Both the position numbers and the translations under genes were made by a program. A stretch of 64,000 bases of DNA from NCBI GenBank assembly GCA_017540175.1, contig JAFYBN010000054.1, forward strand, positions 44,390-108,389. Reading direction: 5' to 3'. Under the pieces are notes generated by a model. That model made no database searches, was not told the DNA's origin, and saw nothing but the letters and a program-made list of their open reading frames with translations. Source of the DNA: Clostridia bacterium. Lineage in GTDB: Bacteria > Bacillota > Clostridia > Oscillospirales > CAG-272. Below, piece after piece: positions 1-64,000 of the stretch (within the stretch, counting starts at the first letter, position 1; each line of letters begins with the position of its first letter).

Positions 1-258
1 GCACTTCGTCGAAATGAGGATCTTGTCGCGGAAGGAGGAGACCGCGCGTCCGAGCGCCTCCTCGCTGTGCCGATTGCAGTAGCCCGGGGCGGTGTCGAAA
101 TAGTTCACGCCGTTCTCGTAGGCGCAGGAGATCATTTCGTCGACCTTGTCCTGATCGACGAAGCGCGCGCCGTCCTTTTCAACCTCCGGAAAACGCATGC
201 AGCCGAAGCCGAGCGCGGAGATTTTTTCGCCGGTTCTGCCGAAATTGCGGTAATTCAT
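1..258 (-). CDS. Aldo/keto reductase, N-terminal part (cut by window edge)
   Basis: Only the first 86 residues are in the window. The start ATG (256-258) follows an AAAGGA site. The visible part holds the first beta-alpha units of an aldo/keto reductase barrel: GFGCMRFP near residue 18 and, further on, FDTAPGYCNRHSEEALG, which carries the Asp and Tyr of the NADPH-dependent active site, then ILISTK. Members reduce aldehydes or ketones in the cytoplasm. The C-terminal part, which in related clostridial proteins may carry a ferredoxin-like domain, is outside the window, so substrate and subfamily cannot be given. It has its own predicted promoter at 330-358. Confidence 0.85.
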   Translation of the reverse strand, partial: MNYRNFGRTGEKISALGFGCMRFPEVEKDGARFVDQDKVDEMISCAYENGVNYFDTAPGYCNRHSEEALGRAVSSFRDKILISTKC

Positions 259-628
259 GGCTGTTCCTTTCTCGTTCTGCGCCGAGGGGATGTACCCGGG
301 CGTTTTTTGTTTTGTTCAGCGTTTTTCCCATTATATCACGGACTTGGACGGAATGGAAGAGGGAACACGAAATTCTTTAATTTTGAACGCCGATTTAATA
401 AAATGCCCGCCGGAGAGCGGACATGCCGATCCGCCGCCGCGCGGGACCGGCCTTTCCACGCGCTGATCGGAGTTCGCGGCGCGAACTCCCTGAATTCACG
501 CAAAGCGGGAACTTCCGGGAATCCCCCGCTCATCGCGCAACCCGGACCTTTGGCGAGGACATTTCGTGCCGGTTTACGCGGGAAGAGGGAGATTCTTCGC
601 TGTCGCTCAGAATAACAAAGAAAAGCGT
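259..628. other. Intergenic stretch without a supported gene
   Basis: Apart from the promoter at 330-358 no coding signal is convincing. Around 585-620 there is a fragment (AGATTCTTCGCTGTCGCTCA) of a kind I have seen scattered between genes of gut bacteria. It is only a single copy here, so no repeat claim is made. Confidence 0.4.
330..358 (-). promoter_or_regulatory. Predicted sigma-70-type promoter of the aldo/keto reductase gene
   Basis: On the minus strand a perfect TATAAT (330-335) lies 17 bp from a weak -35 TTCCAT (353-358), about 70 nt upstream of the start codon. Only the -10 is convincing. Confidence 0.5.
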
Positions 629-1291
629 TCAGAAGAACAAAAAAGAGTTTTCCGTATTCCGGGAAAGCGCGCAGCTTCCCGCTTTGATCGCGTCGAGCGC
701 TTCTTTCAGAAGTCCGAGGCTGCGGCATTCCGTTTCCTCAACGTCCGAAAACCATTCGGCGAGGATGCGGTCCGCCTCGAGCAGCGCGCCGTCGTACTGC
801 TCCCTTGTGACGTCTCCCGCGGCGAGGGCGTCGTCGAGCTCGTCCCGGTCGTCGACGAAGAGGTCTCCGGCGGGCGTCGCGATCACGTCGAGGTATTTGT
901 CCACATACGCCGCGACGCCGTCTTCGTCGTATTCGATCCGCTCGATCACGTCGACGTACCACGCCGACACGCGAAACGGGGGGTGCTCCGCGCAGTCCCC
1001 GCCCATGGGGTCGTCCGGTGCGGAGCCGCCGGGTGCGGGGTTGCCGGGGGCGGGCACGAACATGACCGTGATCAGCCTCTCCGTCCCCGCGGGCGCGAGC
1101 TGGAGCCAGACCATGCCCTTGCCCGTAACCGCGGTCGGACCCGCCTTCTCAAAGTTCCAGTACGTGTCCCCCTCGCCCGCCAGCTCGATGAGGCACGCGA
1201 GGCCTTTGAAATCCGCGCCGTTCAGTTCCGTTTGGTAGTAGGGAAAGCGGAAAAATCCCCACGTGTCGCGGTCGAGTCTTTTTCTTTTCAT
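629..1291 (-). CDS. DUF402 domain protein
   Basis: A 220-residue protein. The ATG at 1291 is preferred over an upstream in-frame start because a GAGG site precedes it and the protein then begins MKRKRLDRDTWGFF. The C-terminal half carries the DUF402/FomD-like signature: YVDVIERIEYDEDG, YVDKYLDVIATPAGD and FVDDRDELDDAL, followed by a helix with EADRILAEW. DUF402 proteins bind divalent metal through acidic residues, and some act as nucleoside di/triphosphate phosphohydrolases (known for the family). A Pro/Gly-rich loop (PAPGNPAPGGSAPDDP) near residue 95 looks like an insertion. The gene stands alone on the minus strand and its cellular role is unknown. Confidence 0.75.
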   Translation of the reverse strand: MKRKRLDRDTWGFFRFPYYQTELNGADFKGLACLIELAGEGDTYWNFEKAGPTAVTGKGMVWLQLAPAGTERLITVMFVPAPGNPAPGGSAPDDPMGGDCAEHPPFRVSAWYVDVIERIEYDEDGVAAYVDKYLDVIATPAGDLFVDDRDELDDALAAGDVTREQYDGALLEADRILAEWFSDVEETECRSLGLLKEALDAIKAGSCALSRNTENSFLFF

Positions 1292-1315
1292 ATTCTCAAA
1301 TTCCTCAAAACAAAC

Positions 1316-1362
1316 CGAAGACGGTTTCACCGCCCGCGCGGGTCACGCCGTCTTCGTTTTTT
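1316..1362. terminator. Hairpin, likely transcription terminator
   Basis: A 9-bp inverted repeat CGAAGACGG/CCGTCTTCG (1316-1324 and 1348-1356) is followed on the plus strand by six T. It lies 3' of the minus-strand BspA-like gene, where the U-run is weak, and just 5' of the DUF402 start. Confidence 0.5.
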
Positions 1363-1460
1363 CGTTCTGCCCGTCCGATGCCGCCGGGCGTCGGGCGCAT
1401 CGGTCTCCCCGAAGCCGGTGCCGGGTCAAGCGCGGTTCTTCGGGTTTCGTTCTGCCGGAA

Positions 1461-3086
1461 TTACGGATAATTCGAGAAATTGCAGCCGTCGAAAGCTTTT
1501 TCGCCGATCATCTTCACATTGTCGGGAATCGTCAGGCTGCCCGTGAAGCCGCTGCAGTTGAAAAACGCGTATTCCCCGATCTTCCACACGCCGTTCCCGA
1601 TCGTCAGGCTGCCCGTGAAACCGCTGCAGCCGAAAAACGCATGCGCCGCGATGATCGCCACGCTGTCCGGGATCGTCAGACTGCCCGTGAAGCCGCTGCA
1701 GCCGAAAAACGCGTTTTCCCCGATCGTCGTCACGCTGTCCCCGATCGTCAGACTGCCCGTGAAGCCGCGGCAGCTGAGAAACGCGTAGTCCCCGATCGTC
1801 GTCACGCCGTTCGGGATCGTCAGACTGCCCGTAAAGCCGGAGCATCTGTCAAACGCATAGTTCCCGATCGTCGTCACGCTGTCCGGGATCGTCAAACTGC
1901 CCGTAAAGCCGCACTGCGTGAACGCGGATTCCCCGATCTCCGTCACACCGCCCGAAATCGTCAGACTGCCCGTGAAGCCGCTGCAGAGACAAAATGCCCC
2001 GGTCCCGATCGTCCTCACGCCGTCCGGAATCGTCAGACTGCCCGTAAAACCGCCGCACCCCAAAAACGCGCTGATCCCGATCGTCGTCACGCTGTCCGGG
2101 ATCGTCAGACTTCCCGTGAAGCCTCGGCAGCCGGTAAACGCGTTATCCCCGATCGTTGTCACGCCGTCCGGAATCGTCAGACTGCCCGTGAAGCCGCTGC
2201 AGTTGGCAAACGCCCCGGCTCCGATCGACGTCACGCTGTCCGGAATCGTCAGACTGCCCGTGAAGCCGCGGCAGCCGGAAAACGCGTCTTTCCCGATCGT
2301 CGTCACGCTGTTCGGGATCGTCAGGCTGCCCGTGAAGCCGCTGCACCCCGCAAACGCATGGTCCCCGATCGTCGTCACGCTGTCCGGAATCGTCAGACTG
2401 CCTGTGAAGCCGCCGCCTCCTGAAAATGCACTATCTCCGATCTTCGTCACACAGGAAGATATCGTCAGGCTGCCCGTGAAGCCGCCGCAGCCGTTAAACG
2501 CACGGTCCCCGATCTCCGTCACGCTGTCCGGGATCGTCAGGCTCCCCGTGAAGCCGCCGCAGTTTTGAAACGTCCTATTCCCGATCGTCGTAACGCTGGA
2601 AGGTATCGTCAGGCTCCCCGTGAAGCCGGTACAGAACTCAAACGCGCCCTCGCCGATCGTCGTCACGCTGTCCGGAATCGTCAAGACGCCCGTGAAGCCG
2701 ACGCAGTCCTTAAAAGCAAAACTCCCGATCCCGGTAATATTCCCGGTCATGACAAGGCTTTTGATCGACTTCTTACAGTCCATCCACGGAGCAGCGGCGG
2801 CGCCTTTTTCTGCGTAATCCCACATGTCCCCGTTTCCGTACACGGACAGAACGCCGTCCTTGTAAAGACGCCAAAAAACGCCGTCGCCGCACTGCCCTTC
2901 GGCGACAATCGGCGGCGTACCGCCGGATTCGTCGCGGGGCGGCCTGCATTCGGTTTTCCGGCTTTTATCGCCGAACGCGTTTGTCTGCCTGCCTTCGTCT
3001 TTTGACGTCCCTCCGCCGTCCTTCCCCGCACGTCCCGCCCTGCGGAACGGCAGAGCCTCAAGAAGCAGAGAAATCAGATTTTTCAC
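1461..3086 (-). CDS. BspA-like leucine-rich repeat protein with about 17 near-identical repeats
   Basis: A GTG start at 3086 follows AAAAGGAG. After a charged, low-complexity N-terminus comes a module also found in the two lipoproteins at 16.5-19.6 kb (EGQCGDGVFWRLYKDG, then NGDMWDY near residue 90). It is followed by about 17 copies of a 24-residue Treponema/BspA-type LRR with core GFTGSLTIPDSVTTIG..AF..C, one copy being 23 residues. Such repeats form curved surfaces used for adhesion or protein binding outside the cell. Unlike its relatives, this protein shows no good signal peptide: MKNLISLLLEALPF is followed by RRAGRAGK. Either export is unusual or the N-terminus has been altered. It lies 55 bp downstream of atpC on the same strand with no strong terminator between, so read-through from the ATP synthase operon is possible. 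Confidence 0.85.
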   Translation of the reverse strand: MKNLISLLLEALPFRRAGRAGKDGGGTSKDEGRQTNAFGDKSRKTECRPPRDESGGTPPIVAEGQCGDGVFWRLYKDGVLSVYGNGDMWDYAEKGAAAAPWMDCKKSIKSLVMTGNITGIGSFAFKDCVGFTGVLTIPDSVTTIGEGAFEFCTGFTGSLTIPSSVTTIGNRTFQNCGGFTGSLTIPDSVTEIGDRAFNGCGGFTGSLTISSCVTKIGDSAFSGGGGFTGSLTIPDSVTTIGDHAFAGCSGFTGSLTIPNSVTTIGKDAFSGCRGFTGSLTIPDSVTSIGAGAFANCSGFTGSLTIPDGVTTIGDNAFTGCRGFTGSLTIPDSVTTIGISAFLGCGGFTGSLTIPDGVRTIGTGAFCLCSGFTGSLTISGGVTEIGESAFTQCGFTGSLTIPDSVTTIGNYAFDRCSGFTGSLTIPNGVTTIGDYAFLSCRGFTGSLTIGDSVTTIGENAFFGCSGFTGSLTIPDSVAIIAAHAFFGCSGFTGSLTIGNGVWKIGEYAFFNCSGFTGSLTIPDNVKMIGEKAFDGCNFSNYP

Positions 3087-3141
3087 GAGGTACTCCTTTT
3101 CTGTGCTGTGTTCGCAGAAAGTACGCCTTCGGGGGTTTTTG

Positions 3142-3438
3142 TCATTCCCCGCGCGGGTCCTTTCCCGTCAGCACGCGCACCGTGTTCTCCGAAACGACGG
3201 CTATGCCGCCCTCGAGCTGGCAGGACAGCACGGGTTTCCCGTCCGCGAACGCTTCGATTTTTCCGGGGAATACCGCCATCAGGGCGTCCGTATGCCCGCG
3301 GCGGATGCCCACGGTACCGCCCGGGGCCCCCCCGTCTTTGGGATCCGGCACGGGCAGGCGCACGGAATCGCATTCGACCCGGCAGACCTCCCCGTCCGGC
3401 GTGAGTACGGAGAGCGTGATCGGTCTTTTCTCGTCCAT
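3142..3438 (-). CDS. atpC: ATP synthase F1 epsilon subunit, short form
   Basis: This 98-residue protein corresponds to the N-terminal beta-sandwich domain of the epsilon subunit (ITLSVLTPDGEV, GIRRGHTDALMAVFPG, GGIAVVSENTVRVLT). In the enzyme it sits on gamma at the foot of the central stalk. The usual C-terminal helical hairpin, which inhibits ATP hydrolysis in many bacteria, is absent: typical length is about 130-140 residues and the frame ends just after the sandwich. A Gly/Pro-rich loop (KDGGAPGGT) interrupts the sandwich. It is the last gene of the ATP synthase operon, 1 bp after atpD. Confidence 0.85.
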   Translation of the reverse strand: MDEKRPITLSVLTPDGEVCRVECDSVRLPVPDPKDGGAPGGTVGIRRGHTDALMAVFPGKIEAFADGKPVLSCQLEGGIAVVSENTVRVLTGKDPRGE

Positions 3439-3439
3439 A

Positions 3440-4840
<1,401 letters not shown>

Positions 4841-5833
4841 TCAGTCCTCCGATTTCCTTGGATTGATGGCGGGGGCGGGATCGTTCTTCCGCGCCCCGGC
4901 GGTTTCGATCACGCCTGCCGTGACCTCGCTCTGCCGTCTGCGGCTGATGTCCGATTCGAGCGACGCGGCGTTTTGTTCCGCGTTGTCCGACGCCGTCCGC
5001 ATGGCGACGAGGGTCGCCGCCTGCGCGGCCGCCGCATTTTCGAGCACGGTCCCGTAAAAGTCCGCCGAAACGCATGTGTCGGCGGCGGCGCGCAGGACCG
5101 CGTCCCGGTTCGGGACGAACAAAACGTCGTCCGGCGGGGAGGTTTTTTTCTTTCCGCCCGGCGCGCCGAACAGGGTGTGCTTTTTTTCTTTGAGTGTCCC
5201 GTCGTCCGCGGGTGTCTCCGTCTCCTGAACGAGGGGCAGCAGGACGCGGGTCGACGGCGTCTGCGTGAGCATATTGACAAAGGAAAGCGAAATCACCTCG
5301 ACCGAGGAGACCTCGCCCGCGCCGAACAGCGCAAGCGCTTCCGCGAGGATCGCGGCGGCGTCCTCTGCCGCGGGAACGTCGGGGAGATCGAACTCCCGGC
5401 GGATCCGGTTTTTCGCCCCCGGCGGGCACTGCTCGCGAAACCGGTTCACGGCGTGCCGTCCCGCGACGATCAAAAGGGGCAGGGGGACCCCCCCGCGAAA
5501 AGACCGCGGGCGGGCTTCCCCCTCCGCCTCTTCTATCAGCCGGTCCGCGAAATCGTAAAGCCGCACGTTCGCGCCGCCGGACAGACCGCGGTTCGCGCCG
5601 AGCAGCACGAAGCAGCGGGGCGCGTCCGGCGATTTCACCGGGTACGCCTCGGCAAGCGCCGCGCCGAATTTCGTTTTCAGCTCACGGGCGGCGGAGGCGT
5701 ACGCCTCGTATCCGTTCAGGCTGCCGCTGATCCGGGCGAATTTCACCGCGGACGCCGTTTTGAGAGCCCCCGCGAGCTGCCCGGTCATGCGGACGCTTTC
5801 GAGCTTTTTTTTCAGTTCTCTGAGGCTCGCCAT
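4841..5833 (-). CDS. atpG: ATP synthase F1 gamma subunit, with extra internal loop
   Basis: 330 residues starting at the ATG at 5833, which overlaps the stop of the upstream fusion gene (TAATG) and has GGAGG ahead of it; this suggests translational coupling. The N-terminal coiled coil (MASLRELKKKLESVRMTGQL) and the C-terminal helix (RTASDNAEQNAASLESDI) are typical of the central rotor shaft. The middle domain is about 40 residues longer than in common gamma subunits (about 285-290), mainly through a hydrophilic stretch around residues 200-240 (TETPADDGTLKEKKHTLFG, PGGKKKTSPPDD). An insertion in gamma recalls cyanobacterial and chloroplast enzymes, but the sequence itself is not similar to that regulatory loop. 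Confidence 0.93.
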   Translation of the reverse strand: MASLRELKKKLESVRMTGQLAGALKTASAVKFARISGSLNGYEAYASAARELKTKFGAALAEAYPVKSPDAPRCFVLLGANRGLSGGANVRLYDFADRLIEEAEGEARPRSFRGGVPLPLLIVAGRHAVNRFREQCPPGAKNRIRREFDLPDVPAAEDAAAILAEALALFGAGEVSSVEVISLSFVNMLTQTPSTRVLLPLVQETETPADDGTLKEKKHTLFGAPGGKKKTSPPDDVLFVPNRDAVLRAAADTCVSADFYGTVLENAAAAQAATLVAMRTASDNAEQNAASLESDISRRRQSEVTAGVIETAGARKNDPAPAINPRKSED

Positions 5834-8067
5834 TATGCGGCCTCCGTTGACGCGCGCTCCACGCACGCGGCGACCGCGTCGCGCAGCTGTCCGCGCTCGT
5901 CATCCGTCAGCTTTTTGCCCGCGGAAAGGAGGCGGACGATTTCGGGATGTTCCTTTTCCATCCGCTCGCTCAGACGGAGGGCGAAATTCTCCATGTCCTC
6001 CGGGTCCGTCCCAACGGCGAAGCCCTCGGACACGGCAAAGATGAGCAAGGTCTCCTGCCAGTCCGGAACGGGCGCGTACCGGCGCTGGCGAAGCGCCGCC
6101 ATCATGCGGCTGCCCGCCTCGAGCACGCGCCGGGTGGAGGCGTCCACATCCGCGCCGAACTGCGTAAAGCCCTCAAGCTCCCGGTATTGGGCAAGGTCCA
6201 TGCGCAGACGCCCGGACACCTGCTTCATGAATTTCGTCTGCGCCGCGCCGCCCACGCGGGACACGGAAAGCCCCACGTTCACGGCAGGCCGCTGACCCTC
6301 GTTGAACAGATCGGAATCGAGGAAGATCTGTCCGTCCGTAATGGAGATCACATTGGTCGGGATATAGGCGGAAATGTCGCCCGCCTGTGTTTCGATGATG
6401 GGAAGCGCGGTCATGGAGCCGCCCCCCATTTCCGGGGAAAGCTGGGCGGCGCGTTCCAGAAGACGCGCGTGCAGATAGAAGATGTCGCCGGGGTACGCCT
6501 CGCGGCCGGAGGGTCTGCCGAGCAGGAGGGAGAGCTCGCGGTACGCCACGGCGTGCTTTGAGAGATCGTCGTAGACGACGAGCGCGTCCCTGCCCCCGTA
6601 CATGAAGTATTCCGCCATGGCGCAGCCCGCGAAGGGCGCGATATACTGGAAGGAAGCGGAAGAAGACGCGGGCGCGCACACGATGACGGTGTAATCCATC
6701 GCGCCGAGCTTTTCGAGCCGGTCGCGGATCTCGGTGACAGTGGAATCCTTCTGGCCGATCGCGACGTAGACGCAGACGGTGCCCGTGCCCTTCTGGCTCA
6801 GAATGGCGTCCACGGCGAGGGAGGTCTTGCCCGTCTGCCGGTCGCCGATGATGAGCTCGCGCTGACCGCGCCCGATGGGGACGAGCGCGTCCACGGCGCG
6901 GATGCCGGTATGCAGGGGGCGGGAAACCGCCGCGCGGTCCGGAATGGACGGGGAGGGGCGCTCAATGGGCATGCGCTCCGCGGTGAAAATGCGGCCCCTG
7001 CCGTCGAGGGCGTGACCGAGCGGATCCACCACCCGTCCGAGCAGGGCGTCACCCACGGGGACGGACGCGATGCGGCCCACGCGGCGAACCTTCGTCCCGC
7101 TTTCCACGCGCTCATACTGGCCGTAGATCACGCAGCCGATGCGGTCCGCTTCGATGTCGAGGACCATGCCGCGCTCGCCGCTCTCGAATTCCACGACCTC
7201 GCCGTACATGATATCGGCAAGACCGTCCATCCAGCAGATGCCGTCGGAGACGCTGAGCACGCGCCCGAGCTGGAATTCACTGACGCCGTATTTCCTTACG
7301 AAGAGCGAGTCGTGGAGCCCCTCGAGGAGCTGCTGTGCGCTCTCGTCCCCTCTGAGGTTCTGCGTCTCCATGTCAAGGCGGAGGCGGTAGAGCAGGTCCG
7401 CGCCGGTGAAGTCGTACACCGTGTCGCCGACGCGGAAGCGGAATCCGGCGATGAGCTCGGGATCCTCCCGGACCCAGTAGGACGGTTTTCCGCCGACCTC
7501 GGCGAGCATTTCCTCCGCGCGGCGTCCGATGCGGTCCACGATATTCTGCGGGAGGGGATGGGCGGAGGTGAGCGTCACGTAGAGGACGTCATGCCTTGTC
7601 AGGTAGGCGATGTCGCCGGGGGTGATCTCCATGCGGGAGACGATCTCGTCGGCGACCTCCTCTTCCCGGACGCGGAACGCCTTCTGAAAGGGCTCCTGCG
7701 CCATGAGCTCTGCGGCGCGCTTTACGACGGCGGAGATCATGCTCTCCCTTGTGTCCGCGAGCATGTCGCGGCGCAGGCTGTTTTTGGTTTCCGCGGTCTT
7801 TTCGTCACACAGGGCGGCGTTCTTCTCCGCGTTCTCCCGGATCGCGCGAAGCTGCGCTTCGACGGACTCCGGCAGGGCGTCGGAAAAAGAAGCCGGGATC
7901 CCGGGGAGGCTCGGCTCGCTGTTTTCGATGCGCTGTGCCTCGTCCAGCTCCCGGCCGATGCGCTCGCGGCGCGACCGGAAGATGGAGACGATCGTCTTTC
8001 TGCCGAACAGCAGGATGACGGCCGCGAGAATCAAAAAATTGATGAGAGAATAGACAAAAATCATCAT
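5833..8067 (-). CDS. atpA: ATP synthase b-delta-alpha fusion protein
   Basis: One uninterrupted 744-residue frame joins three subunits. Residues 4-22 are a membrane helix (FVYSLINFLILAAVILLFG) and about 25-115 a charged helical stalk, as in subunit b. About 115-235 resembles the delta/OSCP C-terminal region (YLTRHDVLYVTLTSAHPLPQ, then LIAGFRFRVGDTVYDFTG). From about 245 to the end is a full-size alpha subunit with P-loop GDRQTGKT at 408-415 and the usual GGGSMTALPIIETQAGD region. Fusion of b to delta is known in mycobacteria; continuing into alpha would tie stator and hexamer covalently, leaving open how three alpha copies share one or two stalks. A separate b gene (8072-8533) lies 4 bp upstream. 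No stop codon or ribosome site break is visible at the junctions, but proteolytic processing cannot be excluded. Confidence 0.93.
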   Translation of the reverse strand: MMIFVYSLINFLILAAVILLFGRKTIVSIFRSRRERIGRELDEAQRIENSEPSLPGIPASFSDALPESVEAQLRAIRENAEKNAALCDEKTAETKNSLRRDMLADTRESMISAVVKRAAELMAQEPFQKAFRVREEEVADEIVSRMEITPGDIAYLTRHDVLYVTLTSAHPLPQNIVDRIGRRAEEMLAEVGGKPSYWVREDPELIAGFRFRVGDTVYDFTGADLLYRLRLDMETQNLRGDESAQQLLEGLHDSLFVRKYGVSEFQLGRVLSVSDGICWMDGLADIMYGEVVEFESGERGMVLDIEADRIGCVIYGQYERVESGTKVRRVGRIASVPVGDALLGRVVDPLGHALDGRGRIFTAERMPIERPSPSIPDRAAVSRPLHTGIRAVDALVPIGRGQRELIIGDRQTGKTSLAVDAILSQKGTGTVCVYVAIGQKDSTVTEIRDRLEKLGAMDYTVIVCAPASSSASFQYIAPFAGCAMAEYFMYGGRDALVVYDDLSKHAVAYRELSLLLGRPSGREAYPGDIFYLHARLLERAAQLSPEMGGGSMTALPIIETQAGDISAYIPTNVISITDGQIFLDSDLFNEGQRPAVNVGLSVSRVGGAAQTKFMKQVSGRLRMDLAQYRELEGFTQFGADVDASTRRVLEAGSRMMAALRQRRYAPVPDWQETLLIFAVSEGFAVGTDPEDMENFALRLSERMEKEHPEIVRLLSAGKKLTDDERGQLRDAVAACVERASTEAA

Positions 8068-8071
8068 GGCT

Positions 8072-8533
8072 TCAGTCCCTCGGTCCTTCGGCCCGTTGAT
8101 CCGTCGGACGCTCTCTCCCGCCGGTCAGCGCGGAAAGCCAGTCCTCGGCAAAGCGGTCCGCGTTCGATTCGAGGATGCGGGAGAGTTCTTCCTTTTCACG
8201 CGCAAGCGCCGCGCGGCAGGCGGCGGTTTCTTCCTCGCCGCGGCGGACGGCGTCCGACACAAGCCGGTCGGCGTCGGCGCGGGCGGCGGCAAGCGCCTGT
8301 CCCGCGAGGGAGGCGGTATGCGCCTCCTGCTCCGCGTGAAAGCGCTCAAGCGCCTCCTGCGCCTCGGCGGCGGCGCGCTCCGCGGCGGCTTTCTTTTCCG
8401 CCGCCGCGCGGACGCGCTCCCCGCGTTTGTCCATGAACGCGAGCATCGGTTTGAAGAGCAGATTGTTCAAAATGAGGACGAGCGCCCCGAAGCAGATGAC
8501 GGTCCAGAGAAGCACGGGCAGTTGAACGGTCAT
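8072..8533 (-). CDS. atpF: ATP synthase Fo b-type subunit (stand-alone)
   Basis: 153 residues. The ATG at 8533 is chosen because GAGGAGG precedes it and the protein then begins with a hydrophobic anchor (VQLPVLLWTVICFGALVLIL), followed by NNLLFKPMLAFMDKRGERV, a standard b-subunit opening. The rest is one long Ala/Glu-rich helix forming the peripheral stalk. As the next gene already encodes a b-like anchor and stalk, this copy probably plays the b-prime role, giving a heterodimeric stalk as in photosynthetic bacteria (inference). The gene lies 11 bp after atpE. Confidence 0.92.
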   Translation of the reverse strand: MTVQLPVLLWTVICFGALVLILNNLLFKPMLAFMDKRGERVRAAAEKKAAAERAAAEAQEALERFHAEQEAHTASLAGQALAAARADADRLVSDAVRRGEEETAACRAALAREKEELSRILESNADRFAEDWLSALTGGRERPTDQRAEGPRD

Positions 8534-8544
8534 CCCGGACCTCC

Positions 8545-8775
8545 TCAGACCTTCGCCGCCAGCATGAATCCGATGAGCAGGCCGTAGATGGTGAGAGCCT
8601 CCATCAGAGACAGGGCGATGATGAGGGTGGAGCGGATGTCCTTTGCCGCGTCGGGCTGACGGGCAATGCTTTCCATGGCGGCTTTCGCGGCAAGGCCCTG
8701 CCCGAGGGCGGGGAAGATGGTGCTCACCGAGATGGAGAGCGCGGCGGCGAGTGCGATGATGGCGGAGGAATCCAT
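8545..8775 (-). CDS. atpE: ATP synthase Fo c subunit
   Basis: A 76-residue two-helix hairpin, start ATG at 8775 after AAGGAG. Helix 1 contains PALGQG, the polar loop reads ARQPDA, and helix 2 holds the ion-binding carboxylate in SLMEALTIYGLL. The string MEALTIYG together with the upstream GQG matches the chloroplast/cyanobacterial c-ring pattern, which is proton-driven. Na+-type rings usually have Ser or Thr after the Glu (ESTGIY or ETTGIY), and Ala is found here. Proton coupling is therefore the better guess. The c-ring turns in the membrane against subunit a. Confidence 0.95.
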   Translation of the reverse strand: MDSSAIIALAAALSISVSTIFPALGQGLAAKAAMESIARQPDAAKDIRSTLIIALSLMEALTIYGLLIGFMLAAKV

Positions 8776-9339
8776 AATACAAACTCCTTTTCGGAATTGA
8801 ATTTCGGGTTTGAGTTTTTTGGTATGGCGGTATCTAAGGTACAAACGCTGCGCGTTTGGGAACGAATTTTTGTCCTACGCGGACGGCGCAGGGAGGGGAC
8901 CAGCTCAGGCCGCAGGTCCCCTCCCTGAGGGTCCCATTGGCCATGCAATCTGTTGTTCTTGATACTCAGAAGCGGCTCCGATTCGTTTGCGGCACGTATC
9001 AGCCGAAGCTTTCAGCGACTGCGGCTCTCGAATCGTCAGCCGAAACATTGCAATTCGCGCTCGCGCGAATTGCCGCGATCCAAATTCGCGAATAACACGG
9101 CGCGGGTGGCTGTCAGCGGAAGTTTGGAGTGCATCTTCGCGGCCTGAAGTTTGCGTTTATCTGCTAAGCATTTTACCGTTTCAGCGCGACGATACAGTCA
9201 GCTTCCGTTGTTCGAATAGCGAACGCGAGTTAGGAATCCTGCGGAGCCGCGATAAAGAGAATGCTGTTTTATGCTGTCGCTGTCGCGAGAATGGGATACT
9301 CCCTTCGGCCTGTTTTCTCTTCAAAAGTAGTAATGATCA
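8776..9339. other. Non-coding stretch inside the ATP synthase operon
   Basis: No supported gene lies in this 564-bp stretch. It holds two perfect palindromic hairpins: GGGAGGGGACC/GGTCCCCTCCC (8891-8901 and 8915-8925) and GCAATTCGCGC/GCGCGAATTGC with a 2-nt loop (9050-9073). Together with the AT-rich gene at 9340-10140 it separates atpB from atpE, which are adjacent in nearly all bacteria, so it is probably part of an insertion. Confidence 0.5.
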
Positions 9340-10140
9340 TTATCGAATGCGAAATACTATGGTTTCACCGTCAAAAAGACTAATTCCAGATTTGTTACCG
9401 CTAAAAGTGATTCTAAGTGGGATGTTAGTGTTTTTTTCGATTTCTAACGGAACATCCCCAAATATTACTATTTCGATAGATGATCCTTTGGGCTCGAAAT
9501 AGTGGTATCGATATTCATAAGAACTCCCGGACAATCCCAATTTATACATATATCCATCGTCATAATCAGCTTGTACCTGTAATAAGTCGGTGCTAAATAG
9601 TGTTTTTGTTTTTCCGATGTAGTTCAAAGTGAATTTCACCCACAAATAACATCTGTCTTCACCGGCTGCTGAAACGTTGATTGCAGTTGTGTCGTCATTG
9701 GTTGGAAGAACTTCCCTATCATCATTATCTGAATACCAATAAGATGCGCCCCGAGAGAATTCAATCCCGTCTAATGTAAGTTCCCAATTTTCAGTTTTGA
9801 CCGTATCTCCCACTTTTGCTTCCGTCAAAGCTCCAAGTTTTCCTATATAGGTTGGGGCATATGAAACGATTACAACAAGGAGAAAAACGGCAAGCAGAAC
9901 GAAGAACGCGATTTTCCAAGGATTTCTTTTGGCTACGGGCGTACTGCTATCGTTTCCGGTTCGTTCCGGGTTTATGGGTTGTGCCTCATTTCTAATGGGT
10001 TCTATGGTTTCTATTCTGTGTTTCTGGGAAATGCGGTTCAGACAGTCATTGCACAGACAAACATTCACAGTTCGATCCCCACGGGAAATACGCGCAGCTA
10101 CATCCGCAGGTTTCTTACAGGCAGCACATTCTTTAGGCAT
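9340..10140 (-). CDS. Zinc-ribbon membrane protein inserted in the atp operon (hypothetical)
   Basis: 266 residues, ATG at 10140 with a GAGG site. The first 35 residues carry two Cys pairs (CAACKKPAD and CLCNDC) able to bind zinc. A hydrophilic linker leads to one membrane helix (WKIAFFVLLAVFLLVVIVSY, about residues 75-94), then a roughly 165-residue outer domain rich in beta strand (VGDTVKTENWELTLDGIEF, then WVKFTLNYIGKT) that resembles DUF4352-like Ig folds. The gene is visibly AT-richer than everything around it, with many AAA, ATT and TAT codons, pointing to a different origin. It lies between atpB and atpE on the same strand, so it is probably transcribed with them. Nothing links it by function to ATP synthesis. 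Confidence 0.75.
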   Translation of the reverse strand: MPKECAACKKPADVAARISRGDRTVNVCLCNDCLNRISQKHRIETIEPIRNEAQPINPERTGNDSSTPVAKRNPWKIAFFVLLAVFLLVVIVSYAPTYIGKLGALTEAKVGDTVKTENWELTLDGIEFSRGASYWYSDNDDREVLPTNDDTTAINVSAAGEDRCYLWVKFTLNYIGKTKTLFSTDLLQVQADYDDGYMYKLGLSGSSYEYRYHYFEPKGSSIEIVIFGDVPLEIEKNTNIPLRITFSGNKSGISLFDGETIVFRIR

Positions 10141-10240
10141 CTTTAATCTATCCTCTTATAGAGAAAATGGGGTGGTGGCAGCCGCTCAGTTTTTTCGGTC
10201 GATGGATTTTCCCGATCCGGTTCAGCAGCCGCTGTGCTGC

Positions 10241-10915
10241 TTATTCCGCCTCCACCGCTTCTTCCAGATAGATGGAGGTCAACATGGTGAAGACGACTGC
10301 CTGGATGGCGCAGAAGAGGAGGGAGAGGCCCATCATGATGACGGGGAAGCCGATGGGGAGCAGCTCGTAGAGGTTGTGGGTCACGGTTTCCTCCCCGAAG
10401 ACGTTGCCGAACAGACGGAGCGCGAGGGAGGCGGGCTTGATGAATTCGTCCAGCACCATGAGGGGAAGCATGAACGCGATGGGGCTGACAAAGCGCTTGA
10501 AGTAATGCTTCGCCCCCGCTTTCAGTCCCGCGATCTGCAGGAACAGAAAGGTGAAGACGCCCAGTCCGAGCGTGACGGACAGGGAGGAGGTCGGCGCGCG
10601 GAAGTATTTCGTGAGCCCCACGCCGGGGATGATGCCGGAATAATTGGCGAAAATGATGAAGATGAAGAGGGAACCGAGGAAGAAGAAGTATTTCCGGGCA
10701 AGGTGCTTCCCGATGATGCCGGAGAAAAAGCCGTCGAGGTATTCGACGCCCGTCTCGACCATGTTCTGCAGCACGCCCGGTCTCTCCTTCATCCGGCGGG
10801 TCGCGAGGAAGGAAAGCACGGCGATCAGGGCAACGAGGACCCACATGGCGATCACCTCGCCCGTGATGTCGAGCACGCCTCCGATCCGGATGAGAACTTC
10901 GGATTCTTCTCCCAT
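10241..10915 (-). CDS. atpB: ATP synthase Fo a subunit
   Basis: 224 residues, several membrane helices. The essential stator arginine is in SLALRLFGNVFGEE near residue 165, and IPGVGLTKYF and FVSPIAFMLP match other conserved parts. It forms the two ion half-channels against the c-ring. Its ATG (10913-10915) overlaps the stop of the upstream atpI-like gene by one base (TAATG). The protein is on the short side for the family, with a short N-terminal segment before the first helix. Confidence 0.96.
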   Translation of the reverse strand: MGEESEVLIRIGGVLDITGEVIAMWVLVALIAVLSFLATRRMKERPGVLQNMVETGVEYLDGFFSGIIGKHLARKYFFFLGSLFIFIIFANYSGIIPGVGLTKYFRAPTSSLSVTLGLGVFTFLFLQIAGLKAGAKHYFKRFVSPIAFMLPLMVLDEFIKPASLALRLFGNVFGEETVTHNLYELLPIGFPVIMMGLSLLFCAIQAVVFTMLTSIYLEEAVEAE

Positions 10916-11433
10916 TACCGTTCGCCTCCTTTCTGCGTCTGCCCGTCCGCGGTTTCGGTTTCGGGCGGTTTTTCGTCGGTTTCGTTTTCAGGTTTTATGG
11001 GTTCGCCTTCGGACGCGCCGGGGGCGTTTTCGCTTTTGGCGGGACTGTTTTCACCTCCGGCCGGCCTCTTTTGCGACCTGCGGTTCACCTCCCGCACGAG
11101 GAGGGGGGTAAAGACGAGGAGGGGCAGGGTCAGCCCGGCGACGGCTCCCGCGAGCAGCCAGGTCCTGTTCCACGGCGTGTGCGGCGCGGCGAAATAGACG
11201 AGGACGAGGAACCCCACGTTCAGCGTCATGCGGAGCACCGGCACCGCGCCGACAAGAGGACCGGAGCCGGATGAGGGGCCTGATGAGGAGCCGGGCGCGG
11301 AGCCGGACCCCGCGCCGCCGTCCTTCGGCAGGGCGGCTTTTTTCACGAGGGTATAATTGAAAAAGGCGATCAGAGCGCCGAGCGAAGCGGCAAGAAAAGC
11401 TCCGAAGAGGGAATGGGAAAGGAACTCAGGCAC
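10915..11433 (-). CDS. atpI: AtpI-like small membrane protein, first gene of the ATP synthase operon
   Basis: 172 residues. The GTG at 11433 is chosen as start because AAAGGAGG stands 7 nt before it; an upstream in-frame start would include that site. Helices are visible near residues 8-25 (FGAFLAASLGALIAFFNYTL), 60-78 (NVGFLVLVYFAA) and 85-105 (WLLAGAVAGLTLPLLVF). Between the first two lies an odd Gly/Ser/Pro run (GSGSAPGSSSGPSSGSG), and the C-terminal 55 residues are a charged, disordered tail. AtpI assists c-ring assembly and Mg2+ handling in other bacteria. Assignment here rests mostly on position and topology, as sequence similarity is weak. Confidence 0.65.
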   Translation of the reverse strand: MPEFLSHSLFGAFLAASLGALIAFFNYTLVKKAALPKDGGAGSGSAPGSSSGPSSGSGPLVGAVPVLRMTLNVGFLVLVYFAAPHTPWNRTWLLAGAVAGLTLPLLVFTPLLVREVNRRSQKRPAGGENSPAKSENAPGASEGEPIKPENETDEKPPETETADGQTQKGGER

Positions 11434-11490
11434 GTCGTCGCCTCCTTTCTGCGCGGTTCGCACGTTTGAATCGCGATAGATTATTGAGTA

Positions 11491-11519
11491 ATTATACCAT
11501 TTTCGGGCGGAGAAAGCAA
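11491..11519 (-). promoter_or_regulatory. Predicted promoter of the ATP synthase operon
   Basis: On the minus strand TTGCTT (11514-11519), 17 bp, then a perfect TATAAT (11491-11496), about 58 nt upstream of the first start codon. Confidence 0.75.
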
Positions 11520-11614
11520 TGTGCGTCCGGTTGTTTTACATAATTTTTACATTCCGAATTCACAGTTTTACGATCCGATCTTTTCCGACGCGCCTCGTTT
11601 TGATTCCCTTCCCC

Positions 11615-11643
11615 TTGTGTTTTTCGCCCGGATGCGTTATAAT
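11615..11643 (+). promoter_or_regulatory. Predicted promoter of the GH92 gene
   Basis: TTGTGT (11615-11620), 17-bp spacer, TATAAT (11638-11643), 35 nt before the start codon. It is divergent from the ATP synthase promoter. Confidence 0.7.
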
Positions 11644-11678
11644 AGAGTCGGACAGAAAATCAAGCGGGAGGAATTCGT

Positions 11679-13784
11679 ATGACGAAAACACCGGCCGAAT
11701 ATGTGAATCCCTACATCGGCACCATCGGGCACCTGCTCCGGGCGACCAGACCCGTGACCGCCCTGCCCCACAGCTTCGCGCAGAGCTATCCCATCGTCGA
11801 GCCCGCGCTGACGGATTATTATCTCGCGGACAAGATCGCGGGCTTCCCCATCGGAACGGACGCGCGCGCGGACGAGTGCGCCGTTCTCGCGGCGTTTGCC
11901 CGCGGCGGCGCTCAGGGCATGGATGCCGCCGTCTCCCGGTTCGACGTGAGCGCGGCGCGTTCGCACCCCTATTGCTATACCGTCTTCCTCGAGGACCCGG
12001 GCATCGAGGTCTCGGGCACGACCGCGATGCACTCCTATGTTTACCGCGCGGCGGGGGCGGAAAAGGTCTTTCTCCGGGTCGGGGATGCCGAGGTCCGCTG
12101 TTTTGAGTCGGACGGCGCCGTCCGGATCGAAAAGCGGACGGGAAAGCGCGTCTCGCACATCCTCGTGCGGCTCGGGCGGCCCTTCTCCGCCGAGCGGCGG
12201 GGAGAGGAGCTTCTGCTCACGCCCGCGCCCGACGCATCCGGCGGAGCGGTCACGCTGTACGCCTCCGTCTCGTATGTTTCCCATGAAAACGCGGAGAAAA
12301 TCTTTGAGCGCGAACTCGGCGGAAAATCCTTCGACGAGATCGCCGCGGCGTCAAAGGCGGTATGGGAGGACCTGCTCGGGCGGGTCCGGGTGAGCGGCGG
12401 GTCGGAAGCCTTCAAGACGACCTATTACACCGCGCTCTACCGCTCCTTTGGCAAGATGTTCCAGTTCGGGGAGTACGGGAAGTATTATTCCGCCTACGAC
12501 GGACGGGTGCACGACGGGGAGGATTTCTATACCGCGGATCAGCTCTGGGACAGCTTCCGCTCGATGCATCCCCTGCAGCTGCTCCTCGAGCCTCAGCGGC
12601 ACAGAACGATGCTCCAAAGCTATGTGGACATGTATCGCCAGTCCGGCGCGATGCCGTCCTTCCCCTCCTCGGACGGGGACCGGCCGGTCATGCTCGGTTT
12701 CCACGCGGCCGCGCTGTTTGCCGACGCCCTCGCGAAGGGGATCGAAGCGGACTACGAGACGGCGTACCGGGGCATTTACCGCAACGCGACGGAGATCACC
12801 ATGCTGCCGTGGGTCGCCGACCGTCCCGCGAACGAGCTCGACCGGTGCTATTACGAAAAGGGCTTCTTCCCCGCGCTGGACGAGGGAGAGGTCGAGTGGG
12901 TCGCCGACGCGCACTCCTTCGAGCGCCGCCAGGCAGTCGCGGTGACGCTGGAGCACGCCTACGACGACTGGTGCGCCGCGCAGCTCGCGCGGGCGCTCGG
13001 CAAAGAAGAGGATTACCGGCTCTTCCTGCGCCGCTCGAAGAACTACCGCAACGTTTACAACCGGGAGATCGGCTTCATGGCGCCGAAAAACGCCGCCGGG
13101 GAATGGGTCCGGGGGTACGATCCCATGCGCGGCGGCGGACAGGGCGGCCGGGCGTATTTCGCCGAATGCAACGCCTACACCTTCAATTTCTCCGTCTGGC
13201 ACGACGTTGAGGGACTGGCGGAGCTGATGGGCGGCAAAGAGGCGCTCTGCGGCAGGCTCGACGAGCTGTTCACGACGCCCGCGCCGGGGAAGTATCCCTT
13301 TCTCGACCAGTTCCCGGATTCCACGGGGCTCATGGGCATGTTCTGCATGGGGAACGAGCCGTCCTTCCACATTCCGTATCTTTACAACTACTGCGGCAGG
13401 CCCTGGATGACGCAGAGGCGGCTGCGCACGATCATCGAGCTGTGGTTCAACGATACCCCGCTCGGCATCTGCGGGGACGAGGACAGCGGCGCGATGTCGT
13501 CGTGGCTGGCGTTCTCGGCGCTCGGAATCTATCCGGTATGCCCGGGCAAGCCGGAATACGCGCTCGCCGCGCCGATGTTCGACGAGGCCGAGATCGCGGT
13601 GCCCAGCGGGAAATTCGTCATCCGCGCGCCGGGCGCGGGGGATGGACGTCGGTACATCCGCTCCGCGAAGCTGAACGGAAAGGCATGGGACCGCTGCTTC
13701 CTCGGGCACTCGGATATCGCTGCCGGAGGGGAGCTCGTGCTCGAGACGGACGACCGACCGAGTTGTGAATGGGGTCTGGCGTAA
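11679..13784 (+). CDS. Glycoside hydrolase family 92 (alpha-mannosidase-type)
   Basis: 701 residues, ATG preceded by GGGAGG. The protein starts with YVNPYIGTIGH, typical of GH92. The C-terminal catalytic barrel carries the hallmark segments: YTADQLWDSFRSMHP, then EPSFHIPYLYNYCGRPW and GDEDSGAMSSWLAFSALG, which includes the Asp/Glu acids and Ca2+-site residues used by these inverting exo-alpha-mannosidases. There is no signal peptide, so the enzyme probably acts inside the cell on imported mannosides such as N-glycan fragments. It is shorter than many secreted Bacteroides members (about 750). It sits alone behind its own promoter with no transporter beside it. Confidence 0.93.
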   Translation: MTKTPAEYVNPYIGTIGHLLRATRPVTALPHSFAQSYPIVEPALTDYYLADKIAGFPIGTDARADECAVLAAFARGGAQGMDAAVSRFDVSAARSHPYCYTVFLEDPGIEVSGTTAMHSYVYRAAGAEKVFLRVGDAEVRCFESDGAVRIEKRTGKRVSHILVRLGRPFSAERRGEELLLTPAPDASGGAVTLYASVSYVSHENAEKIFERELGGKSFDEIAAASKAVWEDLLGRVRVSGGSEAFKTTYYTALYRSFGKMFQFGEYGKYYSAYDGRVHDGEDFYTADQLWDSFRSMHPLQLLLEPQRHRTMLQSYVDMYRQSGAMPSFPSSDGDRPVMLGFHAAALFADALAKGIEADYETAYRGIYRNATEITMLPWVADRPANELDRCYYEKGFFPALDEGEVEWVADAHSFERRQAVAVTLEHAYDDWCAAQLARALGKEEDYRLFLRRSKNYRNVYNREIGFMAPKNAAGEWVRGYDPMRGGGQGGRAYFAECNAYTFNFSVWHDVEGLAELMGGKEALCGRLDELFTTPAPGKYPFLDQFPDSTGLMGMFCMGNEPSFHIPYLYNYCGRPWMTQRRLRTIIELWFNDTPLGICGDEDSGAMSSWLAFSALGIYPVCPGKPEYALAAPMFDEAEIAVPSGKFVIRAPGAGDGRRYIRSAKLNGKAWDRCFLGHSDIAAGGELVLETDDRPSCEWGLA

Positions 13785-13920
13785 AACCGGCGCGGCTCCG
13801 GCCTCTCAGCCGCACGGGACGGGAGCGCTCCGCTGGGGCTTTTTCCCTGCGCGCCGCCGAGCGGTCTGTTTTCACCTGTCGCGAAACCGCGCCGCCCTCG
13901 TCGTTTTTCCCCGAAAATAC

Positions 13921-13949
13921 TTGACAGTTTTCCCCATCCCATGTATAAT
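13921..13949 (+). promoter_or_regulatory. Consensus sigma-70 promoter of the zinc-ribbon membrane protein gene
   Basis: Perfect TTGACA (13921-13926), 17-bp spacer and perfect TATAAT (13944-13949), 75 nt upstream of the start codon. This is one of the strongest promoters in the window. Confidence 0.85.
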
Positions 13950-14023
13950 GATTTTGTATATTATGTTTTGAATCTCCGCCGCGGAACACCGCGGGACAAA
14001 CTCATCTTCCCGGGAGACCCAAC

Positions 14024-16159
14024 ATGTTAAAGTGTACAAAATGCGGCGCCGAAAACGCGGACAACGTCAAGTTCTGTCATATCTGCGGAACGAGAATAGC
14101 GCCCCCCTCCACGTCCGTAACCGTTCGCCGCGTCCCGCAGGGCGCGGAGCAGAACGGTGCGGAGCAGAACGTCCCGCGCTCCGAGCCGCCGAAGGCGGAA
14201 CAGAGCCCGCGGCAGAGCGTCCCCCGCTCCGAGCCGCAAAGGGCGGAACAGAACCCGCGCACGGAACCGCAGAAAGCGGAACAGAATCCGCGCGCGGACA
14301 TCTCGCGCCCCGAATCGACGCGGGCGGAACGGAACACGCGCACGGACATTTCGCTCACCGAGCCTCAAAAGCCGGAGCACAGCGCGCGGCAGAGCGCGGA
14401 TCGGAGCGCTGGTGCTGTGCGGACGCAGACCTCCCCCGCGAAACAGGCCAGACATGCGGCTGAGACGCAGCCGGACATGCGGGGCGCGCGGGAGACCCCT
14501 CCTCCGCCCGCGTCCCGAGCCTCATCGTGGACCACGGTGCAGGAAACCCCCGCGGATGAGCCGCGCGCCCGCTCGAAGCGTTCGGACGACTCGAGCCGTC
14601 CGGGCGTTCTGAAAAGTCTTCTTTCCGCTCTTTTGAGCCGGGACGACCCGGACGCGCAGGATCCGTCGGATCGATCGGGCGCGGCGGGTGACGCAGGCGT
14701 ATCGGGTGTGCCGGGCGGGGCCGGCGGATCCGCGGCGGACGAGAGGCTGAGAAAACTCGTGCTCGGGGGAGCCTGCGGGGCGGTCGTGCTGATCCTTTTG
14801 ATCGTGATCCTCTGCCTCCCGCGCGGCGGCGGCGACGACCGCGGCAGCTATCTCCCGATTTCGGACACGATCCTGATCACCTATATCGAAAGGGACGGCA
14901 ATCTCGCCGTGGTTCAGGACGGAGAGTTCCTGGAGACCCGGGTGAAAGCGGATTCGTATTACCGGAGCTCGACCTCCATGGACGGAAGCCGCACCGTGCT
15001 GCTTTCGGACAGCGGAGACCTGTATCTGATCGAGAACCGGAGCGCGAACAAAATCGCCGACGGCGTCCTGCGCTCCGGCATTTGTGCGGACGGCTCGAGA
15101 ATCTGGTACATCGCCGGGGATCACGGTCTGTACCTGATCAAGTCCGAAGGTTCGAAAACGGTCACGGAGCAGATCGCCGCAGAAGCGGATGATTCCGAGG
15201 TGCGCCTGTCTCCGTCCGGAACAGTCGTTCTTTACGCAACGAACAGAACGCTGATGGCATGGAGCGAGAACGCCGAAAAGGACAAGCAGATCGGCGTGGA
15301 CGTGATCCCGATTTCCGCCACGGACGACGGGAAAACGCTCTATGTCATCGACGACAAGCAAAAAGCGCTCCTGACGGCGGACGTCGAACCGGGAACGGAA
15401 CGCAGAAGCGTCATGAACGACGTGGACCCGGATCACATTCTCGTCAACGCCTCCGGAACGGAATGCCTGTTCCGGCTGCGGAACGGGGAGACGTTTCTAT
15501 CCGCAAACGGCGGAGAGCCGATCCGCATCGCCGGCGGAGGCCTTGCCGTGATCTATCCGGAACCGGAGGGCGAAACCGCCTCCTCCGCGGGGTATTTGAA
15601 CGTCGTCACCTTCCGGAACATCGCGGTCCGGGCTGTCGATCAAAGCTCGGAAACGGACGACATCGGTTATCTGAACGCGGAATACGTATATGTGCCGCTG
15701 GAGGAGGCCGTTTCCGAAGTCCGGCTGAGCGGGGGTGCGGACCAGCTGCTCTGCGTCAAGGACGGCAATCTGCTCCGCATAAAGCTCGGCGGCGAAGCCG
15801 GGGCCGCCGGGACGAAGCTGGCGGAAAACGCGGCGGACTTCCGGCTGACGGAGGACGGCAAAACCGTTTTCTACCTGAGCGGCGCAGGCGAGCTGTATAA
15901 GGTCGCCGTAAAGGGCGGCAAGGCGAAAAAGCTGATGGAAGGCGTCGGGCAGCTCGGACGGCTTGAGGTGTTCGAAAATCAGGCGTACGTACTTACGGAC
16001 GGCGGCGCGCTTTACCGCACGGACGGAAAGACGACGGAACTGATCCGCGAGAACGCGCAGCGCATGGAATCGCACCGCGCGACCTTCGCTTATATCGCCG
16101 ACGACCTGCTCTTTGTGAGCGGCGACGGCGTCACGTTCGTCTCGACGGAATATCAATGA
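14024..16159 (+). CDS. Zinc-ribbon, single-pass membrane protein with outer beta-propeller-like domain
   Basis: 711 residues. It starts with a zinc ribbon (CTKCGAENADNVKFCHICG). Residues about 35-240 are disordered and highly repetitive, built of Ser/Arg/Glu-Pro and AEQ units (PRSEPPKAEQ, PRSEPQRAEQNPR). One membrane helix (LVLGGACGAVVLILLIVILC) lies near residue 255. The 440-residue C-terminal part consists of repeated short beta motifs (GNLAVVQDGEF, DSGDLYLIENRS, GDHGLYLIKSEG, GAGELYKVAVKGGK) typical of DUF5050/WD40-like propellers, expected outside the membrane. Similar zinc-ribbon plus propeller proteins occur in Clostridia without known function; sensing or scaffolding is a guess. It has its own strong promoter. 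Confidence 0.8.
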   Translation: MLKCTKCGAENADNVKFCHICGTRIAPPSTSVTVRRVPQGAEQNGAEQNVPRSEPPKAEQSPRQSVPRSEPQRAEQNPRTEPQKAEQNPRADISRPESTRAERNTRTDISLTEPQKPEHSARQSADRSAGAVRTQTSPAKQARHAAETQPDMRGARETPPPPASRASSWTTVQETPADEPRARSKRSDDSSRPGVLKSLLSALLSRDDPDAQDPSDRSGAAGDAGVSGVPGGAGGSAADERLRKLVLGGACGAVVLILLIVILCLPRGGGDDRGSYLPISDTILITYIERDGNLAVVQDGEFLETRVKADSYYRSSTSMDGSRTVLLSDSGDLYLIENRSANKIADGVLRSGICADGSRIWYIAGDHGLYLIKSEGSKTVTEQIAAEADDSEVRLSPSGTVVLYATNRTLMAWSENAEKDKQIGVDVIPISATDDGKTLYVIDDKQKALLTADVEPGTERRSVMNDVDPDHILVNASGTECLFRLRNGETFLSANGGEPIRIAGGGLAVIYPEPEGETASSAGYLNVVTFRNIAVRAVDQSSETDDIGYLNAEYVYVPLEEAVSEVRLSGGADQLLCVKDGNLLRIKLGGEAGAAGTKLAENAADFRLTEDGKTVFYLSGAGELYKVAVKGGKAKKLMEGVGQLGRLEVFENQAYVLTDGGALYRTDGKTTELIRENAQRMESHRATFAYIADDLLFVSGDGVTFVSTEYQ

Positions 16160-16465
16160 CCGCGGGCGGTGAGCTTCCCTGAGTCCCCCCTCGCGCACGC
16201 AGCCGAAAAGCTTTCATGCAGACCGCGAGCCGGTGCCGCGCCGCATTTCCCCGCCGCAGAACGGACGGAAAGCGGGGCGGGATCGGCTTTCGTACATCTT
16301 CTTCTCGAAAAAAGCGGGAACGGTCGGAAACGGTTTTCGAAGGAAACGCGCCGGATATGATACAATACCGATGAAGTCCAAAGACAAATCCGCCGCCCTT
16401 CTCCTTTTTTGGGGCGTCGACGCGGCGGATCACGACAAAGCTGTGACTCCACGGAGGAAGATCCC
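16160..16465 (+). promoter_or_regulatory. Intergenic region with possible extended -10 promoter for the BspA-like lipoprotein gene
   Basis: No gene is supported in these 306 bases. TGATACAAT (16358-16366) has the TGn plus -10 arrangement of an extended -10 promoter, about 100 nt before the next start codon. No good -35 accompanies it. Confidence 0.4.
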
Positions 16466-17584
16466 ATGAACACGACCCGAACGCTGTGCGCGGTATTGAC
16501 GTTCCTTTTTCTCGCATTCACCCTCACCGGACTCATTGGATGCGCGGCCCCGAGAGAGACCGCTCCCACCCCGGAAGGAACGGAAACGGTCCCGGAAGAC
16601 CCCTCCGAAGCGGAGGAAGCGAATGTAATGATTCCGGAAGAGACAGCGGCGGCAGCGGAGGAAGCCGAACCCGCCGCCGTCCGCTTCGGATATGAGCACA
16701 ACGCCCTTCTGATCGACGAAGGACAGTGCGGGGACTCCGTATATTGGCAATTCTACGAGGACGGCCGTCTCGCGGTCTTCGGCGAAGGCCCGATGTGGGA
16801 TTACAAGCCCACCGGACGCGGGAAGGAAGTCACCGCCCCGTGGGAGGTTTATAAGGACGGGCTCGCAAGTCTCGAGCTCTGCGAGGGCGTCACGTCTGTC
16901 GGGAACTACGCGTTCGCCGCGTGCGGCGGCTTCACGGGCAGTCTGACGCTTCCCTCCACCCTGAAATCGATCGGGAACGAAGCCTTCAGCTATTGCTCCG
17001 GCTTTACGGGCAGCCTGACGATCCCGGACGGCGTGGAGGAGATTCAGGCGTCCGCATTCAACAAGTGCACCGGCATCGAGGGTTCGCTGACGCTCCCCTC
17101 GTCCCTGAAGAAAATCGGAATGATGGCGTTCAACCGCTGCACCGGCTTCACCGGCAGCCTGACGATCCCGGACGGCACGGAGGAGATCGGGATGTGGGCG
17201 TTTATGGAATGCCGGGGATTTGCGGGAGAGTTGACGATCCCGGACAGCGTGACCGACATCGGACACGGCGCGTTCGAGGAATGCGTCGGTCTGAGCGGCA
17301 ATCTGACGATCGGCAGCGGCGTGAAGACGATCAAAGACCACGCGTTTTCCGGCTGCCGCGGCGTGACGCGCGTGACGGTCGGGGAACATGTGGAAAAGCT
17401 GGAATCCTGCGCGTTTCAGAACTGCACCGCGCTGGAGGACATGTATTTCTACGGCAGCGCGCCCGAGATGCATCACGACGCTTTTCTCGGCAGCCGCCAG
17501 CGGATCGTGATCCATTATCCCGCGGGCGGGTTCGGCTGGACGGATCCGTGGAACGGGTTCGAAACAGAGGAGTTTGAGCCGTAA
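16466..17584 (+). CDS. BspA-like leucine-rich repeat lipoprotein (short)
   Basis: 372 residues. The ATG at 16466, after GGAGG, gives a clear lipoprotein signal peptide (LCAVLTFLFLAFTLTGLIGC) with lipobox LIGC. An acidic linker rich in Glu and Pro follows, then the module seen in its relatives (EGQCGDSVYWQFYEDG, then PMWDY), and about eight LRR_5 repeats (GFTGSLTIPDG pattern). It ends with a capping segment (YFYGSAPEMHHDAFLG, then YPAGGFGWTDPW). The protein should be attached to the outer face of the membrane, with the LRR solenoid as a binding surface. The neighbouring gene at 17705 encodes a longer version, so the pair probably arose by duplication. Confidence 0.9.
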   Translation: MNTTRTLCAVLTFLFLAFTLTGLIGCAAPRETAPTPEGTETVPEDPSEAEEANVMIPEETAAAAEEAEPAAVRFGYEHNALLIDEGQCGDSVYWQFYEDGRLAVFGEGPMWDYKPTGRGKEVTAPWEVYKDGLASLELCEGVTSVGNYAFAACGGFTGSLTLPSTLKSIGNEAFSYCSGFTGSLTIPDGVEEIQASAFNKCTGIEGSLTLPSSLKKIGMMAFNRCTGFTGSLTIPDGTEEIGMWAFMECRGFAGELTIPDSVTDIGHGAFEECVGLSGNLTIGSGVKTIKDHAFSGCRGVTRVTVGEHVEKLESCAFQNCTALEDMYFYGSAPEMHHDAFLGSRQRIVIHYPAGGFGWTDPWNGFETEEFEP

Positions 17585-17656
17585 GCAACGCGTCGGGGGC
17601 GGCCCGGGCGACAAACACCCCCCTCCCGGCAGTCCGCGCCGCGGCGGGTCCCGCGC

Positions 17657-17692
17657 GCGGCAAATCCATCAAAAGCGGCAAATCCATCAAAA
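17657..17692 (+). repeat. Two tandem copies of an 18-bp unit before the second lipoprotein gene
   Basis: GCGGCAAATCCATCAAAA occurs twice in direct succession (17657-17674 and 17675-17692), ending at the ribosome binding site of the next gene. Confidence 0.85.
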
Positions 17693-17704
17693 ACGGAGGA
17701 AGAC

Positions 17705-19615
17705 ATGAACGGAACACAAAAGCGGCGGGTGCTGAAGACAGTTTTGTGCCTTGTTTTGACGGTTTTCACGGTCGTCGCGCTCATCGGCTGCGCGCGCCGG
17801 GGACGGACCGCGGACGGCGGCGGGGAAGGCGCGCCCGTCGATCCCGCCGCGCATTCGGAGAACGCCGGTGCGATGGGCGAAGAGCGGGGCGAAGAAACGG
17901 CCGAAGAAGCTCCGCCCGAAGAAACGGCCGCCGACTCCTTCGATTATACGTACGACGCCGAGCCGGTCGGGGAGGGGCAGTGCGGGGACACCCTGTACTG
18001 GCGCCTGTACGAGGACGGGCATCTCGCGATCTACGGCGCGGGGGATATGTGGGATTACGATATCAAATTTCTCGTCGGCGGCGGAGTACGGAACGAGGCT
18101 CCGTGGAAGGACGGGCATCTCGAAAGCCTCGAGATCTGCAAAGGCGTGACGAAGATCGGAACCGCGGCATTCGCGGGATGCGGCTTCACGGGCAGCCTGA
18201 CGATCCCGGAGGGGGTCACGGCTGTGGAGAACTTGGCGTTCGCCGACTGCGTAGGCTTTACCGGCAGCCTGACGATTCCGAACAGCGTGACGCGGATCGG
18301 TTGGAGCGCGTTTCAACGCTGCGGCTTCACCGGCAGCCTGGCGCTGCCCGAAGGGCTTGCGGAAATCGGAGAGGCCGCGTTTTACCGCTGCTCCGGCTTC
18401 ACCGGCAGCCTGACCCTGCCCGAAGGGCTTGCCGAAATCGGAGAGGCCGCGTTTGGCGGCTGTTCCGGCTTCTCCGGCAGCCTGACACTGCCCGAAGGGC
18501 TTGCGGAAATCGGAGAGGACGCGTTTGGCGGCTGCTCCGGCTTCTCCGGAAGCCTGACGTTTCCGGCGAGTCTCACAAAAATCGGAAACTCCGCGTTCTG
18601 CGGCTGCACGGGACTTACCTCCTTTGACGCCGCGGCGGACAGCCGGACTTTTTCCGCCCGGGAAGGCGTGCTGTATTCGAAGGACGGAAAGACCCTCGTC
18701 CTTTTCCCGGCCGGCATGAAGGAATTTCCCGGGATCCCCGCCACGTGCGAAATCATCGGAGATTCCGCGTTTGCCGGCTGCAACGGTCTCACGGGCAGAC
18801 TGACGATTCCGCCCGGCGTGACGACGATCGGGAATAGTGCGTTTGAGGACTGCAGCGGCTTCACCGGCAGCCTGACGCTCCCCGAAGGGCTTGTGTCGAT
18901 CGGAGAGTACGCGTTTTCCGACTGCTCCGGTTTCACCGGCAGTCTGACGCTCCCCGAAGGGCTGGCGTCGATCGAAAAGGGCGCGTTTTCCGGCTGCTCC
19001 GGTTTCACCGGCAGCCTAACGCTTCCCGGGAACCTCACGTCGATCGGAAGAAGCGCATTTTACGGCTGCTCCGGTTTCACCGGAAGTCTGACGCTCCCCG
19101 ACAGCCTCACGACGATCGGAAGCTACGCGTTTTCCGACTGCTCCGGTTTCACCGGAAGTCTGACACTCCCCGAAGGGCTCGCGTCGATCGAAGAGGGCGC
19201 ATTTTACGGCTGCTCCCATTTCACCGGCAGCCTGACGCTGCCCGAAGGGCTCGCGTCGATCGGAGAGGATGCGTTTTATGAATGCGACGGTTTCACCGGC
19301 AGCCTGACGATCCCGGACAGCGTGACGACGATCGGAGAGAGAGCGTTTTACGGCTGCTCCGGTTTCGAAAGTCTCACGGTCCCCTCGAGCGTGACGTTCA
19401 TCGGAGAGAGTGCGTTCAAAGGGTGCTACAGACTTTTCGCCGCATATTTTTACGGCGACAGGCCGGAAATCGGAGGAGACATTTTCGTGTTTGATGCCCG
19501 GTCCCTGCGCCTGTATGCGTACGGTACGGAATTCATCGTCTATCACCTCGCGGACAAGTCCGGGTGGGAGGATGAAACCTTCAGCTTCTGCAAGACGGCG
19601 GTATTCACGCCGTGA
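17705..19615 (+). CDS. BspA-like leucine-rich repeat lipoprotein (long)
   Basis: 636 residues, ATG after GGAGG. Lipoprotein signal peptide with lipobox LIGC near residue 29, acidic linker, the shared module EGQCGDTLYWRLYEDGHL then GDMWDY, and about 18 LRR repeats in two blocks. A different 60-residue segment separates them (FDAAADSRTFSAREGVLYSK, then TLVLFPAGMKEFPGI), a non-repeat element seen in other BspA proteins. The second block contains many copies with SLTLPEGLASIGE. It ends with a capping segment (YFYGDRPEIGGDIF, then YHLADKSGWED). It is probably a surface adhesin or binding protein. The near-identical 72-bp units make this locus prone to recombination with its neighbour and, in inverted orientation, with the gene at 1461-3086. 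Confidence 0.9.
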   Translation: MNGTQKRRVLKTVLCLVLTVFTVVALIGCARRGRTADGGGEGAPVDPAAHSENAGAMGEERGEETAEEAPPEETAADSFDYTYDAEPVGEGQCGDTLYWRLYEDGHLAIYGAGDMWDYDIKFLVGGGVRNEAPWKDGHLESLEICKGVTKIGTAAFAGCGFTGSLTIPEGVTAVENLAFADCVGFTGSLTIPNSVTRIGWSAFQRCGFTGSLALPEGLAEIGEAAFYRCSGFTGSLTLPEGLAEIGEAAFGGCSGFSGSLTLPEGLAEIGEDAFGGCSGFSGSLTFPASLTKIGNSAFCGCTGLTSFDAAADSRTFSAREGVLYSKDGKTLVLFPAGMKEFPGIPATCEIIGDSAFAGCNGLTGRLTIPPGVTTIGNSAFEDCSGFTGSLTLPEGLVSIGEYAFSDCSGFTGSLTLPEGLASIEKGAFSGCSGFTGSLTLPGNLTSIGRSAFYGCSGFTGSLTLPDSLTTIGSYAFSDCSGFTGSLTLPEGLASIEEGAFYGCSHFTGSLTLPEGLASIGEDAFYECDGFTGSLTIPDSVTTIGERAFYGCSGFESLTVPSSVTFIGESAFKGCYRLFAAYFYGDRPEIGGDIFVFDARSLRLYAYGTEFIVYHLADKSGWEDETFSFCKTAVFTP

Positions 19616-19633
19616 CGGCTTTCGCCCCGCGAA

Positions 19634-19684
19634 AAAACGCCCCCGGGCGCTGAGTTCATTCAGTGGTCCGGGGACGTTTTCTGT
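19634..19684. terminator. Probable bidirectional terminator between convergent genes
   Basis: AAACGCCCCCGG at 19635-19646 pairs imperfectly with CCGGGGACGTTTT ending at 19680. T and A runs on the outer sides suit both the lipoprotein gene and pyrG. Confidence 0.65.
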
Positions 19685-19859
19685 TTTCGCCGTTCGCCGT
19701 CTTGTTTCCGTTTTTCTTTTTCGATGATCAGGTCGGGTATTACGGTTGTTTTCTTCCCTGACCGGATCGCCTGACCGCCGGACTGCCGGACTGCCCGAGC
19801 GCCGGACTGACAAACCGCCGAATGCCCCTGCCGGGCAAAGCGCGCCGGGGCCGCGTGTT

Positions 19860-21557
<1,698 letters not shown>

Positions 21558-23087
21558 TTATTCCCATTCGACGGTTGCCGGGGGCTTGGAGGTGATGTCG
21601 TACACCACTCTGCTGACGGACCGCACCTCGTTCGTGATCCGCGCGGAGGCCTTCGCGAGCACGTCGAACGGCAGGCGGGACCAGTCCGCGGTCATGAAAT
21701 CGTCGGTGGAGACGGCGCGCAGGGCGACCGTATGCCCGTAGGTCCGCGCGTCCCCCATCACGCCCACGGCGCGGGAGCCGGTCAGCACCGCGAAATACTG
21801 GTCGGGATTCTTATCGAGCCCCGCCCGGTCGATCTCCTCCCGGAAGATCGCGTCGCATTCCCGCAGCACGGCGAGCTTTTCCCGCGTGACCTCGCCGAGC
21901 ACGCGGATGGCGAGCCCCGGCCCCGGGAAGGGCTGGCGCATGACGAGCTCGCGCGGGATGCCGAGCTCCAGCCCGGCGGCGCGCACCTCGTCCTTGAACA
22001 GCAGTCTCAGCGGCTCTACGATCTCGTCGAAATCCACCACGGACGGCAGTCCGCCCACGTTGTGGTGGCTCTTGATCGTCGCCGCCTCGCCCACGCCGCT
22101 TTCCACCACGTCCGGATAGATCGTCCCCTGCACGAGGACGTGGACATGTCCGATCTTCTTCGCCTCGTCCTCGAACACCCGGATGAATTCTTCCCCGATG
22201 ATCATGCGCTTTTTCTCCGGCTCCTCCGCTCCGGCGAGCTTGCCGAGAAAGCGCTCCCCGGCGTTGACGCGGATGAGGTTCATCGAAAACTTCTCGCGGA
22301 AAACCCGCTCCACCGCGTCGCCCTCGCCCTTGCGCAAAAGGCCGTGATCGACGAAGACGCAGGTGAGCCCGTCCCCCACGGCGCGGTGCATCAGCACCGC
22401 CGCGACCGAGGAGTCCACGCCCCCGGACAGGGCGCAGAGCACCTTTTTGCCCCCTAGCTCCTTCCGATATTTCTCAACCGAGGCGCGGACGAAATCCTCC
22501 ATCGTCCAGTCGCCGGCGCAGCCGCAGATCTTTTTGAGGAAGTTCGCGAGCATGTCCCGCCCGTATTCCGTGTGGGTCACCTCCGGGTGGAACTGCACAC
22601 CGTACAGTCCGCGCGCCGCGCACGCGATCGCCGCCGCGGGGCACTGCGCGCTCGTTCCGATCACTGAAAAGCCCTCGGGCACGGCTTTCACGTAATCCGT
22701 GTGGCTCATCCAGCAGACGCTGTTCTCGGGGACGCCCTCAAAGAGCGGGGACGGGCGGACGGAAAGCTCCACCTTGCCGTACTCCGAAATCGAGCCCGCG
22801 GACCCGACCTCTCCCCCCTCGAGATGTGCCATGAGCTGGCATCCGTAGCAGATGCCGAGCACGGGCACGCCGAGGCGCAGCACGGCGGGATCGCATTTCG
22901 GCGCGGCGGGATCGTAAACGGAATTCGGTCCCCCCGTGAAGATGATGCCCCGGTATCCCCCCGCCCGGATCTCGCCGAGGGGCGTTTTATAAGAGCGGAT
23001 CTCCGCGTACACATGCTGTTCCCGGACGCGCCGGGCGATGAGCTGCGCGTACTGTCCGCCGAAATCAAGCACAAGAATTTTCTCCAT
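21558..23087 (-). CDS. guaA: GMP synthase (glutamine-hydrolysing)
   Basis: 509 residues, full length. The class I glutamine amidotransferase domain has Cys in GICYGCQ and the His/Glu pair in GVQFHPEV. The ATP pyrophosphatase domain has the PP-loop SGGVDSS near residue 228, and a C-terminal dimerisation domain ends in PPATVEWE. It converts XMP to GMP with glutamine and ATP. It is in a same-strand run glnA-like, ANTAR, guaA, pyrG, with gaps of 60, 82 and 90 bp, probably one transcription unit from the promoter at 25120-25148. Confidence 0.98.
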
Positions 23088-23169
23088 CCCGTCTTCCTTT
23101 CCCGTCTCTTTCGCCCGCCGCGGGCGGGTTTATTGATGTCCCCTCTTACGGAGATGCCGCGGGGGTTTT

Positions 23170-23757
23170 TTATTTCCGCGCTCCGCGGACGATCTCCGCC
23201 GCGACCGTCTTTTTCGGCACGCAGCGGTCCATTGCCTGTTTCTCGATATACCGGTGCGCCTCCGCCTCGTCCATGCCGCGCTCGCCGATCAGCACCCATT
23301 TCGCGCGGTTCACGAGCCGGATCTCTTCCATTTTTTCTTCGAGGGTGAAGGTCTTCGTCGCGGAGCCCCGCAGCCGTTCCCGCGCGCTCCGCATCCACGA
23401 AAGCGCGGCGGTCATCGTCGAGCGCGGCGCGGGCTTCGATACGGTGAAGACACCGTGCCGCCCGAGCTTGAGATCCGCGTCCTCATACAGCTCCGCGCGG
23501 GCGAAGAACAAAACGACCGTTCCCGCCGACGCGCACAGATCGATGGCGAAGCGCACGCCCGTGTCGTCCGGCAGGGGGGAATTGACGAAAACAAAATCGT
23601 ATTCCCGCTCCGCGGCCGCGCGCTTGGCCGCCGCGACGTCCGAGACAAGCCTTGTCTCCGTGACGCCGGACTCGCGCAGAAGGGCGAGCAGGGTTTCGTT
23701 CATTTGTTTCGCGGCGGACACGATCAAGGCGGCATACATGCTTTCCGTGTCGTCCAT
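23170..23757 (-). CDS. ANTAR-domain antitermination regulator
   Basis: 195 residues, ATG after AAAGGAGGG. The N-terminal 125 residues form a receiver-like domain (YDFVFVNSPLPDDTG) in which the usual phospho-acceptor Asp seems replaced by Asn. The C-terminal 60 residues are an ANTAR domain (MEEIRLVNRAKWVLI, then EAEAHRYIEKQAMDRC), a three-helix RNA-binding fold that stabilises antiterminator hairpins, as in AmiR, NasR and EutV. In Clostridia similar proteins are found beside glutamine synthetase and are thought to control nitrogen genes (general knowledge, not shown here). Its position directly after the glnA-like gene and before guaA suggests it reads nitrogen status and acts on leader RNAs. 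Confidence 0.88.
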   Translation of the reverse strand: MDDTESMYAALIVSAAKQMNETLLALLRESGVTETRLVSDVAAAKRAAAEREYDFVFVNSPLPDDTGVRFAIDLCASAGTVVLFFARAELYEDADLKLGRHGVFTVSKPAPRSTMTAALSWMRSARERLRGSATKTFTLEEKMEEIRLVNRAKWVLIGERGMDEAEAHRYIEKQAMDRCVPKKTVAAEIVRGARK

Positions 23758-23817
23758 GCTCTCGTCCCTCCTTTCCGTGGGATGCGCAGGCTGTAAACTT
23801 TTACTTTTCCCTCTCCG

Positions 23818-25020
23818 TCATCCTTCGCTCTGATTCCCCGCCGCTTCCGTCCCCTGCCGGACGCCGTACGCCTCCCGTACGACCTGCGGCAGGGACTCCG
23901 CGATGAATGCGCTCTGTGCGGCAGCCGTCCGCGCTTCGCTCAGAGTCCGGGGCAGTTTGCCTGTTTCCTCGTTTTCCTCAGGGAGCGCGAGTCCTTTTTC
24001 GATTCCCTTCAGCCCCGCCCGCACGAGGAGCGCGAAGGCGAGGTAGGGATTGGTTCCCGGATCGGGCGAACGCAGCTCCGCGCGGTGCGCTCCCGCGGGC
24101 ATATAGAGCAGCCGCGAGCGGTCCGTCCCCGACCATGCGATCCCTGCCCGGCGCCCGCCGAGCCTTTTGTAGGAATCCTCCGTCGGGTTGAGGAACGCCG
24201 TCATCGCCGCGATCCCGTCGAGGATCCCGGCCGCCGCGGCTCCGAGCGCCTCCCCCCGCGCCGTGTATCCTCCGAGGGACTCGAGGGAGAGATTGATGTG
24301 ACACCCGTTGCCGGGGCAGTCGGGGAGGGGCTTGGGGGAAAAGTCCGCCCAAAGCCCGTTCCGGTATGCCGCGGTCCGGACAACGGTCTGAAAGGTCATG
24401 GCGTGGTCGGCGGCCTCGAGCGCGTCCGAGAAGCGGAAGTCGATCTTGTTCTGACCGGGACCCTCCTCGTGGTGGGAGCTCGCGGGACGAATGCCCATCT
24501 GCTCCAGCGTCAGGCAGATTTCCCGCCGGATGTTCTCGCCCCGGTCCTCAGGCGCGAGGTCCATGTAGCCCGCGTGGTCGTAGGGGATCTTCGTGGGCTG
24601 GCCGTCCCCGTCGAGCCGGAACAGGTAAAAGGTCTGCTGCGCGCCGAAATGAAAGCGGAAACCCTTTTTCTCCGCGTCCTGCGCCGCCTCTCTGAGGAGG
24701 GATCGGGTGTCGGCGGGATGGGGCTTCCCGCTCTGCAGCGCGACGGTCGAATACATGCGCACGACCCGCCCGTGCTCCGGCCGCCACGGAAGAACGGAAA
24801 GCGTCGATGGATCGGGACAGAGCGTCAGACTGCCCTCCCCTTCATAACCCGGCACGGCGTCGGGATAGAACGGGATCCCCCCGTCGAACGCGCGCCCCAG
24901 CTCGTCCGGCATGACGGAAATGTTCTTCTGCCTCCCGCGGACATCGCAGAACGCGAGACGGATGAACTTCACGTCCTCCTCGCGCACGTATTCGAGAACC
25001 TCGTCTTTCGTATATTTCAT
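23818..25020 (-). CDS. glnA: Glutamine synthetase homologue with altered catalytic residues
   Basis: 400 residues from the ATG at 25020 (AAGGAG ahead). The overall fold is clear: N-terminal GlnA_N (KYTKDEVLEYVREEDVKFIR), then HHEEGPGQN, NGCHINLSLESLGG and AELRSPDPGTNPYLAFA. Compared with active type I enzymes, several metal or catalytic positions are changed. The segment usually reading ExEFFLF reads FGAQQTFYLF, so both Glu ligands are lost. The Glu of HHE...GQNE is Lys (GQNKID). The flap around the catalytic Glu is shortened to KRLGGRRAGIAWSG. The His of GCHINLS and the Glu of AELRSPDP remain. It may therefore be a poor or inactive synthetase kept as a glutamine sensor or regulator, or a relative with another substrate. 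The comparison is from memory of the family. Confidence 0.88.
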   Translation of the reverse strand: MKYTKDEVLEYVREEDVKFIRLAFCDVRGRQKNISVMPDELGRAFDGGIPFYPDAVPGYEGEGSLTLCPDPSTLSVLPWRPEHGRVVRMYSTVALQSGKPHPADTRSLLREAAQDAEKKGFRFHFGAQQTFYLFRLDGDGQPTKIPYDHAGYMDLAPEDRGENIRREICLTLEQMGIRPASSHHEEGPGQNKIDFRFSDALEAADHAMTFQTVVRTAAYRNGLWADFSPKPLPDCPGNGCHINLSLESLGGYTARGEALGAAAAGILDGIAAMTAFLNPTEDSYKRLGGRRAGIAWSGTDRSRLLYMPAGAHRAELRSPDPGTNPYLAFALLVRAGLKGIEKGLALPEENEETGKLPRTLSEARTAAAQSAFIAESLPQVVREAYGVRQGTEAAGNQSEG

Positions 25021-25065
25021 GACTGCTCCTTCCGCGCTCCGGAAACTCGTCCCGAAACGAATAAT

Positions 25066-25101
25066 GCGTTCATTCCGGCGCAAAAAAACCGGAATGAACG
25101 C
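25066..25101 (-). promoter_or_regulatory. Leader hairpin upstream of the glnA-like gene
   Basis: Perfect 13-bp inverted repeat GCGTTCATTCCGG/CCGGAATGAACGC (25066-25078, 25089-25101) with a 10-nt loop. It begins roughly 15-20 nt after the predicted transcription start. A second small hairpin (TTCCG/CGGAA) overlaps the ribosome binding site. The arrangement suits RNA-level control, possibly by the ANTAR protein. Confidence 0.6.
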
Positions 25102-25119
25102 CCTTGCTCATTTGTCTGT

Positions 25120-25148
25120 ATTATAGCGCGTTCCCCGCGCGTTGTCAA
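25120..25148 (-). promoter_or_regulatory. Consensus promoter of the glnA-ANTAR-guaA-pyrG run
   Basis: On the minus strand, perfect TTGACA (25143-25148), 17 bp, perfect TATAAT (25120-25125). The start codon is 100 nt further on, leaving a leader with the 13-bp hairpin. Confidence 0.85.
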
Positions 25149-25272
25149 GGGGAGGGAGGGAATTTCCCCGAAAAAAACGCGCGTGAAACGATATTTCGAA
25201 ATCCTTCTCTTCGCAACTTTTTTTCCGTGATAATTCGTTTCACGTGTGGTATCCTGTACGCATCGGAGGGTA

Positions 25273-25360
25273 ACGACGGACAACCGACCGAAGCCGGGCA
25301 GAAGGGCCTCGGCACGGAAGTGAAGCGATCGCCCGTCCGTCGTGCGTTAAGCGCACAAGG
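25273..25360 (+). promoter_or_regulatory. Structured 5' leader of the small basic protein gene
   Basis: ACGACGGAC (25273-25281) pairs with GTCCGTCGT (25335-25343), enclosing a smaller stem (CCGA-GCC with GGC-TCGG). It is followed by GTGCG/CGCAC around TTAAG just before the AGGAGG site. This looks like a folded leader but matches no riboswitch class I know. Confidence 0.4.
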
Positions 25361-25387
25361 CAGCCGATACAAGGAGGTGCACGCATC

Positions 25388-25657
25388 ATGAAAGCCTTTG
25401 TTCCCTATGAGAAGCTCTCAAAAAAGGCGAAGAGAGCGCTCGATCTCGAAAAGCGCAGGACATGGGGGTTCAGCCCCGTGACGCGCAGCCCGATGAGGAG
25501 CAGCGCTTACAACAGAAAGAAGACACGCCGCATGGATCTCGACGATCCGCCGGACGTGTCTTTTTTTCGGCAAAATGGGTACGCAGATCTTTCGGCAGGA
25601 AAGCCGACGCGCGGCAGCCGGGCAGCAGCCGGGCAGCAGCCGGGCGGCGCGGTTTGA
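25388..25657 (+). CDS. Small basic protein with terminator inside its reading frame
   Basis: 89 codons, ATG 9 nt after AGGAGG. The first 48 residues are strongly basic and look like a small conserved clostridial protein (MKAFVPYEKLSKKAKRALD, then PVTRSP and AYNRKKTRR); similar short proteins seem familiar from Oscillospiraceae, without known function. From codon 45 the frame runs through a strong intrinsic terminator (25520-25567), and the stop codon lies about 90 nt beyond it. Most transcripts would thus lack a stop codon. This resembles the control of the ribosome-rescue factors ArfA and BrfA, small basic proteins made from non-stop mRNA and degraded through tmRNA tagging. Homology to them is not claimed. 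The last 30 codons look non-conserved. Confidence 0.6.
   Translation: MKAFVPYEKLSKKAKRALDLEKRRTWGFSPVTRSPMRSSAYNRKKTRRMDLDDPPDVSFFRQNGYADLSAGKPTRGSRAAAGQQPGGAV
25520..25567 (+). terminator. Strong intrinsic terminator inside the small basic ORF
   Basis: AAGACACG (25520-25527) pairs with CGTGTCTT (25555-25562), extended by CCG/CGG with one bulged A. An inner stem GGATC/GATCC closes a 5-nt loop. The T-run covers 25561-25567. Confidence 0.85.
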
Positions 25658-25667
25658 AAAGGGCCGT

Positions 25668-26207
25668 TTATATGCCGAGCATCTTTGCCGCGCGGAGGAT
25701 GGCGCACTGGGTCTTCCCGTCCGGGATCTCCCCGTTCATCACCGCCCGCACCGCGTCGGAAAGGGGCATGCGGAACACGTCGAGGAATTCGTCCTCGTCG
25801 AGGTGCCGCTCGGTGAAGCTCAGTCCCCGCGCGAGGAACATCCGGATGCGCTCGCCCATGATGGCGGGGGAGCCGTAGAAATCGCCCAGATCGATCAGCT
25901 CCCTTGGGACCGCTCCGGTCTCTTCCCGCAGCTCGCGCAACGCCGCTGAGGCGAAATCCTCCCCCGCGTAGTCGAGCTTCCCGGCGGGGATCTCCGTCAA
26001 AACCTGCCCGACCGCATAGCGGTACTGCCGCTCGAGAATGATCTCCCCGTCGTCCGTCACCGGCACAACGCAGACCGCGCCGAGATGCTTCACAATCTCC
26101 CGGACCGAGGTCCCCCCGTCCGGCAGCTCCACCACGTCGCGGTACAGATGAACGACCTTTCCGTCAAAGATCAACTCGGACGAAACCGTTTTTTCCGTCA
26201 GTTCCAT
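25668..26207 (-). CDS. NUDIX hydrolase, ADP-ribose pyrophosphatase type
   Basis: 179 residues. The NUDIX box is clear: GKLDYAGEDFASAALRELRE followed by ETGAV, with one extra residue between the first Gly and Glu compared with the consensus. The N-terminus (VSSELIFDGKVVHLYRDVVEL) and YRYAVGQVLTEIPAGK match bacterial ADP-ribose pyrophosphatases, which split ADP-ribose into AMP and ribose 5-phosphate using Mg2+ bound by the box glutamates. Cytoplasmic. The gene lies alone between the small basic ORF, which converges on it, and the sialidase-like gene on the same strand. Confidence 0.93.
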   Translation of the reverse strand: MELTEKTVSSELIFDGKVVHLYRDVVELPDGGTSVREIVKHLGAVCVVPVTDDGEIILERQYRYAVGQVLTEIPAGKLDYAGEDFASAALRELREETGAVPRELIDLGDFYGSPAIMGERIRMFLARGLSFTERHLDEDEFLDVFRMPLSDAVRAVMNGEIPDGKTQCAILRAAKMLGI

Positions 26208-26223
26208 AACTCTTCCTTTCTCC

Positions 26224-26424
26224 CGCGGGGTCTCGGACCCCGATCACAAAATCATAGACCAACCTGCCCCGGTCGGGGTATGTTCTATATCTCAATCACA
26301 AAACTATATATCGACCGGCCCCGGTCGGGGGACGTTTCATGCCTCGATCACAAAACTGTACACCGACCGGCTCCGGTCGGGGTATGCCTTACACCTCGAT
26401 CACAAAACTGTACACCGACCGGCG
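26224..26424. repeat. Four tandem copies of a 52-bp unit over the 3' end of the sialidase-like gene
   Basis: The core (C)GATCACAAAA starts at 26241, 26293, 26345 and 26397, an exact 52-bp period. Each unit also contains CGACCGG..CCGGTCG, able to form a hairpin, except the gene-proximal copy. That fourth copy is the actual 3' end of the coding sequence (VYSFVIEV and stop). The others look like tandem duplications of it extending towards the NUDIX gene. Confidence 0.9.
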
Positions 26425-27471
26425 GTTTGCCGTGCAGGTCGCGTACAGCATTCCGTTCCCGTACACCGCCGCCGGATAGGAATACTCGCCCTCACCGCGC
26501 GCGAGATCGAGTTCACGCTTGAAGTGCCCGCCCCCGTCGGAGGAGACGAGCAGGGACAGCGGCGTCCGCGCGCCCCAGTTTGACCCCACCGGATTCATGA
26601 GCAGCGCGAGCCTTCCCCTACGATCCGGCAGCCCGCTGTTCGGCAGCCCGCTGTTCGGCAGCCCGCTGTTCGGCAGCCCGGTGTCCGTCGGCTCGGGGAT
26701 CATCACGCAGTCGATCCCGCTGTTGTTGTTCGGCAAAGGGGTCGGATACGCCCGGCTCCACCGCATCCCGACACCGTCGTCTCCCGCCTCGGGCAGAAGT
26801 TCCAAACAGTCCGCGCGCCAGATATGCCCCTCTGCCGAGCGCAGGAGGGCGTGGATCCCCGTGCCTGCCGTCCGAGCTTCTTCGGGATCGAAGAACAGGG
26901 TCGGCTGGATGAGCTTTACGGGGTATTCCGTTTCAAAATAAGGCGTGCGCGCAAAAGTCCGCCCGCCGTCGCGGGAGATTTCGACGAAAGCGCGCCACAC
27001 CGCCCCGTCCGGGCTTTCATGCGACGCCCCGGCGAGCAGGACGCCGTTTTCGAGCAGGATGGGCTTTGCGCGAACAGGCCCCCTGCCGCCGGAGAGGTCC
27101 CCGGGCACGAGCTCCCGCTCCTTGTCCCACGTCCTGCCCCCGTTCGCCGAGCGGCGCACAAAGGTCCGCCAGCCCGCGATTTTCCTGCCGCGCTTGAACC
27201 AGAGCGTCACGACTCCGCTTTGGGGATCGGCGAACAGAACGGGATTCCAGCACGCCTCGTCCGACGGAGAGGACATCATGACGGGGTCGCTCCAGCGTCC
27301 GTTCTCGCAGACCGCCGCGTAAATCTCCACGTCGTCCGCGCCCTCGCGCGAGCCGCCGAACCACGCCGCTATGCGCCTCCCGTCCGGGAGCAGGCAGACC
27401 GTAGACGCGTGACAGCTCCGCGTCGGCGCGTTTTCTTCGCTGAAAATCAGCCGTTTTTCGATCAGCTTCAT
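26389..27471 (-). CDS. Sialidase/BNR-repeat glycosidase-like protein
   Basis: 360 residues forming a six-bladed sialidase-like propeller. Visible Asp-box motifs are SANGGRTW (about residue 107), SRDGGRTF (about 168) and SSDGGGHF (about 310). CHASTVCLLPDGRRIAAWFGGSREG near the start matches the exo-sialidase-like BNR_2 group, in which an N-terminal Arg contacts the substrate carboxylate. No signal peptide, so cytoplasmic. True sialidase activity is not assured, since many members lack the Arg triad. An in-frame run of GLPNS repeats occurs near residue 265, encoded by 15-bp tandem units. The gene starts 15 bp before the 3' end of proC on the same strand, so they may be co-transcribed. Confidence 0.8.
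   Translation of the reverse strand: MKLIEKRLIFSEENAPTRSCHASTVCLLPDGRRIAAWFGGSREGADDVEIYAAVCENGRWSDPVMMSSPSDEACWNPVLFADPQSGVVTLWFKRGRKIAGWRTFVRRSANGGRTWDKERELVPGDLSGGRGPVRAKPILLENGVLLAGASHESPDGAVWRAFVEISRDGGRTFARTPYFETEYPVKLIQPTLFFDPEEARTAGTGIHALLRSAEGHIWRADCLELLPEAGDDGVGMRWSRAYPTPLPNNNSGIDCVMIPEPTDTGLPNSGLPNSGLPNSGLPDRRGRLALLMNPVGSNWGARTPLSLLVSSDGGGHFKRELDLARGEGEYSYPAAVYGNGMLYATCTANRRSVYSFVIEV
26626..26685 (-). repeat. 15-bp in-frame tandem repeat inside the sialidase-like gene
   Basis: CGGCAGCCCGCTGTT occurs three times (26626-26670) plus a degenerate fourth copy, encoding the pentapeptide GLPNS repeatedly in a surface loop. Confidence 0.95.
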
Positions 27472-27486
27472 TCGAAAATCACCGCT

Positions 27487-28290
27487 TTATTTCCCCGCCG
27501 CATCGACCGCGCGGATGAAGGCGGCGCGCATACCCGCCTCTTCAAGGGCGGCGACGCCGCGGATGGTCGTCCCGCCCGGGGAGCACACCGCGTCCTTCAG
27601 CTCGCCCGGATGCCCGCGGCCTTCGAGGACCATGCGTCCCGCGCCGACGAGGGTCGCCGCCGCGAGCCGGTAGGCGTCCTGCCGCTTGAGGCCGTTTTTC
27701 ACGCCCGCGTCCCCGAGTGCCTCGATCACCATATAGAGGAAGGCGGGGCCGCAGCCGGAGATCGCGGACGCCGCGCGCATTTTCGCCCCCGGCAGGCTCA
27801 CGACCGCGCCGAGGCAGGAGAACCATTCCTCGATTTCTTCCCGCTCATCCGCGCGCAGCGAATGCTCGTCGGCGAGGATCACCGTGCCGCTTCCGACCGC
27901 GACGGGGGTGTTCGGCATGGCGCACTGCACGCGCACGCCGTCCCCGAGAAGCTCCCGGAACATGGAGAGGTCCCACGCGTTCACGACGGAGATCACCGCC
28001 TTGCCGTCGAGCGAGGCGGAAATCCCTTTCAACGCGCTCTCCGTCTGATCCGGCTTCACGGCGAGCAGGAGCATATCGGCGGACTGTGCGAGCTCCTCCG
28101 CCGAAGCGCGGACTTCGACGCCCAGGGGTTCGGCGCGCTTTTTCAGTTTATCGGCGTGCGGCGCGTAGGCGGAGAGGAGCAGCTCGCCCTTCTTGACCGC
28201 CGGGCAAAAGCGCGCGAGCCCTTCCGCGAGCACCGATCCCATCGCCCCGAAGCCGAGAAAGCCGAGGCGTACCGTTTTCTTGTTTTCCAT
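27487..28290 (-). CDS. proC: Pyrroline-5-carboxylate reductase
   Basis: 267 residues from the ATG at 28290 (AGAGGG ahead). The N-terminal Rossmann fold begins VRLGFLGFGAMGSVLAEG. The C-terminal dimerisation domain has SGCGPAFLYMVIEALGDAG and ends in FIRAVDAAGK. The family signature CSPGGTTIRGVAALE is complete. It performs the last step of proline synthesis, reducing pyrroline-5-carboxylate with NAD(P)H in the cytoplasm. It is 43 bp downstream of a flavodoxin gene on the same strand. Confidence 0.96.
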   Translation of the reverse strand: MENKKTVRLGFLGFGAMGSVLAEGLARFCPAVKKGELLLSAYAPHADKLKKRAEPLGVEVRASAEELAQSADMLLLAVKPDQTESALKGISASLDGKAVISVVNAWDLSMFRELLGDGVRVQCAMPNTPVAVGSGTVILADEHSLRADEREEIEEWFSCLGAVVSLPGAKMRAASAISGCGPAFLYMVIEALGDAGVKNGLKRQDAYRLAAATLVGAGRMVLEGRGHPGELKDAVCSPGGTTIRGVAALEEAGMRAAFIRAVDAAGK

Positions 28291-28333
28291 CTTTGTGTCC
28301 CTCTTTCCGAAATTGATCTTTTCTCCGGGGCGC

Positions 28334-28789
28334 TCAGAGGTCCCCGAGCTTTCCGAGCTTTCCAAGCTCGTCCGGGTTATCCTTCGGGTTTTTGAGCACC
28401 GCGGTTTTTCTGCCGGGGTATTCCTTCGCGATCCGTTTCAGCGCCGGCTTCGCCTCCCCGCTTGCGGACCAGAGCGCGAACGAGACCGTTTTGCCCTCGG
28501 TCTTCATGCCGCAGAGCGCCGTATTGATCGCCGGGACGATCCGCCCGTTCCAGATCGGGGAGCCGAAGACGATCTCGTCGTAACCTTCCGCGGAGAAATC
28601 AAAATCCGCGAGTTTTTCCTTCGCGCCGATGCCCGCGCGGAAACCGCCCTTCAAAATCTGCCCGGCAAACGACTTCGGCATGGGCTTGACGGGCACGGCC
28701 CGGCGCAGCTCGTATCCCTTCTCCGCCATGGCCTGTGCGACAGCCTCCCCGTTTCCCGACAGGGAATAATAGACAAACAGCTTTTTCAT
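28334..28789 (-). CDS. Flavodoxin-like protein
   Basis: 151 residues from the ATG at 28789 (AAGGAG). It starts KKLFVYYSLSGNGEAVAQAM, the FMN phosphate-binding loop of short flavodoxins, followed by FDFSAEGYDEIVFGSPIWNG, which contributes the ring-binding loop. Proteins of this kind carry electrons, or act as small NADPH-linked reductases, in the cytoplasm. The C-terminus has a run of LGKLGKLGDL. It is the first gene of a flavodoxin-proC-sialidase-like run with its own promoter and a 14-bp palindrome upstream. Confidence 0.88.
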   Translation of the reverse strand: MKKLFVYYSLSGNGEAVAQAMAEKGYELRRAVPVKPMPKSFAGQILKGGFRAGIGAKEKLADFDFSAEGYDEIVFGSPIWNGRIVPAINTALCGMKTEGKTVSFALWSASGEAKPALKRIAKEYPGRKTAVLKNPKDNPDELGKLGKLGDL

Positions 28790-28842
28790 ATCGTGCTCCT
28801 TTTCCGAAATCCTCCCGCGCAAGCAGCGCCGATTCCGAAATC

Positions 28843-28871
28843 ATTATACAGAACGGACGGGTAAAAATCAA
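28843..28871 (-). promoter_or_regulatory. Predicted promoter of the flavodoxin-proC run
   Basis: On the minus strand TTGATT (28866-28871), 17 bp, TATAAT (28843-28848), 54 nt upstream of the start. Confidence 0.75.
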
Positions 28872-28880
28872 GGGAGCGCG

Positions 28881-28894
28881 GATAAAATTTTATC
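28881..28894. promoter_or_regulatory. 14-bp palindrome next to the flavodoxin promoter, possible operator
   Basis: GATAAAATTTTATC is a perfect palindrome, AT-rich in a GC-rich region, beginning 10 bp upstream of the -35 box of the flavodoxin promoter. Confidence 0.45.
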
Positions 28895-28939
28895 GTCCGT
28901 CCGAAAAGCCGGGTCCCGGACGAATCGGCGGGGAGGCGG

Positions 28940-29079
28940 AAAGAGGAAGAACCCCCGCCCGAAACGCTTGAAAGAGGAAGAACCCCTGCCGAAGCGCTTG
29001 TAAAGAGGAAGAACCCCTGCCGAAGCGTCCCAAAGAGGAAGAACCCCTGCCGGAACGCTTGTAAAGAGGAAGAACCCCC
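28940..29079. repeat. Five tandem copies of a roughly 31-bp unit
   Basis: AAAGAGGAAGAACCCC starts at 28940, 28971, 29002, 29032 and 29063 (steps 31, 31, 30, 31), separated by variants of TGCCGAAGCGCTTGT. The array ends 2 bp before the -35 box of the esterase promoter. No ribosome site or coding logic was found. Confidence 0.9.
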
Positions 29080-29080
29080 G

Positions 29081-29109
29081 TTGAATCTGCGGCGGAAATA
29101 TGCTATAAT
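29081..29109 (+). promoter_or_regulatory. Predicted promoter of the esterase gene
   Basis: TTGAAT (29081-29086), 17 bp, TATAAT (29104-29109), followed by AAGGAGG and the start codon at 29135. Confidence 0.75.
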
Positions 29110-29134
29110 GAAAAAAACACAAGGAGGAGTCCCC

Positions 29135-29971
29135 ATGATCGAATCCGAGAGAGTCCCTGCCGAGATGCTCGCGCCGACCTCCCCCGCCGGGGAGATCCGG
29201 GAGCTGTTTTATGAATTTGAGGGAGAGCGCAAGCGCGCCCTCGTCTATCTGCCCGCCGCCGCGAAGGCTTCGCCCGAAAAGCGCTTCCCGACGGTTTACC
29301 TCTGCCACGGAGGCGGGGGCAGCGAGGACGATTTCTTCGGCGGTGCCGAAGGAAAATCCGGGCTGACCCATGTGCTTGACAATCTTATCAACGAAGGAAA
29401 GCTCTCGCCCGTGCTCGTTGTGACCCCGACCTATTATCACCGGGGTACGGAAAACGCCCTGGTTCACGCCGGAGCGGCAATGACGCTCACCGAAACGTTT
29501 TACCGCGAGTTCGAAGCGGCTGTCATTCCCGCCGTGGAGGCGGCGTTCCCCGCGATCCCCGACCGGGACCACCGCGTGGTCGGCGGCTTTTCGATGGGCG
29601 CGGAGGCGACGTGGAGCACGCTTGCCTATGGCGGACGGGCGGCGCGGTACTATCTCCCGATGAGCGGGGATTTCTGGGCGGTCGCCGTCAAGGGCGGTGA
29701 GGATCACACCGACGAAACCTGCTGCGTGCTGATCGAAGCGATGGAAAAAGCGGGGCTCGAGCCGGGCAGCTTCACCGTCTTCGCCGCCACGGGCACGCAC
29801 GACATCGCGTACCCAGCCATGCGCCCGATGGTGGAAGAACTTTTGAGGCGCGCCCCGTGGTTCACACCCGAAAATCTGATCTGGTGCGTCTCGGACGGAT
29901 GGCACGCCTACGACTGGTGCCGGGACTACATCGCTCAGGCTCTGCCGGTGTTTTTCCCGGGGAAGGCGTGA
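29135..29971 (+). CDS. Feruloyl-esterase-like alpha/beta hydrolase (CE1 type)
   Basis: 278 residues, start fixed by AAGGAGG at 7 nt. Oxyanion region: PTVYLCHGGGGSEDDFFGG. Nucleophile serine in GFSMGAEA near residue 155. Catalytic histidine probably in DGWHAYDWCRDY near the end. The fold matches the esterase D/putative feruloyl esterase group, often a module of xylanases, which frees phenolic or acetyl groups from plant polysaccharides. There is no signal peptide, so it would act on imported oligosaccharides. Substrate is inferred from the family only. Confidence 0.88.
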   Translation: MIESERVPAEMLAPTSPAGEIRELFYEFEGERKRALVYLPAAAKASPEKRFPTVYLCHGGGGSEDDFFGGAEGKSGLTHVLDNLINEGKLSPVLVVTPTYYHRGTENALVHAGAAMTLTETFYREFEAAVIPAVEAAFPAIPDRDHRVVGGFSMGAEATWSTLAYGGRAARYYLPMSGDFWAVAVKGGEDHTDETCCVLIEAMEKAGLEPGSFTVFAATGTHDIAYPAMRPMVEELLRRAPWFTPENLIWCVSDGWHAYDWCRDYIAQALPVFFPGKA

Positions 29972-29986
29972 GACGGGAACGAGGGG

Positions 29987-30051
29987 AAACGCGGCTTTCT
30001 TGGTAAGAAAGCTGACGATGCTCCGCATCGTGGGCAAAGAACTCTCAAACA
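29987..30051 (+). repeat. Family B structured element, copy 1 (after the esterase gene)
   Basis: AAACGC, stem GCTTTCTT/AAGAAAGC, second stem GATGC/GCATC, tail GGGCAAAGAACTCTC. Begins 15 nt after the esterase stop codon, same orientation. Confidence 0.85.
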
Positions 30052-30118
30052 ACCGATGCAGCGAACCGTCTCCCAGCGGGCGGGGGCTTGAAATTCTGTG
30101 AAAGGAACTGAAAAGCGC

Positions 30119-31576
30119 ATGAAAGGCAACGCGACCGAACATAAGCAAAACCCGACTCAAAAAACGCTGCGGCGTCTGTTCCTGATTGTGACGGTATGCT
30201 TTCTGCTCGCCCTTCTCATCTGCATGATCATCCGGTCGGGAGAGCTTGAAGTCTTCCTCACCGACGGCGCCGGAGCGAAGGCGGAGGGTTACCTTCCGGA
30301 CAGCGATCTTGTAGAGGCCCGGCCCTCTCCGAAGGGCGAACGGTTCCTGACCGTCACGGCGAGCGGACATCGGACCGGAAAGGCTTTCATAACCGATCCG
30401 GACGGCAGGTTCGTCTATGTAAGGGTCCTCCCCGGCAGCGTGATTTACAACGTATCGAACGGGAATTTCTCCGGCTGCCGTGAGGTGACCTCCCTCGCCG
30501 CGGCGTACACGGCGGTCACGGCGCTGCTTGCCGTGTTGTCCTTCGTCATCCGGTGCAGAACGGATCTGTTTTCCTACGGAACGCTGTATATGGGCGGAAC
30601 GATGCTGTTTTTATCCGTTTTTGCCGCCAATCTGCTTCCGGCGGCAGCTCGGCAGTGGCTGAGTCCCGAGACGTATTTCATGCTGAACGTCTATTCCTCC
30701 CTGAAGGGGGCGGGTCAAACCTTCATGCTGCTCACCCTGCCCTTCATGCTGATCGTCGCCGTCGCCCTGGTGGTGAGCAATCTCTCGCTTGTCCGGCATG
30801 AGGGGAAGAAATTCACGAATCTCCTCGCGGTTGCCATGAGCGGGCTGATCGCCGCCGGGTATTTCGGCTTCTTTCTTCTCGACAATACCTTTACCATGGG
30901 AAGCGAGCGGCAAATGAGAATCTACGGAACCGTCATCAGCGTGTATTCGACGATATTCGTCTATCTCGAAGCCATGCTCATGTCGGCGATGCTGTGCGGT
31001 CTGATCGCGGCGCACAAAAAGCCGGGGTACGACCGGACGCATATGATCATCCTCGGCTGCGCGATCGCCCCCGACGGAACGCCCCTGCCCCTTCTCCGGG
31101 CGCGGATCGAGAAAGCGCTTTCCTTCGCGAAGGAACAGCGGGAAGCGGGCGGGTGCGGGATCAAATTCGTCCCGTCCGGCGGACAGGGTCCGGGCGAGGT
31201 CGTCGCGGAAGCCGCGGCAATGGAAAACTATCTTCTGTCCCGCGGAGCCGGCGCGGAGGACATCCTCCCGGAAGCGGCGTCAACGAACACGAAGGAAAAC
31301 ATGCGCTTCTCCCTCCGAAAGATCCGGGAGGATTGTCCGGACGCGAAGATCGCCTTCTCCACCTCCGGCTATCACGTTTTGCGGAGCGGGATGATTTCGC
31401 GGGAAGAAGGGCTCGACGCAGAGGGGCTCGGCTGCCGCACCAAGTGGTGTTTCTGGCCGAACGCCTTTATCCGGGAGTTCATCGGTCTGCTGTCTGTCAA
31501 ATGGAAGGAGCACGTCTTCTGGATCCTTTGCTTCTCGGCGGCGTTCTTCCTCATCAACATGATCATGCCGATGTAA
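30119..31576 (+). CDS. Membrane protein with C-terminal YdcF/DUF218 domain
   Basis: 485 residues from the ATG at 30119; a GTG at 30098 is an alternative. There is one N-terminal helix (LFLIVTVCFLLALLICMII), a roughly 90-residue outer segment, then a bundle of helices to about residue 310. The cytoplasmic or surface domain follows: HMIILGCAIAPDGTPLPLL, then PSGGQGPGE, EDILPEAASTNTKENMRFS and FSTSGYHVLR. These are the conserved parts of the DUF218/ElyC/SanA family linked to cell-envelope precursor metabolism in other bacteria. A final helix ends the protein (ILCFSAAFFLINMIM). Exact substrate unknown. Confidence 0.85.
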   Translation: MKGNATEHKQNPTQKTLRRLFLIVTVCFLLALLICMIIRSGELEVFLTDGAGAKAEGYLPDSDLVEARPSPKGERFLTVTASGHRTGKAFITDPDGRFVYVRVLPGSVIYNVSNGNFSGCREVTSLAAAYTAVTALLAVLSFVIRCRTDLFSYGTLYMGGTMLFLSVFAANLLPAAARQWLSPETYFMLNVYSSLKGAGQTFMLLTLPFMLIVAVALVVSNLSLVRHEGKKFTNLLAVAMSGLIAAGYFGFFLLDNTFTMGSERQMRIYGTVISVYSTIFVYLEAMLMSAMLCGLIAAHKKPGYDRTHMIILGCAIAPDGTPLPLLRARIEKALSFAKEQREAGGCGIKFVPSGGQGPGEVVAEAAAMENYLLSRGAGAEDILPEAASTNTKENMRFSLRKIREDCPDAKIAFSTSGYHVLRSGMISREEGLDAEGLGCRTKWCFWPNAFIREFIGLLSVKWKEHVFWILCFSAAFFLINMIMPM

Positions 31577-31746
31577 AAGGGCTCGCGGCAGGCGGCAAAA
31601 CCGAAGCTCAAAACCGCCGGTATTCTCCGGGCGGCGCGTCGGACAGCGCCCCCTCCCCGAAGCAAACCCTCCCGTCCGCCCGGGCTCGGTCCCGGCTGCG
31701 GCGGCAGCTGTTTATGAAAAAGCAGGACAAAAGCAAAAAACAAAGC

Positions 31747-31796
31747 GGTCTGCCGCATTTCTCCGTTTTCCGGAGTGAATGCGGCAGACCCGTCTT
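31747..31796. terminator. Bidirectional terminator between DUF218 and CotH-like genes
   Basis: Perfect 13-bp stem GGTCTGCCGCATT/AATGCGGCAGACC (31747-31759, 31778-31790), with an inner TCCG/CGGA stem and T-rich flank, between convergent genes. Confidence 0.9.
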
Positions 31797-31823
31797 TTCT
31801 TCATTCGTTTTCGGAAAGGATCC

Positions 31824-34800
31824 TCACGGCGTCACGAGATACGTCCACGCGCCTTCGTTCGCGTTGGAACCCTGCAGTCCCGACCGCTTCGTGATCGCGA
31901 GATATTTCCCGCTCCCGTCCTTCGCCAGCACCTCAACGGAGTTGTACAGTCCGCTGCCGCGCAAATCGCTCTTCGCGATGCGGAAGGTCGCGCCGTTCGA
32001 TACCGCAATGTCCGAGAGCACGATTTTGCCGTTGAGCAGGACGTCGGCGGAGGCGATGGAAGCGCCGCCCGTCACCTTGAGCTTGACCTCGAAGCCGTCC
32101 CCGTCCTCCTTCACGCTCGCGATCTCGAGCTTCTGCGATTTCTTGTAGAACCCGAGCGATTCGAGCAGGGTCGCCGGATCCTTCATCTGCTCGTCCATCC
32201 ACTTCCGGCGGTTGACGAGCCATTCTCTCAGGGTGTTGATCTCGCGGGTGTAGGGCCAGCTGTACCCCCAGCGCGCGTTGTCCATTTCCGCCGCGTCCTT
32301 GATTTCCGCGGCAAGCTCGTCGTAATGCGCGAACATGGCGTCGATCTTGTCGCCGATCTCGCCCCAGCGTTCGTACAGCTGCAGGATGAACCACGGATCG
32401 TTATAGAGCGCCTTGTACCAGTATTCGCGGTCCTGACTCTGTCCCTGCTTCCACGAATCGTACTCCGAGGAGGTCGGGTCGAGGTTGACATGGTTCGCGC
32501 TCGTCCAGTCCATGTCCCAAACGGGACCCCATGTGATCTTGCCACCGACGGGCTTGTAGAAATAACAGCTCTTGAAGAGAAGCTCCACGTTCTTGTAGAG
32601 CGTGTTCACCACCCAGAAATCCACGAACGAGGGGACGTCCATGTATTCGGAGTAGTGCAGGCCCTCCCCGCTCAGCCGGTTCGGGGCGTAGATCGCATCC
32701 TCGCAGTTCTGCGTGTAGGTCCGGATATAATTCATCATCTCCTCGTTGGTCGCGAGGTATTCCGGCTTGTGAAGCATGAGCTTCATGTCGTTCGTCGTTT
32801 TGAACTGCGAGATCTCGTCGTAATAAGCGTCGTCCTCGATGAGGTAGCCGCCCGTGATGTCCCACGCGGAGGTATCGACGTAATCGGAAAGCGTATATTC
32901 CCCGAAAACGCCGCTCGTGACCCACGAGAGATCGCGCTCCATGGCGTCCGAGAGCACGTCCCGCTCCTGTTTCGTGAGCCCTTCCTTCTTGGCGATGGCC
33001 TTTGCGACGTCTTCCGCCTCTTCCTCCCAGTCGAAAATATCCACGCGGGTCTCGCCGACCCGGATGGCCTCGGTGAACTCGTACAGTCCGTAATACTCGC
33101 CGTTGTAGAAGAGGTTCACCATTTCGGACGCGCATCCGACCAGCCCGAGGTCCATGGAGAAATCATAGGAAACCTTGTTGCGCAGATTGGTGCGGTCGTA
33201 GGAATTCGCGAGCAGGCACCAGTGCTTGTTCGCCCCCATGCCGAAGATATCCGCCTTGTCGTCCAGCTTGATCTTGAAGGGGCGCTTTGAGGCGTAGGCG
33301 GTGGAATTGCCGCGCAGCTTGATCTGAATGCTGCCGTTATACGACGTCGCGGCGAATTTCTCCGTTGTCTGAATGCTCATGTCCGCCCGCGAATACCCGC
33401 CCTTCGAAACGTCGTAATACGCGGTGGAGCTCGTGATATAGACGGTCGGGAGATTGCTGTCGAAATAGTACACGTCCGGGGAGCCGTCCACGGAGAGCGT
33501 CACGAGGGTGACGGTGTTCGGGGTCAGCGTAAAGGTCGCGCCCGTGGAGGTCTTGGTCCTGCCGGTCGAAAGGTTCAGCGACGACCAGCGATAGGTCGAG
33601 CCGTCGGCGTAATTCACGGGAATGAGCGTGTTGTTCTCGCGCTTCAGGGAGCCGTACACGCCGGAGAAGACGTAGAGGGTGAAGTTCTTCGAGCCGTCCG
33701 CGGTCGAAGCGGTCAGGGTGACCTTTTCCGAGCCGAGCGCGGGCTTCGTGACCTTTGCTTCGCCCGAAGCGATCCGGATGAACGAAGGATTGCTGCTCGT
33801 CCAGACGACCTTCTGCCCCATGACCTCGGAGGGCAGGCCGAAATCGCTCTGGACGAGATCGGCGCTTTCCCCGTCCGCGAGACTCAGGGTGATGAAGTCG
33901 AGCGCGGAGATATAGGGGCAGTTATAAAGGATATCCGGCATGGGGTAAAGCCCCTCGTCGGTGTGCCAGAGATCCCCGTCGAGCTTCAGCGAGCCGGAAG
34001 CCAGTTCCGCTCCCGACACCGCCGCGCCGAGCCCGAGCCAGTCCACGCCGCACCCGGCGAGATAGTAGACGTTCGAAGACGCTTTTGCGCCCGCGTCTCC
34101 GAACGCGATGGCGTTGCCGCCGCCGACTGCGCCCTCATGCGTGATCTTGCCGACCTGAACGATGTTTTTGAGGGAACCGACGTCGCTCGCCCGGATGCGC
34201 CCGATGATGCCGCTCGTATAATAGGATTTTCCGTTGTTCGTCCCGGTCACGGAAGCGCTCGTGAAAATATTCGAAATATGAATGGGCTTGTTCGTGAGCT
34301 TGGTATTCGATCCCGTGCGGCATTCCCCGATGAGGGCGGCCGCGCCGAGCATGTCGCCCCCGGCGTAAGTCGCCTCGACCGAGCCGCCGACGATAGCGAT
34401 GTTGTCGATGTCCACATAACCCGCCGCCTGTCCGCAGAGGATGGCGAAGCACGCCACGCCCTTCGCCTGTCCGGTGACGGTCGCGTCCTTGATGATGAGG
34501 TTGCGGATCACGGCGGGATCGTTTTTGTCGTCCGAGGCAACCGTGCCGAACATGCCGACGTGGATGCGGGAGGAGGACGACGCGGCGATGTTCATGCCGA
34601 CGATCATATGGCCCCGCCCGTCAAAGGTGCCGGAAAAAACGCCCTTGCCCGTGACGATGCCGCTTTCGGTCTTGATCTCCCCGATCGTATCGAACATCGT
34701 GTTCGTGAGATCGATGTCCGCGGCGAGGACGTAGTCGGCGTCAAGGGGATAGGCGGGATCCTTCCCGATCTTTCTCAGCTCCTCCGCCGAGCGGATGGCG

Positions 34801-35102
34801 ATGCCTTCGACGGAATCGGCGTCCGCGTCGACCACCGAGCCGAGCGGCGGCAGGGGTTCACGCTCGGGCAGGACCTCGGAGGGCTCTTCCGGATTGACCG
34901 CCTCATCCGTTCCTCCCGCCTCATTCGCCGGGCTGCCCTCTCCGGCGTGGTCCGCCGCGCTTCCTTCCGCCGCGGGGGCTGGCGCGGCGCTCTCGCTCGG
35001 CGCAGGGGTATGCGGCGCCTCTCTCGAGCATGAAAAGACGCACAGAGCGCACAGAACGACGCAAAGGACGGCGCTGAGAAGAGTCTTGATTCTGAAATTC
35101 AT
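31824..35102 (-). CDS. Large CotH-kinase-family lipoprotein
   Basis: 1092 residues from the ATG at 35102 (GGAGG; an earlier in-frame ATG lacks one). Lipobox VFSC at about residue 24, followed by an acidic Ala/Pro/Glu linker. Residues about 100-380 form a GLUG-type beta-helix region (IDLTNTMFDTIGEI, FSGTFDGRGHMIVGMN). A bacterial Ig-like domain follows (VWTSSNPSFIRIASGEAKV), then a CotH domain from about 560: IKLRGNSTAYASKRPFKIKL, then NKHWCLLANSYDRTNLRNK and WGPVWDMDWTSAN, whose Asp residues are catalytic in CotH kinases. CotH phosphorylates coat proteins in spores, but such lipoproteins are also common on vegetative clostridial cells. A C-terminal beta domain completes it. It has its own promoter, divergent from secG. 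Confidence 0.9.
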   Translation of the reverse strand: MNFRIKTLLSAVLCVVLCALCVFSCSREAPHTPAPSESAAPAPAAEGSAADHAGEGSPANEAGGTDEAVNPEEPSEVLPEREPLPPLGSVVDADADSVEGIAIRSAEELRKIGKDPAYPLDADYVLAADIDLTNTMFDTIGEIKTESGIVTGKGVFSGTFDGRGHMIVGMNIAASSSSRIHVGMFGTVASDDKNDPAVIRNLIIKDATVTGQAKGVACFAILCGQAAGYVDIDNIAIVGGSVEATYAGGDMLGAAALIGECRTGSNTKLTNKPIHISNIFTSASVTGTNNGKSYYTSGIIGRIRASDVGSLKNIVQVGKITHEGAVGGGNAIAFGDAGAKASSNVYYLAGCGVDWLGLGAAVSGAELASGSLKLDGDLWHTDEGLYPMPDILYNCPYISALDFITLSLADGESADLVQSDFGLPSEVMGQKVVWTSSNPSFIRIASGEAKVTKPALGSEKVTLTASTADGSKNFTLYVFSGVYGSLKRENNTLIPVNYADGSTYRWSSLNLSTGRTKTSTGATFTLTPNTVTLVTLSVDGSPDVYYFDSNLPTVYITSSTAYYDVSKGGYSRADMSIQTTEKFAATSYNGSIQIKLRGNSTAYASKRPFKIKLDDKADIFGMGANKHWCLLANSYDRTNLRNKVSYDFSMDLGLVGCASEMVNLFYNGEYYGLYEFTEAIRVGETRVDIFDWEEEAEDVAKAIAKKEGLTKQERDVLSDAMERDLSWVTSGVFGEYTLSDYVDTSAWDITGGYLIEDDAYYDEISQFKTTNDMKLMLHKPEYLATNEEMMNYIRTYTQNCEDAIYAPNRLSGEGLHYSEYMDVPSFVDFWVVNTLYKNVELLFKSCYFYKPVGGKITWGPVWDMDWTSANHVNLDPTSSEYDSWKQGQSQDREYWYKALYNDPWFILQLYERWGEIGDKIDAMFAHYDELAAEIKDAAEMDNARWGYSWPYTREINTLREWLVNRRKWMDEQMKDPATLLESLGFYKKSQKLEIASVKEDGDGFEVKLKVTGGASIASADVLLNGKIVLSDIAVSNGATFRIAKSDLRGSGLYNSVEVLAKDGSGKYLAITKRSGLQGSNANEGAWTYLVTP

Positions 35103-35132
35103 CGGTTGCTCCTCCGTTTTTTCATTCACGTT

Positions 35133-35161
35133 ATTGTACTATAAATCCGCCCGGATTGCAA
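35133..35161 (-). promoter_or_regulatory. Predicted promoter of the CotH-like gene
   Basis: Minus strand TTGCAA (35156-35161), 17 bp, TACAAT (35133-35138), 31 nt upstream of the start codon. The rest of the 35103-35456 gap holds the secG promoter and its leader, and no gene. Confidence 0.7.
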
Positions 35162-35306
35162 CGACGGAATGTGAATTTTTGAACCGTCCGCGAAAAATGT
35201 GCCCGGGGGAGCGCGCTCCCCTCCCGAAAACCGCCTCAAAAGCGCGGAAAACAGGGAAAAATCTGTAAAAAACCGTTCCCACGGCAAAAAAATTTCGTTT
35301 CGGGTA

Positions 35307-35335
35307 TTGCTTTTTGTTTTCGGATGTGATACAAT
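35307..35335 (+). promoter_or_regulatory. Predicted promoter of secG-rnr
   Basis: TTGCTT (35307-35312), 17 bp, TACAAT (35330-35335). It leaves a leader of about 115 nt containing the small hairpin TGCCC/GGGCA. Confidence 0.7.
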
Positions 35336-35456
35336 AGACAGGCTGAGTTACTTCTCGGGTCTTGTTTCTGCCCCTTTCGGGCAGGACACCGAACGGGCGC
35401 GCCGAACGGCCGAGACGCCCGGAATTCGAATCCATCATCACTATCGGAGGCAATCC

Positions 35457-35846
35457 ATGGAAATCGTAATCGGAATCATTCTCATTGTCGTGGCGGTATT
35501 TCTCGTCGTGGCTGTGCTCATGCAGTCCGGCAAAAGCCATAATCTCTCCGGAACCATCGCGGGCGGCGCCGAGACCTTCTTCGGCAAGTCCAAGGCGAAC
35601 ACCATCGACAAGAAGCTTTCCAAGGTGACCACCATCGTCGCCATCGTTTTCGTCATTCTCGTTCTCGTCTCCTACCTCATGCAGGACACGGTCGATCTGA
35701 CGAAGGGCACCGCGGCCACGACGCCCACCGTACCGGTCACCGACACCGCCGACACGGCTGACGAAGCGGCGGAAGCGGCGGAAGCGGCAGTCGACGAAGC
35801 CGTCGAGGCGGTCGAAGAAGCGGCAGCCGAAGAGGCCAACGGCTGA
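35457..35846 (+). CDS. secG: SecG preprotein translocase subunit with acidic tail
   Basis: 129 residues, ATG 7 nt after GGAGG. Two membrane helices (IVIGIILIVVAVFLVVAVLM and TIVAIVFVILVLVSYLM) flank the conserved cytoplasmic loop with GTIAGGAETFFGKSKA, the SecG signature. It forms the SecYEG channel's accessory subunit. The usual length is about 75-80; here a 45-residue tail of Thr, Ala, Glu and Asp is added. In many Firmicutes secG is followed by rnr, as here. Confidence 0.93.
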   Translation: MEIVIGIILIVVAVFLVVAVLMQSGKSHNLSGTIAGGAETFFGKSKANTIDKKLSKVTTIVAIVFVILVLVSYLMQDTVDLTKGTAATTPTVPVTDTADTADEAAEAAEAAVDEAVEAVEEAAAEEANG

Positions 35847-35862
35847 TTGAAACGACACGAAC

Positions 35863-35894
35863 AAAAGCGGAGCTTGAGCGGTTCCGCTTTTTTC
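35863..35894 (+). terminator. Terminator after secG
   Basis: AAAAGCGGA (35863-35871) pairs with TCCGCTTTT (35883-35891), followed by T residues. It may allow partial read-through into rnr. Confidence 0.75.
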
Positions 35895-36067
35895 TTCGTC
35901 AGGGGGCGGGAGGCGGGAAGGCAAAAGCCCCTCCAAAAGATCCGCGCGCGGTTTTCGCGATACTTCAAACGCGCAGCGTTTGCCCCCTATCCCGGGAACG
36001 CGCGGATTTCACGCGCAGAAAAAAATTCCGCCGAAAGACGGATTTCAGAGCTGTAAAGGAGTTATCC

Positions 36068-38302
36068 GTGGCACAGAAAAAAAGCAAAATGAGTAAAAAG
36101 AGCCGCGAGAAGGCGATCTCGAAGGCTATGAGAACACACCGCGGGACGAAAAAAACCGCCCCGGCGAGGAGAAAACGCGCGGGAGGCCGCTCTGCGGAGA
36201 GCTCTGCCCGCGCCGCGGCTTCGGTCAGAAAACGCGCCCTTGTTCAAATCGGAGAGATCGAGGGCACGTTCCAGTACGGGGGCAGGGGATTCGGTTTCTG
36301 CGTCCCCGATGCCGGTCGGGGGCCCGATGTCAATCGGGGACCCGACGGCGGGGGCGAGGACGTCTTCATCCCGCCGCGCAAAACCGCCGGAGCAATGACC
36401 GGGGACCGGGTGCGCGTATCCGTCGGCCTCTCCCCCGCTGGAAAACGCCCGGAGGGCGAGGTGGTTTCCGTCGAGCCCGCGTGCCGCTCCGTCATCGGAG
36501 TCCTGCACGTCAGCGCCGGCGGCGCGTACATCACGCCGGACGCGAAGCGGTTCGCCATGAATTTTTCCGTTCCGTCGGACGAGCGGGGCCTGTGCGGCGC
36601 GCGGGACGGGTATAAAGTGGAGATCATGCCGGAGGACGGCGAATTCTTCCGCCGCGCGGCGCCCTTCTACGCCGGGGACGCGGAATGCGAGGCGCGCGCG
36701 AAGATCCGCACCGTCTTCGGCGACGGGATCTCAAAGGACGCGAACTATGCGGCCGTCCTCTTTTCCCACGGCATCCGCACGACCTTCCCGGAGGACGCGC
36801 TCGCCTGCGCCGACCGGGAGGCCGCGCAGCCCGTCGTGATTTCAGGCAGTCGCGTCGATCTGCGGTACCGGCTCCTTCTCACGATCGACGGCGCGGGCGC
36901 GAAGGACCTCGACGACGCGATCTCCCTCGAGCGCACCTCCGAAGGGCATTGGCTGCTCGGCGTACACATCGCGGACGTGTCCCACTATGTCCGTCCCGAT
37001 TCGCCGACCGAACAGGAGGCGAGGCTGCGCGGCACGAGCGTCTATTTCACGGACAAGGTCGTGCCCATGCTGCCCGAGTCCCTCTCGAACGGAGCGTGCT
37101 CCCTGAACGCGGGAACGGACAAATACGCCCTCACCGCAGAAATCACCCTCGATGCGGAGGGAAAGCGGATCGGCACGCGGATTTACAAATCCCTCGTGCG
37201 AAGCCGCGTGCGCGGGGTCTATACCGAAGTCAACGATCTCTTTGAAAACGGGGAGGCAAGCCCCTTCGCCGGGCGTTACCGGGACGTGCTGCCCATGCTC
37301 TCGGAGATGAAGGCCCTCTATCTGATCCTGAAAAAGCGCAGCGAGGACCGCGGCATGCTCGCGCTGGAGGACGCGGAGCCTGTGATCCTGCTCGACGACG
37401 GCGGAAATCCGGTCGAAATCGTGCGCGCCGAGCGGGGGGACGCGGAAAAGCTGATCGAACAGTTCATGCTCGAGGCGAACATGGCGGTGGCGGAGGTGCT
37501 CTCCTCCCTTTCCCTGCCCTGCCTGTACCGCGTACACGAAAAGCCGGACAAGGACAAGCTCGCCGCCTTCGCGCACTTCGTCAACTCCTTCGGTCTGAAG
37601 GCCTACGGACTCGGCAGCGGCGAAGGAGGGGAAAAGAAGGACCTCACCCCGCGCGTCATTCTCGAAAAGCTCGGCATGATCCTGGACGACGCCGAAGAGC
37701 GCGGGCTTGCGGCGCCTGTTTCCCACGCCATGCTCCGCTCCATGATGAAGGCGAAATACCAGAGCGCCGCCGCCCCGCATTTCGGGCTCGGTACGGATCT
37801 GACCTGTCATTTCACCTCCCCCATCCGGCGCTATCCCGACCTCTTCGTCCACTCCGTCATCACGGCGGTGCTCGAGCGGGAGAATCTGCCCTGCCTCACC
37901 GCTGAGACGGTTTTGCCTTTGCCGGACGGAAAGAAAGGCCCCGCAGCCGATTTTGCCGCCGCCGCGTACGACAGGGGTGTGCAGGCGTCGGACTGCGAGG
38001 TGCGCGCGCTCGAGGCGGAGCGGGACATTGAAGACCTCTACATGACGCTGTACATGGCGTCGCACATCGGCGAGAGCTTTTCCGCGCTCGTCTCATCCGT
38101 CGTGAAGAGCGGTCTCTTCGTCGAATGCGAAAATCTCGTCGAGGGCTTCGTGCCCGCTTCGGCGTTCCCCGGCTGCCGCATCGACGAGGAAAGCATGACG
38201 CTCGCGGTCGGGAAGGCGGTTTACCGCCCCGGCACGCCCATCGAGGTCCGGCTCGTCGAAGCCGACGTCGGAACGAGGCGGATTACGTTCGAGGTGGCGT
38301 GA
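36068..38302 (+). CDS. rnr: Ribonuclease R
   Basis: 744 residues with a GTG start, 7 nt after AAGGAG. A Lys/Arg-rich N-terminus (about 60 residues) precedes cold-shock-type domains (GRGFGFCVPD, then EDVFIPPRK). The catalytic RNB domain has TIDGAGAKDLDDAISLE, with the Asp cluster binding Mg2+, and HFTSPIRRYPDL. A C-terminal S1 domain follows (VVKSGLFVECENLVEGFVP). It degrades structured RNA 3' to 5', including defective mRNAs freed by trans-translation. In many Firmicutes smpB follows directly; here it does not. A glycine-rich loop (GRGPDVNRGPDGGGED) near residue 90 is unusual. Confidence 0.96.
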   Translation: MAQKKSKMSKKSREKAISKAMRTHRGTKKTAPARRKRAGGRSAESSARAAASVRKRALVQIGEIEGTFQYGGRGFGFCVPDAGRGPDVNRGPDGGGEDVFIPPRKTAGAMTGDRVRVSVGLSPAGKRPEGEVVSVEPACRSVIGVLHVSAGGAYITPDAKRFAMNFSVPSDERGLCGARDGYKVEIMPEDGEFFRRAAPFYAGDAECEARAKIRTVFGDGISKDANYAAVLFSHGIRTTFPEDALACADREAAQPVVISGSRVDLRYRLLLTIDGAGAKDLDDAISLERTSEGHWLLGVHIADVSHYVRPDSPTEQEARLRGTSVYFTDKVVPMLPESLSNGACSLNAGTDKYALTAEITLDAEGKRIGTRIYKSLVRSRVRGVYTEVNDLFENGEASPFAGRYRDVLPMLSEMKALYLILKKRSEDRGMLALEDAEPVILLDDGGNPVEIVRAERGDAEKLIEQFMLEANMAVAEVLSSLSLPCLYRVHEKPDKDKLAAFAHFVNSFGLKAYGLGSGEGGEKKDLTPRVILEKLGMILDDAEERGLAAPVSHAMLRSMMKAKYQSAAAPHFGLGTDLTCHFTSPIRRYPDLFVHSVITAVLERENLPCLTAETVLPLPDGKKGPAADFAAAAYDRGVQASDCEVRALEAERDIEDLYMTLYMASHIGESFSALVSSVVKSGLFVECENLVEGFVPASAFPGCRIDEESMTLAVGKAVYRPGTPIEVRLVEADVGTRRITFEVA

Positions 38303-38321
38303 GCCGCGGTCCGAAATATTT

Positions 38322-38359
38322 ACGCGTCCTGCCCGCTATGCGGCAGGACGCGTTGTTTT
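38322..38359 (+). terminator. Terminator after rnr
   Basis: Perfect 12-bp stem ACGCGTCCTGCC/GGCAGGACGCGT (38322-38333, 38342-38353) followed by TGTTTTCC. Confidence 0.85.
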
Positions 38360-38437
38360 CCCGCGCGAAACCGCCCGGGAGGCGTTCTTTTATATGTCCC
38401 AAGCATCAAATATTTGTGAATTCTCACCTTTTCCCAC

Positions 38438-38466
38438 TTGTATTCGGCGGGTTTGTCGTGTATAAT
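38438..38466 (+). promoter_or_regulatory. Predicted promoter of the VanY-type carboxypeptidase gene
   Basis: TTGTAT (38438-38443), 17 bp, TATAAT (38461-38466), 64 nt before the start. Confidence 0.7.
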
Positions 38467-38529
38467 TATGAATAGATTCATTTCGACAAAAATCCCGTGA
38501 TTTCACCGGGGAACGAGGGAGGTTCCGAC

Positions 38530-39957
38530 ATGAAATGCAATTTGCACGCATCCGCCTGGCTTGCGCTTCTGCTTGCCGCCGCGCTGCTGTTTACCGCGTG
38601 CGCCGAGAAAGGACCGGCCGACCCCGTCGGTTCCGGCGAATCCGATTCGGAGATCACCGACGTCGGGCAGACGGCTGACCCCGCGCAGGGTTCATCGGAC
38701 GAGCCCGGCACAACTGCCGATCCGCAGCCGGGCGGAGATGTCGATCCCCAGCCGGGCGTCGTGACCGATCCGCAGCCCGGCGGACAGACAGAAATCACCG
38801 AACCCGATCCCGGTCCCGGAACGGAGCCCGTCACCGATCCGCCGACGGAGCCCGCGGACGAACCCGCAGAGGAGCCCGTGACCGAGCCCGTCGATTTCGG
38901 CGACGGCACGCGCGTGGTTCAGGTGACGCTCGACAAATACACCGTCACCGTCGCGGTGGGTGAAAGCGACATGCCGTGGGTGACCATGCTCCCGACGACC
39001 GCGCCGGAAAAGGGCGAGATCTGGACCTCGGACAACACCGAGATCGCGACCGTGAATTCCTGGGGCAAGATCACCGGCGTCACCGAAGGCAAGTGCAAGG
39101 TCACGGTGCGCTCGAAGGACAATCCGGACGCGAAGGCCGTCGTGGACGTGGAGGTGGTTCCGAAGGAGCTCATCCACGTGACGGGGCTGACGCTCGATAA
39201 ATACGAAGTGACCGTTCAGGTGGGCCTCTCCGACATGCCGTGGGTGACGATGACGCCGGCAAACGCGGACGACAAATCTGAGATTTGGGAAAGCTCCAAC
39301 CCCTCCATCGCGTCGGTGGACAAGTACGGCCGCATCAAGGGACTCAACGTGGGCGTGTGCACGGTAACGGTGCAGTCCCACGACAATCCCCTTCTGACCG
39401 CGACCGTGAACGTCAAGGTCGTGGAAAAGCCGCGCGTCATGGAACCGACCTATATCGAAGGCATCCTCGTTGTGAACAAGACCTACGCTCTGCCCTCGAC
39501 CTATAATCCGGGCGTGGATCCCACCGCGCAGGCGGCGCTGGACGCCATGACCGCCGCCGCCGCGGAAGACGGGATCGAGCTCATCGTGAAATCCGGCTTC
39601 CGCTCCTACGATCTCCAGACGACGCTGTACAACAATTACGTCGGACGGGACGGACAGACCGAGGCGGACCGCTATTCCGCGCGCCCCGGGCACTCCGAGC
39701 ACCAGGCGGGGCTCGCGTTCGATCTGAACTCCTTCGAGCAGACCTTCGGCTCGACGCCGGAGGGCAAGTGGATCGCGGAGCACTGCTGGGAATTCGGCTT
39801 CATCCTCCGCTATCCCGCCGACAAGGAGGAGATCACCGGCTTCATGTACGAGCCGTGGCATGTGCGCTTCATCGGCAAGACCATTTCCCAGAAGATGAAG
39901 GAAAGCGGTCAGTGCTTGGAAGAATACCTCGGGATCACGTCTGCGTACGCGCAGTGA
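38530..39957 (+). CDS. D-alanyl-D-alanine carboxypeptidase (VanY/M15B) lipoprotein with two Ig-like domains
   Basis: 475 residues from the ATG at 38530 (GGAGG at 8 nt). Lipobox LFTAC, then a 90-residue Pro/Asp/Glu-rich linker. Two bacterial Ig-like (BIG2) domains follow: VQVTLDKYTVTVAVGESDMP and GLTLDKYEVTVQVGLSDMPW, each about 80 residues. The C-terminal M15B peptidase has SEHQAGLAFDLN and EPWHVRF, giving the His/Asp/His zinc site, and SGFRSYDLQ upstream. It trims terminal D-Ala from peptidoglycan stem peptides at the cell surface. The next gene starts 17 bp later, so they are probably co-transcribed. Confidence 0.94.
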   Translation: MKCNLHASAWLALLLAAALLFTACAEKGPADPVGSGESDSEITDVGQTADPAQGSSDEPGTTADPQPGGDVDPQPGVVTDPQPGGQTEITEPDPGPGTEPVTDPPTEPADEPAEEPVTEPVDFGDGTRVVQVTLDKYTVTVAVGESDMPWVTMLPTTAPEKGEIWTSDNTEIATVNSWGKITGVTEGKCKVTVRSKDNPDAKAVVDVEVVPKELIHVTGLTLDKYEVTVQVGLSDMPWVTMTPANADDKSEIWESSNPSIASVDKYGRIKGLNVGVCTVTVQSHDNPLLTATVNVKVVEKPRVMEPTYIEGILVVNKTYALPSTYNPGVDPTAQAALDAMTAAAAEDGIELIVKSGFRSYDLQTTLYNNYVGRDGQTEADRYSARPGHSEHQAGLAFDLNSFEQTFGSTPEGKWIAEHCWEFGFILRYPADKEEITGFMYEPWHVRFIGKTISQKMKESGQCLEEYLGITSAYAQ

Positions 39958-39974
39958 CATAAGGAGGGGGCTTT

Positions 39975-41450
39975 ATGACCGAACGCGCCAAACGAATTCT
40001 TGCCCTGGTGCTCGCCTTGATTCTGACAGCTTCGGTTTTAGTTTCCTGCGGCGAGAGCGCCGAAAACGCGGATCCCGCAGCCCCGTCCGGCGGAAACGCC
40101 CCCGCCTCACCCGCCGATCCCGGCTCCGCCGCGGGCGCAGAGGAACCTGAAACGGAAGAAGACCTGCTTGTCGACGGTCTGCCGGACACCGATTTTCAGG
40201 GTTACGCCTTCCGAGCGGCATACGGGAGCGACGACGTGAATTACAGCATCGCGGAGGACTACACGGGGACCCCGGTCGTCGACGCGGTCCGCGAATCGAC
40301 CCTCTACATCGAGGATCGCTTCAACATCACGGTCAAGCCGATCCTGTATGAAAACAGCCGAACGCCCTACACCTCCTCCATTCTCGCGGGGGACGACGCG
40401 TTCGACATCCAGTTCGCCGCCGACTGGGCGGCCTATCCGATGGCAAAGGAAGGCCTGTTCATCGATATGTTCACGGTGGAGCAGTTCGATTTCTCGAAGC
40501 CGTGGTGGCCGCAGATCATGCTCGACAACCTTTCCGTCTGCGGATCGATGTACTGTTCCTCGAATTATATCTCCTATATGGGGCTGGACTGGACCCGCGC
40601 GCTGTTCATCAACAAGGACTACGCCGCGCAGCTGAATCTCCCCCTGCCCTACGATACGGTCCGGGAGGGCGCGTGGACCCTTGACGCGATGATCTCCTAT
40701 GTGGAAGGCGCGTCCATGGACCTCAACGGCACAAGCGGGATCGACGCCGGCGACAGCTTCGGCTTCGTGACCGGAAGTCAGACCTGGTACTGCCTGCAGG
40801 AATCCGTCGACATCCCGGTTTACCGCAGGGACGCGGACAACGTGCCCTACCTCGACTTCGACTCCGAACGGATCGACACCTATGTCTCGAAAATGCGGGG
40901 ACTCATCGCGTCGGACGATTTCCGCGACGCGGGCGACTTCTTCGGCGTGAGCCTCTTCCTCCCCGGCCGCGCGCTGCTGTGCTACGGTCAGCTCGCCGAC
41001 GCCTTCGCCTCCTACCGGAACGCCGATTTCGCTTACGGTTTCCTGCCTGCGCCGAAGTTCGACGAAACGCAGAAGACCTACATCAGCTGCTGCACGGACC
41101 GTCCGTGGGCGATCCCCATCACGGTCGGCGACGAGCAGCTGGACCTCATCGGCACGGTCTGCGAAGCGCTGTCCTGCCGCAATTACCGCACCGTCCTCCC
41201 CGTCTACTTCGAATCGACCATGAAATCCCGCCTCGCGGACGCCCCGGACGACGCGGAAATGCTCCAGATCATCGCCGATACCCGCACGACCTCGTTCAGC
41301 TTCGCCTATGATCTGGAGTTCAGTAACATCCTCGGCGACCTCGGCAAAAGCTCCGAGGGCGTGGGCTCCTATTTTCAGAAGAGCTCGAAGCTCGCAACCA
41401 AGAAGCTCGAACAGCTTGTGAAGGCGTTCCAGAGGATAAAAAATAAGTAA
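39975..41450 (+). CDS. Extracellular solute-binding-type lipoprotein
   Basis: 491 residues, ATG with GGAGG. Lipobox VLVSC at about residue 24, an acidic low-complexity linker, and then a two-lobe solute-binding fold (VVDAVRESTLYIEDRFNITV, FDIQFAADWAAYPMAKEG, LFINKDYAAQLNLPL). These features resemble family 1 substrate-binding proteins of ABC importers for sugars. No permease or ATPase gene is nearby, so the partner is elsewhere or the protein is an orphan receptor. A family B element begins 2 nt after its stop codon. Confidence 0.8.
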   Translation: MTERAKRILALVLALILTASVLVSCGESAENADPAAPSGGNAPASPADPGSAAGAEEPETEEDLLVDGLPDTDFQGYAFRAAYGSDDVNYSIAEDYTGTPVVDAVRESTLYIEDRFNITVKPILYENSRTPYTSSILAGDDAFDIQFAADWAAYPMAKEGLFIDMFTVEQFDFSKPWWPQIMLDNLSVCGSMYCSSNYISYMGLDWTRALFINKDYAAQLNLPLPYDTVREGAWTLDAMISYVEGASMDLNGTSGIDAGDSFGFVTGSQTWYCLQESVDIPVYRRDADNVPYLDFDSERIDTYVSKMRGLIASDDFRDAGDFFGVSLFLPGRALLCYGQLADAFASYRNADFAYGFLPAPKFDETQKTYISCCTDRPWAIPITVGDEQLDLIGTVCEALSCRNYRTVLPVYFESTMKSRLADAPDDAEMLQIIADTRTTSFSFAYDLEFSNILGDLGKSSEGVGSYFQKSSKLATKKLEQLVKAFQRIKNK

Positions 41451-41452
41451 GA

Positions 41453-41511
41453 GAACGCGGCTTCTTTGAAAATGAAGCCCTGCACAGCGAGCTGTGCGGC
41501 AAGAAACTTCA
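41453..41511 (+). repeat. Family B structured element, copy 2
   Basis: GAACGC, stem GGCTTC/GAAGCC, second stem GCACAGC/GCTGTGC, tail GGCAAGAAACTTCAA. Two nt after the stop codon of the solute-binding gene, same orientation. Confidence 0.85.
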
Positions 41512-41544
41512 AAAAACGCGCAGTCATGACGACTGCGCGTTTTT
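41512..41544. terminator. Perfect bidirectional terminator between convergent genes
   Basis: AAAAACGCGCAGTC (41512-41525) and GACTGCGCGTTTTT (41531-41544), 14-bp stem with 5-nt loop. It is shared by the solute-binding gene (+) and rimO (-). Confidence 0.93.
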
Positions 41545-41604
41545 AAGTTCTTTGCCCACGATGCGAAGCATCGTCAGCTTTCATTTCAAGAAAGCCGCGT
41601 TCCC
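41540..41604 (-). repeat. Family B structured element, copy 3 (after rimO)
   Basis: Reading the minus strand: GAACGC, stem GGCTTTC..GAAAGCT, second stem ACGATGC/GCATCGT, tail GGGCAAAGAACTT. It follows rimO in sense orientation, back to back with copy 2. Confidence 0.85.
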
Positions 41605-41680
41605 CCGTGTCGGGCATAAAGCTCAGTCGAGCTTGAAAGCGAACAGACCCGACACCCGAGAATCTGCAAGCAGATTCTCG
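41605..41680. repeat. Nested inverted repeats 3' of rimO
   Basis: GTGTCGGG...CCCGACAC encloses AAGCTC/GAGCTT. It is followed by CGAGAATCTGC-AA-GCAGATTCTCG (41657-41680), a perfect 11-bp stem. Confidence 0.8.
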
Positions 41681-41699
41681 CCGAGTGAAGTTCTTCCCT

Positions 41700-43070
41700 T
41701 TATACATTCAGCACCGCTTCGCCGACGAGGTCGTAATCCATCGCCTCGGTGATGCGGACGTCGATCATTTCACCCTCCGCGATGCGGAGGTCTTTTCTTT
41801 TGGTCGTGAACCAGATCTTGCCGTCGATGTCGGCGGCCTCGGCGTAGCTGCGCCCGACGTGGGAATCCGCGACGGGGTCGTAACCTTCACACAGCACGCG
41901 CACGGTCTTGCCCACGCGGGAACGGTTATACGCCTCGCTCACAGGCAGCTGTGTCTGCATGAGGATGTCGTAGCGGTCCTGCTTTGTCTGCTCGTCGATC
42001 TGATCTTCGAAATCGTACGCCGGGGTGCCCTCCTCGCGGGAGTACGGGAACGCGCCGAAGCGCTCGAATTTCGCTTCCTTGACGAATTCGCACAGTTCGC
42101 GGAAATCCTCTTCCGTCTCGCCCGGGAAGCCCACGATCGCCGTCGTGCGGAGCACGATGCCCGGCACGGCGCGCAGGCGGGCTATGGCGTCCCGGATCAT
42201 GGCGGAGTCCCCGTGGCGGTTCATCCGTTTCAGCACGGGATCGGAAATGTGCTGGATCGGGATGTCGATATACTTCACGAGACGCGGGTTGTTTTTGAGC
42301 TCCTCGACCAGCTCGTCCGTGATCTTGTCCGGGTAGCAGTAGAGCAGGCGGATCCACGGGATGTTCGTCGCGTCGGTGATCCCGCGGATCAGCTCCGGCA
42401 GGGCGTATTTGCCGTACAGATCGATCCCGTACGCGGAGGTGTCCTGCGCGATGACGTTCAGCTCCTTGATCCCCATCGCGTCAAGCGCGGTCGCTTCCTC
42501 CACGATATCCTTCATGGTGCGGCTGCGCATCTTGCCGCGGATCGACGGGATGGCGCAGTAGGTACAGCGGTTCGAGCAGCCCTCGGCGATCTTGAGATAC
42601 GCCATGGCGTCGCCCGTCGTGATCACGCGCTCCCCGCCGAGCTCGGAGGTCTCCTTGTCGTCGAAGCAGGCGAATTTCTTCTTTTTGCCGCCTTTTTTCG
42701 CCGCCTGTTCGAGCACGACCTTCACCGCTTCGCCGATGCGGTGCACGCCCCCCACGCCGAGGACCGCGTCCGCCTCGGGGAGCTCCTTCAAAACCTCTTC
42801 CCGGTAGCGCTCCGCAAGACAGCCCGCGACGATGATCCCTTTTAAGCCCCGGTGCTTTTTCAGCCAGCCGAGGTCGAGGATGTTGTCGATGGATTCCTTT
42901 TTCGCGCTTTCGATGAACGCGCAGGTGTTCACGATCACGACGTCCGCCTCGGTCTCGTCCGGGGTGATCTCATACCCCTCGTCCACGAGATGCCTCAGCA
43001 TGATCTCCGTGTCGCACAGATTCTTTGAGCAGCCGAGCGAAATGAACCCGACCTTCGTTTTCTTTGCCAT
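41700..43070 (-). CDS. rimO: Ribosomal protein S12 methylthiotransferase
   Basis: 456 residues, full length. An N-terminal UPF0004 domain (SLGCSKNLCDTE, NTCAFIESAKKES, VAGCLAERY) holds one Fe-S cluster. The radical-SAM core has CSNRCTYCAIPSIRG (CxxxCxxC), and a C-terminal TRAM domain follows (GKTVRVLCEGYDPVADSHVG). CSKN and the overall pattern fit RimO, which methylthiolates an Asp of ribosomal protein S12, rather than the tRNA enzyme MiaB. A Lys-rich loop (KKGGKKKKF) near residue 130 is typical of clostridial members. Cytoplasmic, oxygen-sensitive. Confidence 0.95.
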   Translation of the reverse strand: MAKKTKVGFISLGCSKNLCDTEIMLRHLVDEGYEITPDETEADVVIVNTCAFIESAKKESIDNILDLGWLKKHRGLKGIIVAGCLAERYREEVLKELPEADAVLGVGGVHRIGEAVKVVLEQAAKKGGKKKKFACFDDKETSELGGERVITTGDAMAYLKIAEGCSNRCTYCAIPSIRGKMRSRTMKDIVEEATALDAMGIKELNVIAQDTSAYGIDLYGKYALPELIRGITDATNIPWIRLLYCYPDKITDELVEELKNNPRLVKYIDIPIQHISDPVLKRMNRHGDSAMIRDAIARLRAVPGIVLRTTAIVGFPGETEEDFRELCEFVKEAKFERFGAFPYSREEGTPAYDFEDQIDEQTKQDRYDILMQTQLPVSEAYNRSRVGKTVRVLCEGYDPVADSHVGRSYAEAADIDGKIWFTTKRKDLRIAEGEMIDVRITEAMDYDLVGEAVLNV

Positions 43071-43192
43071 ATATGCCTCTATCCTATCCGAAATGTGAAG
43101 CGCTCAGGGGTGGCCCGATCTCCGGGATTGCTGCGTGAAGTCCGGACACCGGAATCACGCGGCGACTTTGCAGTGTTTCAAATTTAATTGTC

Positions 43193-43381
43193 GTACTTTT
43201 TCTCCTTTATCAGAGGAGCCGGTTCAGCAAGCTGAACCCAAAAGTACCAAAAAGAGGAACTCTTATGAAGTCTTGGGTGTTTCGAGGTCGGAGAGTTCGC
43301 GCTCCGCGCGAATCTCGGGACCTCGGGTCAGGGCGTTGCTCACCCCACCACCTTTTGAAAAAGATGGACGAAAACTTTTGG
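43193..43381. repeat. Family A structured element, copy 1
   Basis: Outer stem GTACTTTT/AAAAGTAC (43193-43200, 43240-43247) enclosing CTCC..GAGG and GGTTCAGC-AA-GCTGAACC. Then AAGAG/CTCTT, CGAGGTC/GACCTCG around TTCGCGC/GCGCGAA, and CCACCTTTT/AAAAAGATGG. It ends 16 nt from the GH31 stop codon. Outer terminal repeats are not clear in this copy. The remaining 43071-43192 holds no gene. Confidence 0.93.
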
Positions 43382-43396
43382 GATTTTCAGCCCCTT

Positions 43397-45115
43397 TTAT
43401 TCTTTGATCTTGCGGTACACGGGGATGCCGTCGGTCTTGACGTGGATCTTTCCGTTTCCGACGCGCTCGCCGGTGAAATAGTCCTCCCACTGATCTTCGA
43501 CGGGGAGATAGACGTCTCTCTCGTCCCCCCTGCCCGCCGCGATGGGCGCGACCAGCAGCTCGTCGCAGAACAGGTACTCGTCGTCGATCCGATAGGTTTC
43601 AGGGTCGGAGGTGTAATCCATGACCAGCGCGCGGACGGGCGGCATGCCCGTGTCGCGGTAGCGGTCGAACGCGGCCTTGAGCATGGGGATCAGCTTTTCG
43701 CGCTCTCTGAGCAGCGCGCGCACCTCATTCTCGCATTCGTGGATGACCCACGGAATGCCGTCGTAGTTCCACGCGTTCACAAGGCACTGCACGGAGAAGA
43801 CCACCGCCTGCATGCGGCGGATGCACTCCTCCTTCGAGTGCGCGGAACGGAACTCCGGCGACCAGAGAAGCCCGGAAAAGCCCGCGTTCACGACGCCGCG
43901 GATGAAATCCCTGTGATCGTACAGATCGCTGTACAGAACGAAGGGATAGGGAGCCGCGAGCGAGCCCAGGGAGCGGATCTCGGAGAGCGTCGGCGTGCCG
44001 CCCAGCGCGCGCATGATCGTCTGCGCGTAAAGCGTGCCGAACAGGGAGTGGTACAGCTCGCCGTCCATCCCGGACGGGAAGCGGGACGCGAGCGGGAAGC
44101 TCCATCCGCCCGTGTTGTCACTCGAGTCGCATTCGTCGAGCTTGAAGCCGTCCACGCCCTTTGCGACGAGATTTGTCTTCATATAGTCGGAGAAGATCCG
44201 TCTTGCCTCCGGCGTCGCGAAGTCGGGCACGAGCCCGCCCCACACGAGCCAGTCCCCGGAATACGGGGCGATATCGTCGTGGAACGGCGCGTCCGGATGC
44301 GTGAAGGCGTGCTCCCACAAATTGACGTGGTAGCCCTTCTCCTTCATATAGGCGAGGAAGCCGTCGGGATCGGGATAGCGGTCGCTCCATTTATAGGTGC
44401 AGGAATAGGCGTGGGAGTGCCAGCCCGGCTCCAGTCCGATGATGGAGCAGGGGATGTCGTTCTCCCGGAAATAGTCCGCCGTCGCCTTGATTTTCTCACT
44501 GTCCCAGCCGGAATAGCAGCGGTAGAGCATTCCGAGGCCCCACTCCGGCACGTCCGGACCGCCGCCCGCGAGCCGGTTGTATTCCGAGACCATTTCGGAA
44601 ATCGTCTCGCCGGTGAAGACGTACACGTCGACCCCCTTCGCCGCCGGAATGCGGACGGTCATATAGGCGGAGGTCTCCGCGCGGACTGCGTAAAGCGCCT
44701 CTTCGGTATCGGCCGCGCCGCCCTCGGACACGCCCGCCTCGCCGCCGCTTGCCGGATTCTTCTGCCTGCCGCAGGAGAATTCCGCGTAGCGCGCAGTGTC
44801 AAAAAACATGGCGTAGCCCTTGTTCGTCGCGAAGAACGGAACGGGCGCGTGGGACTCTCCGTTCGCGGACACGGGGTCCGCGTTCACCGCCAGCTTTAAG
44901 GTCCTGCCGCGGTGATCGAACTGCTTGAGCTGGAGACCGAAGCCGAAAATGCGGCAGTCGTCCTCGATGGGAAATTCGAGCACGCAGCCCGCGTCCGTCT
45001 CCCGGAACGTGAAGCGTTCCTTCGGGAAATCGGACGGCGTCCCGCGGTAATCAAAGCGGGGACAGTACCGCGAGGGTACGTGCTCCTCGGGGGTGCCAAA
45101 CGTGTACCGGATCAT
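43397..45115 (-). CDS. Glycoside hydrolase family 31 (alpha-glucosidase/alpha-xylosidase type)
   Basis: 572 residues, ATG with AAGGAGG. The N-terminal beta-sandwich (FRETDAGCVLEFPIEDD, FGFGLQLKQFDHRG) is followed by the catalytic barrel. The nucleophile Asp is in GVDGFKLDECDS near residue 325, and GFSGLLWSPEFR carries a further substrate loop. The protein is shorter than most GH31 enzymes (650-800), with a reduced C-terminal region. It has no signal peptide, so it would act on imported oligosaccharides. A DUF445 gene lies 47 bp upstream on the same strand. Confidence 0.9.
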   Translation of the reverse strand: MIRYTFGTPEEHVPSRYCPRFDYRGTPSDFPKERFTFRETDAGCVLEFPIEDDCRIFGFGLQLKQFDHRGRTLKLAVNADPVSANGESHAPVPFFATNKGYAMFFDTARYAEFSCGRQKNPASGGEAGVSEGGAADTEEALYAVRAETSAYMTVRIPAAKGVDVYVFTGETISEMVSEYNRLAGGGPDVPEWGLGMLYRCYSGWDSEKIKATADYFRENDIPCSIIGLEPGWHSHAYSCTYKWSDRYPDPDGFLAYMKEKGYHVNLWEHAFTHPDAPFHDDIAPYSGDWLVWGGLVPDFATPEARRIFSDYMKTNLVAKGVDGFKLDECDSSDNTGGWSFPLASRFPSGMDGELYHSLFGTLYAQTIMRALGGTPTLSEIRSLGSLAAPYPFVLYSDLYDHRDFIRGVVNAGFSGLLWSPEFRSAHSKEECIRRMQAVVFSVQCLVNAWNYDGIPWVIHECENEVRALLREREKLIPMLKAAFDRYRDTGMPPVRALVMDYTSDPETYRIDDEYLFCDELLVAPIAAGRGDERDVYLPVEDQWEDYFTGERVGNGKIHVKTDGIPVYRKIKE

Positions 45116-45162
45116 AGTTCCTCCTTATTCCGCATGACGGTGATAATAATGTCGGATTGAAT

Positions 45163-46263
45163 TCACAGCGCGTTGATCAAGAGATTCAGCGCGCCGATGA
45201 GGGCGCCCAGCAGCGCGCCCAGATTGACGATTGCCCGCAGCTCGCGCTTCATGACGGACATGATGAGCTTTTCAAGCTCCTCCGTGTCCATTTCCTCGAT
45301 TTTCTGCCGCACGATGCCGCTGATATCGGTCTTTTCCGAAACGACCGCGCCGAATTCCTCCACACAGCGGTCGAGCGCCCGGGAAACGGCGTCTTCGATC
45401 TGTTCCCGCCCGAAGCCGAATTCGCCCGCCAGAGCCGAAAGGGGTTTTGAGGCGAGCTCGTGCGCCTGCTCCGTCACGACCGCGCGGACGGCGTCCCGCC
45501 CCTGTTCGTCGATGGTTTTTCTCAGCGCTGCCTCGGCCTTGTCCACCACGGCGTCCAGCGTGCTTTCGTTCAAAAAGAGGGCGATCAGGGGATTCTTGCG
45601 GTAATCCTTGACCGCTTCCCAGATGAGATCGTCAAGGGGCGTTCTGAGGTCCATCCCGTCGAGCTGGGCGATCACGCGCTCTGCGACATAGTCTCCCACG
45701 CGCACGGAAAATCCCGTCGCTTCCTCCGCGGTCTCCTCCGCGTCCTCGGGCGCGCTCTCGCCGTCCTGTTCAGCCGCGTCTTCCGCGTCGGGCGCTTCGG
45801 GGAAATCGGGCTCCTCAGACGCTTCGGGGAAATCAGGCACGTCGGTTTCACAGAGAATCGGTAGCGCCGCGGGCTGATTTTCCGCCGCCGGGTCTTCCTT
45901 TGGCGCGGGGAGGCGCAGGAGGGAGCCGAGGTCCGCGGACTGCGCGAGGCTTCTCAGCGTAAACGACCCGTCGAACACCGCGTCCGTGACCGTTTTCGCG
46001 ATTTCGGATTTCGCCGCGCCGCGCTTCAGCCGGTCGACGAGGTCTCCCGAGGTAACGAGCTGCGAACCGACGGCGTCGCCGACCGCCTTCGCGATGCGTT
46101 TTTGATTTTTCGGAATGATGCCCGGCGTAAAAGGCAGCCGGAATTTTCCGATCATCACCGCCCGCCGCGGTCGGAACAGCATGCGGATGGCGAGATCGTT
46201 GGTCAGATACCCGATCAGCGCGCCGAGCGCGATGGGGAGAAGGATTTTTAAGATTTGGGGCAT
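45163..46263 (-). CDS. DUF445 membrane protein (YheB-like)
   Basis: 366 residues. The start has only a weak ribosome site. N-terminal helix plus the signature LIGYLTNDLAIRMLFRPRRA and PFTPGIIPKNQKRIAKAVG, standard for DUF445. A long helical middle follows, including an acidic insertion (EASEEPDFPEAPDAEDAAE) that is not typical. A C-terminal helix anchors it (LGALIGALNLLINAL). The family's function is unknown; members sit in the inner membrane and one (YheB in Bacillus) is linked to sporulation-related clusters. A partial family B and a complete family A element lie just upstream. Confidence 0.9.
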   Translation of the reverse strand: MPQILKILLPIALGALIGYLTNDLAIRMLFRPRRAVMIGKFRLPFTPGIIPKNQKRIAKAVGDAVGSQLVTSGDLVDRLKRGAAKSEIAKTVTDAVFDGSFTLRSLAQSADLGSLLRLPAPKEDPAAENQPAALPILCETDVPDFPEASEEPDFPEAPDAEDAAEQDGESAPEDAEETAEEATGFSVRVGDYVAERVIAQLDGMDLRTPLDDLIWEAVKDYRKNPLIALFLNESTLDAVVDKAEAALRKTIDEQGRDAVRAVVTEQAHELASKPLSALAGEFGFGREQIEDAVSRALDRCVEEFGAVVSEKTDISGIVRQKIEEMDTEELEKLIMSVMKRELRAIVNLGALLGALIGALNLLINAL

Positions 46264-46329
46264 GGTTTCTTGAAAAGCGCTCTCAGGACCGCTCTTCCGC
46301 CGTCCAAAATGTCAGCGCTTATCCGTTCA

Positions 46330-46362
46330 TAGAGTTTCTTTGCCTGCGACGCGAAGCATCGT
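46330..46362 (-). repeat. Family B element, truncated copy (abuts family A copy 2)
   Basis: On the minus strand CACGATGC-TTC-GCGTCG, then GGCAAAGAAACTCT. The first hairpin is missing, and the break coincides with the end of the family A element. Confidence 0.6.
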
Positions 46363-46638
46363 GGGGTTGTTGCATTAACTCTGGAAAATGGAGGAATTGC
46401 AACAGTCCGCTTGCATTTCAGAGACAATAGCCGTCCTTTTTCTCCTTTATCCGAGGAGCCGGTTCAGCAAGCTGAACCCAAAAGGACCAAAAAGAGGAAC
46501 TCTTTCAAAGTCTTGGGTGTTCCGAGGTCGGAGAGTTCGCGCTCCGCGCGAATCTCGGGACCTCGGGTCAGGGCTTCGCTCACCCTACCACCTTTTGAAA
46601 AAGGTGGACGAAAACTTTTTCCTATTTGCGACTGCACC
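46363..46638. repeat. Family A structured element, copy 2
   Basis: Terminal repeats GGGGTTGTTGCA (46363-46374) and, inverted, GGTGCAGTCGCA (46627-46638). Inside are the same stems as in copy 3: TGTTGCA/TGCAACA, GTCCTTTT/AAAAGGAC (46433, 46480), GGTTCAGC/GCTGAACC, AAAGAG/CTCTTT, CCGAGGTC/GACCTCGG and CCACCTTTT/AAAAGGTGG. It ends about 10 nt before the deacetylase stop codon. Confidence 0.93.
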
Positions 46639-46646
46639 GCGCTCCC

Positions 46647-48074
46647 TTATTCGATCGAGCACAGGGGCAGGATCTCGTATCCTTCGCCGCGGATGTAGTC
46701 GATGAGGTCCCCTAAAATCGCGGCGTTGGTCGAGGACTGAACGTGCAGCAGATACACGCAGCCGGGATGCAGCTTGTTCTTGATGTTCTCGAGCGCTGTC
46801 GCGGGATCGGGCTGATCGTTCACCACCCAGTCGCGGTGCGCGCAGGACCAGAGCACGGTGCGGTAGCCGAGCTTCGCCTCGATGCGGAGCAGCCACTCGT
46901 TGCACGCGCCTTCCGGAGGCCGGAAATAAATCATATCGGGCGAATCCGGATAGGCGGCCTTGAGGGCTTTTTCGACCTGAGTCATTTCGTCGATCACCTC
47001 GTCCACCGTCTTGGTCGTCATGTTCGGGTGGGTGTTCGTGTGGCTGCCGACAATGTGTCCCTCGCTCAGCATCCGCCCGACCAGGGGGATCTGCTGCTCC
47101 GAATAGGAGCCGCCGCCCTCGCCGCGGATATACGCTCCGGTGATGAAGAAGGTCGCGGGCGCCTGCTTGTCGCGGAGGGTGTCGAGTATGGAGGCCGTGT
47201 ATCCACCCTCGTACCCCGCGTCAAAAGTGAGATAAACGCATTTTTTCGTCTCGTCGCCGCGGTAGATCGCGCCGTACGCCTTGAACGCGTCCAGCGTCGC
47301 CTTGTTGCGGTCAGCGGTCGAGCCGGGAGCCGCCCAGTGATAGGTCACTTCCCCCGTCTCACGGTTGTAGGTCACATTGCCGAAATACCAGCCGTTGTCC
47401 TCGGAGTGATCCGGGAAAAGATCGCGGGAGAAGGTGTACATCTCGTCCATCGTCGCGCGTCCGCTGTCGTTGCGCGGGGGAGACGCGTATTTGTACACGC
47501 CGTCCTCGATCCAGTACGCGTAGGAGCCGAACGGTTTGAGCGGCACGCTTCCGTCGCTGACCGTGGAAACGGGGACGGAGGGCTCCTTCTCGGGAGTCTG
47601 CTCCGGCTCAGGCGTCTGTGTTTGTTCTTCCCCCTGCTGTGCCGGGGTCTGTTCCCCTTGAGGCTGCTGCGCCGGGGTCTGTTCCGCTTGGGGCTGCTGT
47701 GCAGGGGTTTGCTCCCCTTGAGGCTGCTGCGCGGGCTGCGCTTCGCCTTCCGGCGCGGTCGGTTCCATTTCCTTGCTTGCGCCTTCGCCCGGCTGCGTGC
47801 CAGTCGGCGAGCCTTCCGGCGTGCCGGCAGGCGTGCCTTCCGATGTGTCGGCGGACGTGCCAGTCGGCGAGCCTTCCGATGTGCCGGCGGGCGTGCCAGT
47901 CGGCGAGCCTTCCGACGTGCCGGCGGGCGTGCCAGTCGGCGAGCCTTCCGACGTGCCGGCGGGCGTGCCAGTCGGCGCGCCTATTGGCGAGGCGTCGGCG
48001 GGACGCAGTTCGAGCCCGCACGACGCGAGAAGCAGGAGAGCAAGCAGCAAGGCAGCCGCTTTGATTCGTTTCAT
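46647..48074 (-). CDS. Polysaccharide deacetylase lipoprotein (PdaA-like)
   Basis: 475 residues from the ATG at 48074 (GAGGTG at 7 nt). Lipobox LASC, then about 150 residues of low complexity: GTPAGTSEGSPT units of 12 residues and QQPQGEQTPA units of 10, encoded by 36-bp and 30-bp tandem repeats. The NodB domain has VYLTFDAGYEGGYTASIL, GSHTNTHPNM (His pair for the metal) and FRPPEGACNEW. TFDAGYE is characteristic of PdaA, which removes N-acetyl groups from muramic acid to form cortex delta-lactam in spores. A general peptidoglycan role is also possible. It has its own promoter. Confidence 0.92.
   Translation of the reverse strand: MKRIKAAALLLALLLLASCGLELRPADASPIGAPTGTPAGTSEGSPTGTPAGTSEGSPTGTPAGTSEGSPTGTSADTSEGTPAGTPEGSPTGTQPGEGASKEMEPTAPEGEAQPAQQPQGEQTPAQQPQAEQTPAQQPQGEQTPAQQGEEQTQTPEPEQTPEKEPSVPVSTVSDGSVPLKPFGSYAYWIEDGVYKYASPPRNDSGRATMDEMYTFSRDLFPDHSEDNGWYFGNVTYNRETGEVTYHWAAPGSTADRNKATLDAFKAYGAIYRGDETKKCVYLTFDAGYEGGYTASILDTLRDKQAPATFFITGAYIRGEGGGSYSEQQIPLVGRMLSEGHIVGSHTNTHPNMTTKTVDEVIDEMTQVEKALKAAYPDSPDMIYFRPPEGACNEWLLRIEAKLGYRTVLWSCAHRDWVVNDQPDPATALENIKNKLHPGCVYLLHVQSSTNAAILGDLIDYIRGEGYEILPLCSIE
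47800..47975 (-). repeat. 36-bp in-frame tandem repeats in the deacetylase linker
   Basis: Units such as GCCGGCGGGCGTGCCAGTCG followed by GCGAGCCTTCCGAC recur about four to five times in frame and encode the GTPAGTSEGSPT series. A shorter 30-bp series is at 47635-47740. Confidence 0.9.
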
Positions 48075-48104
48075 CGTCAATCACCTCGTGAGAAATCCTG
48101 CTCT

Positions 48105-48134
48105 ATTTTACCACACGCCGGCGCGCGGTGTCAA
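48105..48134 (-). promoter_or_regulatory. Predicted promoter of the deacetylase gene
   Basis: Minus strand TTGACA (48129-48134), 18 bp, TAAAAT (48105-48110), 31 nt upstream of the start. Confidence 0.75.
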
Positions 48135-48157
48135 GGAATTTCCGTGAACAGACAGTA

Positions 48158-48192
48158 AAAGACCCGCGGTAACTGGCCCGCGGGTCTTTTTG
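48158..48192. terminator. Terminator after the SLH protein gene
   Basis: Perfect 12-bp stem AAAGACCCGCGG/CCGCGGGTCTTT (48158-48169, 48178-48189). T-runs occur on both strands, and it lies 46 nt past the SLH gene stop. Confidence 0.9.
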
Positions 48193-48237
48193 GTTATCTT
48201 TTAAGTTTCTTTTAAGTAGACTTGAAAGATGAGGAGA

Positions 48238-51200
48238 TTAGGAAACGACTTCCTTCACACCGTCAGCAGCGATGGAGACGGTCTTGGTGTAGGACTTCGT
48301 TTCGGGAGTCTTGCCCTTTTCGGCAACAGTGCGGTCGAACTTGACATCGTAGTTAGCACCGTTCGCAGTGAAGGTGACATCGGCCGGATCAGCGGCAACG
48401 TCCAGAACTCTGGTGTCGTCGTAGCTGAAGTCGGTGGTTTCATCTTCGTGCTCCGTGGTGGTGCCGTTGATGACTTCCTTGTTGTAAACAACGATCTTGC
48501 CCTTAGGATCGGTCACAGTGCCGTCGCTGTTGAAGGTAGCAGTCACATCAAGATCAGCGATGGTTTCGTCGCCATCGGTGAAGGTGAGAGTGTCAAGCGC
48601 CTTCACGAGCTTCCAAGTGGTGCCGCTGGAGATTTTGACTTCCGCGGGACCATGAATCGAGCACATCCAAACGGTAGCTTCGCTGCCGTCGTCGCCGGTG
48701 ATGGTCCAGGTTTCGTCGCCGTTGTCGGTAACCGTAGCAGCCTCGTCGCCGAAGCAAGCCGCGGTGATTTCGTAAGCCGTGCCGTCAGCGTTCTTCGTGG
48801 TCTTCACGGTAACGGTGAGAGTGCCAACGGTGACGTCGTTGTCGTCAACGAGGGCAACGTCCACATCTTCTTCACCCTCAGTCACGAGTTCGGACTTGAA
48901 GATGTAGACGTAAGCAACGTCGCCTTCCTTGAAGATGTAGTAGAACGGAACAGCGGTAGCGCCCTTGGTGAGCTTGTCGTAGTTGTCGGCGTTGACAGAA
49001 GTCATCTTGAAGCCGTCAACGAACCAGACGGTCGGAGCATCGCCGGTAATAAGGTCGGAATACTCGTGGATGTCAGCCGGATCAAGGGTGTCCTTGGTGT
49101 GTCTGTACTTCCACGCGATGTCCTCGTTGTAGGAGATAACCTTCTTGGAGAAGAGCTTACGGCCGGCAGCATCCTTCGTGGTGAGGTAATCCTTCACGAA
49201 GTCGTCGCCTTCGCCGGTGATCACATCGTAACCGAAGCTCTTGTTGAGAGAAGCAACGTACGCGATGAGCTCTTCAAGCGTGAGATCGGATTTACCAACG
49301 ATGAAGCCGTCACGAGCAACGTAGATGGTGTTGGGTTCGAGCTTGTCGTTGACAACCATGTACTCGCCGATCGTGTTCGGGTTCAGGGCGTTTCTGCAGA
49401 TCGCGAGCTTGGTGGAAGCGCCGAGGAGATACCAGCTGGTATCAACCGTGGTGCCCTTCTGCCAAGTGTCGTACGCAGCAGCCTTGTTGTCCCAGGATTC
49501 GAAGAGAACGTATTCGACGTTGACCTTTTCCTTGCCGAAGCCTTCGAAGTCATCGGAATCCCAGACGAGGTAAACATTGTTGCCGAGATCCCAACCGTCG
49601 ATGAACCAGCCCTTGGTGTTGCCGAGTTCATCGGTGTAGGTCTTCAGCTTGCCTTCGTACAGAAGGACGACGGGCTCGTCGATTTCAGGATTCATGTTGA
49701 CGATGATATACTTATCGTCGCTCTTCATTCTGACGTTGTGAGCGGTCCAGTCATCGAGCGTGTACAGGCTTTCGTCCTTGCCCATGTAGTCCTCGCCCTT
49801 AGCGTAGTGCTTAACGTTCGGACCTTCATAAGCGAGGTAGATCTTGTTGTCAACGTCATCGACATCCCATTCATAACCTTCGACATAGTAGGTGTCGGTG
49901 TTCTTGTCATAGGAGATAACCTTGAGGAGAGGAGCGCCGGTTCTGAAGGGACCGAAGCCCGCGCCGAAGAAGGAGCCAGCGCCGGTGCCGTAGAAGAAGT
50001 AGTCGCCGGTGTGCCAACCATCGTAAGAACCGATTCTGTAGAATCCGTACTTGCCGGTGAAGGCGTTGTAACCGAGGACAACCACGGTGCCGTCGTCGGA
50101 AATGCCGGCGTACGCGTCAACAGCAATCAGCTTCACGCCGCTTTCGTTGACCGGGTAAATGTCAACGAGCTTGCCGTCGCAGACGACGTACTCAACGTAC
50201 TGGTTGTAGATGTCTCCGAAGTAATCGTAGAGAACGTAAGCAGCGGCAGAATCCTTCTTGGAGGGCTGCACGAGCGCGTTCCACTTGAGGTCAGCATAGT
50301 CGAACGTCAGAGTGGTGTCGGTGTTTTCAGCAACGTAAGCGGTGTGCGCGGAGCTGAGAACGACCTTGCCCTTAGCAACGTCATAGGCACGGACAACGCC
50401 GCGGCCGATGTAGTTGTACTCGTCGTTGATCTGGTTGATGACCTTTACGATCTTGAGTTCCTTGGTCTGCTTGTTGAAGTTGTAGATGACATAGTCGCCC
50501 TTCACAGGCATCGCGATGCCGGGCTGGATGTCGTCCACGAGGGTGATGTTGTTGGTCTTTTCGGACTCAACGGCCTTGAAGTCTTCGCCGGTGATGAGCT
50601 TGTACATACCCTTGTTCACGGAGTAGGGCTGGGTAACAGCGAGCTTGTCGCCGTCAACCGTGGTGACCTTACCGATGCCGTACTCTTCGTAGAGGCCCCA
50701 GTCATTGATACCGTCCTGGGTGATGTCATAGAGCTCAAGGGAAGCGTACGCAGTCTTGCCCGGCTTCTTGGTCAGAATCGCGAGCTTCTTGGTTTCGGTC
50801 TTCGTCTCAAGCGCGAACTTCGCGTTGATCAGAGTCTCGATGTCGGACGGCTTCAGGGTCTCGATGCCGAGGATCTTGCCGGTCTTCGTGTCCACTTCGT
50901 AACGGAAGTAGAGGTTGTTGGCGGCATTGTAGATCCACTCAACTTCGTAGATGAGGCCGGAGTAAGGAGTATCCTTGCCGATTTCGACGTTGGTCGTCGT
51001 AGCGGCGGAGCCGAGCGTGTAGGTCTTGTCGTCCGGAGTGTCGTCCTTCTTCACGCCAACGATCTTGAGAATGTCGCCATTCGTCCAGTCGATCGCATAA
51101 AGCTTGACTTCCTTCGTCGTGTAGGTCACGTCGCTCGGGAGACCTTCTCTCACGATGATGTCAAGGTCTTCGCCAACGGTGTGGAGGTAAGTATCCGTGC

Positions 51201-52230
51201 CGTAAGCGGTCTTGAGAGTGTAGTTGGACAGGTAAGCCTGGATCGCATATTCCTTCAGGCAGCCTTCGTTCCAAATGGTTTCGCTGGGCAGCTTCTGCCA
51301 GTCAACCAGCTGGACGTAGTCGTCCTTGGAGGTGAGGAGCGTGCGGTAAGGAGTGCCGATCGCGATGTCAGCGGCCTTGTCAGAGTCAAGGTCGAACGCA
51401 TAGCGGCCGTCTTCCATAGCCTTCGCGATGGAAACAACATATTCCTTGCCAGTGAGCTTGCCGGTCTTGGTGTCAACGACCTGGAAAGCGATCTTGCCGG
51501 CGCCGGTCTTGGTGTTGACTTCATCAAGAGTGGCGTTCGGGGTCGCGGTGATCACAACGATCTGCCAAGCAATGTCAACGCCCCAGATTCTGGAAGCGAG
51601 AGTGTCGCCGGCGGCCGTCGGGATGAACAGGGCGTTGTAGATGATCTGGGCAACTTCGCCGCGGACCAGTTCCTGAGTCCAGGCAACGTTTTCGATGCCG
51701 GCAGTCAGGCCGAGGTTGATCGCGCATTCAATGTAGCCCCAAGGATAGGACTGACCGCCGTAGCCGAGCGCGCGGCACATCATGGTCAGAGCGTCCTTGT
51801 AAATGATGCCGTCTTCAGGACCGAACTTCTTGTCGCCGTAGCCCTGAATGACGCCCTTCTCTTCGGCATAGCGGATCGCGCCGTAGTAGTTCACAGCGCC
51901 CGAGCCGTCGAGATCGTCAAACGCGGAATAATCCTTGTTGTAGTCTTCTTTCCAGACGGAGTCATCGATCCATCCGGTCAGCAGACGAGACACGAAGATC
52001 GCCATCTCGTAACGCTTAATGGGCGATTCGAGAGCGAGATCGTAGTTGTCTCTGCCCTTCAGAATGCCGTTCGCTTCCAGGAACGCCACAGCCTCGTCAT
52101 ACGGGCCGGGAGCGGTCGCAACAAGCGCAGCATCTTCCGTGATAGCCTCAGCTTCGTCCGTCGCCATAGCGATGGAAGCGCAGCCGATGGTCATCAGCAG
52201 GGCCAGAACAAATGAGAGAATTTTCTTCAT
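48238..52230 (-). CDS. Giant S-layer-type protein with N-terminal SLH domains
   Basis: 1330 residues, ATG 10 nt after AAGGAG. A clear signal peptide (KKILSFVLALLMTIGCASIA, cleavage after AMA). Three SLH-like domains lie at about residues 43-90, 100-150 and 155-205 (AVAFLEANGILKGRD, AIRYAEEKGVIQGYG, CAINLGLTAGIENVAW), which bind secondary cell-wall polymer. The remaining 1100 residues are beta-rich, with many short repeats of aromatic and Asp/Lys residues and no known enzyme motif. Codon use is more restricted than in neighbouring genes (many AAG, GTC, GAC), and the gene has a strong promoter and terminator, suggesting very high expression as the main surface-layer protein. Confidence 0.92.
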   Translation of the reverse strand: MKKILSFVLALLMTIGCASIAMATDEAEAITEDAALVATAPGPYDEAVAFLEANGILKGRDNYDLALESPIKRYEMAIFVSRLLTGWIDDSVWKEDYNKDYSAFDDLDGSGAVNYYGAIRYAEEKGVIQGYGDKKFGPEDGIIYKDALTMMCRALGYGGQSYPWGYIECAINLGLTAGIENVAWTQELVRGEVAQIIYNALFIPTAAGDTLASRIWGVDIAWQIVVITATPNATLDEVNTKTGAGKIAFQVVDTKTGKLTGKEYVVSIAKAMEDGRYAFDLDSDKAADIAIGTPYRTLLTSKDDYVQLVDWQKLPSETIWNEGCLKEYAIQAYLSNYTLKTAYGTDTYLHTVGEDLDIIVREGLPSDVTYTTKEVKLYAIDWTNGDILKIVGVKKDDTPDDKTYTLGSAATTTNVEIGKDTPYSGLIYEVEWIYNAANNLYFRYEVDTKTGKILGIETLKPSDIETLINAKFALETKTETKKLAILTKKPGKTAYASLELYDITQDGINDWGLYEEYGIGKVTTVDGDKLAVTQPYSVNKGMYKLITGEDFKAVESEKTNNITLVDDIQPGIAMPVKGDYVIYNFNKQTKELKIVKVINQINDEYNYIGRGVVRAYDVAKGKVVLSSAHTAYVAENTDTTLTFDYADLKWNALVQPSKKDSAAAYVLYDYFGDIYNQYVEYVVCDGKLVDIYPVNESGVKLIAVDAYAGISDDGTVVVLGYNAFTGKYGFYRIGSYDGWHTGDYFFYGTGAGSFFGAGFGPFRTGAPLLKVISYDKNTDTYYVEGYEWDVDDVDNKIYLAYEGPNVKHYAKGEDYMGKDESLYTLDDWTAHNVRMKSDDKYIIVNMNPEIDEPVVLLYEGKLKTYTDELGNTKGWFIDGWDLGNNVYLVWDSDDFEGFGKEKVNVEYVLFESWDNKAAAYDTWQKGTTVDTSWYLLGASTKLAICRNALNPNTIGEYMVVNDKLEPNTIYVARDGFIVGKSDLTLEELIAYVASLNKSFGYDVITGEGDDFVKDYLTTKDAAGRKLFSKKVISYNEDIAWKYRHTKDTLDPADIHEYSDLITGDAPTVWFVDGFKMTSVNADNYDKLTKGATAVPFYYIFKEGDVAYVYIFKSELVTEGEEDVDVALVDDNDVTVGTLTVTVKTTKNADGTAYEITAACFGDEAATVTDNGDETWTITGDDGSEATVWMCSIHGPAEVKISSGTTWKLVKALDTLTFTDGDETIADLDVTATFNSDGTVTDPKGKIVVYNKEVINGTTTEHEDETTDFSYDDTRVLDVAADPADVTFTANGANYDVKFDRTVAEKGKTPETKSYTKTVSIAADGVKEVVS

Positions 52231-52309
52231 CTTTTCTGTGCTCCTTAAAAGAATGATGTTTGTTTAGAGAAAACAAAGCGCCAGTTCGCCCTGTTTTCCC
52301 TGCCCGTAC

Positions 52310-52338
52310 ATCTTATCACACCGTTTTTCTTTTTGCAA
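52310..52338 (-). promoter_or_regulatory. Predicted promoter of the SLH protein gene
   Basis: Minus strand TTGCAA (52333-52338), 17 bp, TAAGAT (52310-52315), leaving an AT-rich leader of about 75 nt ending in AAGGAG. Confidence 0.7.
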
Positions 52339-52409
52339 GGGATTTTTCGCACCTGTAATAAAAGTGAAATATTAATCCCTGTTTAGTAATTCGGATTTCA
52401 AGATTTTCC

Positions 52410-52438
52410 TTGAATTTTCCTTTTTTCTGTCGTATAAT
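52410..52438 (+). promoter_or_regulatory. Predicted promoter of the amidase gene
   Basis: TTGAAT (52410-52415), 17 bp, TATAAT (52433-52438), 30 nt before the start codon. Confidence 0.75.
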
Positions 52439-52467
52439 AGGGCTATCAAGCCATTTCAGAGGTTTCT

Positions 52468-54345
52468 ATGCAGACATCGCGCCGGATTTTGTTTTTCTTC
52501 CTTGTTATATATCTGCTTGCCGCTGCGCTGCCCTGTGCGGTCCATGCCGATCTTTCGGAGGCGGGCGGCGGAAAAATCGTCATCGTCATCGACGCGGGGC
52601 ACGGCGGTATCGACGGAGGGACATCCGTCGGCACGCACACCGAAAAAGAATACAATCTGAAGCTCGCGACGTATCTCGCCGCGGTCCTGAACGAGGACGG
52701 CAGATTCGACGCCCGCCTAACGCGAACCGAGGATATTTTTCTCACCCATCTCGAGCGCGCCATGGTCGCCCGCGACGCGCGCGCCGATTTATACGTTTCG
52801 ATGCACTGCAACTCGAACCCGTCCGCTTCCCCGAACGGGCTGACGGCGTATGTGTCGGTCGTGGACCGTTTCAACGCCTCCGATCTGGCGGGCAAGATCC
52901 TCGACGCGATCTCCGCGAGCGTTTCCCTGAAACGCGGTCGGGTGGAGACCCGCGAGGACACCGGGGACACCCTCGGCGTCTATTACTGGAGCGACGAGCG
53001 GCAGTGGGACATGCCCGCCGCCTACTCCCTCGGGAAAACGAGCGATTACTATTCCGCGAACACCTGGGCGTCGAAATTCGGCATCCGCTCCATCATCATC
53101 GAGCACGGCTATCTCTCGAATGAGAGCGACCGGGCGGTCCTTGACGACAACGCGAACCTCTGGGCGATCGCTTCAGCGGAGGCGCGCGCCATCGTCAATT
53201 ATTTCACCGGGCACGAGCACGTCTTCGGCGAGGTCGAAACCGACGCTCCCTCAAACTGCGCCATGCGCGGCACGGCGTCGGCGCACTGCAAGATCTGCGG
53301 CGCGAGAAAAGGCGTCACGACCCTGCCCGAAGCGCCGGACAACCACTGGTGGCGCACGCTCGAATCCGTGCCCGCGACCTGCACCGAGGACGGGTACCTG
53401 AAGGCGGTCTGCCAGATCTCCTACAACCTGAACGCCAAGGATTATCCCATCGACGTGCACCTGAAGGAGGAAGTACTTCCCGCGACCGGGCACAGCTGGA
53501 CCCTCATCGAAGAGACCCCCGCCGCCCACGGACAGCAGGGGCGCGTCGTAAAGCGGTGCGAAAACTGCGGCGAAGAGGTGACCGAAGTCACGGCCGCCGA
53601 TCCGCACACTTTTACGGTCACGGAGGAAAAAGCCGCGACCTGCACGGAAAACGGACTGCGCACCGAGCGCTGCACCGTCTGCGGGGAAATCAGGACCGAA
53701 ACCATCCCCGCCCCGGGCCACGACTACGTCGAAGCCGAGCGCGCGGAGCCCACGGCAGAGGCGGACGGGTACGTCCTCTCCCGCTGCACGCGCTGCGGCG
53801 CGGAGCAGAAGGAGATCCTTTCGACCTGCCCCCACGAGTTCGAGGTCGAGCGCGTGGAGCCGACCTGCGAAAAGGACGGCTCGGTCACCTCGACCTGCCT
53901 CCTCTGCGGCTACGTCAAGACGGAAGTCCTGCCCTCTCCGGGCCATCAGTACGAGGTCATGATGGAGGTCGATCCGACCTGCACGGAGGAGGGTTTTTAC
54001 CGCGGGAAATGCTCCGTGTGCGGAAATGTTCTGACCGAGCGCACGCCCCCCGCGGGCCATCACTATATAATAAAGGAAGAAAACGAAACGCGCGTCGTCA
54101 GGGTCTGCACGATCTGCGGTGACGAGGTCACGCAGGAAAAGCCGGGCGTTCTGCGCTCCCTCTCGAATCTCAGCCCCGCGGCGATCGTCATCATCGCCGT
54201 CATCCTGATCCAGCTCATCGTCATCGTTGTGCTCATCATCCACGGCGCGCGGGGGATCGGATTTGCGCCGAAGCGGGAGAAGAAGAAAAAGCGGAGAAAG
54301 CCGCTGTGGGAGGACGAGGATGACGACGAAGATGACGATGTTTGA
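52468..54345 (+). CDS. N-acetylmuramoyl-L-alanine amidase with Cys-pair repeats and C-terminal membrane anchor
   Basis: 625 residues. Signal peptide ([20 protein letters not shown]). Amidase_3 domain from about 37 to 250: [12 protein letters not shown] (first zinc His), the catalytic-site Glu in [19 protein letters not shown] and [10 protein letters not shown]. The next 300 residues contain about six repeats of the form CT..G.....C..CG....E..P..GH, each with two or more cysteines, possibly zinc- or disulphide-stabilised ligand-binding modules. A C-terminal helix ([21 protein letters not shown]) is followed by a basic then strongly acidic tail. It cleaves the lactyl-amide bond of peptidoglycan at the cell surface. 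The gene is 71 bp before mnmG. Confidence 0.92.
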
Positions 54346-54416
54346 CGTCACGGCCGTCGAAGCGGGTTTTCAGTCCGGGCCGCGTGACCGGATCACGCAC
54401 GGAGGAAAGAATCGAT

Positions 54417-56297
54417 ATGTTTGACGTCGTTGTCGTCGGAGCCGGGCATGCGGGCATCGAAGCCGCGCTCGCCTGCGCCCGCACGGGGCTCGAGACCGCC
54501 CTCTTCACCCTGAACCTCGACGCCGTGGCGAATATGCCGTGCAATCCCTCGATCGGCGGGACGGGCAAGGGGCACCTTGTCTTTGAAATCGACGCGCTGG
54601 GCGGAGAAATGGGATATGCCGCCGACCGCGTCACCCTGCAGAGCCGCACCCTGAACGAAAGCAAGGGCGCGGCCGTGCGCTCGAAACGCGTTCAGGCGGA
54701 CCGCCGCGCGTATTCCGCGCTGATGAAGCATATCATCGAAAACACGCCCCGCCTCTCCCTCATTCAGGCGGAAGTGACGGAGATCATCACGGAAAACGAC
54801 GAAAAGGGAGACCCCCGGCTCGTCGGCGTGCGGACCTCCCCGCTGGGAGATTTCCCCTGCCGCGCCGCCGTGCTGTCGACCGGGACCTATCTCGGCGGGC
54901 TCACCCACGTCGGGGACGTCAGCCGGCGCTCCGGTCCGGACAATTCCCTCCCCGCCGAGGGGCTGACCGGATGCCTCAGCTCGCTCGGCGTTTGCCTAAT
55001 GCGTTTCAAAACCGGCACGCCCCCGCGAGTGCACCGGCGATCCATCGATTTTTCTCGGCTGGAGGAGCAGAAGGGCGAGGAATACATCACCCCGTTTTCC
55101 GCCCGCACCGATCCGGACAAGCTGAACGCCATCGAGCAGATCCCCTGCCATGTGGTTTACACCAATGCCGAGACCCACCGCGTCATCCGGGAAAATATCC
55201 ACCGCTCCCCGCTCTATTCCGGCAAGATCCACGGCACCGGTCCGCGCTACTGCCCGTCCATCGAGGACAAGGTCGTGCGCTTTGCCGACAAGGAGAGGCA
55301 CCAGCTCTTCGTGGAGCCGATGGGAAAGGACTGCGAGGAAATGTACCTCGGGGGATTTTCCTCCTCCCTCCCCGCCGACGTGCAGCAGGCGATGCTCCGC
55401 ACCCTGCCGGGATTTGAGGCCGCACAGATCATGCGCCCCGCCTACGCCATCGAATACGACTGCGTCGATCCGCTCGAGCTGCGCTCCACGCTCGGCTTCA
55501 AGAAGATCCGGGGGCTCTACGGCGCTGGTCAGTTCAACGGCACCTCCGGCTACGAGGAGGCGGCGGCGCAGGGACTGCTCGCCGGGCTGAACGCCTCGCT
55601 GTACGTGCGCGGCATGCCAGAGATCAGCCTGCCCCGGCATTCCTCCTATCTCGGGACCCTCGTGGACGACCTTGTCACGAAGGGGACGAACGAGCCCTAC
55701 CGCATCATGACCGGGCGGAGCGAATACCGCATCCTGCTGCGGCAGGACAATGCGGAAGAGCGCCTTTCGAAATACGCGTTCGACGCGGGGCTTCTCTCCG
55801 CGGAGCGATACGAGCGGACGCTGGAAAACACCCGCCTCGTGCGGGAAGAGATCGAACGGCTCTCCCGCGTGAACGTCGGCGCGTCCTCGGGGATCAACAC
55901 CATGCTCGAGGCGCGGGGGACCGCTCCCCTCTCGAGCGGGAGCACCCTTGCCGAGCTCATCCGCCGCCCGGAGCTGGATTACGACTGCACCGCGCCCTAC
56001 GACCCCGGCCGCCCCGCTCTGCCCCGCGCCCTGCGCGAGCGCGTCCGCACGGAGATCAAGTACGAGGGCTATATCCGGCACGAGGAGGAAGCGGTCGCGC
56101 GGCAGGCGAAGGCGGAGGCGAAAAAGCTCCCGCCCGACCTCGATTATTCCGCGATCCGCGGACTGCGGCTCGAGGCGGCGCAGAAGCTCGACCGCGTGAA
56201 GCCCCTCACCGTCGGTCAGGCCGCGCGCATCTCCGGCGTCAACCCCGCCGATATCTCCGTGCTCTTGATCTGGCTGGAGACGAAGAAGGGGGACTGA
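54417..56297 (+). CDS. mnmG: tRNA uridine-5-carboxymethylaminomethyl modification enzyme
   Basis: 626 residues from the ATG at 54417 (GGAGGAAAG ahead). FAD-binding [12 protein letters not shown] at the start, then [20 protein letters not shown], the GidA signatures [11 protein letters not shown] and RFKTGTPPR, and a C-terminal helical domain ([16 protein letters not shown]) that binds tRNA. With MnmE it modifies U34 of certain tRNAs. The mnmE gene is not nearby, and neither is rsmG, which often follows. A family B element begins 13 nt after its stop. Confidence 0.97.
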
Positions 56298-56310
56298 GAG
56301 TACGAAGGGG

Positions 56311-56372
56311 GAACGCGGCTTCTTTGTAAATGAAGCCCCGCGCAGTAAACTGCGCAGCAAGAAACTTTATAA
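56311..56372 (+). repeat. Family B structured element, copy 4 (after mnmG)
   Basis: GAACGC, stem GGCTTC/GAAGCC, second stem GCGCAG/CTGCGC, tail AGCAAGAAACTTTATAAAA. Confidence 0.85.
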
Positions 56373-56524
56373 AAGGGTGTCTTGTCCTCTCGATGTGCAG
56401 CTCGGGGTAACGTGCAGCGCTTATTCTTCCCGCTTGTTGGGCTAAGACCGGTTTGACAGCTCTCTTCTGTCCGGACCACACCGGGCTTTTCCGTATCCCA
56501 TCCGCTCATTTCGAAGGAGTTCCC

Positions 56525-57880
56525 ATGCAGATTTCCGAAAAAATCCGGGCGCTGGCGGCCGAAGCCGAGCGCGCCCTTTCTCCCATATTCGACGACATCA
56601 CCCGCATTTCGCGGGAAAACACCGAGCACACCCTCGACGCGTTCCGGGAGCTGCAGGTATCCGAGTCCCTGTTCGCGCCCTCGACGGGGTACGGCTACGG
56701 GGACGTCGGGCGCGACCGCATCGACGCGCTCGCCGCCGAGGTTTTCCGCGCGCCCGCGGGCTTCATGCGGCCCTCCCTGCTCTCCGGCACGCACACGCTG
56801 ACCGTCGCCCTGTTCGGCATCCTGCGCCCCGGCGACGTCATGCTTTCCGTAAGCGGCGTCCCCTACGACACCATCCTCCCGGTGATCGGCATCGACGCCG
56901 AAGGCATGCCGCTCAAATCCCCCTCCTCTTCACGGGCAGTCGCCACGGAGGGTTCTCTCGCCGATTTCGGGATCGAATTCCGCTCCGTTCCCCTGCTTTC
57001 GGAGACGGAAAGCGGAGATCCCATCGATTACCCCGCCGTGCGCCGCGCGATGGAGGAGATCGGACCCCGGCTCAAAATGATCTATATCCAGCGCTCGAAG
57101 GGCTACGCGGACCGGAAGACCCTGACCTGTGCCGAGATTCGCCGCGCCGCGTATTTCACGGCGAAATATGCCGCACAGCTCGGGCTGAAAAAGCCCGTCT
57201 TCCTGGCGGACAACTGCTACGGCGAGTTCACCGAGACGACGGAGCCGTGCTTTTTGCCCCCCGACGCGTCGGAGGAAGCCCCCGCCGACCTCATCGCGGG
57301 GTCCCTCATCAAGAATCCGGGCGGCGGCATGGCGGACGTGGGCGGCTACATCGTCGGGGACGCGGAATGCGTGCGCCTCTGCGGCAGCCGTCTGACCTCT
57401 CCCGGCGTGGGACTGGACGTCGGTGCGTCGCTCGGGCAGAACCGCAATCTCATCAAGGGGCTGTTCTACGCCCCGCACACCGTCGCCGAGGCGATGAAGA
57501 CCGCGCACTTCGCCGCGTATCTCTTCTCCTCCCCGCTCATCGGGCTGAGAGTCAAGCCCGCGTGGGACGAACGCCGGTCCGACATCGTGCAGACCGTCGA
57601 ATGCGCGACCCCGGAGGGGCTTTCCGCCTTCTGCCGCGGCATCCAGTCCGCCTCCCCCATCGACGCGCACGTCGTGCCGGAGGCGTGGGACATGCCGGGC
57701 TACGCCGACCCCGTCATCATGGCGGCGGGCGCGTTCACGGGCGGCTCGTCCATCGAGCTTTCCGCGGACGGTCCGATGCGCCCCCCCTATACCGCGTTCA
57801 TGCAGGGCGGATTGACCTTCGAAAGCGCCCGCCTCGCCGTCATGGCGGCCGCGGACGGGGTGCTGGGGGCGCGGATATAA
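56525..57880 (+). CDS. Methionine gamma-lyase-like PLP enzyme (aluminium-resistance protein family)
   Basis: 451 residues, ATG with AAGGAG. Matches the COG4100 family: TGYGYGDVGRDRID, SGTHTLTVALFGILRPGD, FLADNCYGEFTE and the PLP-lysine segment IAGSLIKNPGGGMADVGGYI near residue 263. These fold-type I enzymes are annotated as Cys/Met metabolism or aluminium-resistance proteins. The real reaction is not established, and a C-S lyase is the most likely. Cytoplasmic. The gene follows mnmG by 227 bp containing a family B element; another B element follows its own stop codon by 6 nt. Confidence 0.9.
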   Translation: MQISEKIRALAAEAERALSPIFDDITRISRENTEHTLDAFRELQVSESLFAPSTGYGYGDVGRDRIDALAAEVFRAPAGFMRPSLLSGTHTLTVALFGILRPGDVMLSVSGVPYDTILPVIGIDAEGMPLKSPSSSRAVATEGSLADFGIEFRSVPLLSETESGDPIDYPAVRRAMEEIGPRLKMIYIQRSKGYADRKTLTCAEIRRAAYFTAKYAAQLGLKKPVFLADNCYGEFTETTEPCFLPPDASEEAPADLIAGSLIKNPGGGMADVGGYIVGDAECVRLCGSRLTSPGVGLDVGASLGQNRNLIKGLFYAPHTVAEAMKTAHFAAYLFSSPLIGLRVKPAWDERRSDIVQTVECATPEGLSAFCRGIQSASPIDAHVVPEAWDMPGYADPVIMAAGAFTGGSSIELSADGPMRPPYTAFMQGGLTFESARLAVMAAADGVLGARI

Positions 57881-57886
57881 TGAGGG

Positions 57887-57952
57887 AAACGCGGCTTTCC
57901 CCGAAATGAAAGCTCGCGATGCTCCGCATCGTGGGCAAAGAACTTTCATACA
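57887..57952 (+). repeat. Family B structured element, copy 5
   Basis: AAACGC, stem GCTTTC/GAAAGC, second stem GATGC/GCATC, tail GGGCAAAGAACTTTCATAC. Immediately 3' of the methionine-gamma-lyase-like gene, same orientation. Confidence 0.85.
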
Positions 57953-58052
57953 ACCGGAACAGGCGAACCGCTCAAAGCGCGCCGAAAAGAAAAACAGGCC
58001 GATTTTCAGCCTGTTTTGTCTTTTTGTCTCGGGCTTTGCCCGGCGAGGGGAA

Positions 58053-58328
58053 TCACTCCTCTGCGACGGGAGCTTCCTCGCAGCAGCAGACGGGGTCTTC
58101 CTCTTCGTCTTCCTCACAGCAGCAGATCGGCTCGAAATCCTTGTCCTCTTCATCGGCGAAGTAATCGTCCTCGCCGTTGTCCTCCGCGCTGTCGCAGTCG
58201 AACGTGACCTGGAAGTATTTCTTGAAGAGGGTGTAAGCGACCGCCGCGATCGCGGCAACGCTGACCGCCGCGCCGATGATAACGAACACAATCTTTAAGA
58301 ATTCTCCCGCGCGTCTTCCGTCTTTCAT
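58053..58328 (-). CDS. Small membrane protein with CCC clusters in an acidic tail
   Basis: 91 residues from the second ATG (58328), which stands 7 nt after GGAGG; the first ATG is too close to that site. Membrane helix FLKIVFVIIGAAVSVAAIAA near residues 10-30, then VAYTLFKKYF. The tail is strongly acidic with CCC twice (ICCCEEDEEEDPVCCCEE). The two cysteine triplets could bind metal or carry acylation. No family recognised. Single gene between the PLP enzyme (convergent) and the sigma factor gene. Confidence 0.75.
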   Translation of the reverse strand: MKDGRRAGEFLKIVFVIIGAAVSVAAIAAVAYTLFKKYFQVTFDCDSAEDNGEDDYFADEEDKDFEPICCCEEDEEEDPVCCCEEAPVAEE

Positions 58329-58490
58329 AACCATACCTCCGTCATTCTGAGAGATCGCGGGTCATCCCGCACTTATAGTATAGCAGAAAAATCCGAAATT
58401 GCAAGAGGGAAAACATGAAAACTTGCTGAAAAGCACGGGAAGTTTCGCGCCCCTTCGCAGAGAATCCCCAAAGGTCCCTCAAAAAGCCCG

Positions 58491-60131
58491 TCAGCGGATC
58501 GTAAAGAGCCCGAGCCGGTCCGCCCGCACCCGGGAGGCGTCCAGCCAGCCGCGCGCGAGCGCTTCGCCGAGCAGGGCGCCGTTGAAGCGGGACAGCTCGA
58601 AGCAGCAAAGCCCGATCTGATGCTCGTCGTTTTTGAGGGCTTCGCGGGCCTCGCCGATGATGCTCTCCCGGATGAATTCTCCGTGCCGCCGCACCATGGC
58701 GCGGACGACCTCCGCCTTTTCCTTCACGACCTCCTCCTGCTCGGGCGTCAGGGCCATGCCGTCGCCGAGCAGCACGAGCAGGGCGGGGCGCGGACCGTCG
58801 GGCGTCAGCTCGAGGTACCCGGCGCGGGCAAGTTTTTCGAGCAGGGCGGGGGGCGCGTCGGGCGTTTTTCCGTCGATCACGGCATGCACGACTGCCGCCT
58901 CCCCGTCGTCCAGCCAGAAATCCTCGAGCACGGAGCCCCCGTACCCGATCCCGGGGACGTCGAAGACATACCGCTCGAATTCGCCGAGCATGCCCTTATG
59001 ACGGTTGAGTCCCACCCGCCAGTGCGAAACATAGGAGGGCTTTTCCACGCCTCCCTCCTCCCATCCGATCACGTCCCACGCGCCGCCGTCCGGACGCCTC
59101 GTCTGCCTGTGGAGATCATCCCCGTTGTTCATGGCGGAGTATTTCAGCCAGAACATCTTCATCATGAGGAGCGTCCAGCGGATCTCTTCCTCCGTCTGGG
59201 TCCCCGTATGCCAGTGTCCGCCGTTTTCGCGCCAGCAGCCGATCTCATATTCCACAGCGCCCGAGACCGCCTCGAACAGGGCGGGCGTGATGCGGGCAAG
59301 GTCCTCATAGATCGCCCGCTGCGCGTTCCGGCTCACGATGAAGACATTCGTCTCGTACTTGCTGTCACAGAACCGCATGAGGGAGGCGTCCGTGAGCCGG
59401 GCGAGCTCCTCCTCCATATAGGGCAGGGCGACCCCGAGCTCCACGGACAGCTCCTGCGCGGTGGAGGGCGTGCGGTACGCCGCAAGCAGGATGTTGCGCG
59501 TGAGCAGGTGGTCGAGGGAGAACAGCGTGTGATCCCATCCGTAGGTTTCGAACGCGACGTTCTCCGGCTTATAGCTCAGAATTCCGAATTCTCTTGCCAT
59601 AGTCATTCCTTCTTTCAAAATATTGCGGGCGCGGAAGAGCTTCGCCTTGACCGTGCCTTCCGGCATGCCGAGCATGGCGGCGATATCCTTCACCTTCCGG
59701 TCCTCGAGATAGAACGCGACGACGATCTTCCGGTAATCGGACGCGATGAACGCAAGCTCCCGCCTGAGCAGGGACTCCTCCTCATGCCTCAGAAGAGCCT
59801 CCTCGGGCGTGTCCTCGTCGGAAATCCCCTCCGGCACGCTCTCGCACGGGCCCGCACCGAATCGTTCGCGCCGCTTTTCGCGCTCGCGCGCCCAGCGATT
59901 CCACCGGTTCTGCGCAACCGCCCAGACCCACGCCGGGAAATTCCGCGGGACGATCCCGGACGAAAGCGCGGCGAGGATGTTCACCGTCACGTCCGACGAG
60001 AGATCCTCCGCCTCGGTCGGGTCGCCCGTTTTGCGCAGGCAGAAATAAAAGACCTTCTCGAGATATTCCTCGGCGTAAAGCCGCGCGAGAGACTCGCGCC
60101 GCGCGAGAGACTCGCGTGATTCCTGATTCAT
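58491..60131 (-). CDS. Sigma-70-family (ECF-like) factor with long C-terminal extension
   Basis: 546 residues, ATG with AAAGGAGG. Residues 15-95 are sigma region 2 (YAEEYLEKVFYFCLRKTGDP, AEDLSSDV, then NFPAWVWAVAQNRWNRWA). About 125-180 are region 4, with the helix-turn-helix VKDIAAMLGMPEGTVKAKLF. Typical ECF sigmas end near 190. Here another 360 residues follow, starting with a winged-helix-like part (TAQELSVELGVALPYMEEEL) and continuing with a mixed domain containing many Trp and Gly (WHTGTQTEEEIRWTLLMMKM). The extension may sense a signal or replace an anti-sigma factor. No anti-sigma gene is adjacent. Confidence 0.85.
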   Translation of the reverse strand: MNQESRESLARRESLARLYAEEYLEKVFYFCLRKTGDPTEAEDLSSDVTVNILAALSSGIVPRNFPAWVWAVAQNRWNRWAREREKRRERFGAGPCESVPEGISDEDTPEEALLRHEEESLLRRELAFIASDYRKIVVAFYLEDRKVKDIAAMLGMPEGTVKAKLFRARNILKEGMTMAREFGILSYKPENVAFETYGWDHTLFSLDHLLTRNILLAAYRTPSTAQELSVELGVALPYMEEELARLTDASLMRFCDSKYETNVFIVSRNAQRAIYEDLARITPALFEAVSGAVEYEIGCWRENGGHWHTGTQTEEEIRWTLLMMKMFWLKYSAMNNGDDLHRQTRRPDGGAWDVIGWEEGGVEKPSYVSHWRVGLNRHKGMLGEFERYVFDVPGIGYGGSVLEDFWLDDGEAAVVHAVIDGKTPDAPPALLEKLARAGYLELTPDGPRPALLVLLGDGMALTPEQEEVVKEKAEVVRAMVRRHGEFIRESIIGEAREALKNDEHQIGLCCFELSRFNGALLGEALARGWLDASRVRADRLGLFTIR

Positions 60132-60251
60132 ATCGCCGCCTCCTTTCGAAGAACAGAGCCGCGTCGGCCGCCGCGGACGGTTCCGCTATAATAGTGTCCT
60201 CTGATCCGCTTCGGTTGCGCCCGCCCCCCGGATTTCTCCCCGTTTCGGCAG

Positions 60252-60279
60252 AAAAAACCCGGAAACGAGCGTTTCCGGG
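60252..60279 (-). terminator. Intrinsic terminator of the ECF S-component gene
   Basis: CCCGGAAAC/GTTTCCGGG stem (60258-60266, 60271-60279). On the minus strand it is followed by six U, 18 nt past the stop codon. Confidence 0.93.
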
Positions 60280-60296
60280 CAGGATGGGATCGTTTG

Positions 60297-60902
60297 TCAG
60301 CGGTTCTTTTTCCTGTAATTCTCCACCGCGAGCACGATCGGCGGAACGATGGCAAGGTGGATGAGAATGCCGATCCAGGTGTTCACGAACTGCTGGCCGA
60401 GCAGAACGAAGAAGCCCTTGCCCGCCATATTGTCCAGCATCTTTGCGCCGACGAGGCAGAACGCGATCCGCCCAAGCAGCATCGAGACGACGAGGGAGAC
60501 GTAAACAAACGGGATCTTCTTCGGCAGAAGCCTGTGCATCAGCCCCGCCGCGAAGCCGTAGACCGCAAGCTCGAACGCCATGCACACCGCCATCGGCGGA
60601 GGGGGCATCCCCACGATCACCGAGCGGAGAAGCGGAGCGCAGAAGCCCATCGCGGCTCCCCAGCCCGGTCCGCAGATGAAGCCGCAGAGGAAGGCGGGGA
60701 TGTGCATGGGCGAGAGCGCCGTGGCGATCTGCTGGTTGTTCGCCGTCAGGAACGGAAGAAGGAACGCCAGCGCGAGAAAGAGCGCCGCGTAAACCATCGT
60801 GCGCAGCTCCTCGCGGGATTTGAACCTGTTTTTCTTCGCGTCGATCGCGGAGGCCTTTTTCGCCTTCTCCGCCATTTCCCTGTTCTTGTTCTTTTTGCTC
60901 AT
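60297..60902 (-). CDS. ECF transporter S component (vitamin-type)
   Basis: 201 residues from the ATG at 60902 (GAGGT ahead). A basic N-terminus (KKNKNREMAEKAKKA) precedes about six membrane helices (TMVYAALFLALAFLLPFL and others). The segment ALSPMHIPAFLCGFICGPGW followed by APLLRSVIVGMPP is typical of energy-coupling-factor substrate-binding subunits. These capture a vitamin or similar nutrient and use a shared EcfAAT module coded elsewhere. The ligand cannot be told from sequence. The leader contains an attenuator-like hairpin. Confidence 0.88.
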   Translation of the reverse strand: MSKKNKNREMAEKAKKASAIDAKKNRFKSREELRTMVYAALFLALAFLLPFLTANNQQIATALSPMHIPAFLCGFICGPGWGAAMGFCAPLLRSVIVGMPPPPMAVCMAFELAVYGFAAGLMHRLLPKKIPFVYVSLVVSMLLGRIAFCLVGAKMLDNMAGKGFFVLLGQQFVNTWIGILIHLAIVPPIVLAVENYRKKNR

Positions 60903-60938
60903 GGAAATACCTCGTTTCATGGATGCACGGATACGGAA

Positions 60939-60981
60939 AAGCGGACAACGGGGCGTCCGTGAGACGTCCTTCTGTCCGCTT
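60939..60981 (-). promoter_or_regulatory. Attenuator-like hairpin in the ECF S-component leader
   Basis: On the minus strand AAGCGGACA/TGTCCGCTT (9 bp) followed by TTCC. The stem lies between the promoter and the start codon. No known riboswitch consensus recognised. Confidence 0.45.
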
Positions 60982-61001
60982 CGTGCCGACCGATTGATCC
61001 G

Positions 61002-61030
61002 ATTATATCATGCGCCGCGGACTTTGTCAA
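61002..61030 (-). promoter_or_regulatory. Consensus promoter of the ECF S-component gene
   Basis: Minus strand TTGACA (61025-61030), 17 bp, TATAAT (61002-61007), 100 nt before the start codon. Confidence 0.85.
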
Positions 61031-61048
61031 TACGGCGCGCTTTGTTTT

Positions 61049-62170
61049 TCATCTCCCGCCCGTTCGTTCGAAAATCTGCTGCCACTTCCGGAACGCGGTC
61101 GGGACGGCGTACTGCCCGCGCATCTCCTCCGCCGTCGCCGCCGCCCAGCCCTCGGGCAGCCGCGGCACGTCGGACAGCGTGATCTCCGCGCCCGTCATGC
61201 GCCACTCCACATGCGTGAAGAGATGCTTCGCGCCGCCGAGCTCCTGCGTGGACCGAACCTCTGCGCCGCCGAGGAGCGCGGTCAGTTCCCCCGCGGCGTC
61301 CGGGGCGGAAAGTTTTCCCGTGAAATTCGGAAATTCCCACATCCCTCCGAGCAGTCCCCCGTCCGGTCTGCGCCGCACAAGCACCCTGTCCCCGCAGCGC
61401 ACGAGGACGACCGTGAGCTCTTCGATCCGGCGCTCTTTTTTCGGCGAGCGAACGGGCAGGCGGTGGGCTTCCCCTCTTTTCCGCGCCTCGCAGAACGCGG
61501 CGAGGGGGCAGAGTCCGCATTTCGGAGCGCCGCTTGGCAGACAGACGACCTCGCCGAGCTCCATAAGTCCTTCGGTCAAGAGCCCTGCGTCGGGGCCGCT
61601 CGGATAAACGGCCCTCAGCGCGTCCGCAGCCGTTTTCCGCGTCCGCGGATCGGCGACATCCTCCCCCCACGCCGAGACGCGGGCGAGCAGGCGCAGCACG
61701 TTGCCGTCGACCGCGGGCTCGGGGAGCCCGAACGCGATCGACGCGATCGCCCCCGCGGTGTAGTCTCCCACGCCGGGGAGGGCACGCAGCGCCGTGTGAT
61801 CCGCGGGCAGCGCCCCGCCGTATTTCTCCGCCACGAGCCCGGCGGCCTTTTTCAGATTCCGCGCGCGGGAATAATACCCGAGCCCTTCCCAGAGCTTGAG
61901 GAGCCTTCCCTCATCCGCCTCCGCAAGGGCGGGGATGTCCGGGAACGCTTCGAGAAAGCGGAAATAATAGGGGATCACCGCCTCGATCCGGGTCTGCTGG
62001 AGCATGATCTCGGAGAGCCAGACATGGTACGGCGTCGGGGAATCCCGCCACGGAAGCGGGCGTCCGGCTCGGGAAAACCAGTCCGTGACGAGCGGGACGA
62101 GGGCTGAGGGGAGGGAGAGCGCTTCCATGCTCCCCGGTTCTGTCTGAATCATCCGGTCTTTTTTTGCCAT
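61049..62170 (-). CDS. mutY: A/G-specific adenine glycosylase
   Basis: 373 residues from the ATG at 62170. LPWRDSPTPYHVWLSEIMLQ opens the domain (catalytic Glu in SEIMLQQTR). The helix-hairpin-helix is LPGVGDYTAGAIAS with catalytic Asp in AVDGNV, and the [4Fe-4S] loop reads C-x7-C-x2-C-x5-C, one residue longer in the first gap than usual. The C-terminal NUDIX-like domain (VVLVRCGDRVLVRRRPDGGL) recognises 8-oxoG. It removes A opposite 8-oxoG. Alone in its operon, with a promoter of its own. Confidence 0.95.
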   Translation of the reverse strand: MAKKDRMIQTEPGSMEALSLPSALVPLVTDWFSRAGRPLPWRDSPTPYHVWLSEIMLQQTRIEAVIPYYFRFLEAFPDIPALAEADEGRLLKLWEGLGYYSRARNLKKAAGLVAEKYGGALPADHTALRALPGVGDYTAGAIASIAFGLPEPAVDGNVLRLLARVSAWGEDVADPRTRKTAADALRAVYPSGPDAGLLTEGLMELGEVVCLPSGAPKCGLCPLAAFCEARKRGEAHRLPVRSPKKERRIEELTVVLVRCGDRVLVRRRPDGGLLGGMWEFPNFTGKLSAPDAAGELTALLGGAEVRSTQELGGAKHLFTHVEWRMTGAEITLSDVPRLPEGWAAATAEEMRGQYAVPTAFRKWQQIFERTGGR

Positions 62171-62192
62171 ATCGTCACACCGCCTTTTTTCC

Positions 62193-62221
62193 ACTATACC
62201 ACATCGAACGCGATTTGTCAA
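62193..62221 (-). promoter_or_regulatory. Predicted promoter of mutY
   Basis: Minus strand TTGACA (62216-62221), 17 bp, TATAGT (62193-62198), 23 nt before the start. Confidence 0.75.
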
Positions 62222-62308
62222 TGATCCGCTCCGCTCCGGGACCTTCTCCGCGCCGGCATTTTCCAACCATCCGGCGATTTTTTTGATTCCGAATCTCCAA
62301 ACGCTCTC

Positions 62309-62337
62309 TTTACAACCGCGCTGAAATCCGGTACAAT
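62309..62337 (+). promoter_or_regulatory. Predicted promoter of the XRE regulator gene
   Basis: TTTACA (62309-62314), 17 bp, TACAAT (62332-62337), 44 nt before the start. It is divergent from mutY. Confidence 0.7.
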
Positions 62338-62380
62338 GAAGTCAGATCCGGATCGATATCACAGAGAACAGGAGAACGAC

Positions 62381-63202
62381 ATGGAAATCGGAAAAAACAT
62401 CGCGAAATACCGCAGGGCGAAGGGGTGGACGCAGGAGGAGCTTGGACAGCGGCTCGGCGTGACGAATCAGGCGGTGTCGAAATGGGAATCCCAGACCTCG
62501 ATGCCGGATATTTCCCTCCTCCCCTCCCTGACGCGCGCACTCGGAATCTCGTTTGAAGCTCTGTACGGCATGGACGAGCCGACCCCGGAGAGGATCCCCC
62601 CGGACGAGTTTCCCGAAAGGGCGTATGACGCGCTTCACGAGGCTTTCCGGCGGCTCTGGAATCCTGCGTGGTACGGCAGCTGGAAGAAAAGAAACATCGA
62701 TCTTTACCAAAAACTGGAAGAAGGCTGGCGATTCACCTGCGTATCCGACACCTGCGGCGCAGTCGAGGCGGCGGGCGCGTTTGCCTACATCGACCGGGCG
62801 TACAAAAAAGAGGGCAGCGAGGCGATTTTCTCAAGCGACCGCTGTGCCTCGGCTCTGAGGAAATTGGCGGACAAAAACGTGCGAAAGGTACTGGCTTACG
62901 AGTATGCGGCCGCCATGAAGGGGGACAACTTTTCGAGCCGCCCGTTTACCATGACGGAAATCATGACGGAGTGCGGGCTTTGTGAGGAAGAAACCGAGGA
63001 CACGATCGGGATCCTCCTTCAATTTGAGATCAACGAGAAAGAATCCATGCCCGGCGAGGGCACAAGGTACTTCCTCCGCAGTCCCGGCTGCCTCGGCGCA
63101 TTGTCCGTGTTTCACGCGGCGGAGCTTCTCGCGTCCGATCATATGTGGTACGCCGTCCGCGACAGGCAGGTGACAGCGGACAGCAGCTTTATCGGCGAAT
63201 AA
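62381..63202 (+). CDS. XRE-family helix-turn-helix regulator
   Basis: 273 residues from the ATG at 62381 (GGAG ahead). N-terminal HTH_3: IGKNIAKYRRAKGWTQEELG, then VTNQAVSKWESQTSMPDISL. The 200-residue C-terminal part has regular helices (DALHEAFRRLWNPAWYGSW; MTEIMTECGLCEEETEDTIG) and a second winged-helix-like segment, but no sensor family recognised. Similar two-part regulators in Clostridia control small neighbouring operons or themselves. The target is unknown here. Confidence 0.88.
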   Translation: MEIGKNIAKYRRAKGWTQEELGQRLGVTNQAVSKWESQTSMPDISLLPSLTRALGISFEALYGMDEPTPERIPPDEFPERAYDALHEAFRRLWNPAWYGSWKKRNIDLYQKLEEGWRFTCVSDTCGAVEAAGAFAYIDRAYKKEGSEAIFSSDRCASALRKLADKNVRKVLAYEYAAAMKGDNFSSRPFTMTEIMTECGLCEEETEDTIGILLQFEINEKESMPGEGTRYFLRSPGCLGALSVFHAAELLASDHMWYAVRDRQVTADSSFIGE

Positions 63203-63208
63203 CGAAAA

Positions 63209-63464
63209 GGGGTTGTCGCATTAACTCCAGAAAATGGAGAAATGCGACAGCCCGCTTGCTTTTCAGGGTCGGCAACCGTCCTTTTTCTCCTTTATCGGAG
63301 GAGCCGGTTCAGCAAGCTGAACCCAAAAGGACCAAAAAGAGGAACTCTTTCAAAGTCTTGGGTGTTCCGAGGTCTGCGGACCTCGGGTCAGGGCTTTGCC
63401 CCGACACCCCACCACCTTTTGAAAAAGGTGGACGAAAACTTTTGGAATTATTTGCGACAGCCCC
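63209..63464. repeat. Family A structured element, copy 3 (with terminal inverted repeats)
   Basis: Ends GGGGTTGTCGCA (63209-63220) and, inverted, GGGGCTGTCGCA (63453-63464), 11 of 12 matching. Internal stems: TGTCGCAT/ATGCGACA, GTCCTTTT/AAAAGGAC (63278, 63325), GGTTCAGC/GCTGAACC, AAAGAG/CTCTTT, CCGAGGTC-TGCG-GACCTCGG (the inner hairpin of copies 1 and 2 is cleanly missing), GGGC/GCCC, CCACCTTTT/AAAAGGTGG. No clear target duplication. Confidence 0.93.
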
Positions 63465-63499
63465 CTTTCCATTGCACGCAGCCCTGAACTGCACGCACC

Positions 63500-63547
63500 T
63501 CATTTCATAAAGCTTTTTGCCAGGCTTTTTCCCGAAAAAGCCGCGTC
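63500..63547 (-). repeat. Family B-like element, copy 7 (after clpB)
   Basis: Minus strand: GACGC, stem GGCTTTTT/AAAAAGCC, then GGCAAAAAGCTTTATGAAAT; the second hairpin is absent. It begins 14 nt after the clpB stop codon, sense orientation, and may serve as its terminator. Confidence 0.65.
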
Positions 63548-63560
63548 CTCCCCTCACCCG

Positions 63561-64000
63561 TCATTTGCAGATCAGCTCCCCGTTTTCGGCGTCGACCGTG
63601 ACGGTGTCGCCTTCTCCGAGTTTGCCCTCGAGGATGGTGCGGGCAATGAGGGTCTCGACCTTCGACTGCAGGAAGCGTTTCATCGGGCGCGCGCCGAAGA
63701 CGGGATCGTAGCTTTGTTCAATAATGACGTCCTTCGCCGCGTCGGTCAGGTTCAGTCCGAGGTTCTTCTCCGCAAGTCTCTTCGCGAGGGACGAGACGAG
63801 CAGGTCGATGATGGCGCGCACGTTTTCCTTTGTGAGCGGCTTATAGAAGACGATCTCGTCGAGACGGTTGAGGAATTCCGGACGGAAGGTGCGCCGCAGC
63901 AGGGCGTTCACTTCGTCCTTCGCGCCTTCGGTGATGTTCCCCTCCGCGTCCAGTCCGTCAAGCAGAACGGAGGAGCCGAGGTTGGAGGTCATGATGATGA
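63561..64000 (-). CDS. clpB: ClpB-type disaggregase, C-terminal end (cut by window edge)
   Basis: The last 146 residues of a Clp/Hsp100 ATPase. Visible are MTSNLGS (sensor-1 region of the second AAA+ domain), RRTFRPEFLNRLDEIVFYKP and GARPMKRFLQSKVETLIART, with the sensor-2 Arg in GARPMKR. This matches ClpB, the chaperone that threads aggregated proteins with DnaK. ClpC or another class cannot be fully excluded without the N-terminal part, but the ending is ClpB-like. Followed by a family B-like hairpin. Confidence 0.93.
   Translation of the reverse strand, partial: IIMTSNLGSSVLLDGLDAEGNITEGAKDEVNALLRRTFRPEFLNRLDEIVFYKPLTKENVRAIIDLLVSSLAKRLAEKNLGLNLTDAAKDVIIEQSYDPVFGARPMKRFLQSKVETLIARTILEGKLGEGDTVTVDAENGELICK

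What the first reader, a model, noticed from the sequence alone, without database searches (positions are those of the whole stretch)
25388..25657. Small basic ORF with intrinsic terminator before its stop codon: candidate ribosome-rescue factor
Sequence: an 8-bp plus 3-bp plus inner stem and a T7 run lie at codons 45-60, and the in-frame stop is about 90 nt further. Most mRNAs would be non-stop. Established: ArfA in enterobacteria and BrfA in Bacillus are small basic proteins made from mRNA truncated inside the ORF, so that tmRNA normally destroys them and they accumulate only when trans-translation fails. Inference: this protein may be a clostridial equivalent. No sequence homology to ArfA or BrfA is claimed.
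Basis: partly seen in the sequence, partly recalled or inferred. Interest (0 to 1): 0.8.

Follow-up and report, generated by a model that had tools for sequence, protein, structure and literature searches.

The report
Clostridial non-stop gene, likely ribosome-rescue factor
A small basic protein of gut Clostridia is encoded by a gene whose transcription stop signal lies before its stop codon, and some relatives sit beside RNA-repair genes or in large phages, so it is probably a backup factor that frees stuck ribosomes.

Summary
ORF 25388-25657 carries a terminator hairpin (25522-25560) and T7, 88 nt before its stop. It belongs to an unnamed protein family (no Pfam or NCBIfam match). Among 107 assessable relatives nearest the window, 94 have a strict terminator at the same place, against 8 of 354 control ORFs and 1-11 of 107 after synonymous recoding; stem pairs are rebuilt and protein conservation stops at the hairpin. 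Neighbours vary, so it is no attenuator. The genome has tmRNA, SmpB and two long GGQ factors, but no ArfB-like one.

In the wider sample 35 of 57 assessable copies keep the hairpin before or at the stop.

Best reading: a tmRNA-silenced ribosome-rescue factor that works like ArfA and BrfA, with no detected homology to ArfA (BrfA could not be compared). Peptide release and RF2 dependence are untested.

The parts
25388..25657 (+). whole ORF, 89 codons plus TGA
   Evidence: homologues
25388..25567 (+). part expected in the terminated mRNA: codons 1-60, basic product (16 K/R, 7 D/E, pI 10.5)
   Evidence: hairpin position, composition; transcript end is inferred
25371..25377 (+). Shine-Dalgarno sequence AAGGAGG
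   Evidence: sequence; SD-like motif in 102 of 110 family loci
25522..25560 (+). terminator hairpin inside the coding frame
25561..25567 (+). T7 tract
25568..25654 (+). unconserved frame after the terminator, probably seldom transcribed
   Evidence: conservation falls to near zero here
25655..25657 (+). in-frame stop codon TGA beyond the terminator
25250..25255 (+). weak -10-like TATCCT; promoter uncertain
   Evidence: not listed by the scan

Best explanation
The gene encodes a backup (alternative) ribosome-rescue factor that trans-translation keeps silent. (1) Transcription stops at the hairpin and T7, so most mRNAs end inside the ORF near codon 60 (inferred from sequence, strongly supported by comparison). 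(2) Ribosomes that reach this end are non-stop complexes, so tmRNA-SmpB tags and destroys the product (inferred; both genes are present). (3) When trans-translation is overwhelmed or blocked, the roughly 60-residue basic protein survives, binds the empty A site of non-stop ribosomes with its basic end in the mRNA channel, and brings in a release factor, most likely RF2, to free the peptide (inferred by analogy with ArfA and BrfA; the protein has no GGQ of its own). Copies beside RtcB/RlaP and in phages probably serve the same end when host RNA or ribosomes are cut; the stop-codon copies would escape tmRNA control.
For: Terminator inside the frame in 94 of 107 branch members against 8 of 354 control ORFs and 1-11 of 107 recoded; in 85 of 107 the stop is more than 8 nt beyond the hairpin. 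All seven outer stem positions show GC, CG, AT and TA pairs. Protein conservation ends where the hairpin ends; median dN/dS 0.13 over 358 pairs. tmRNA, SmpB, two long GGQ frames and no short one in the genome; no GGQ frame under 320 aa in 76 further genomes of the order. RtcB within 8 kb in 5 of 59 regions, about 0.07 expected; G356 has RtcB-RlaP-CCA-adding enzyme-family gene on one strand. Precedent: PrfH, a rescue release factor, in RtcB operons (PMC6514570 section 2.4; PMC9223846 abstract). B. subtilis BrfA has the same terminator-in-ORF design, shown by experiment (PMC6881298 passages).
Against: No activity data and no transcript 3' ends. No sequence link to ArfA; no solved structure matched. 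The Lys-His motif shared by ArfA and BrfA is not in the consensus. 22 of 57 assessable copies in the wider sample have no terminator before or at the stop. At genome level RtcB is found in 10 of 35 family-positive and 7 of 42 negative genomes, so RtcB linkage concerns a minority; the window copy has none nearby (the genome's RtcB is on another contig). The family is patchy: 42 of 394 genomes of the order, 7 of 25 of the genus. No structure prediction could be run.
Confidence: 0.72

Rival explanations
1. The terminator merely overlaps the gene's 3' end as a compact (in the window perhaps two-way) terminator between genes; the protein has some other RNA- or ribosome-related job and the non-stop mRNA is not exploited.
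For: In the window the next gene is convergent and the hairpin's other strand is also followed by a T-rich stretch. In 9 of 107 homologues the stop lies only 5-7 nt after the hairpin, where some transcripts might still include it.
Against: Only 8 of 354 control ORFs show such an overlap; in 85 of 107 the stop is more than 8 nt beyond; 44 of 105 downstream genes are co-directional.
Confidence: 0.1
2. The protein is an RNA-repair partner (for example of RtcB) or binds damaged ribosomes, is controlled by tmRNA through its non-stop mRNA, but does not itself promote peptide release.
For: RtcB in 5 of 59 regions and RtcB-RlaP-CCA enzyme operon in G356; stop-type copies in phages.
Against: 25 of 35 family-positive genomes tested have no RtcB, so the protein does not depend on it.
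Confidence: 0.11
3. A toxin-like or growth-arrest effector that is released only when trans-translation fails.
For: The wiring would equally expose any protein when tmRNA fails; some stop-type copies lie near restriction, Fic and helix-turn-helix genes.
Against: No antitoxin-like partner recurs beside the terminator-type copies; PADLOC was not searched.
Confidence: 0.04
4. A leader peptide with an attenuator for the next gene.
For: Short ORF with a terminator at its end.
Against: First neighbours fall into 189 groups, largest 4; 61 of 105 downstream genes are convergent, in the window too; protein under purifying selection.
Confidence: 0.02

Closest known systems
BrfA (YqkK) of Bacillus subtilis
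   Same: Gram-positive, small, basic; intrinsic terminator inside the ORF, so made from non-stop mRNA and repressed by trans-translation (PMC6881298 passages)
   Different: BrfA is reported only among some Bacillaceae; its K49-H50 motif is not in this family's consensus; no PDB sequence matched this family's profile at E <= 10, but I did not confirm that the BrfA chain is in that set and had no BrfA sequence to align
ArfA of Escherichia coli
   Same: small basic factor made from non-stop mRNA and silenced by trans-translation
   Different: no profile similarity (hhalign probability 0.6%) and no Pfam match for the window protein
PrfH of rtcB-prfH operons
   Same: rescue factor found beside RtcB, sporadic, in conflict-related loci (PMC6514570 section 2.4; PMC9223846 abstract)
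   Different: PrfH is a release hydrolase; this protein has no GGQ and would have to borrow a release factor
ArfB (YaeJ)
   Same: backup to tmRNA; basic tail (known)
   Different: ArfB has its own GGQ domain; no frame of that size was found in these genomes, and Firmicutes are reported to lack it (passages of PMC11633108 and PMC6514570)

Membership tests
Functional class of non-stop-encoded rescue factors (ArfA, BrfA) | transcript ends before the stop codon | tested here: inconclusive
   sequence signal met: terminator inside the frame here and in 94 of 107 branch members; no transcript end was mapped
Functional class of non-stop-encoded rescue factors (ArfA, BrfA) | trans-translation present in the same genome | tested here: met
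   SmpB 197.9 bits, tmRNA 152 bits
Functional class of non-stop-encoded rescue factors (ArfA, BrfA) | small and basic | tested here: met
   60 residues, 16 K/R, 7 D/E, pI 10.5
Functional class of non-stop-encoded rescue factors (ArfA, BrfA) | RF2-dependent peptide release on non-stop ribosomes | not testable with these tools
   needs biochemistry; two GGQ frames of 445 and 375 residues are present
ArfA | sequence homology | tested here: not met
   no Pfam hit up to E 10, hhalign 0.6%
BrfA | sequence homology | tested here: inconclusive
   profile search of PDB sequences empty, presence of the BrfA chain there not checked; recalled BrfA letters matched nothing
ArfA and BrfA | Lys-His motif in the C-terminal tail | tested here: not met
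   no conserved KH in the column counts of 108 loci
ArfB / PrfH | GGQ hydrolase domain | tested here: not met
   no GGQ in the protein or consensus
ArfT | relation to the ArfT charged helix | not tested
   no ArfT sequence was compared

The most novel reading that the evidence does not exclude
A further, independently evolved family of non-stop-encoded rescue factors in two forms: a chromosomal form of Clostridia silenced by tmRNA through a terminator inside the gene, and a stop-codon form carried by mobile elements, an RNA-repair operon and large phages of gut Clostridia, which is free of tmRNA and keeps ribosomes working when host defences cut tRNA or rRNA. Phages would then carry a tmRNA-independent version of a host rescue factor.
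Probability: 0.45. Interest if true: 0.87.

Novelty: new variant of a known kind. Interest (0 to 1): 0.74.

Why it matters
Firmicutes are reported to lack ArfB, and ArfA-like factors are reported only in some Proteobacteria and 10 species of the B. subtilis group (PMC11633108 passages), so how Clostridia cope when trans-translation fails is open. A testable gene family with the non-stop signature would fill that gap, show the same feedback design without detected kinship to ArfA, and tie non-stop rescue to RtcB RNA repair and perhaps to phage counter-defence (RNA repair is common in jumbo phages, PMC7824862 passages). I saw no description of this family in nine paper searches; preprints and most subscription papers are not held there.

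Tried and rejected
Leader-peptide attenuation: rejected, neighbours not shared and strands mixed. Structured 5' leader: fold z -0.25 and no similarity to leaders of homologues beyond short chance matches. Rfam on the window: no match at gathering scores. Pfam, NCBIfam and PHROGs: nothing for the window protein; weak hits for relatives, taken as chance (Flavodoxin_5 E 0.13; NF047776 E 0.17; phrog_18524 E 0.034). PADLOC was not searched. PDB by sequence and profile: nothing. Plasmids: no match for one stop-type protein; a terminator-type protein was not searched there. Phage records: 2 for the stop-type protein, 1 for a terminator-type protein, 0 for two large-phage copies. Genome-level co-occurrence with RtcB is weak (10 of 35 against 7 of 42) and was not used as support. 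The first control was too loose and was replaced by a strict one; both are reported. Structure prediction was asked for in 23 calls and the machine was busy each time, so there is no fold evidence.

Rows dropped before counts: of the 120 loci held, four were dropped (L001, L002, L006, L007, repeats of other loci) and then 6 exact duplicates, leaving 110, of which L010, L038 and L087 are cut by contig ends. For the 59 regions I left out the weak or partial profile hits in G299 (3), G325, G872 and G947 and did not type the second hit in G819. The 76 genomes and 77 were picked by hand, mostly at least 90% complete; and 97 held 34 of the 41 other genomes with a hit and left out G059, G082, G132, G187, G284, G299 and G325. 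The tree labels come from the loose rule, so copies with a hairpin but a weak T tract, and the cut copy L087, count there as non-hairpin.

Full report
What is there. The ORF 25388-25657 (+) starts with ATG behind AAGGAGG and ends with TGA. From codon 45 to codon 58 lies a hairpin (25522-25560), followed by seven T (25561-25567). The stretch folds to -28.2 kcal/mol, z -4.28, and 0 of 200 shuffles do as well. The stop codon begins at 25655. The neighbours are on the other strand: a glutamine-synthetase-like ORF upstream and a NUDIX-like ORF downstream (names by my own reading of the translations, not from a search).

A conserved protein. The window's genome has one copy. Relatives occur in 7 of 25 genomes of the genus, 42 of 394 of the order at E <= 0.01, 7 of 391 of the class and 7 of 398 of the phylum, the own genome counted each time. 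A scan of named genome contigs found 279 relatives, of which the best 80 were returned; all 80 titles name Clostridia or other Bacillota, nearly all as metagenome bins. The consensus is MEKFIPYEKLSKK..RE.....R.TWG...PVTR.P.NPKAYNRKK. No Pfam, NCBIfam or PDB relative was found. Over 358 pairs of 70-97% protein identity with dS under 2, median dN/dS is 0.13 and median dS 1.17. Column information is high up to Y-x-R-K-K and falls to near zero just after the hairpin: what lies beyond the predicted transcript end is not conserved.

A conserved terminator. Of 110 distinct loci, 107 reach far enough. 97 of 107 have a hairpin with a T-rich tail in nt 110-213 of the gene; in 85 the stop is more than 8 nt beyond the hairpin, in 9 it is 5-7 nt beyond, in 3 it is before, two of these being copies with early in-frame stops. 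By eye 5 of the 10 without a hit (L052, L055, L077, L115, L116) have the hairpin but a weak T tract (sequences). Under a strict rule 94 of 107 pass, against 8 of 354 other ORFs in their last 95 coding nt and 1-11 (mean 4.0) of 107 in ten rounds of synonymous recoding; each of the seven outer stem positions shows GC, CG, AT and TA pairs. So the hairpin is kept as a hairpin, inside a protein that is itself kept. The looser first rule gave a higher background: 51 of 354 and 26-40 of 104 recoded, against 94 of 104 observed.

Not an attenuator. First neighbours fall into 189 groups, the largest of four; the downstream gene is convergent in 61 and co-directional in 44 of 105.

The setting. The genome has SmpB, tmRNA and two GGQ proteins in frames of 445 and 375 residues, read here as RF1 and RF2, and no short ArfB-like one. 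In 76 other genomes of the order no GGQ hit lies in a frame under 320 residues. This agrees with reports that Firmicutes lack ArfB (passages of PMC11633108, and PMC6514570).

RNA-repair neighbours. The largest neighbour group is RtcB RNA ligase (Pfam confirmed for five copies and one, the rest by similarity). In 59 regions reaching up to 8 kb each side, RtcB occurs in 5 (G187, G166, G356, G265, G764); about 0.07 would be expected from an RtcB frequency of 17 of 77 genomes and an assumed 2.5-Mb genome, a rough figure that ignores kinship. A broad ABC-transporter group and the stop-type module described below recur more often in those regions (9, 9 and 7 genomes); the first is a very common family. 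In G356 the order is RtcB, RlaP, CCA-adding enzyme, family gene, on one strand. RtcB also lies near 4 of the 80 named-contig loci (L082, L087, L092, L110; the first three close relatives) and in two phage-collection records (L169, L170). Among RtcB-linked copies L028, L033, L082, L092, L110, L131 and L169 are terminator-type, L170 and L199 stop-type, and L038 and L087 cut by contig ends. Precedent: PrfH, a release factor thought to serve damaged ribosomes, in rtcB-prfH operons (PMC6514570 section 2.4 read; PMC9223846 abstract). At genome level RtcB is not much commoner with the family (10 of 35) than without it (7 of 42).

Two forms. In the 59-region sample 30 copies have the hairpin inside the ORF, 5 have the stop within 8 nt after it, 6 have the stop first, 16 have no hairpin and 2 are cut. 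A tree of 134 short rows puts the window in a branch of 110 rows (support 89/83) with 95 hairpin, 10 non-hairpin and 5 phage rows; rows outside are mostly stop-type. The labels are clustered (18 changes against 32.0 in shuffles), but many forks are open and the bootstrap had not settled. Several stop-type copies recur in a module with a helix-turn-helix gene and two other shared genes; an integrase lies near one and a Mu-Gam-like gene near another. Of 25 viral contigs, 12 have the hairpin inside the ORF, 7 have the hairpin with a T tract below the rule, and 6 have no hairpin and their own stop (the 7 judged by eye). The 6 are the large contigs L162 (54 kb), L164 (207 kb), L165 (127 kb), L166 (126 kb), L167 (180 kb) and L168 (202 kb); L268 (61 kb) is alike, and so is the 12-kb record L170. 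L164, L166 and L168 have a head-protease-like ClpP relative nearby, L165 a phage-type SSB.

How it most likely works. Shown by sequence: terminator before stop, kept by selection; protein kept by selection; tmRNA, SmpB and release-factor genes present. Inferred: mRNA ends near codon 60, product tagged by tmRNA, product active when trans-translation fails, release through RF2. B. subtilis BrfA is the experimental model of this wiring (PMC6881298 passages): terminator in the ORF, accumulation in smpB mutants, RF2-dependent release. The layout here (charged N-terminal stretch, invariant R23 and W26, basic region around 41-48) recalls BrfA's N-terminal helix, R25, F31 and basic 48-55; this is a likeness of layout, not a test of homology.

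Verdict. The claim is of like function, not of membership in ArfA or BrfA. The main additions are the RtcB/RlaP linkage of some copies and the split between a tmRNA-silenced chromosomal form and a stop-codon form in mobile elements, one RNA-repair operon and most of the large viral contigs.

Noticed in passing
window 25066-25148 (-): Perfect TTGACA-17-TATAAT followed by a 14-bp palindrome with a weak T tail in the leader of the glutamine-synthetase-like ORF 23818-25083: possible operator or attenuator.
   Followed up: no
window 26238-26423: Three direct-repeat copies at 52-nt spacing, each with a G+C-rich palindrome, at the 3' end of the sialidase-like ORF 26389-27471 (-): looks like a repeated gene end.
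   Followed up: partly
window about 26620-26680: Short in-frame repeat (NSGLP, three times) in the same ORF.
   Followed up: no
L230, L232, L234, L235, L237, L238, L245: Stop-type family genes recur with a helix-turn-helix gene, a 213-residue protein and a roughly 140-residue protein that starts within or next to the family gene; an integrase lies near one.
   Followed up: partly
L164, L166, L168: Three large viral contigs share a head-protease-like ClpP relative a few genes from the family gene.
   Followed up: partly
L155:1668-2420: RlaP gene 1.6 kb upstream of a terminator-type copy on a 29-kb viral contig.
   Followed up: partly
L023, L091: Copies with early in-frame stops, apparently decaying; the hairpin is still visible.
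   Followed up: no
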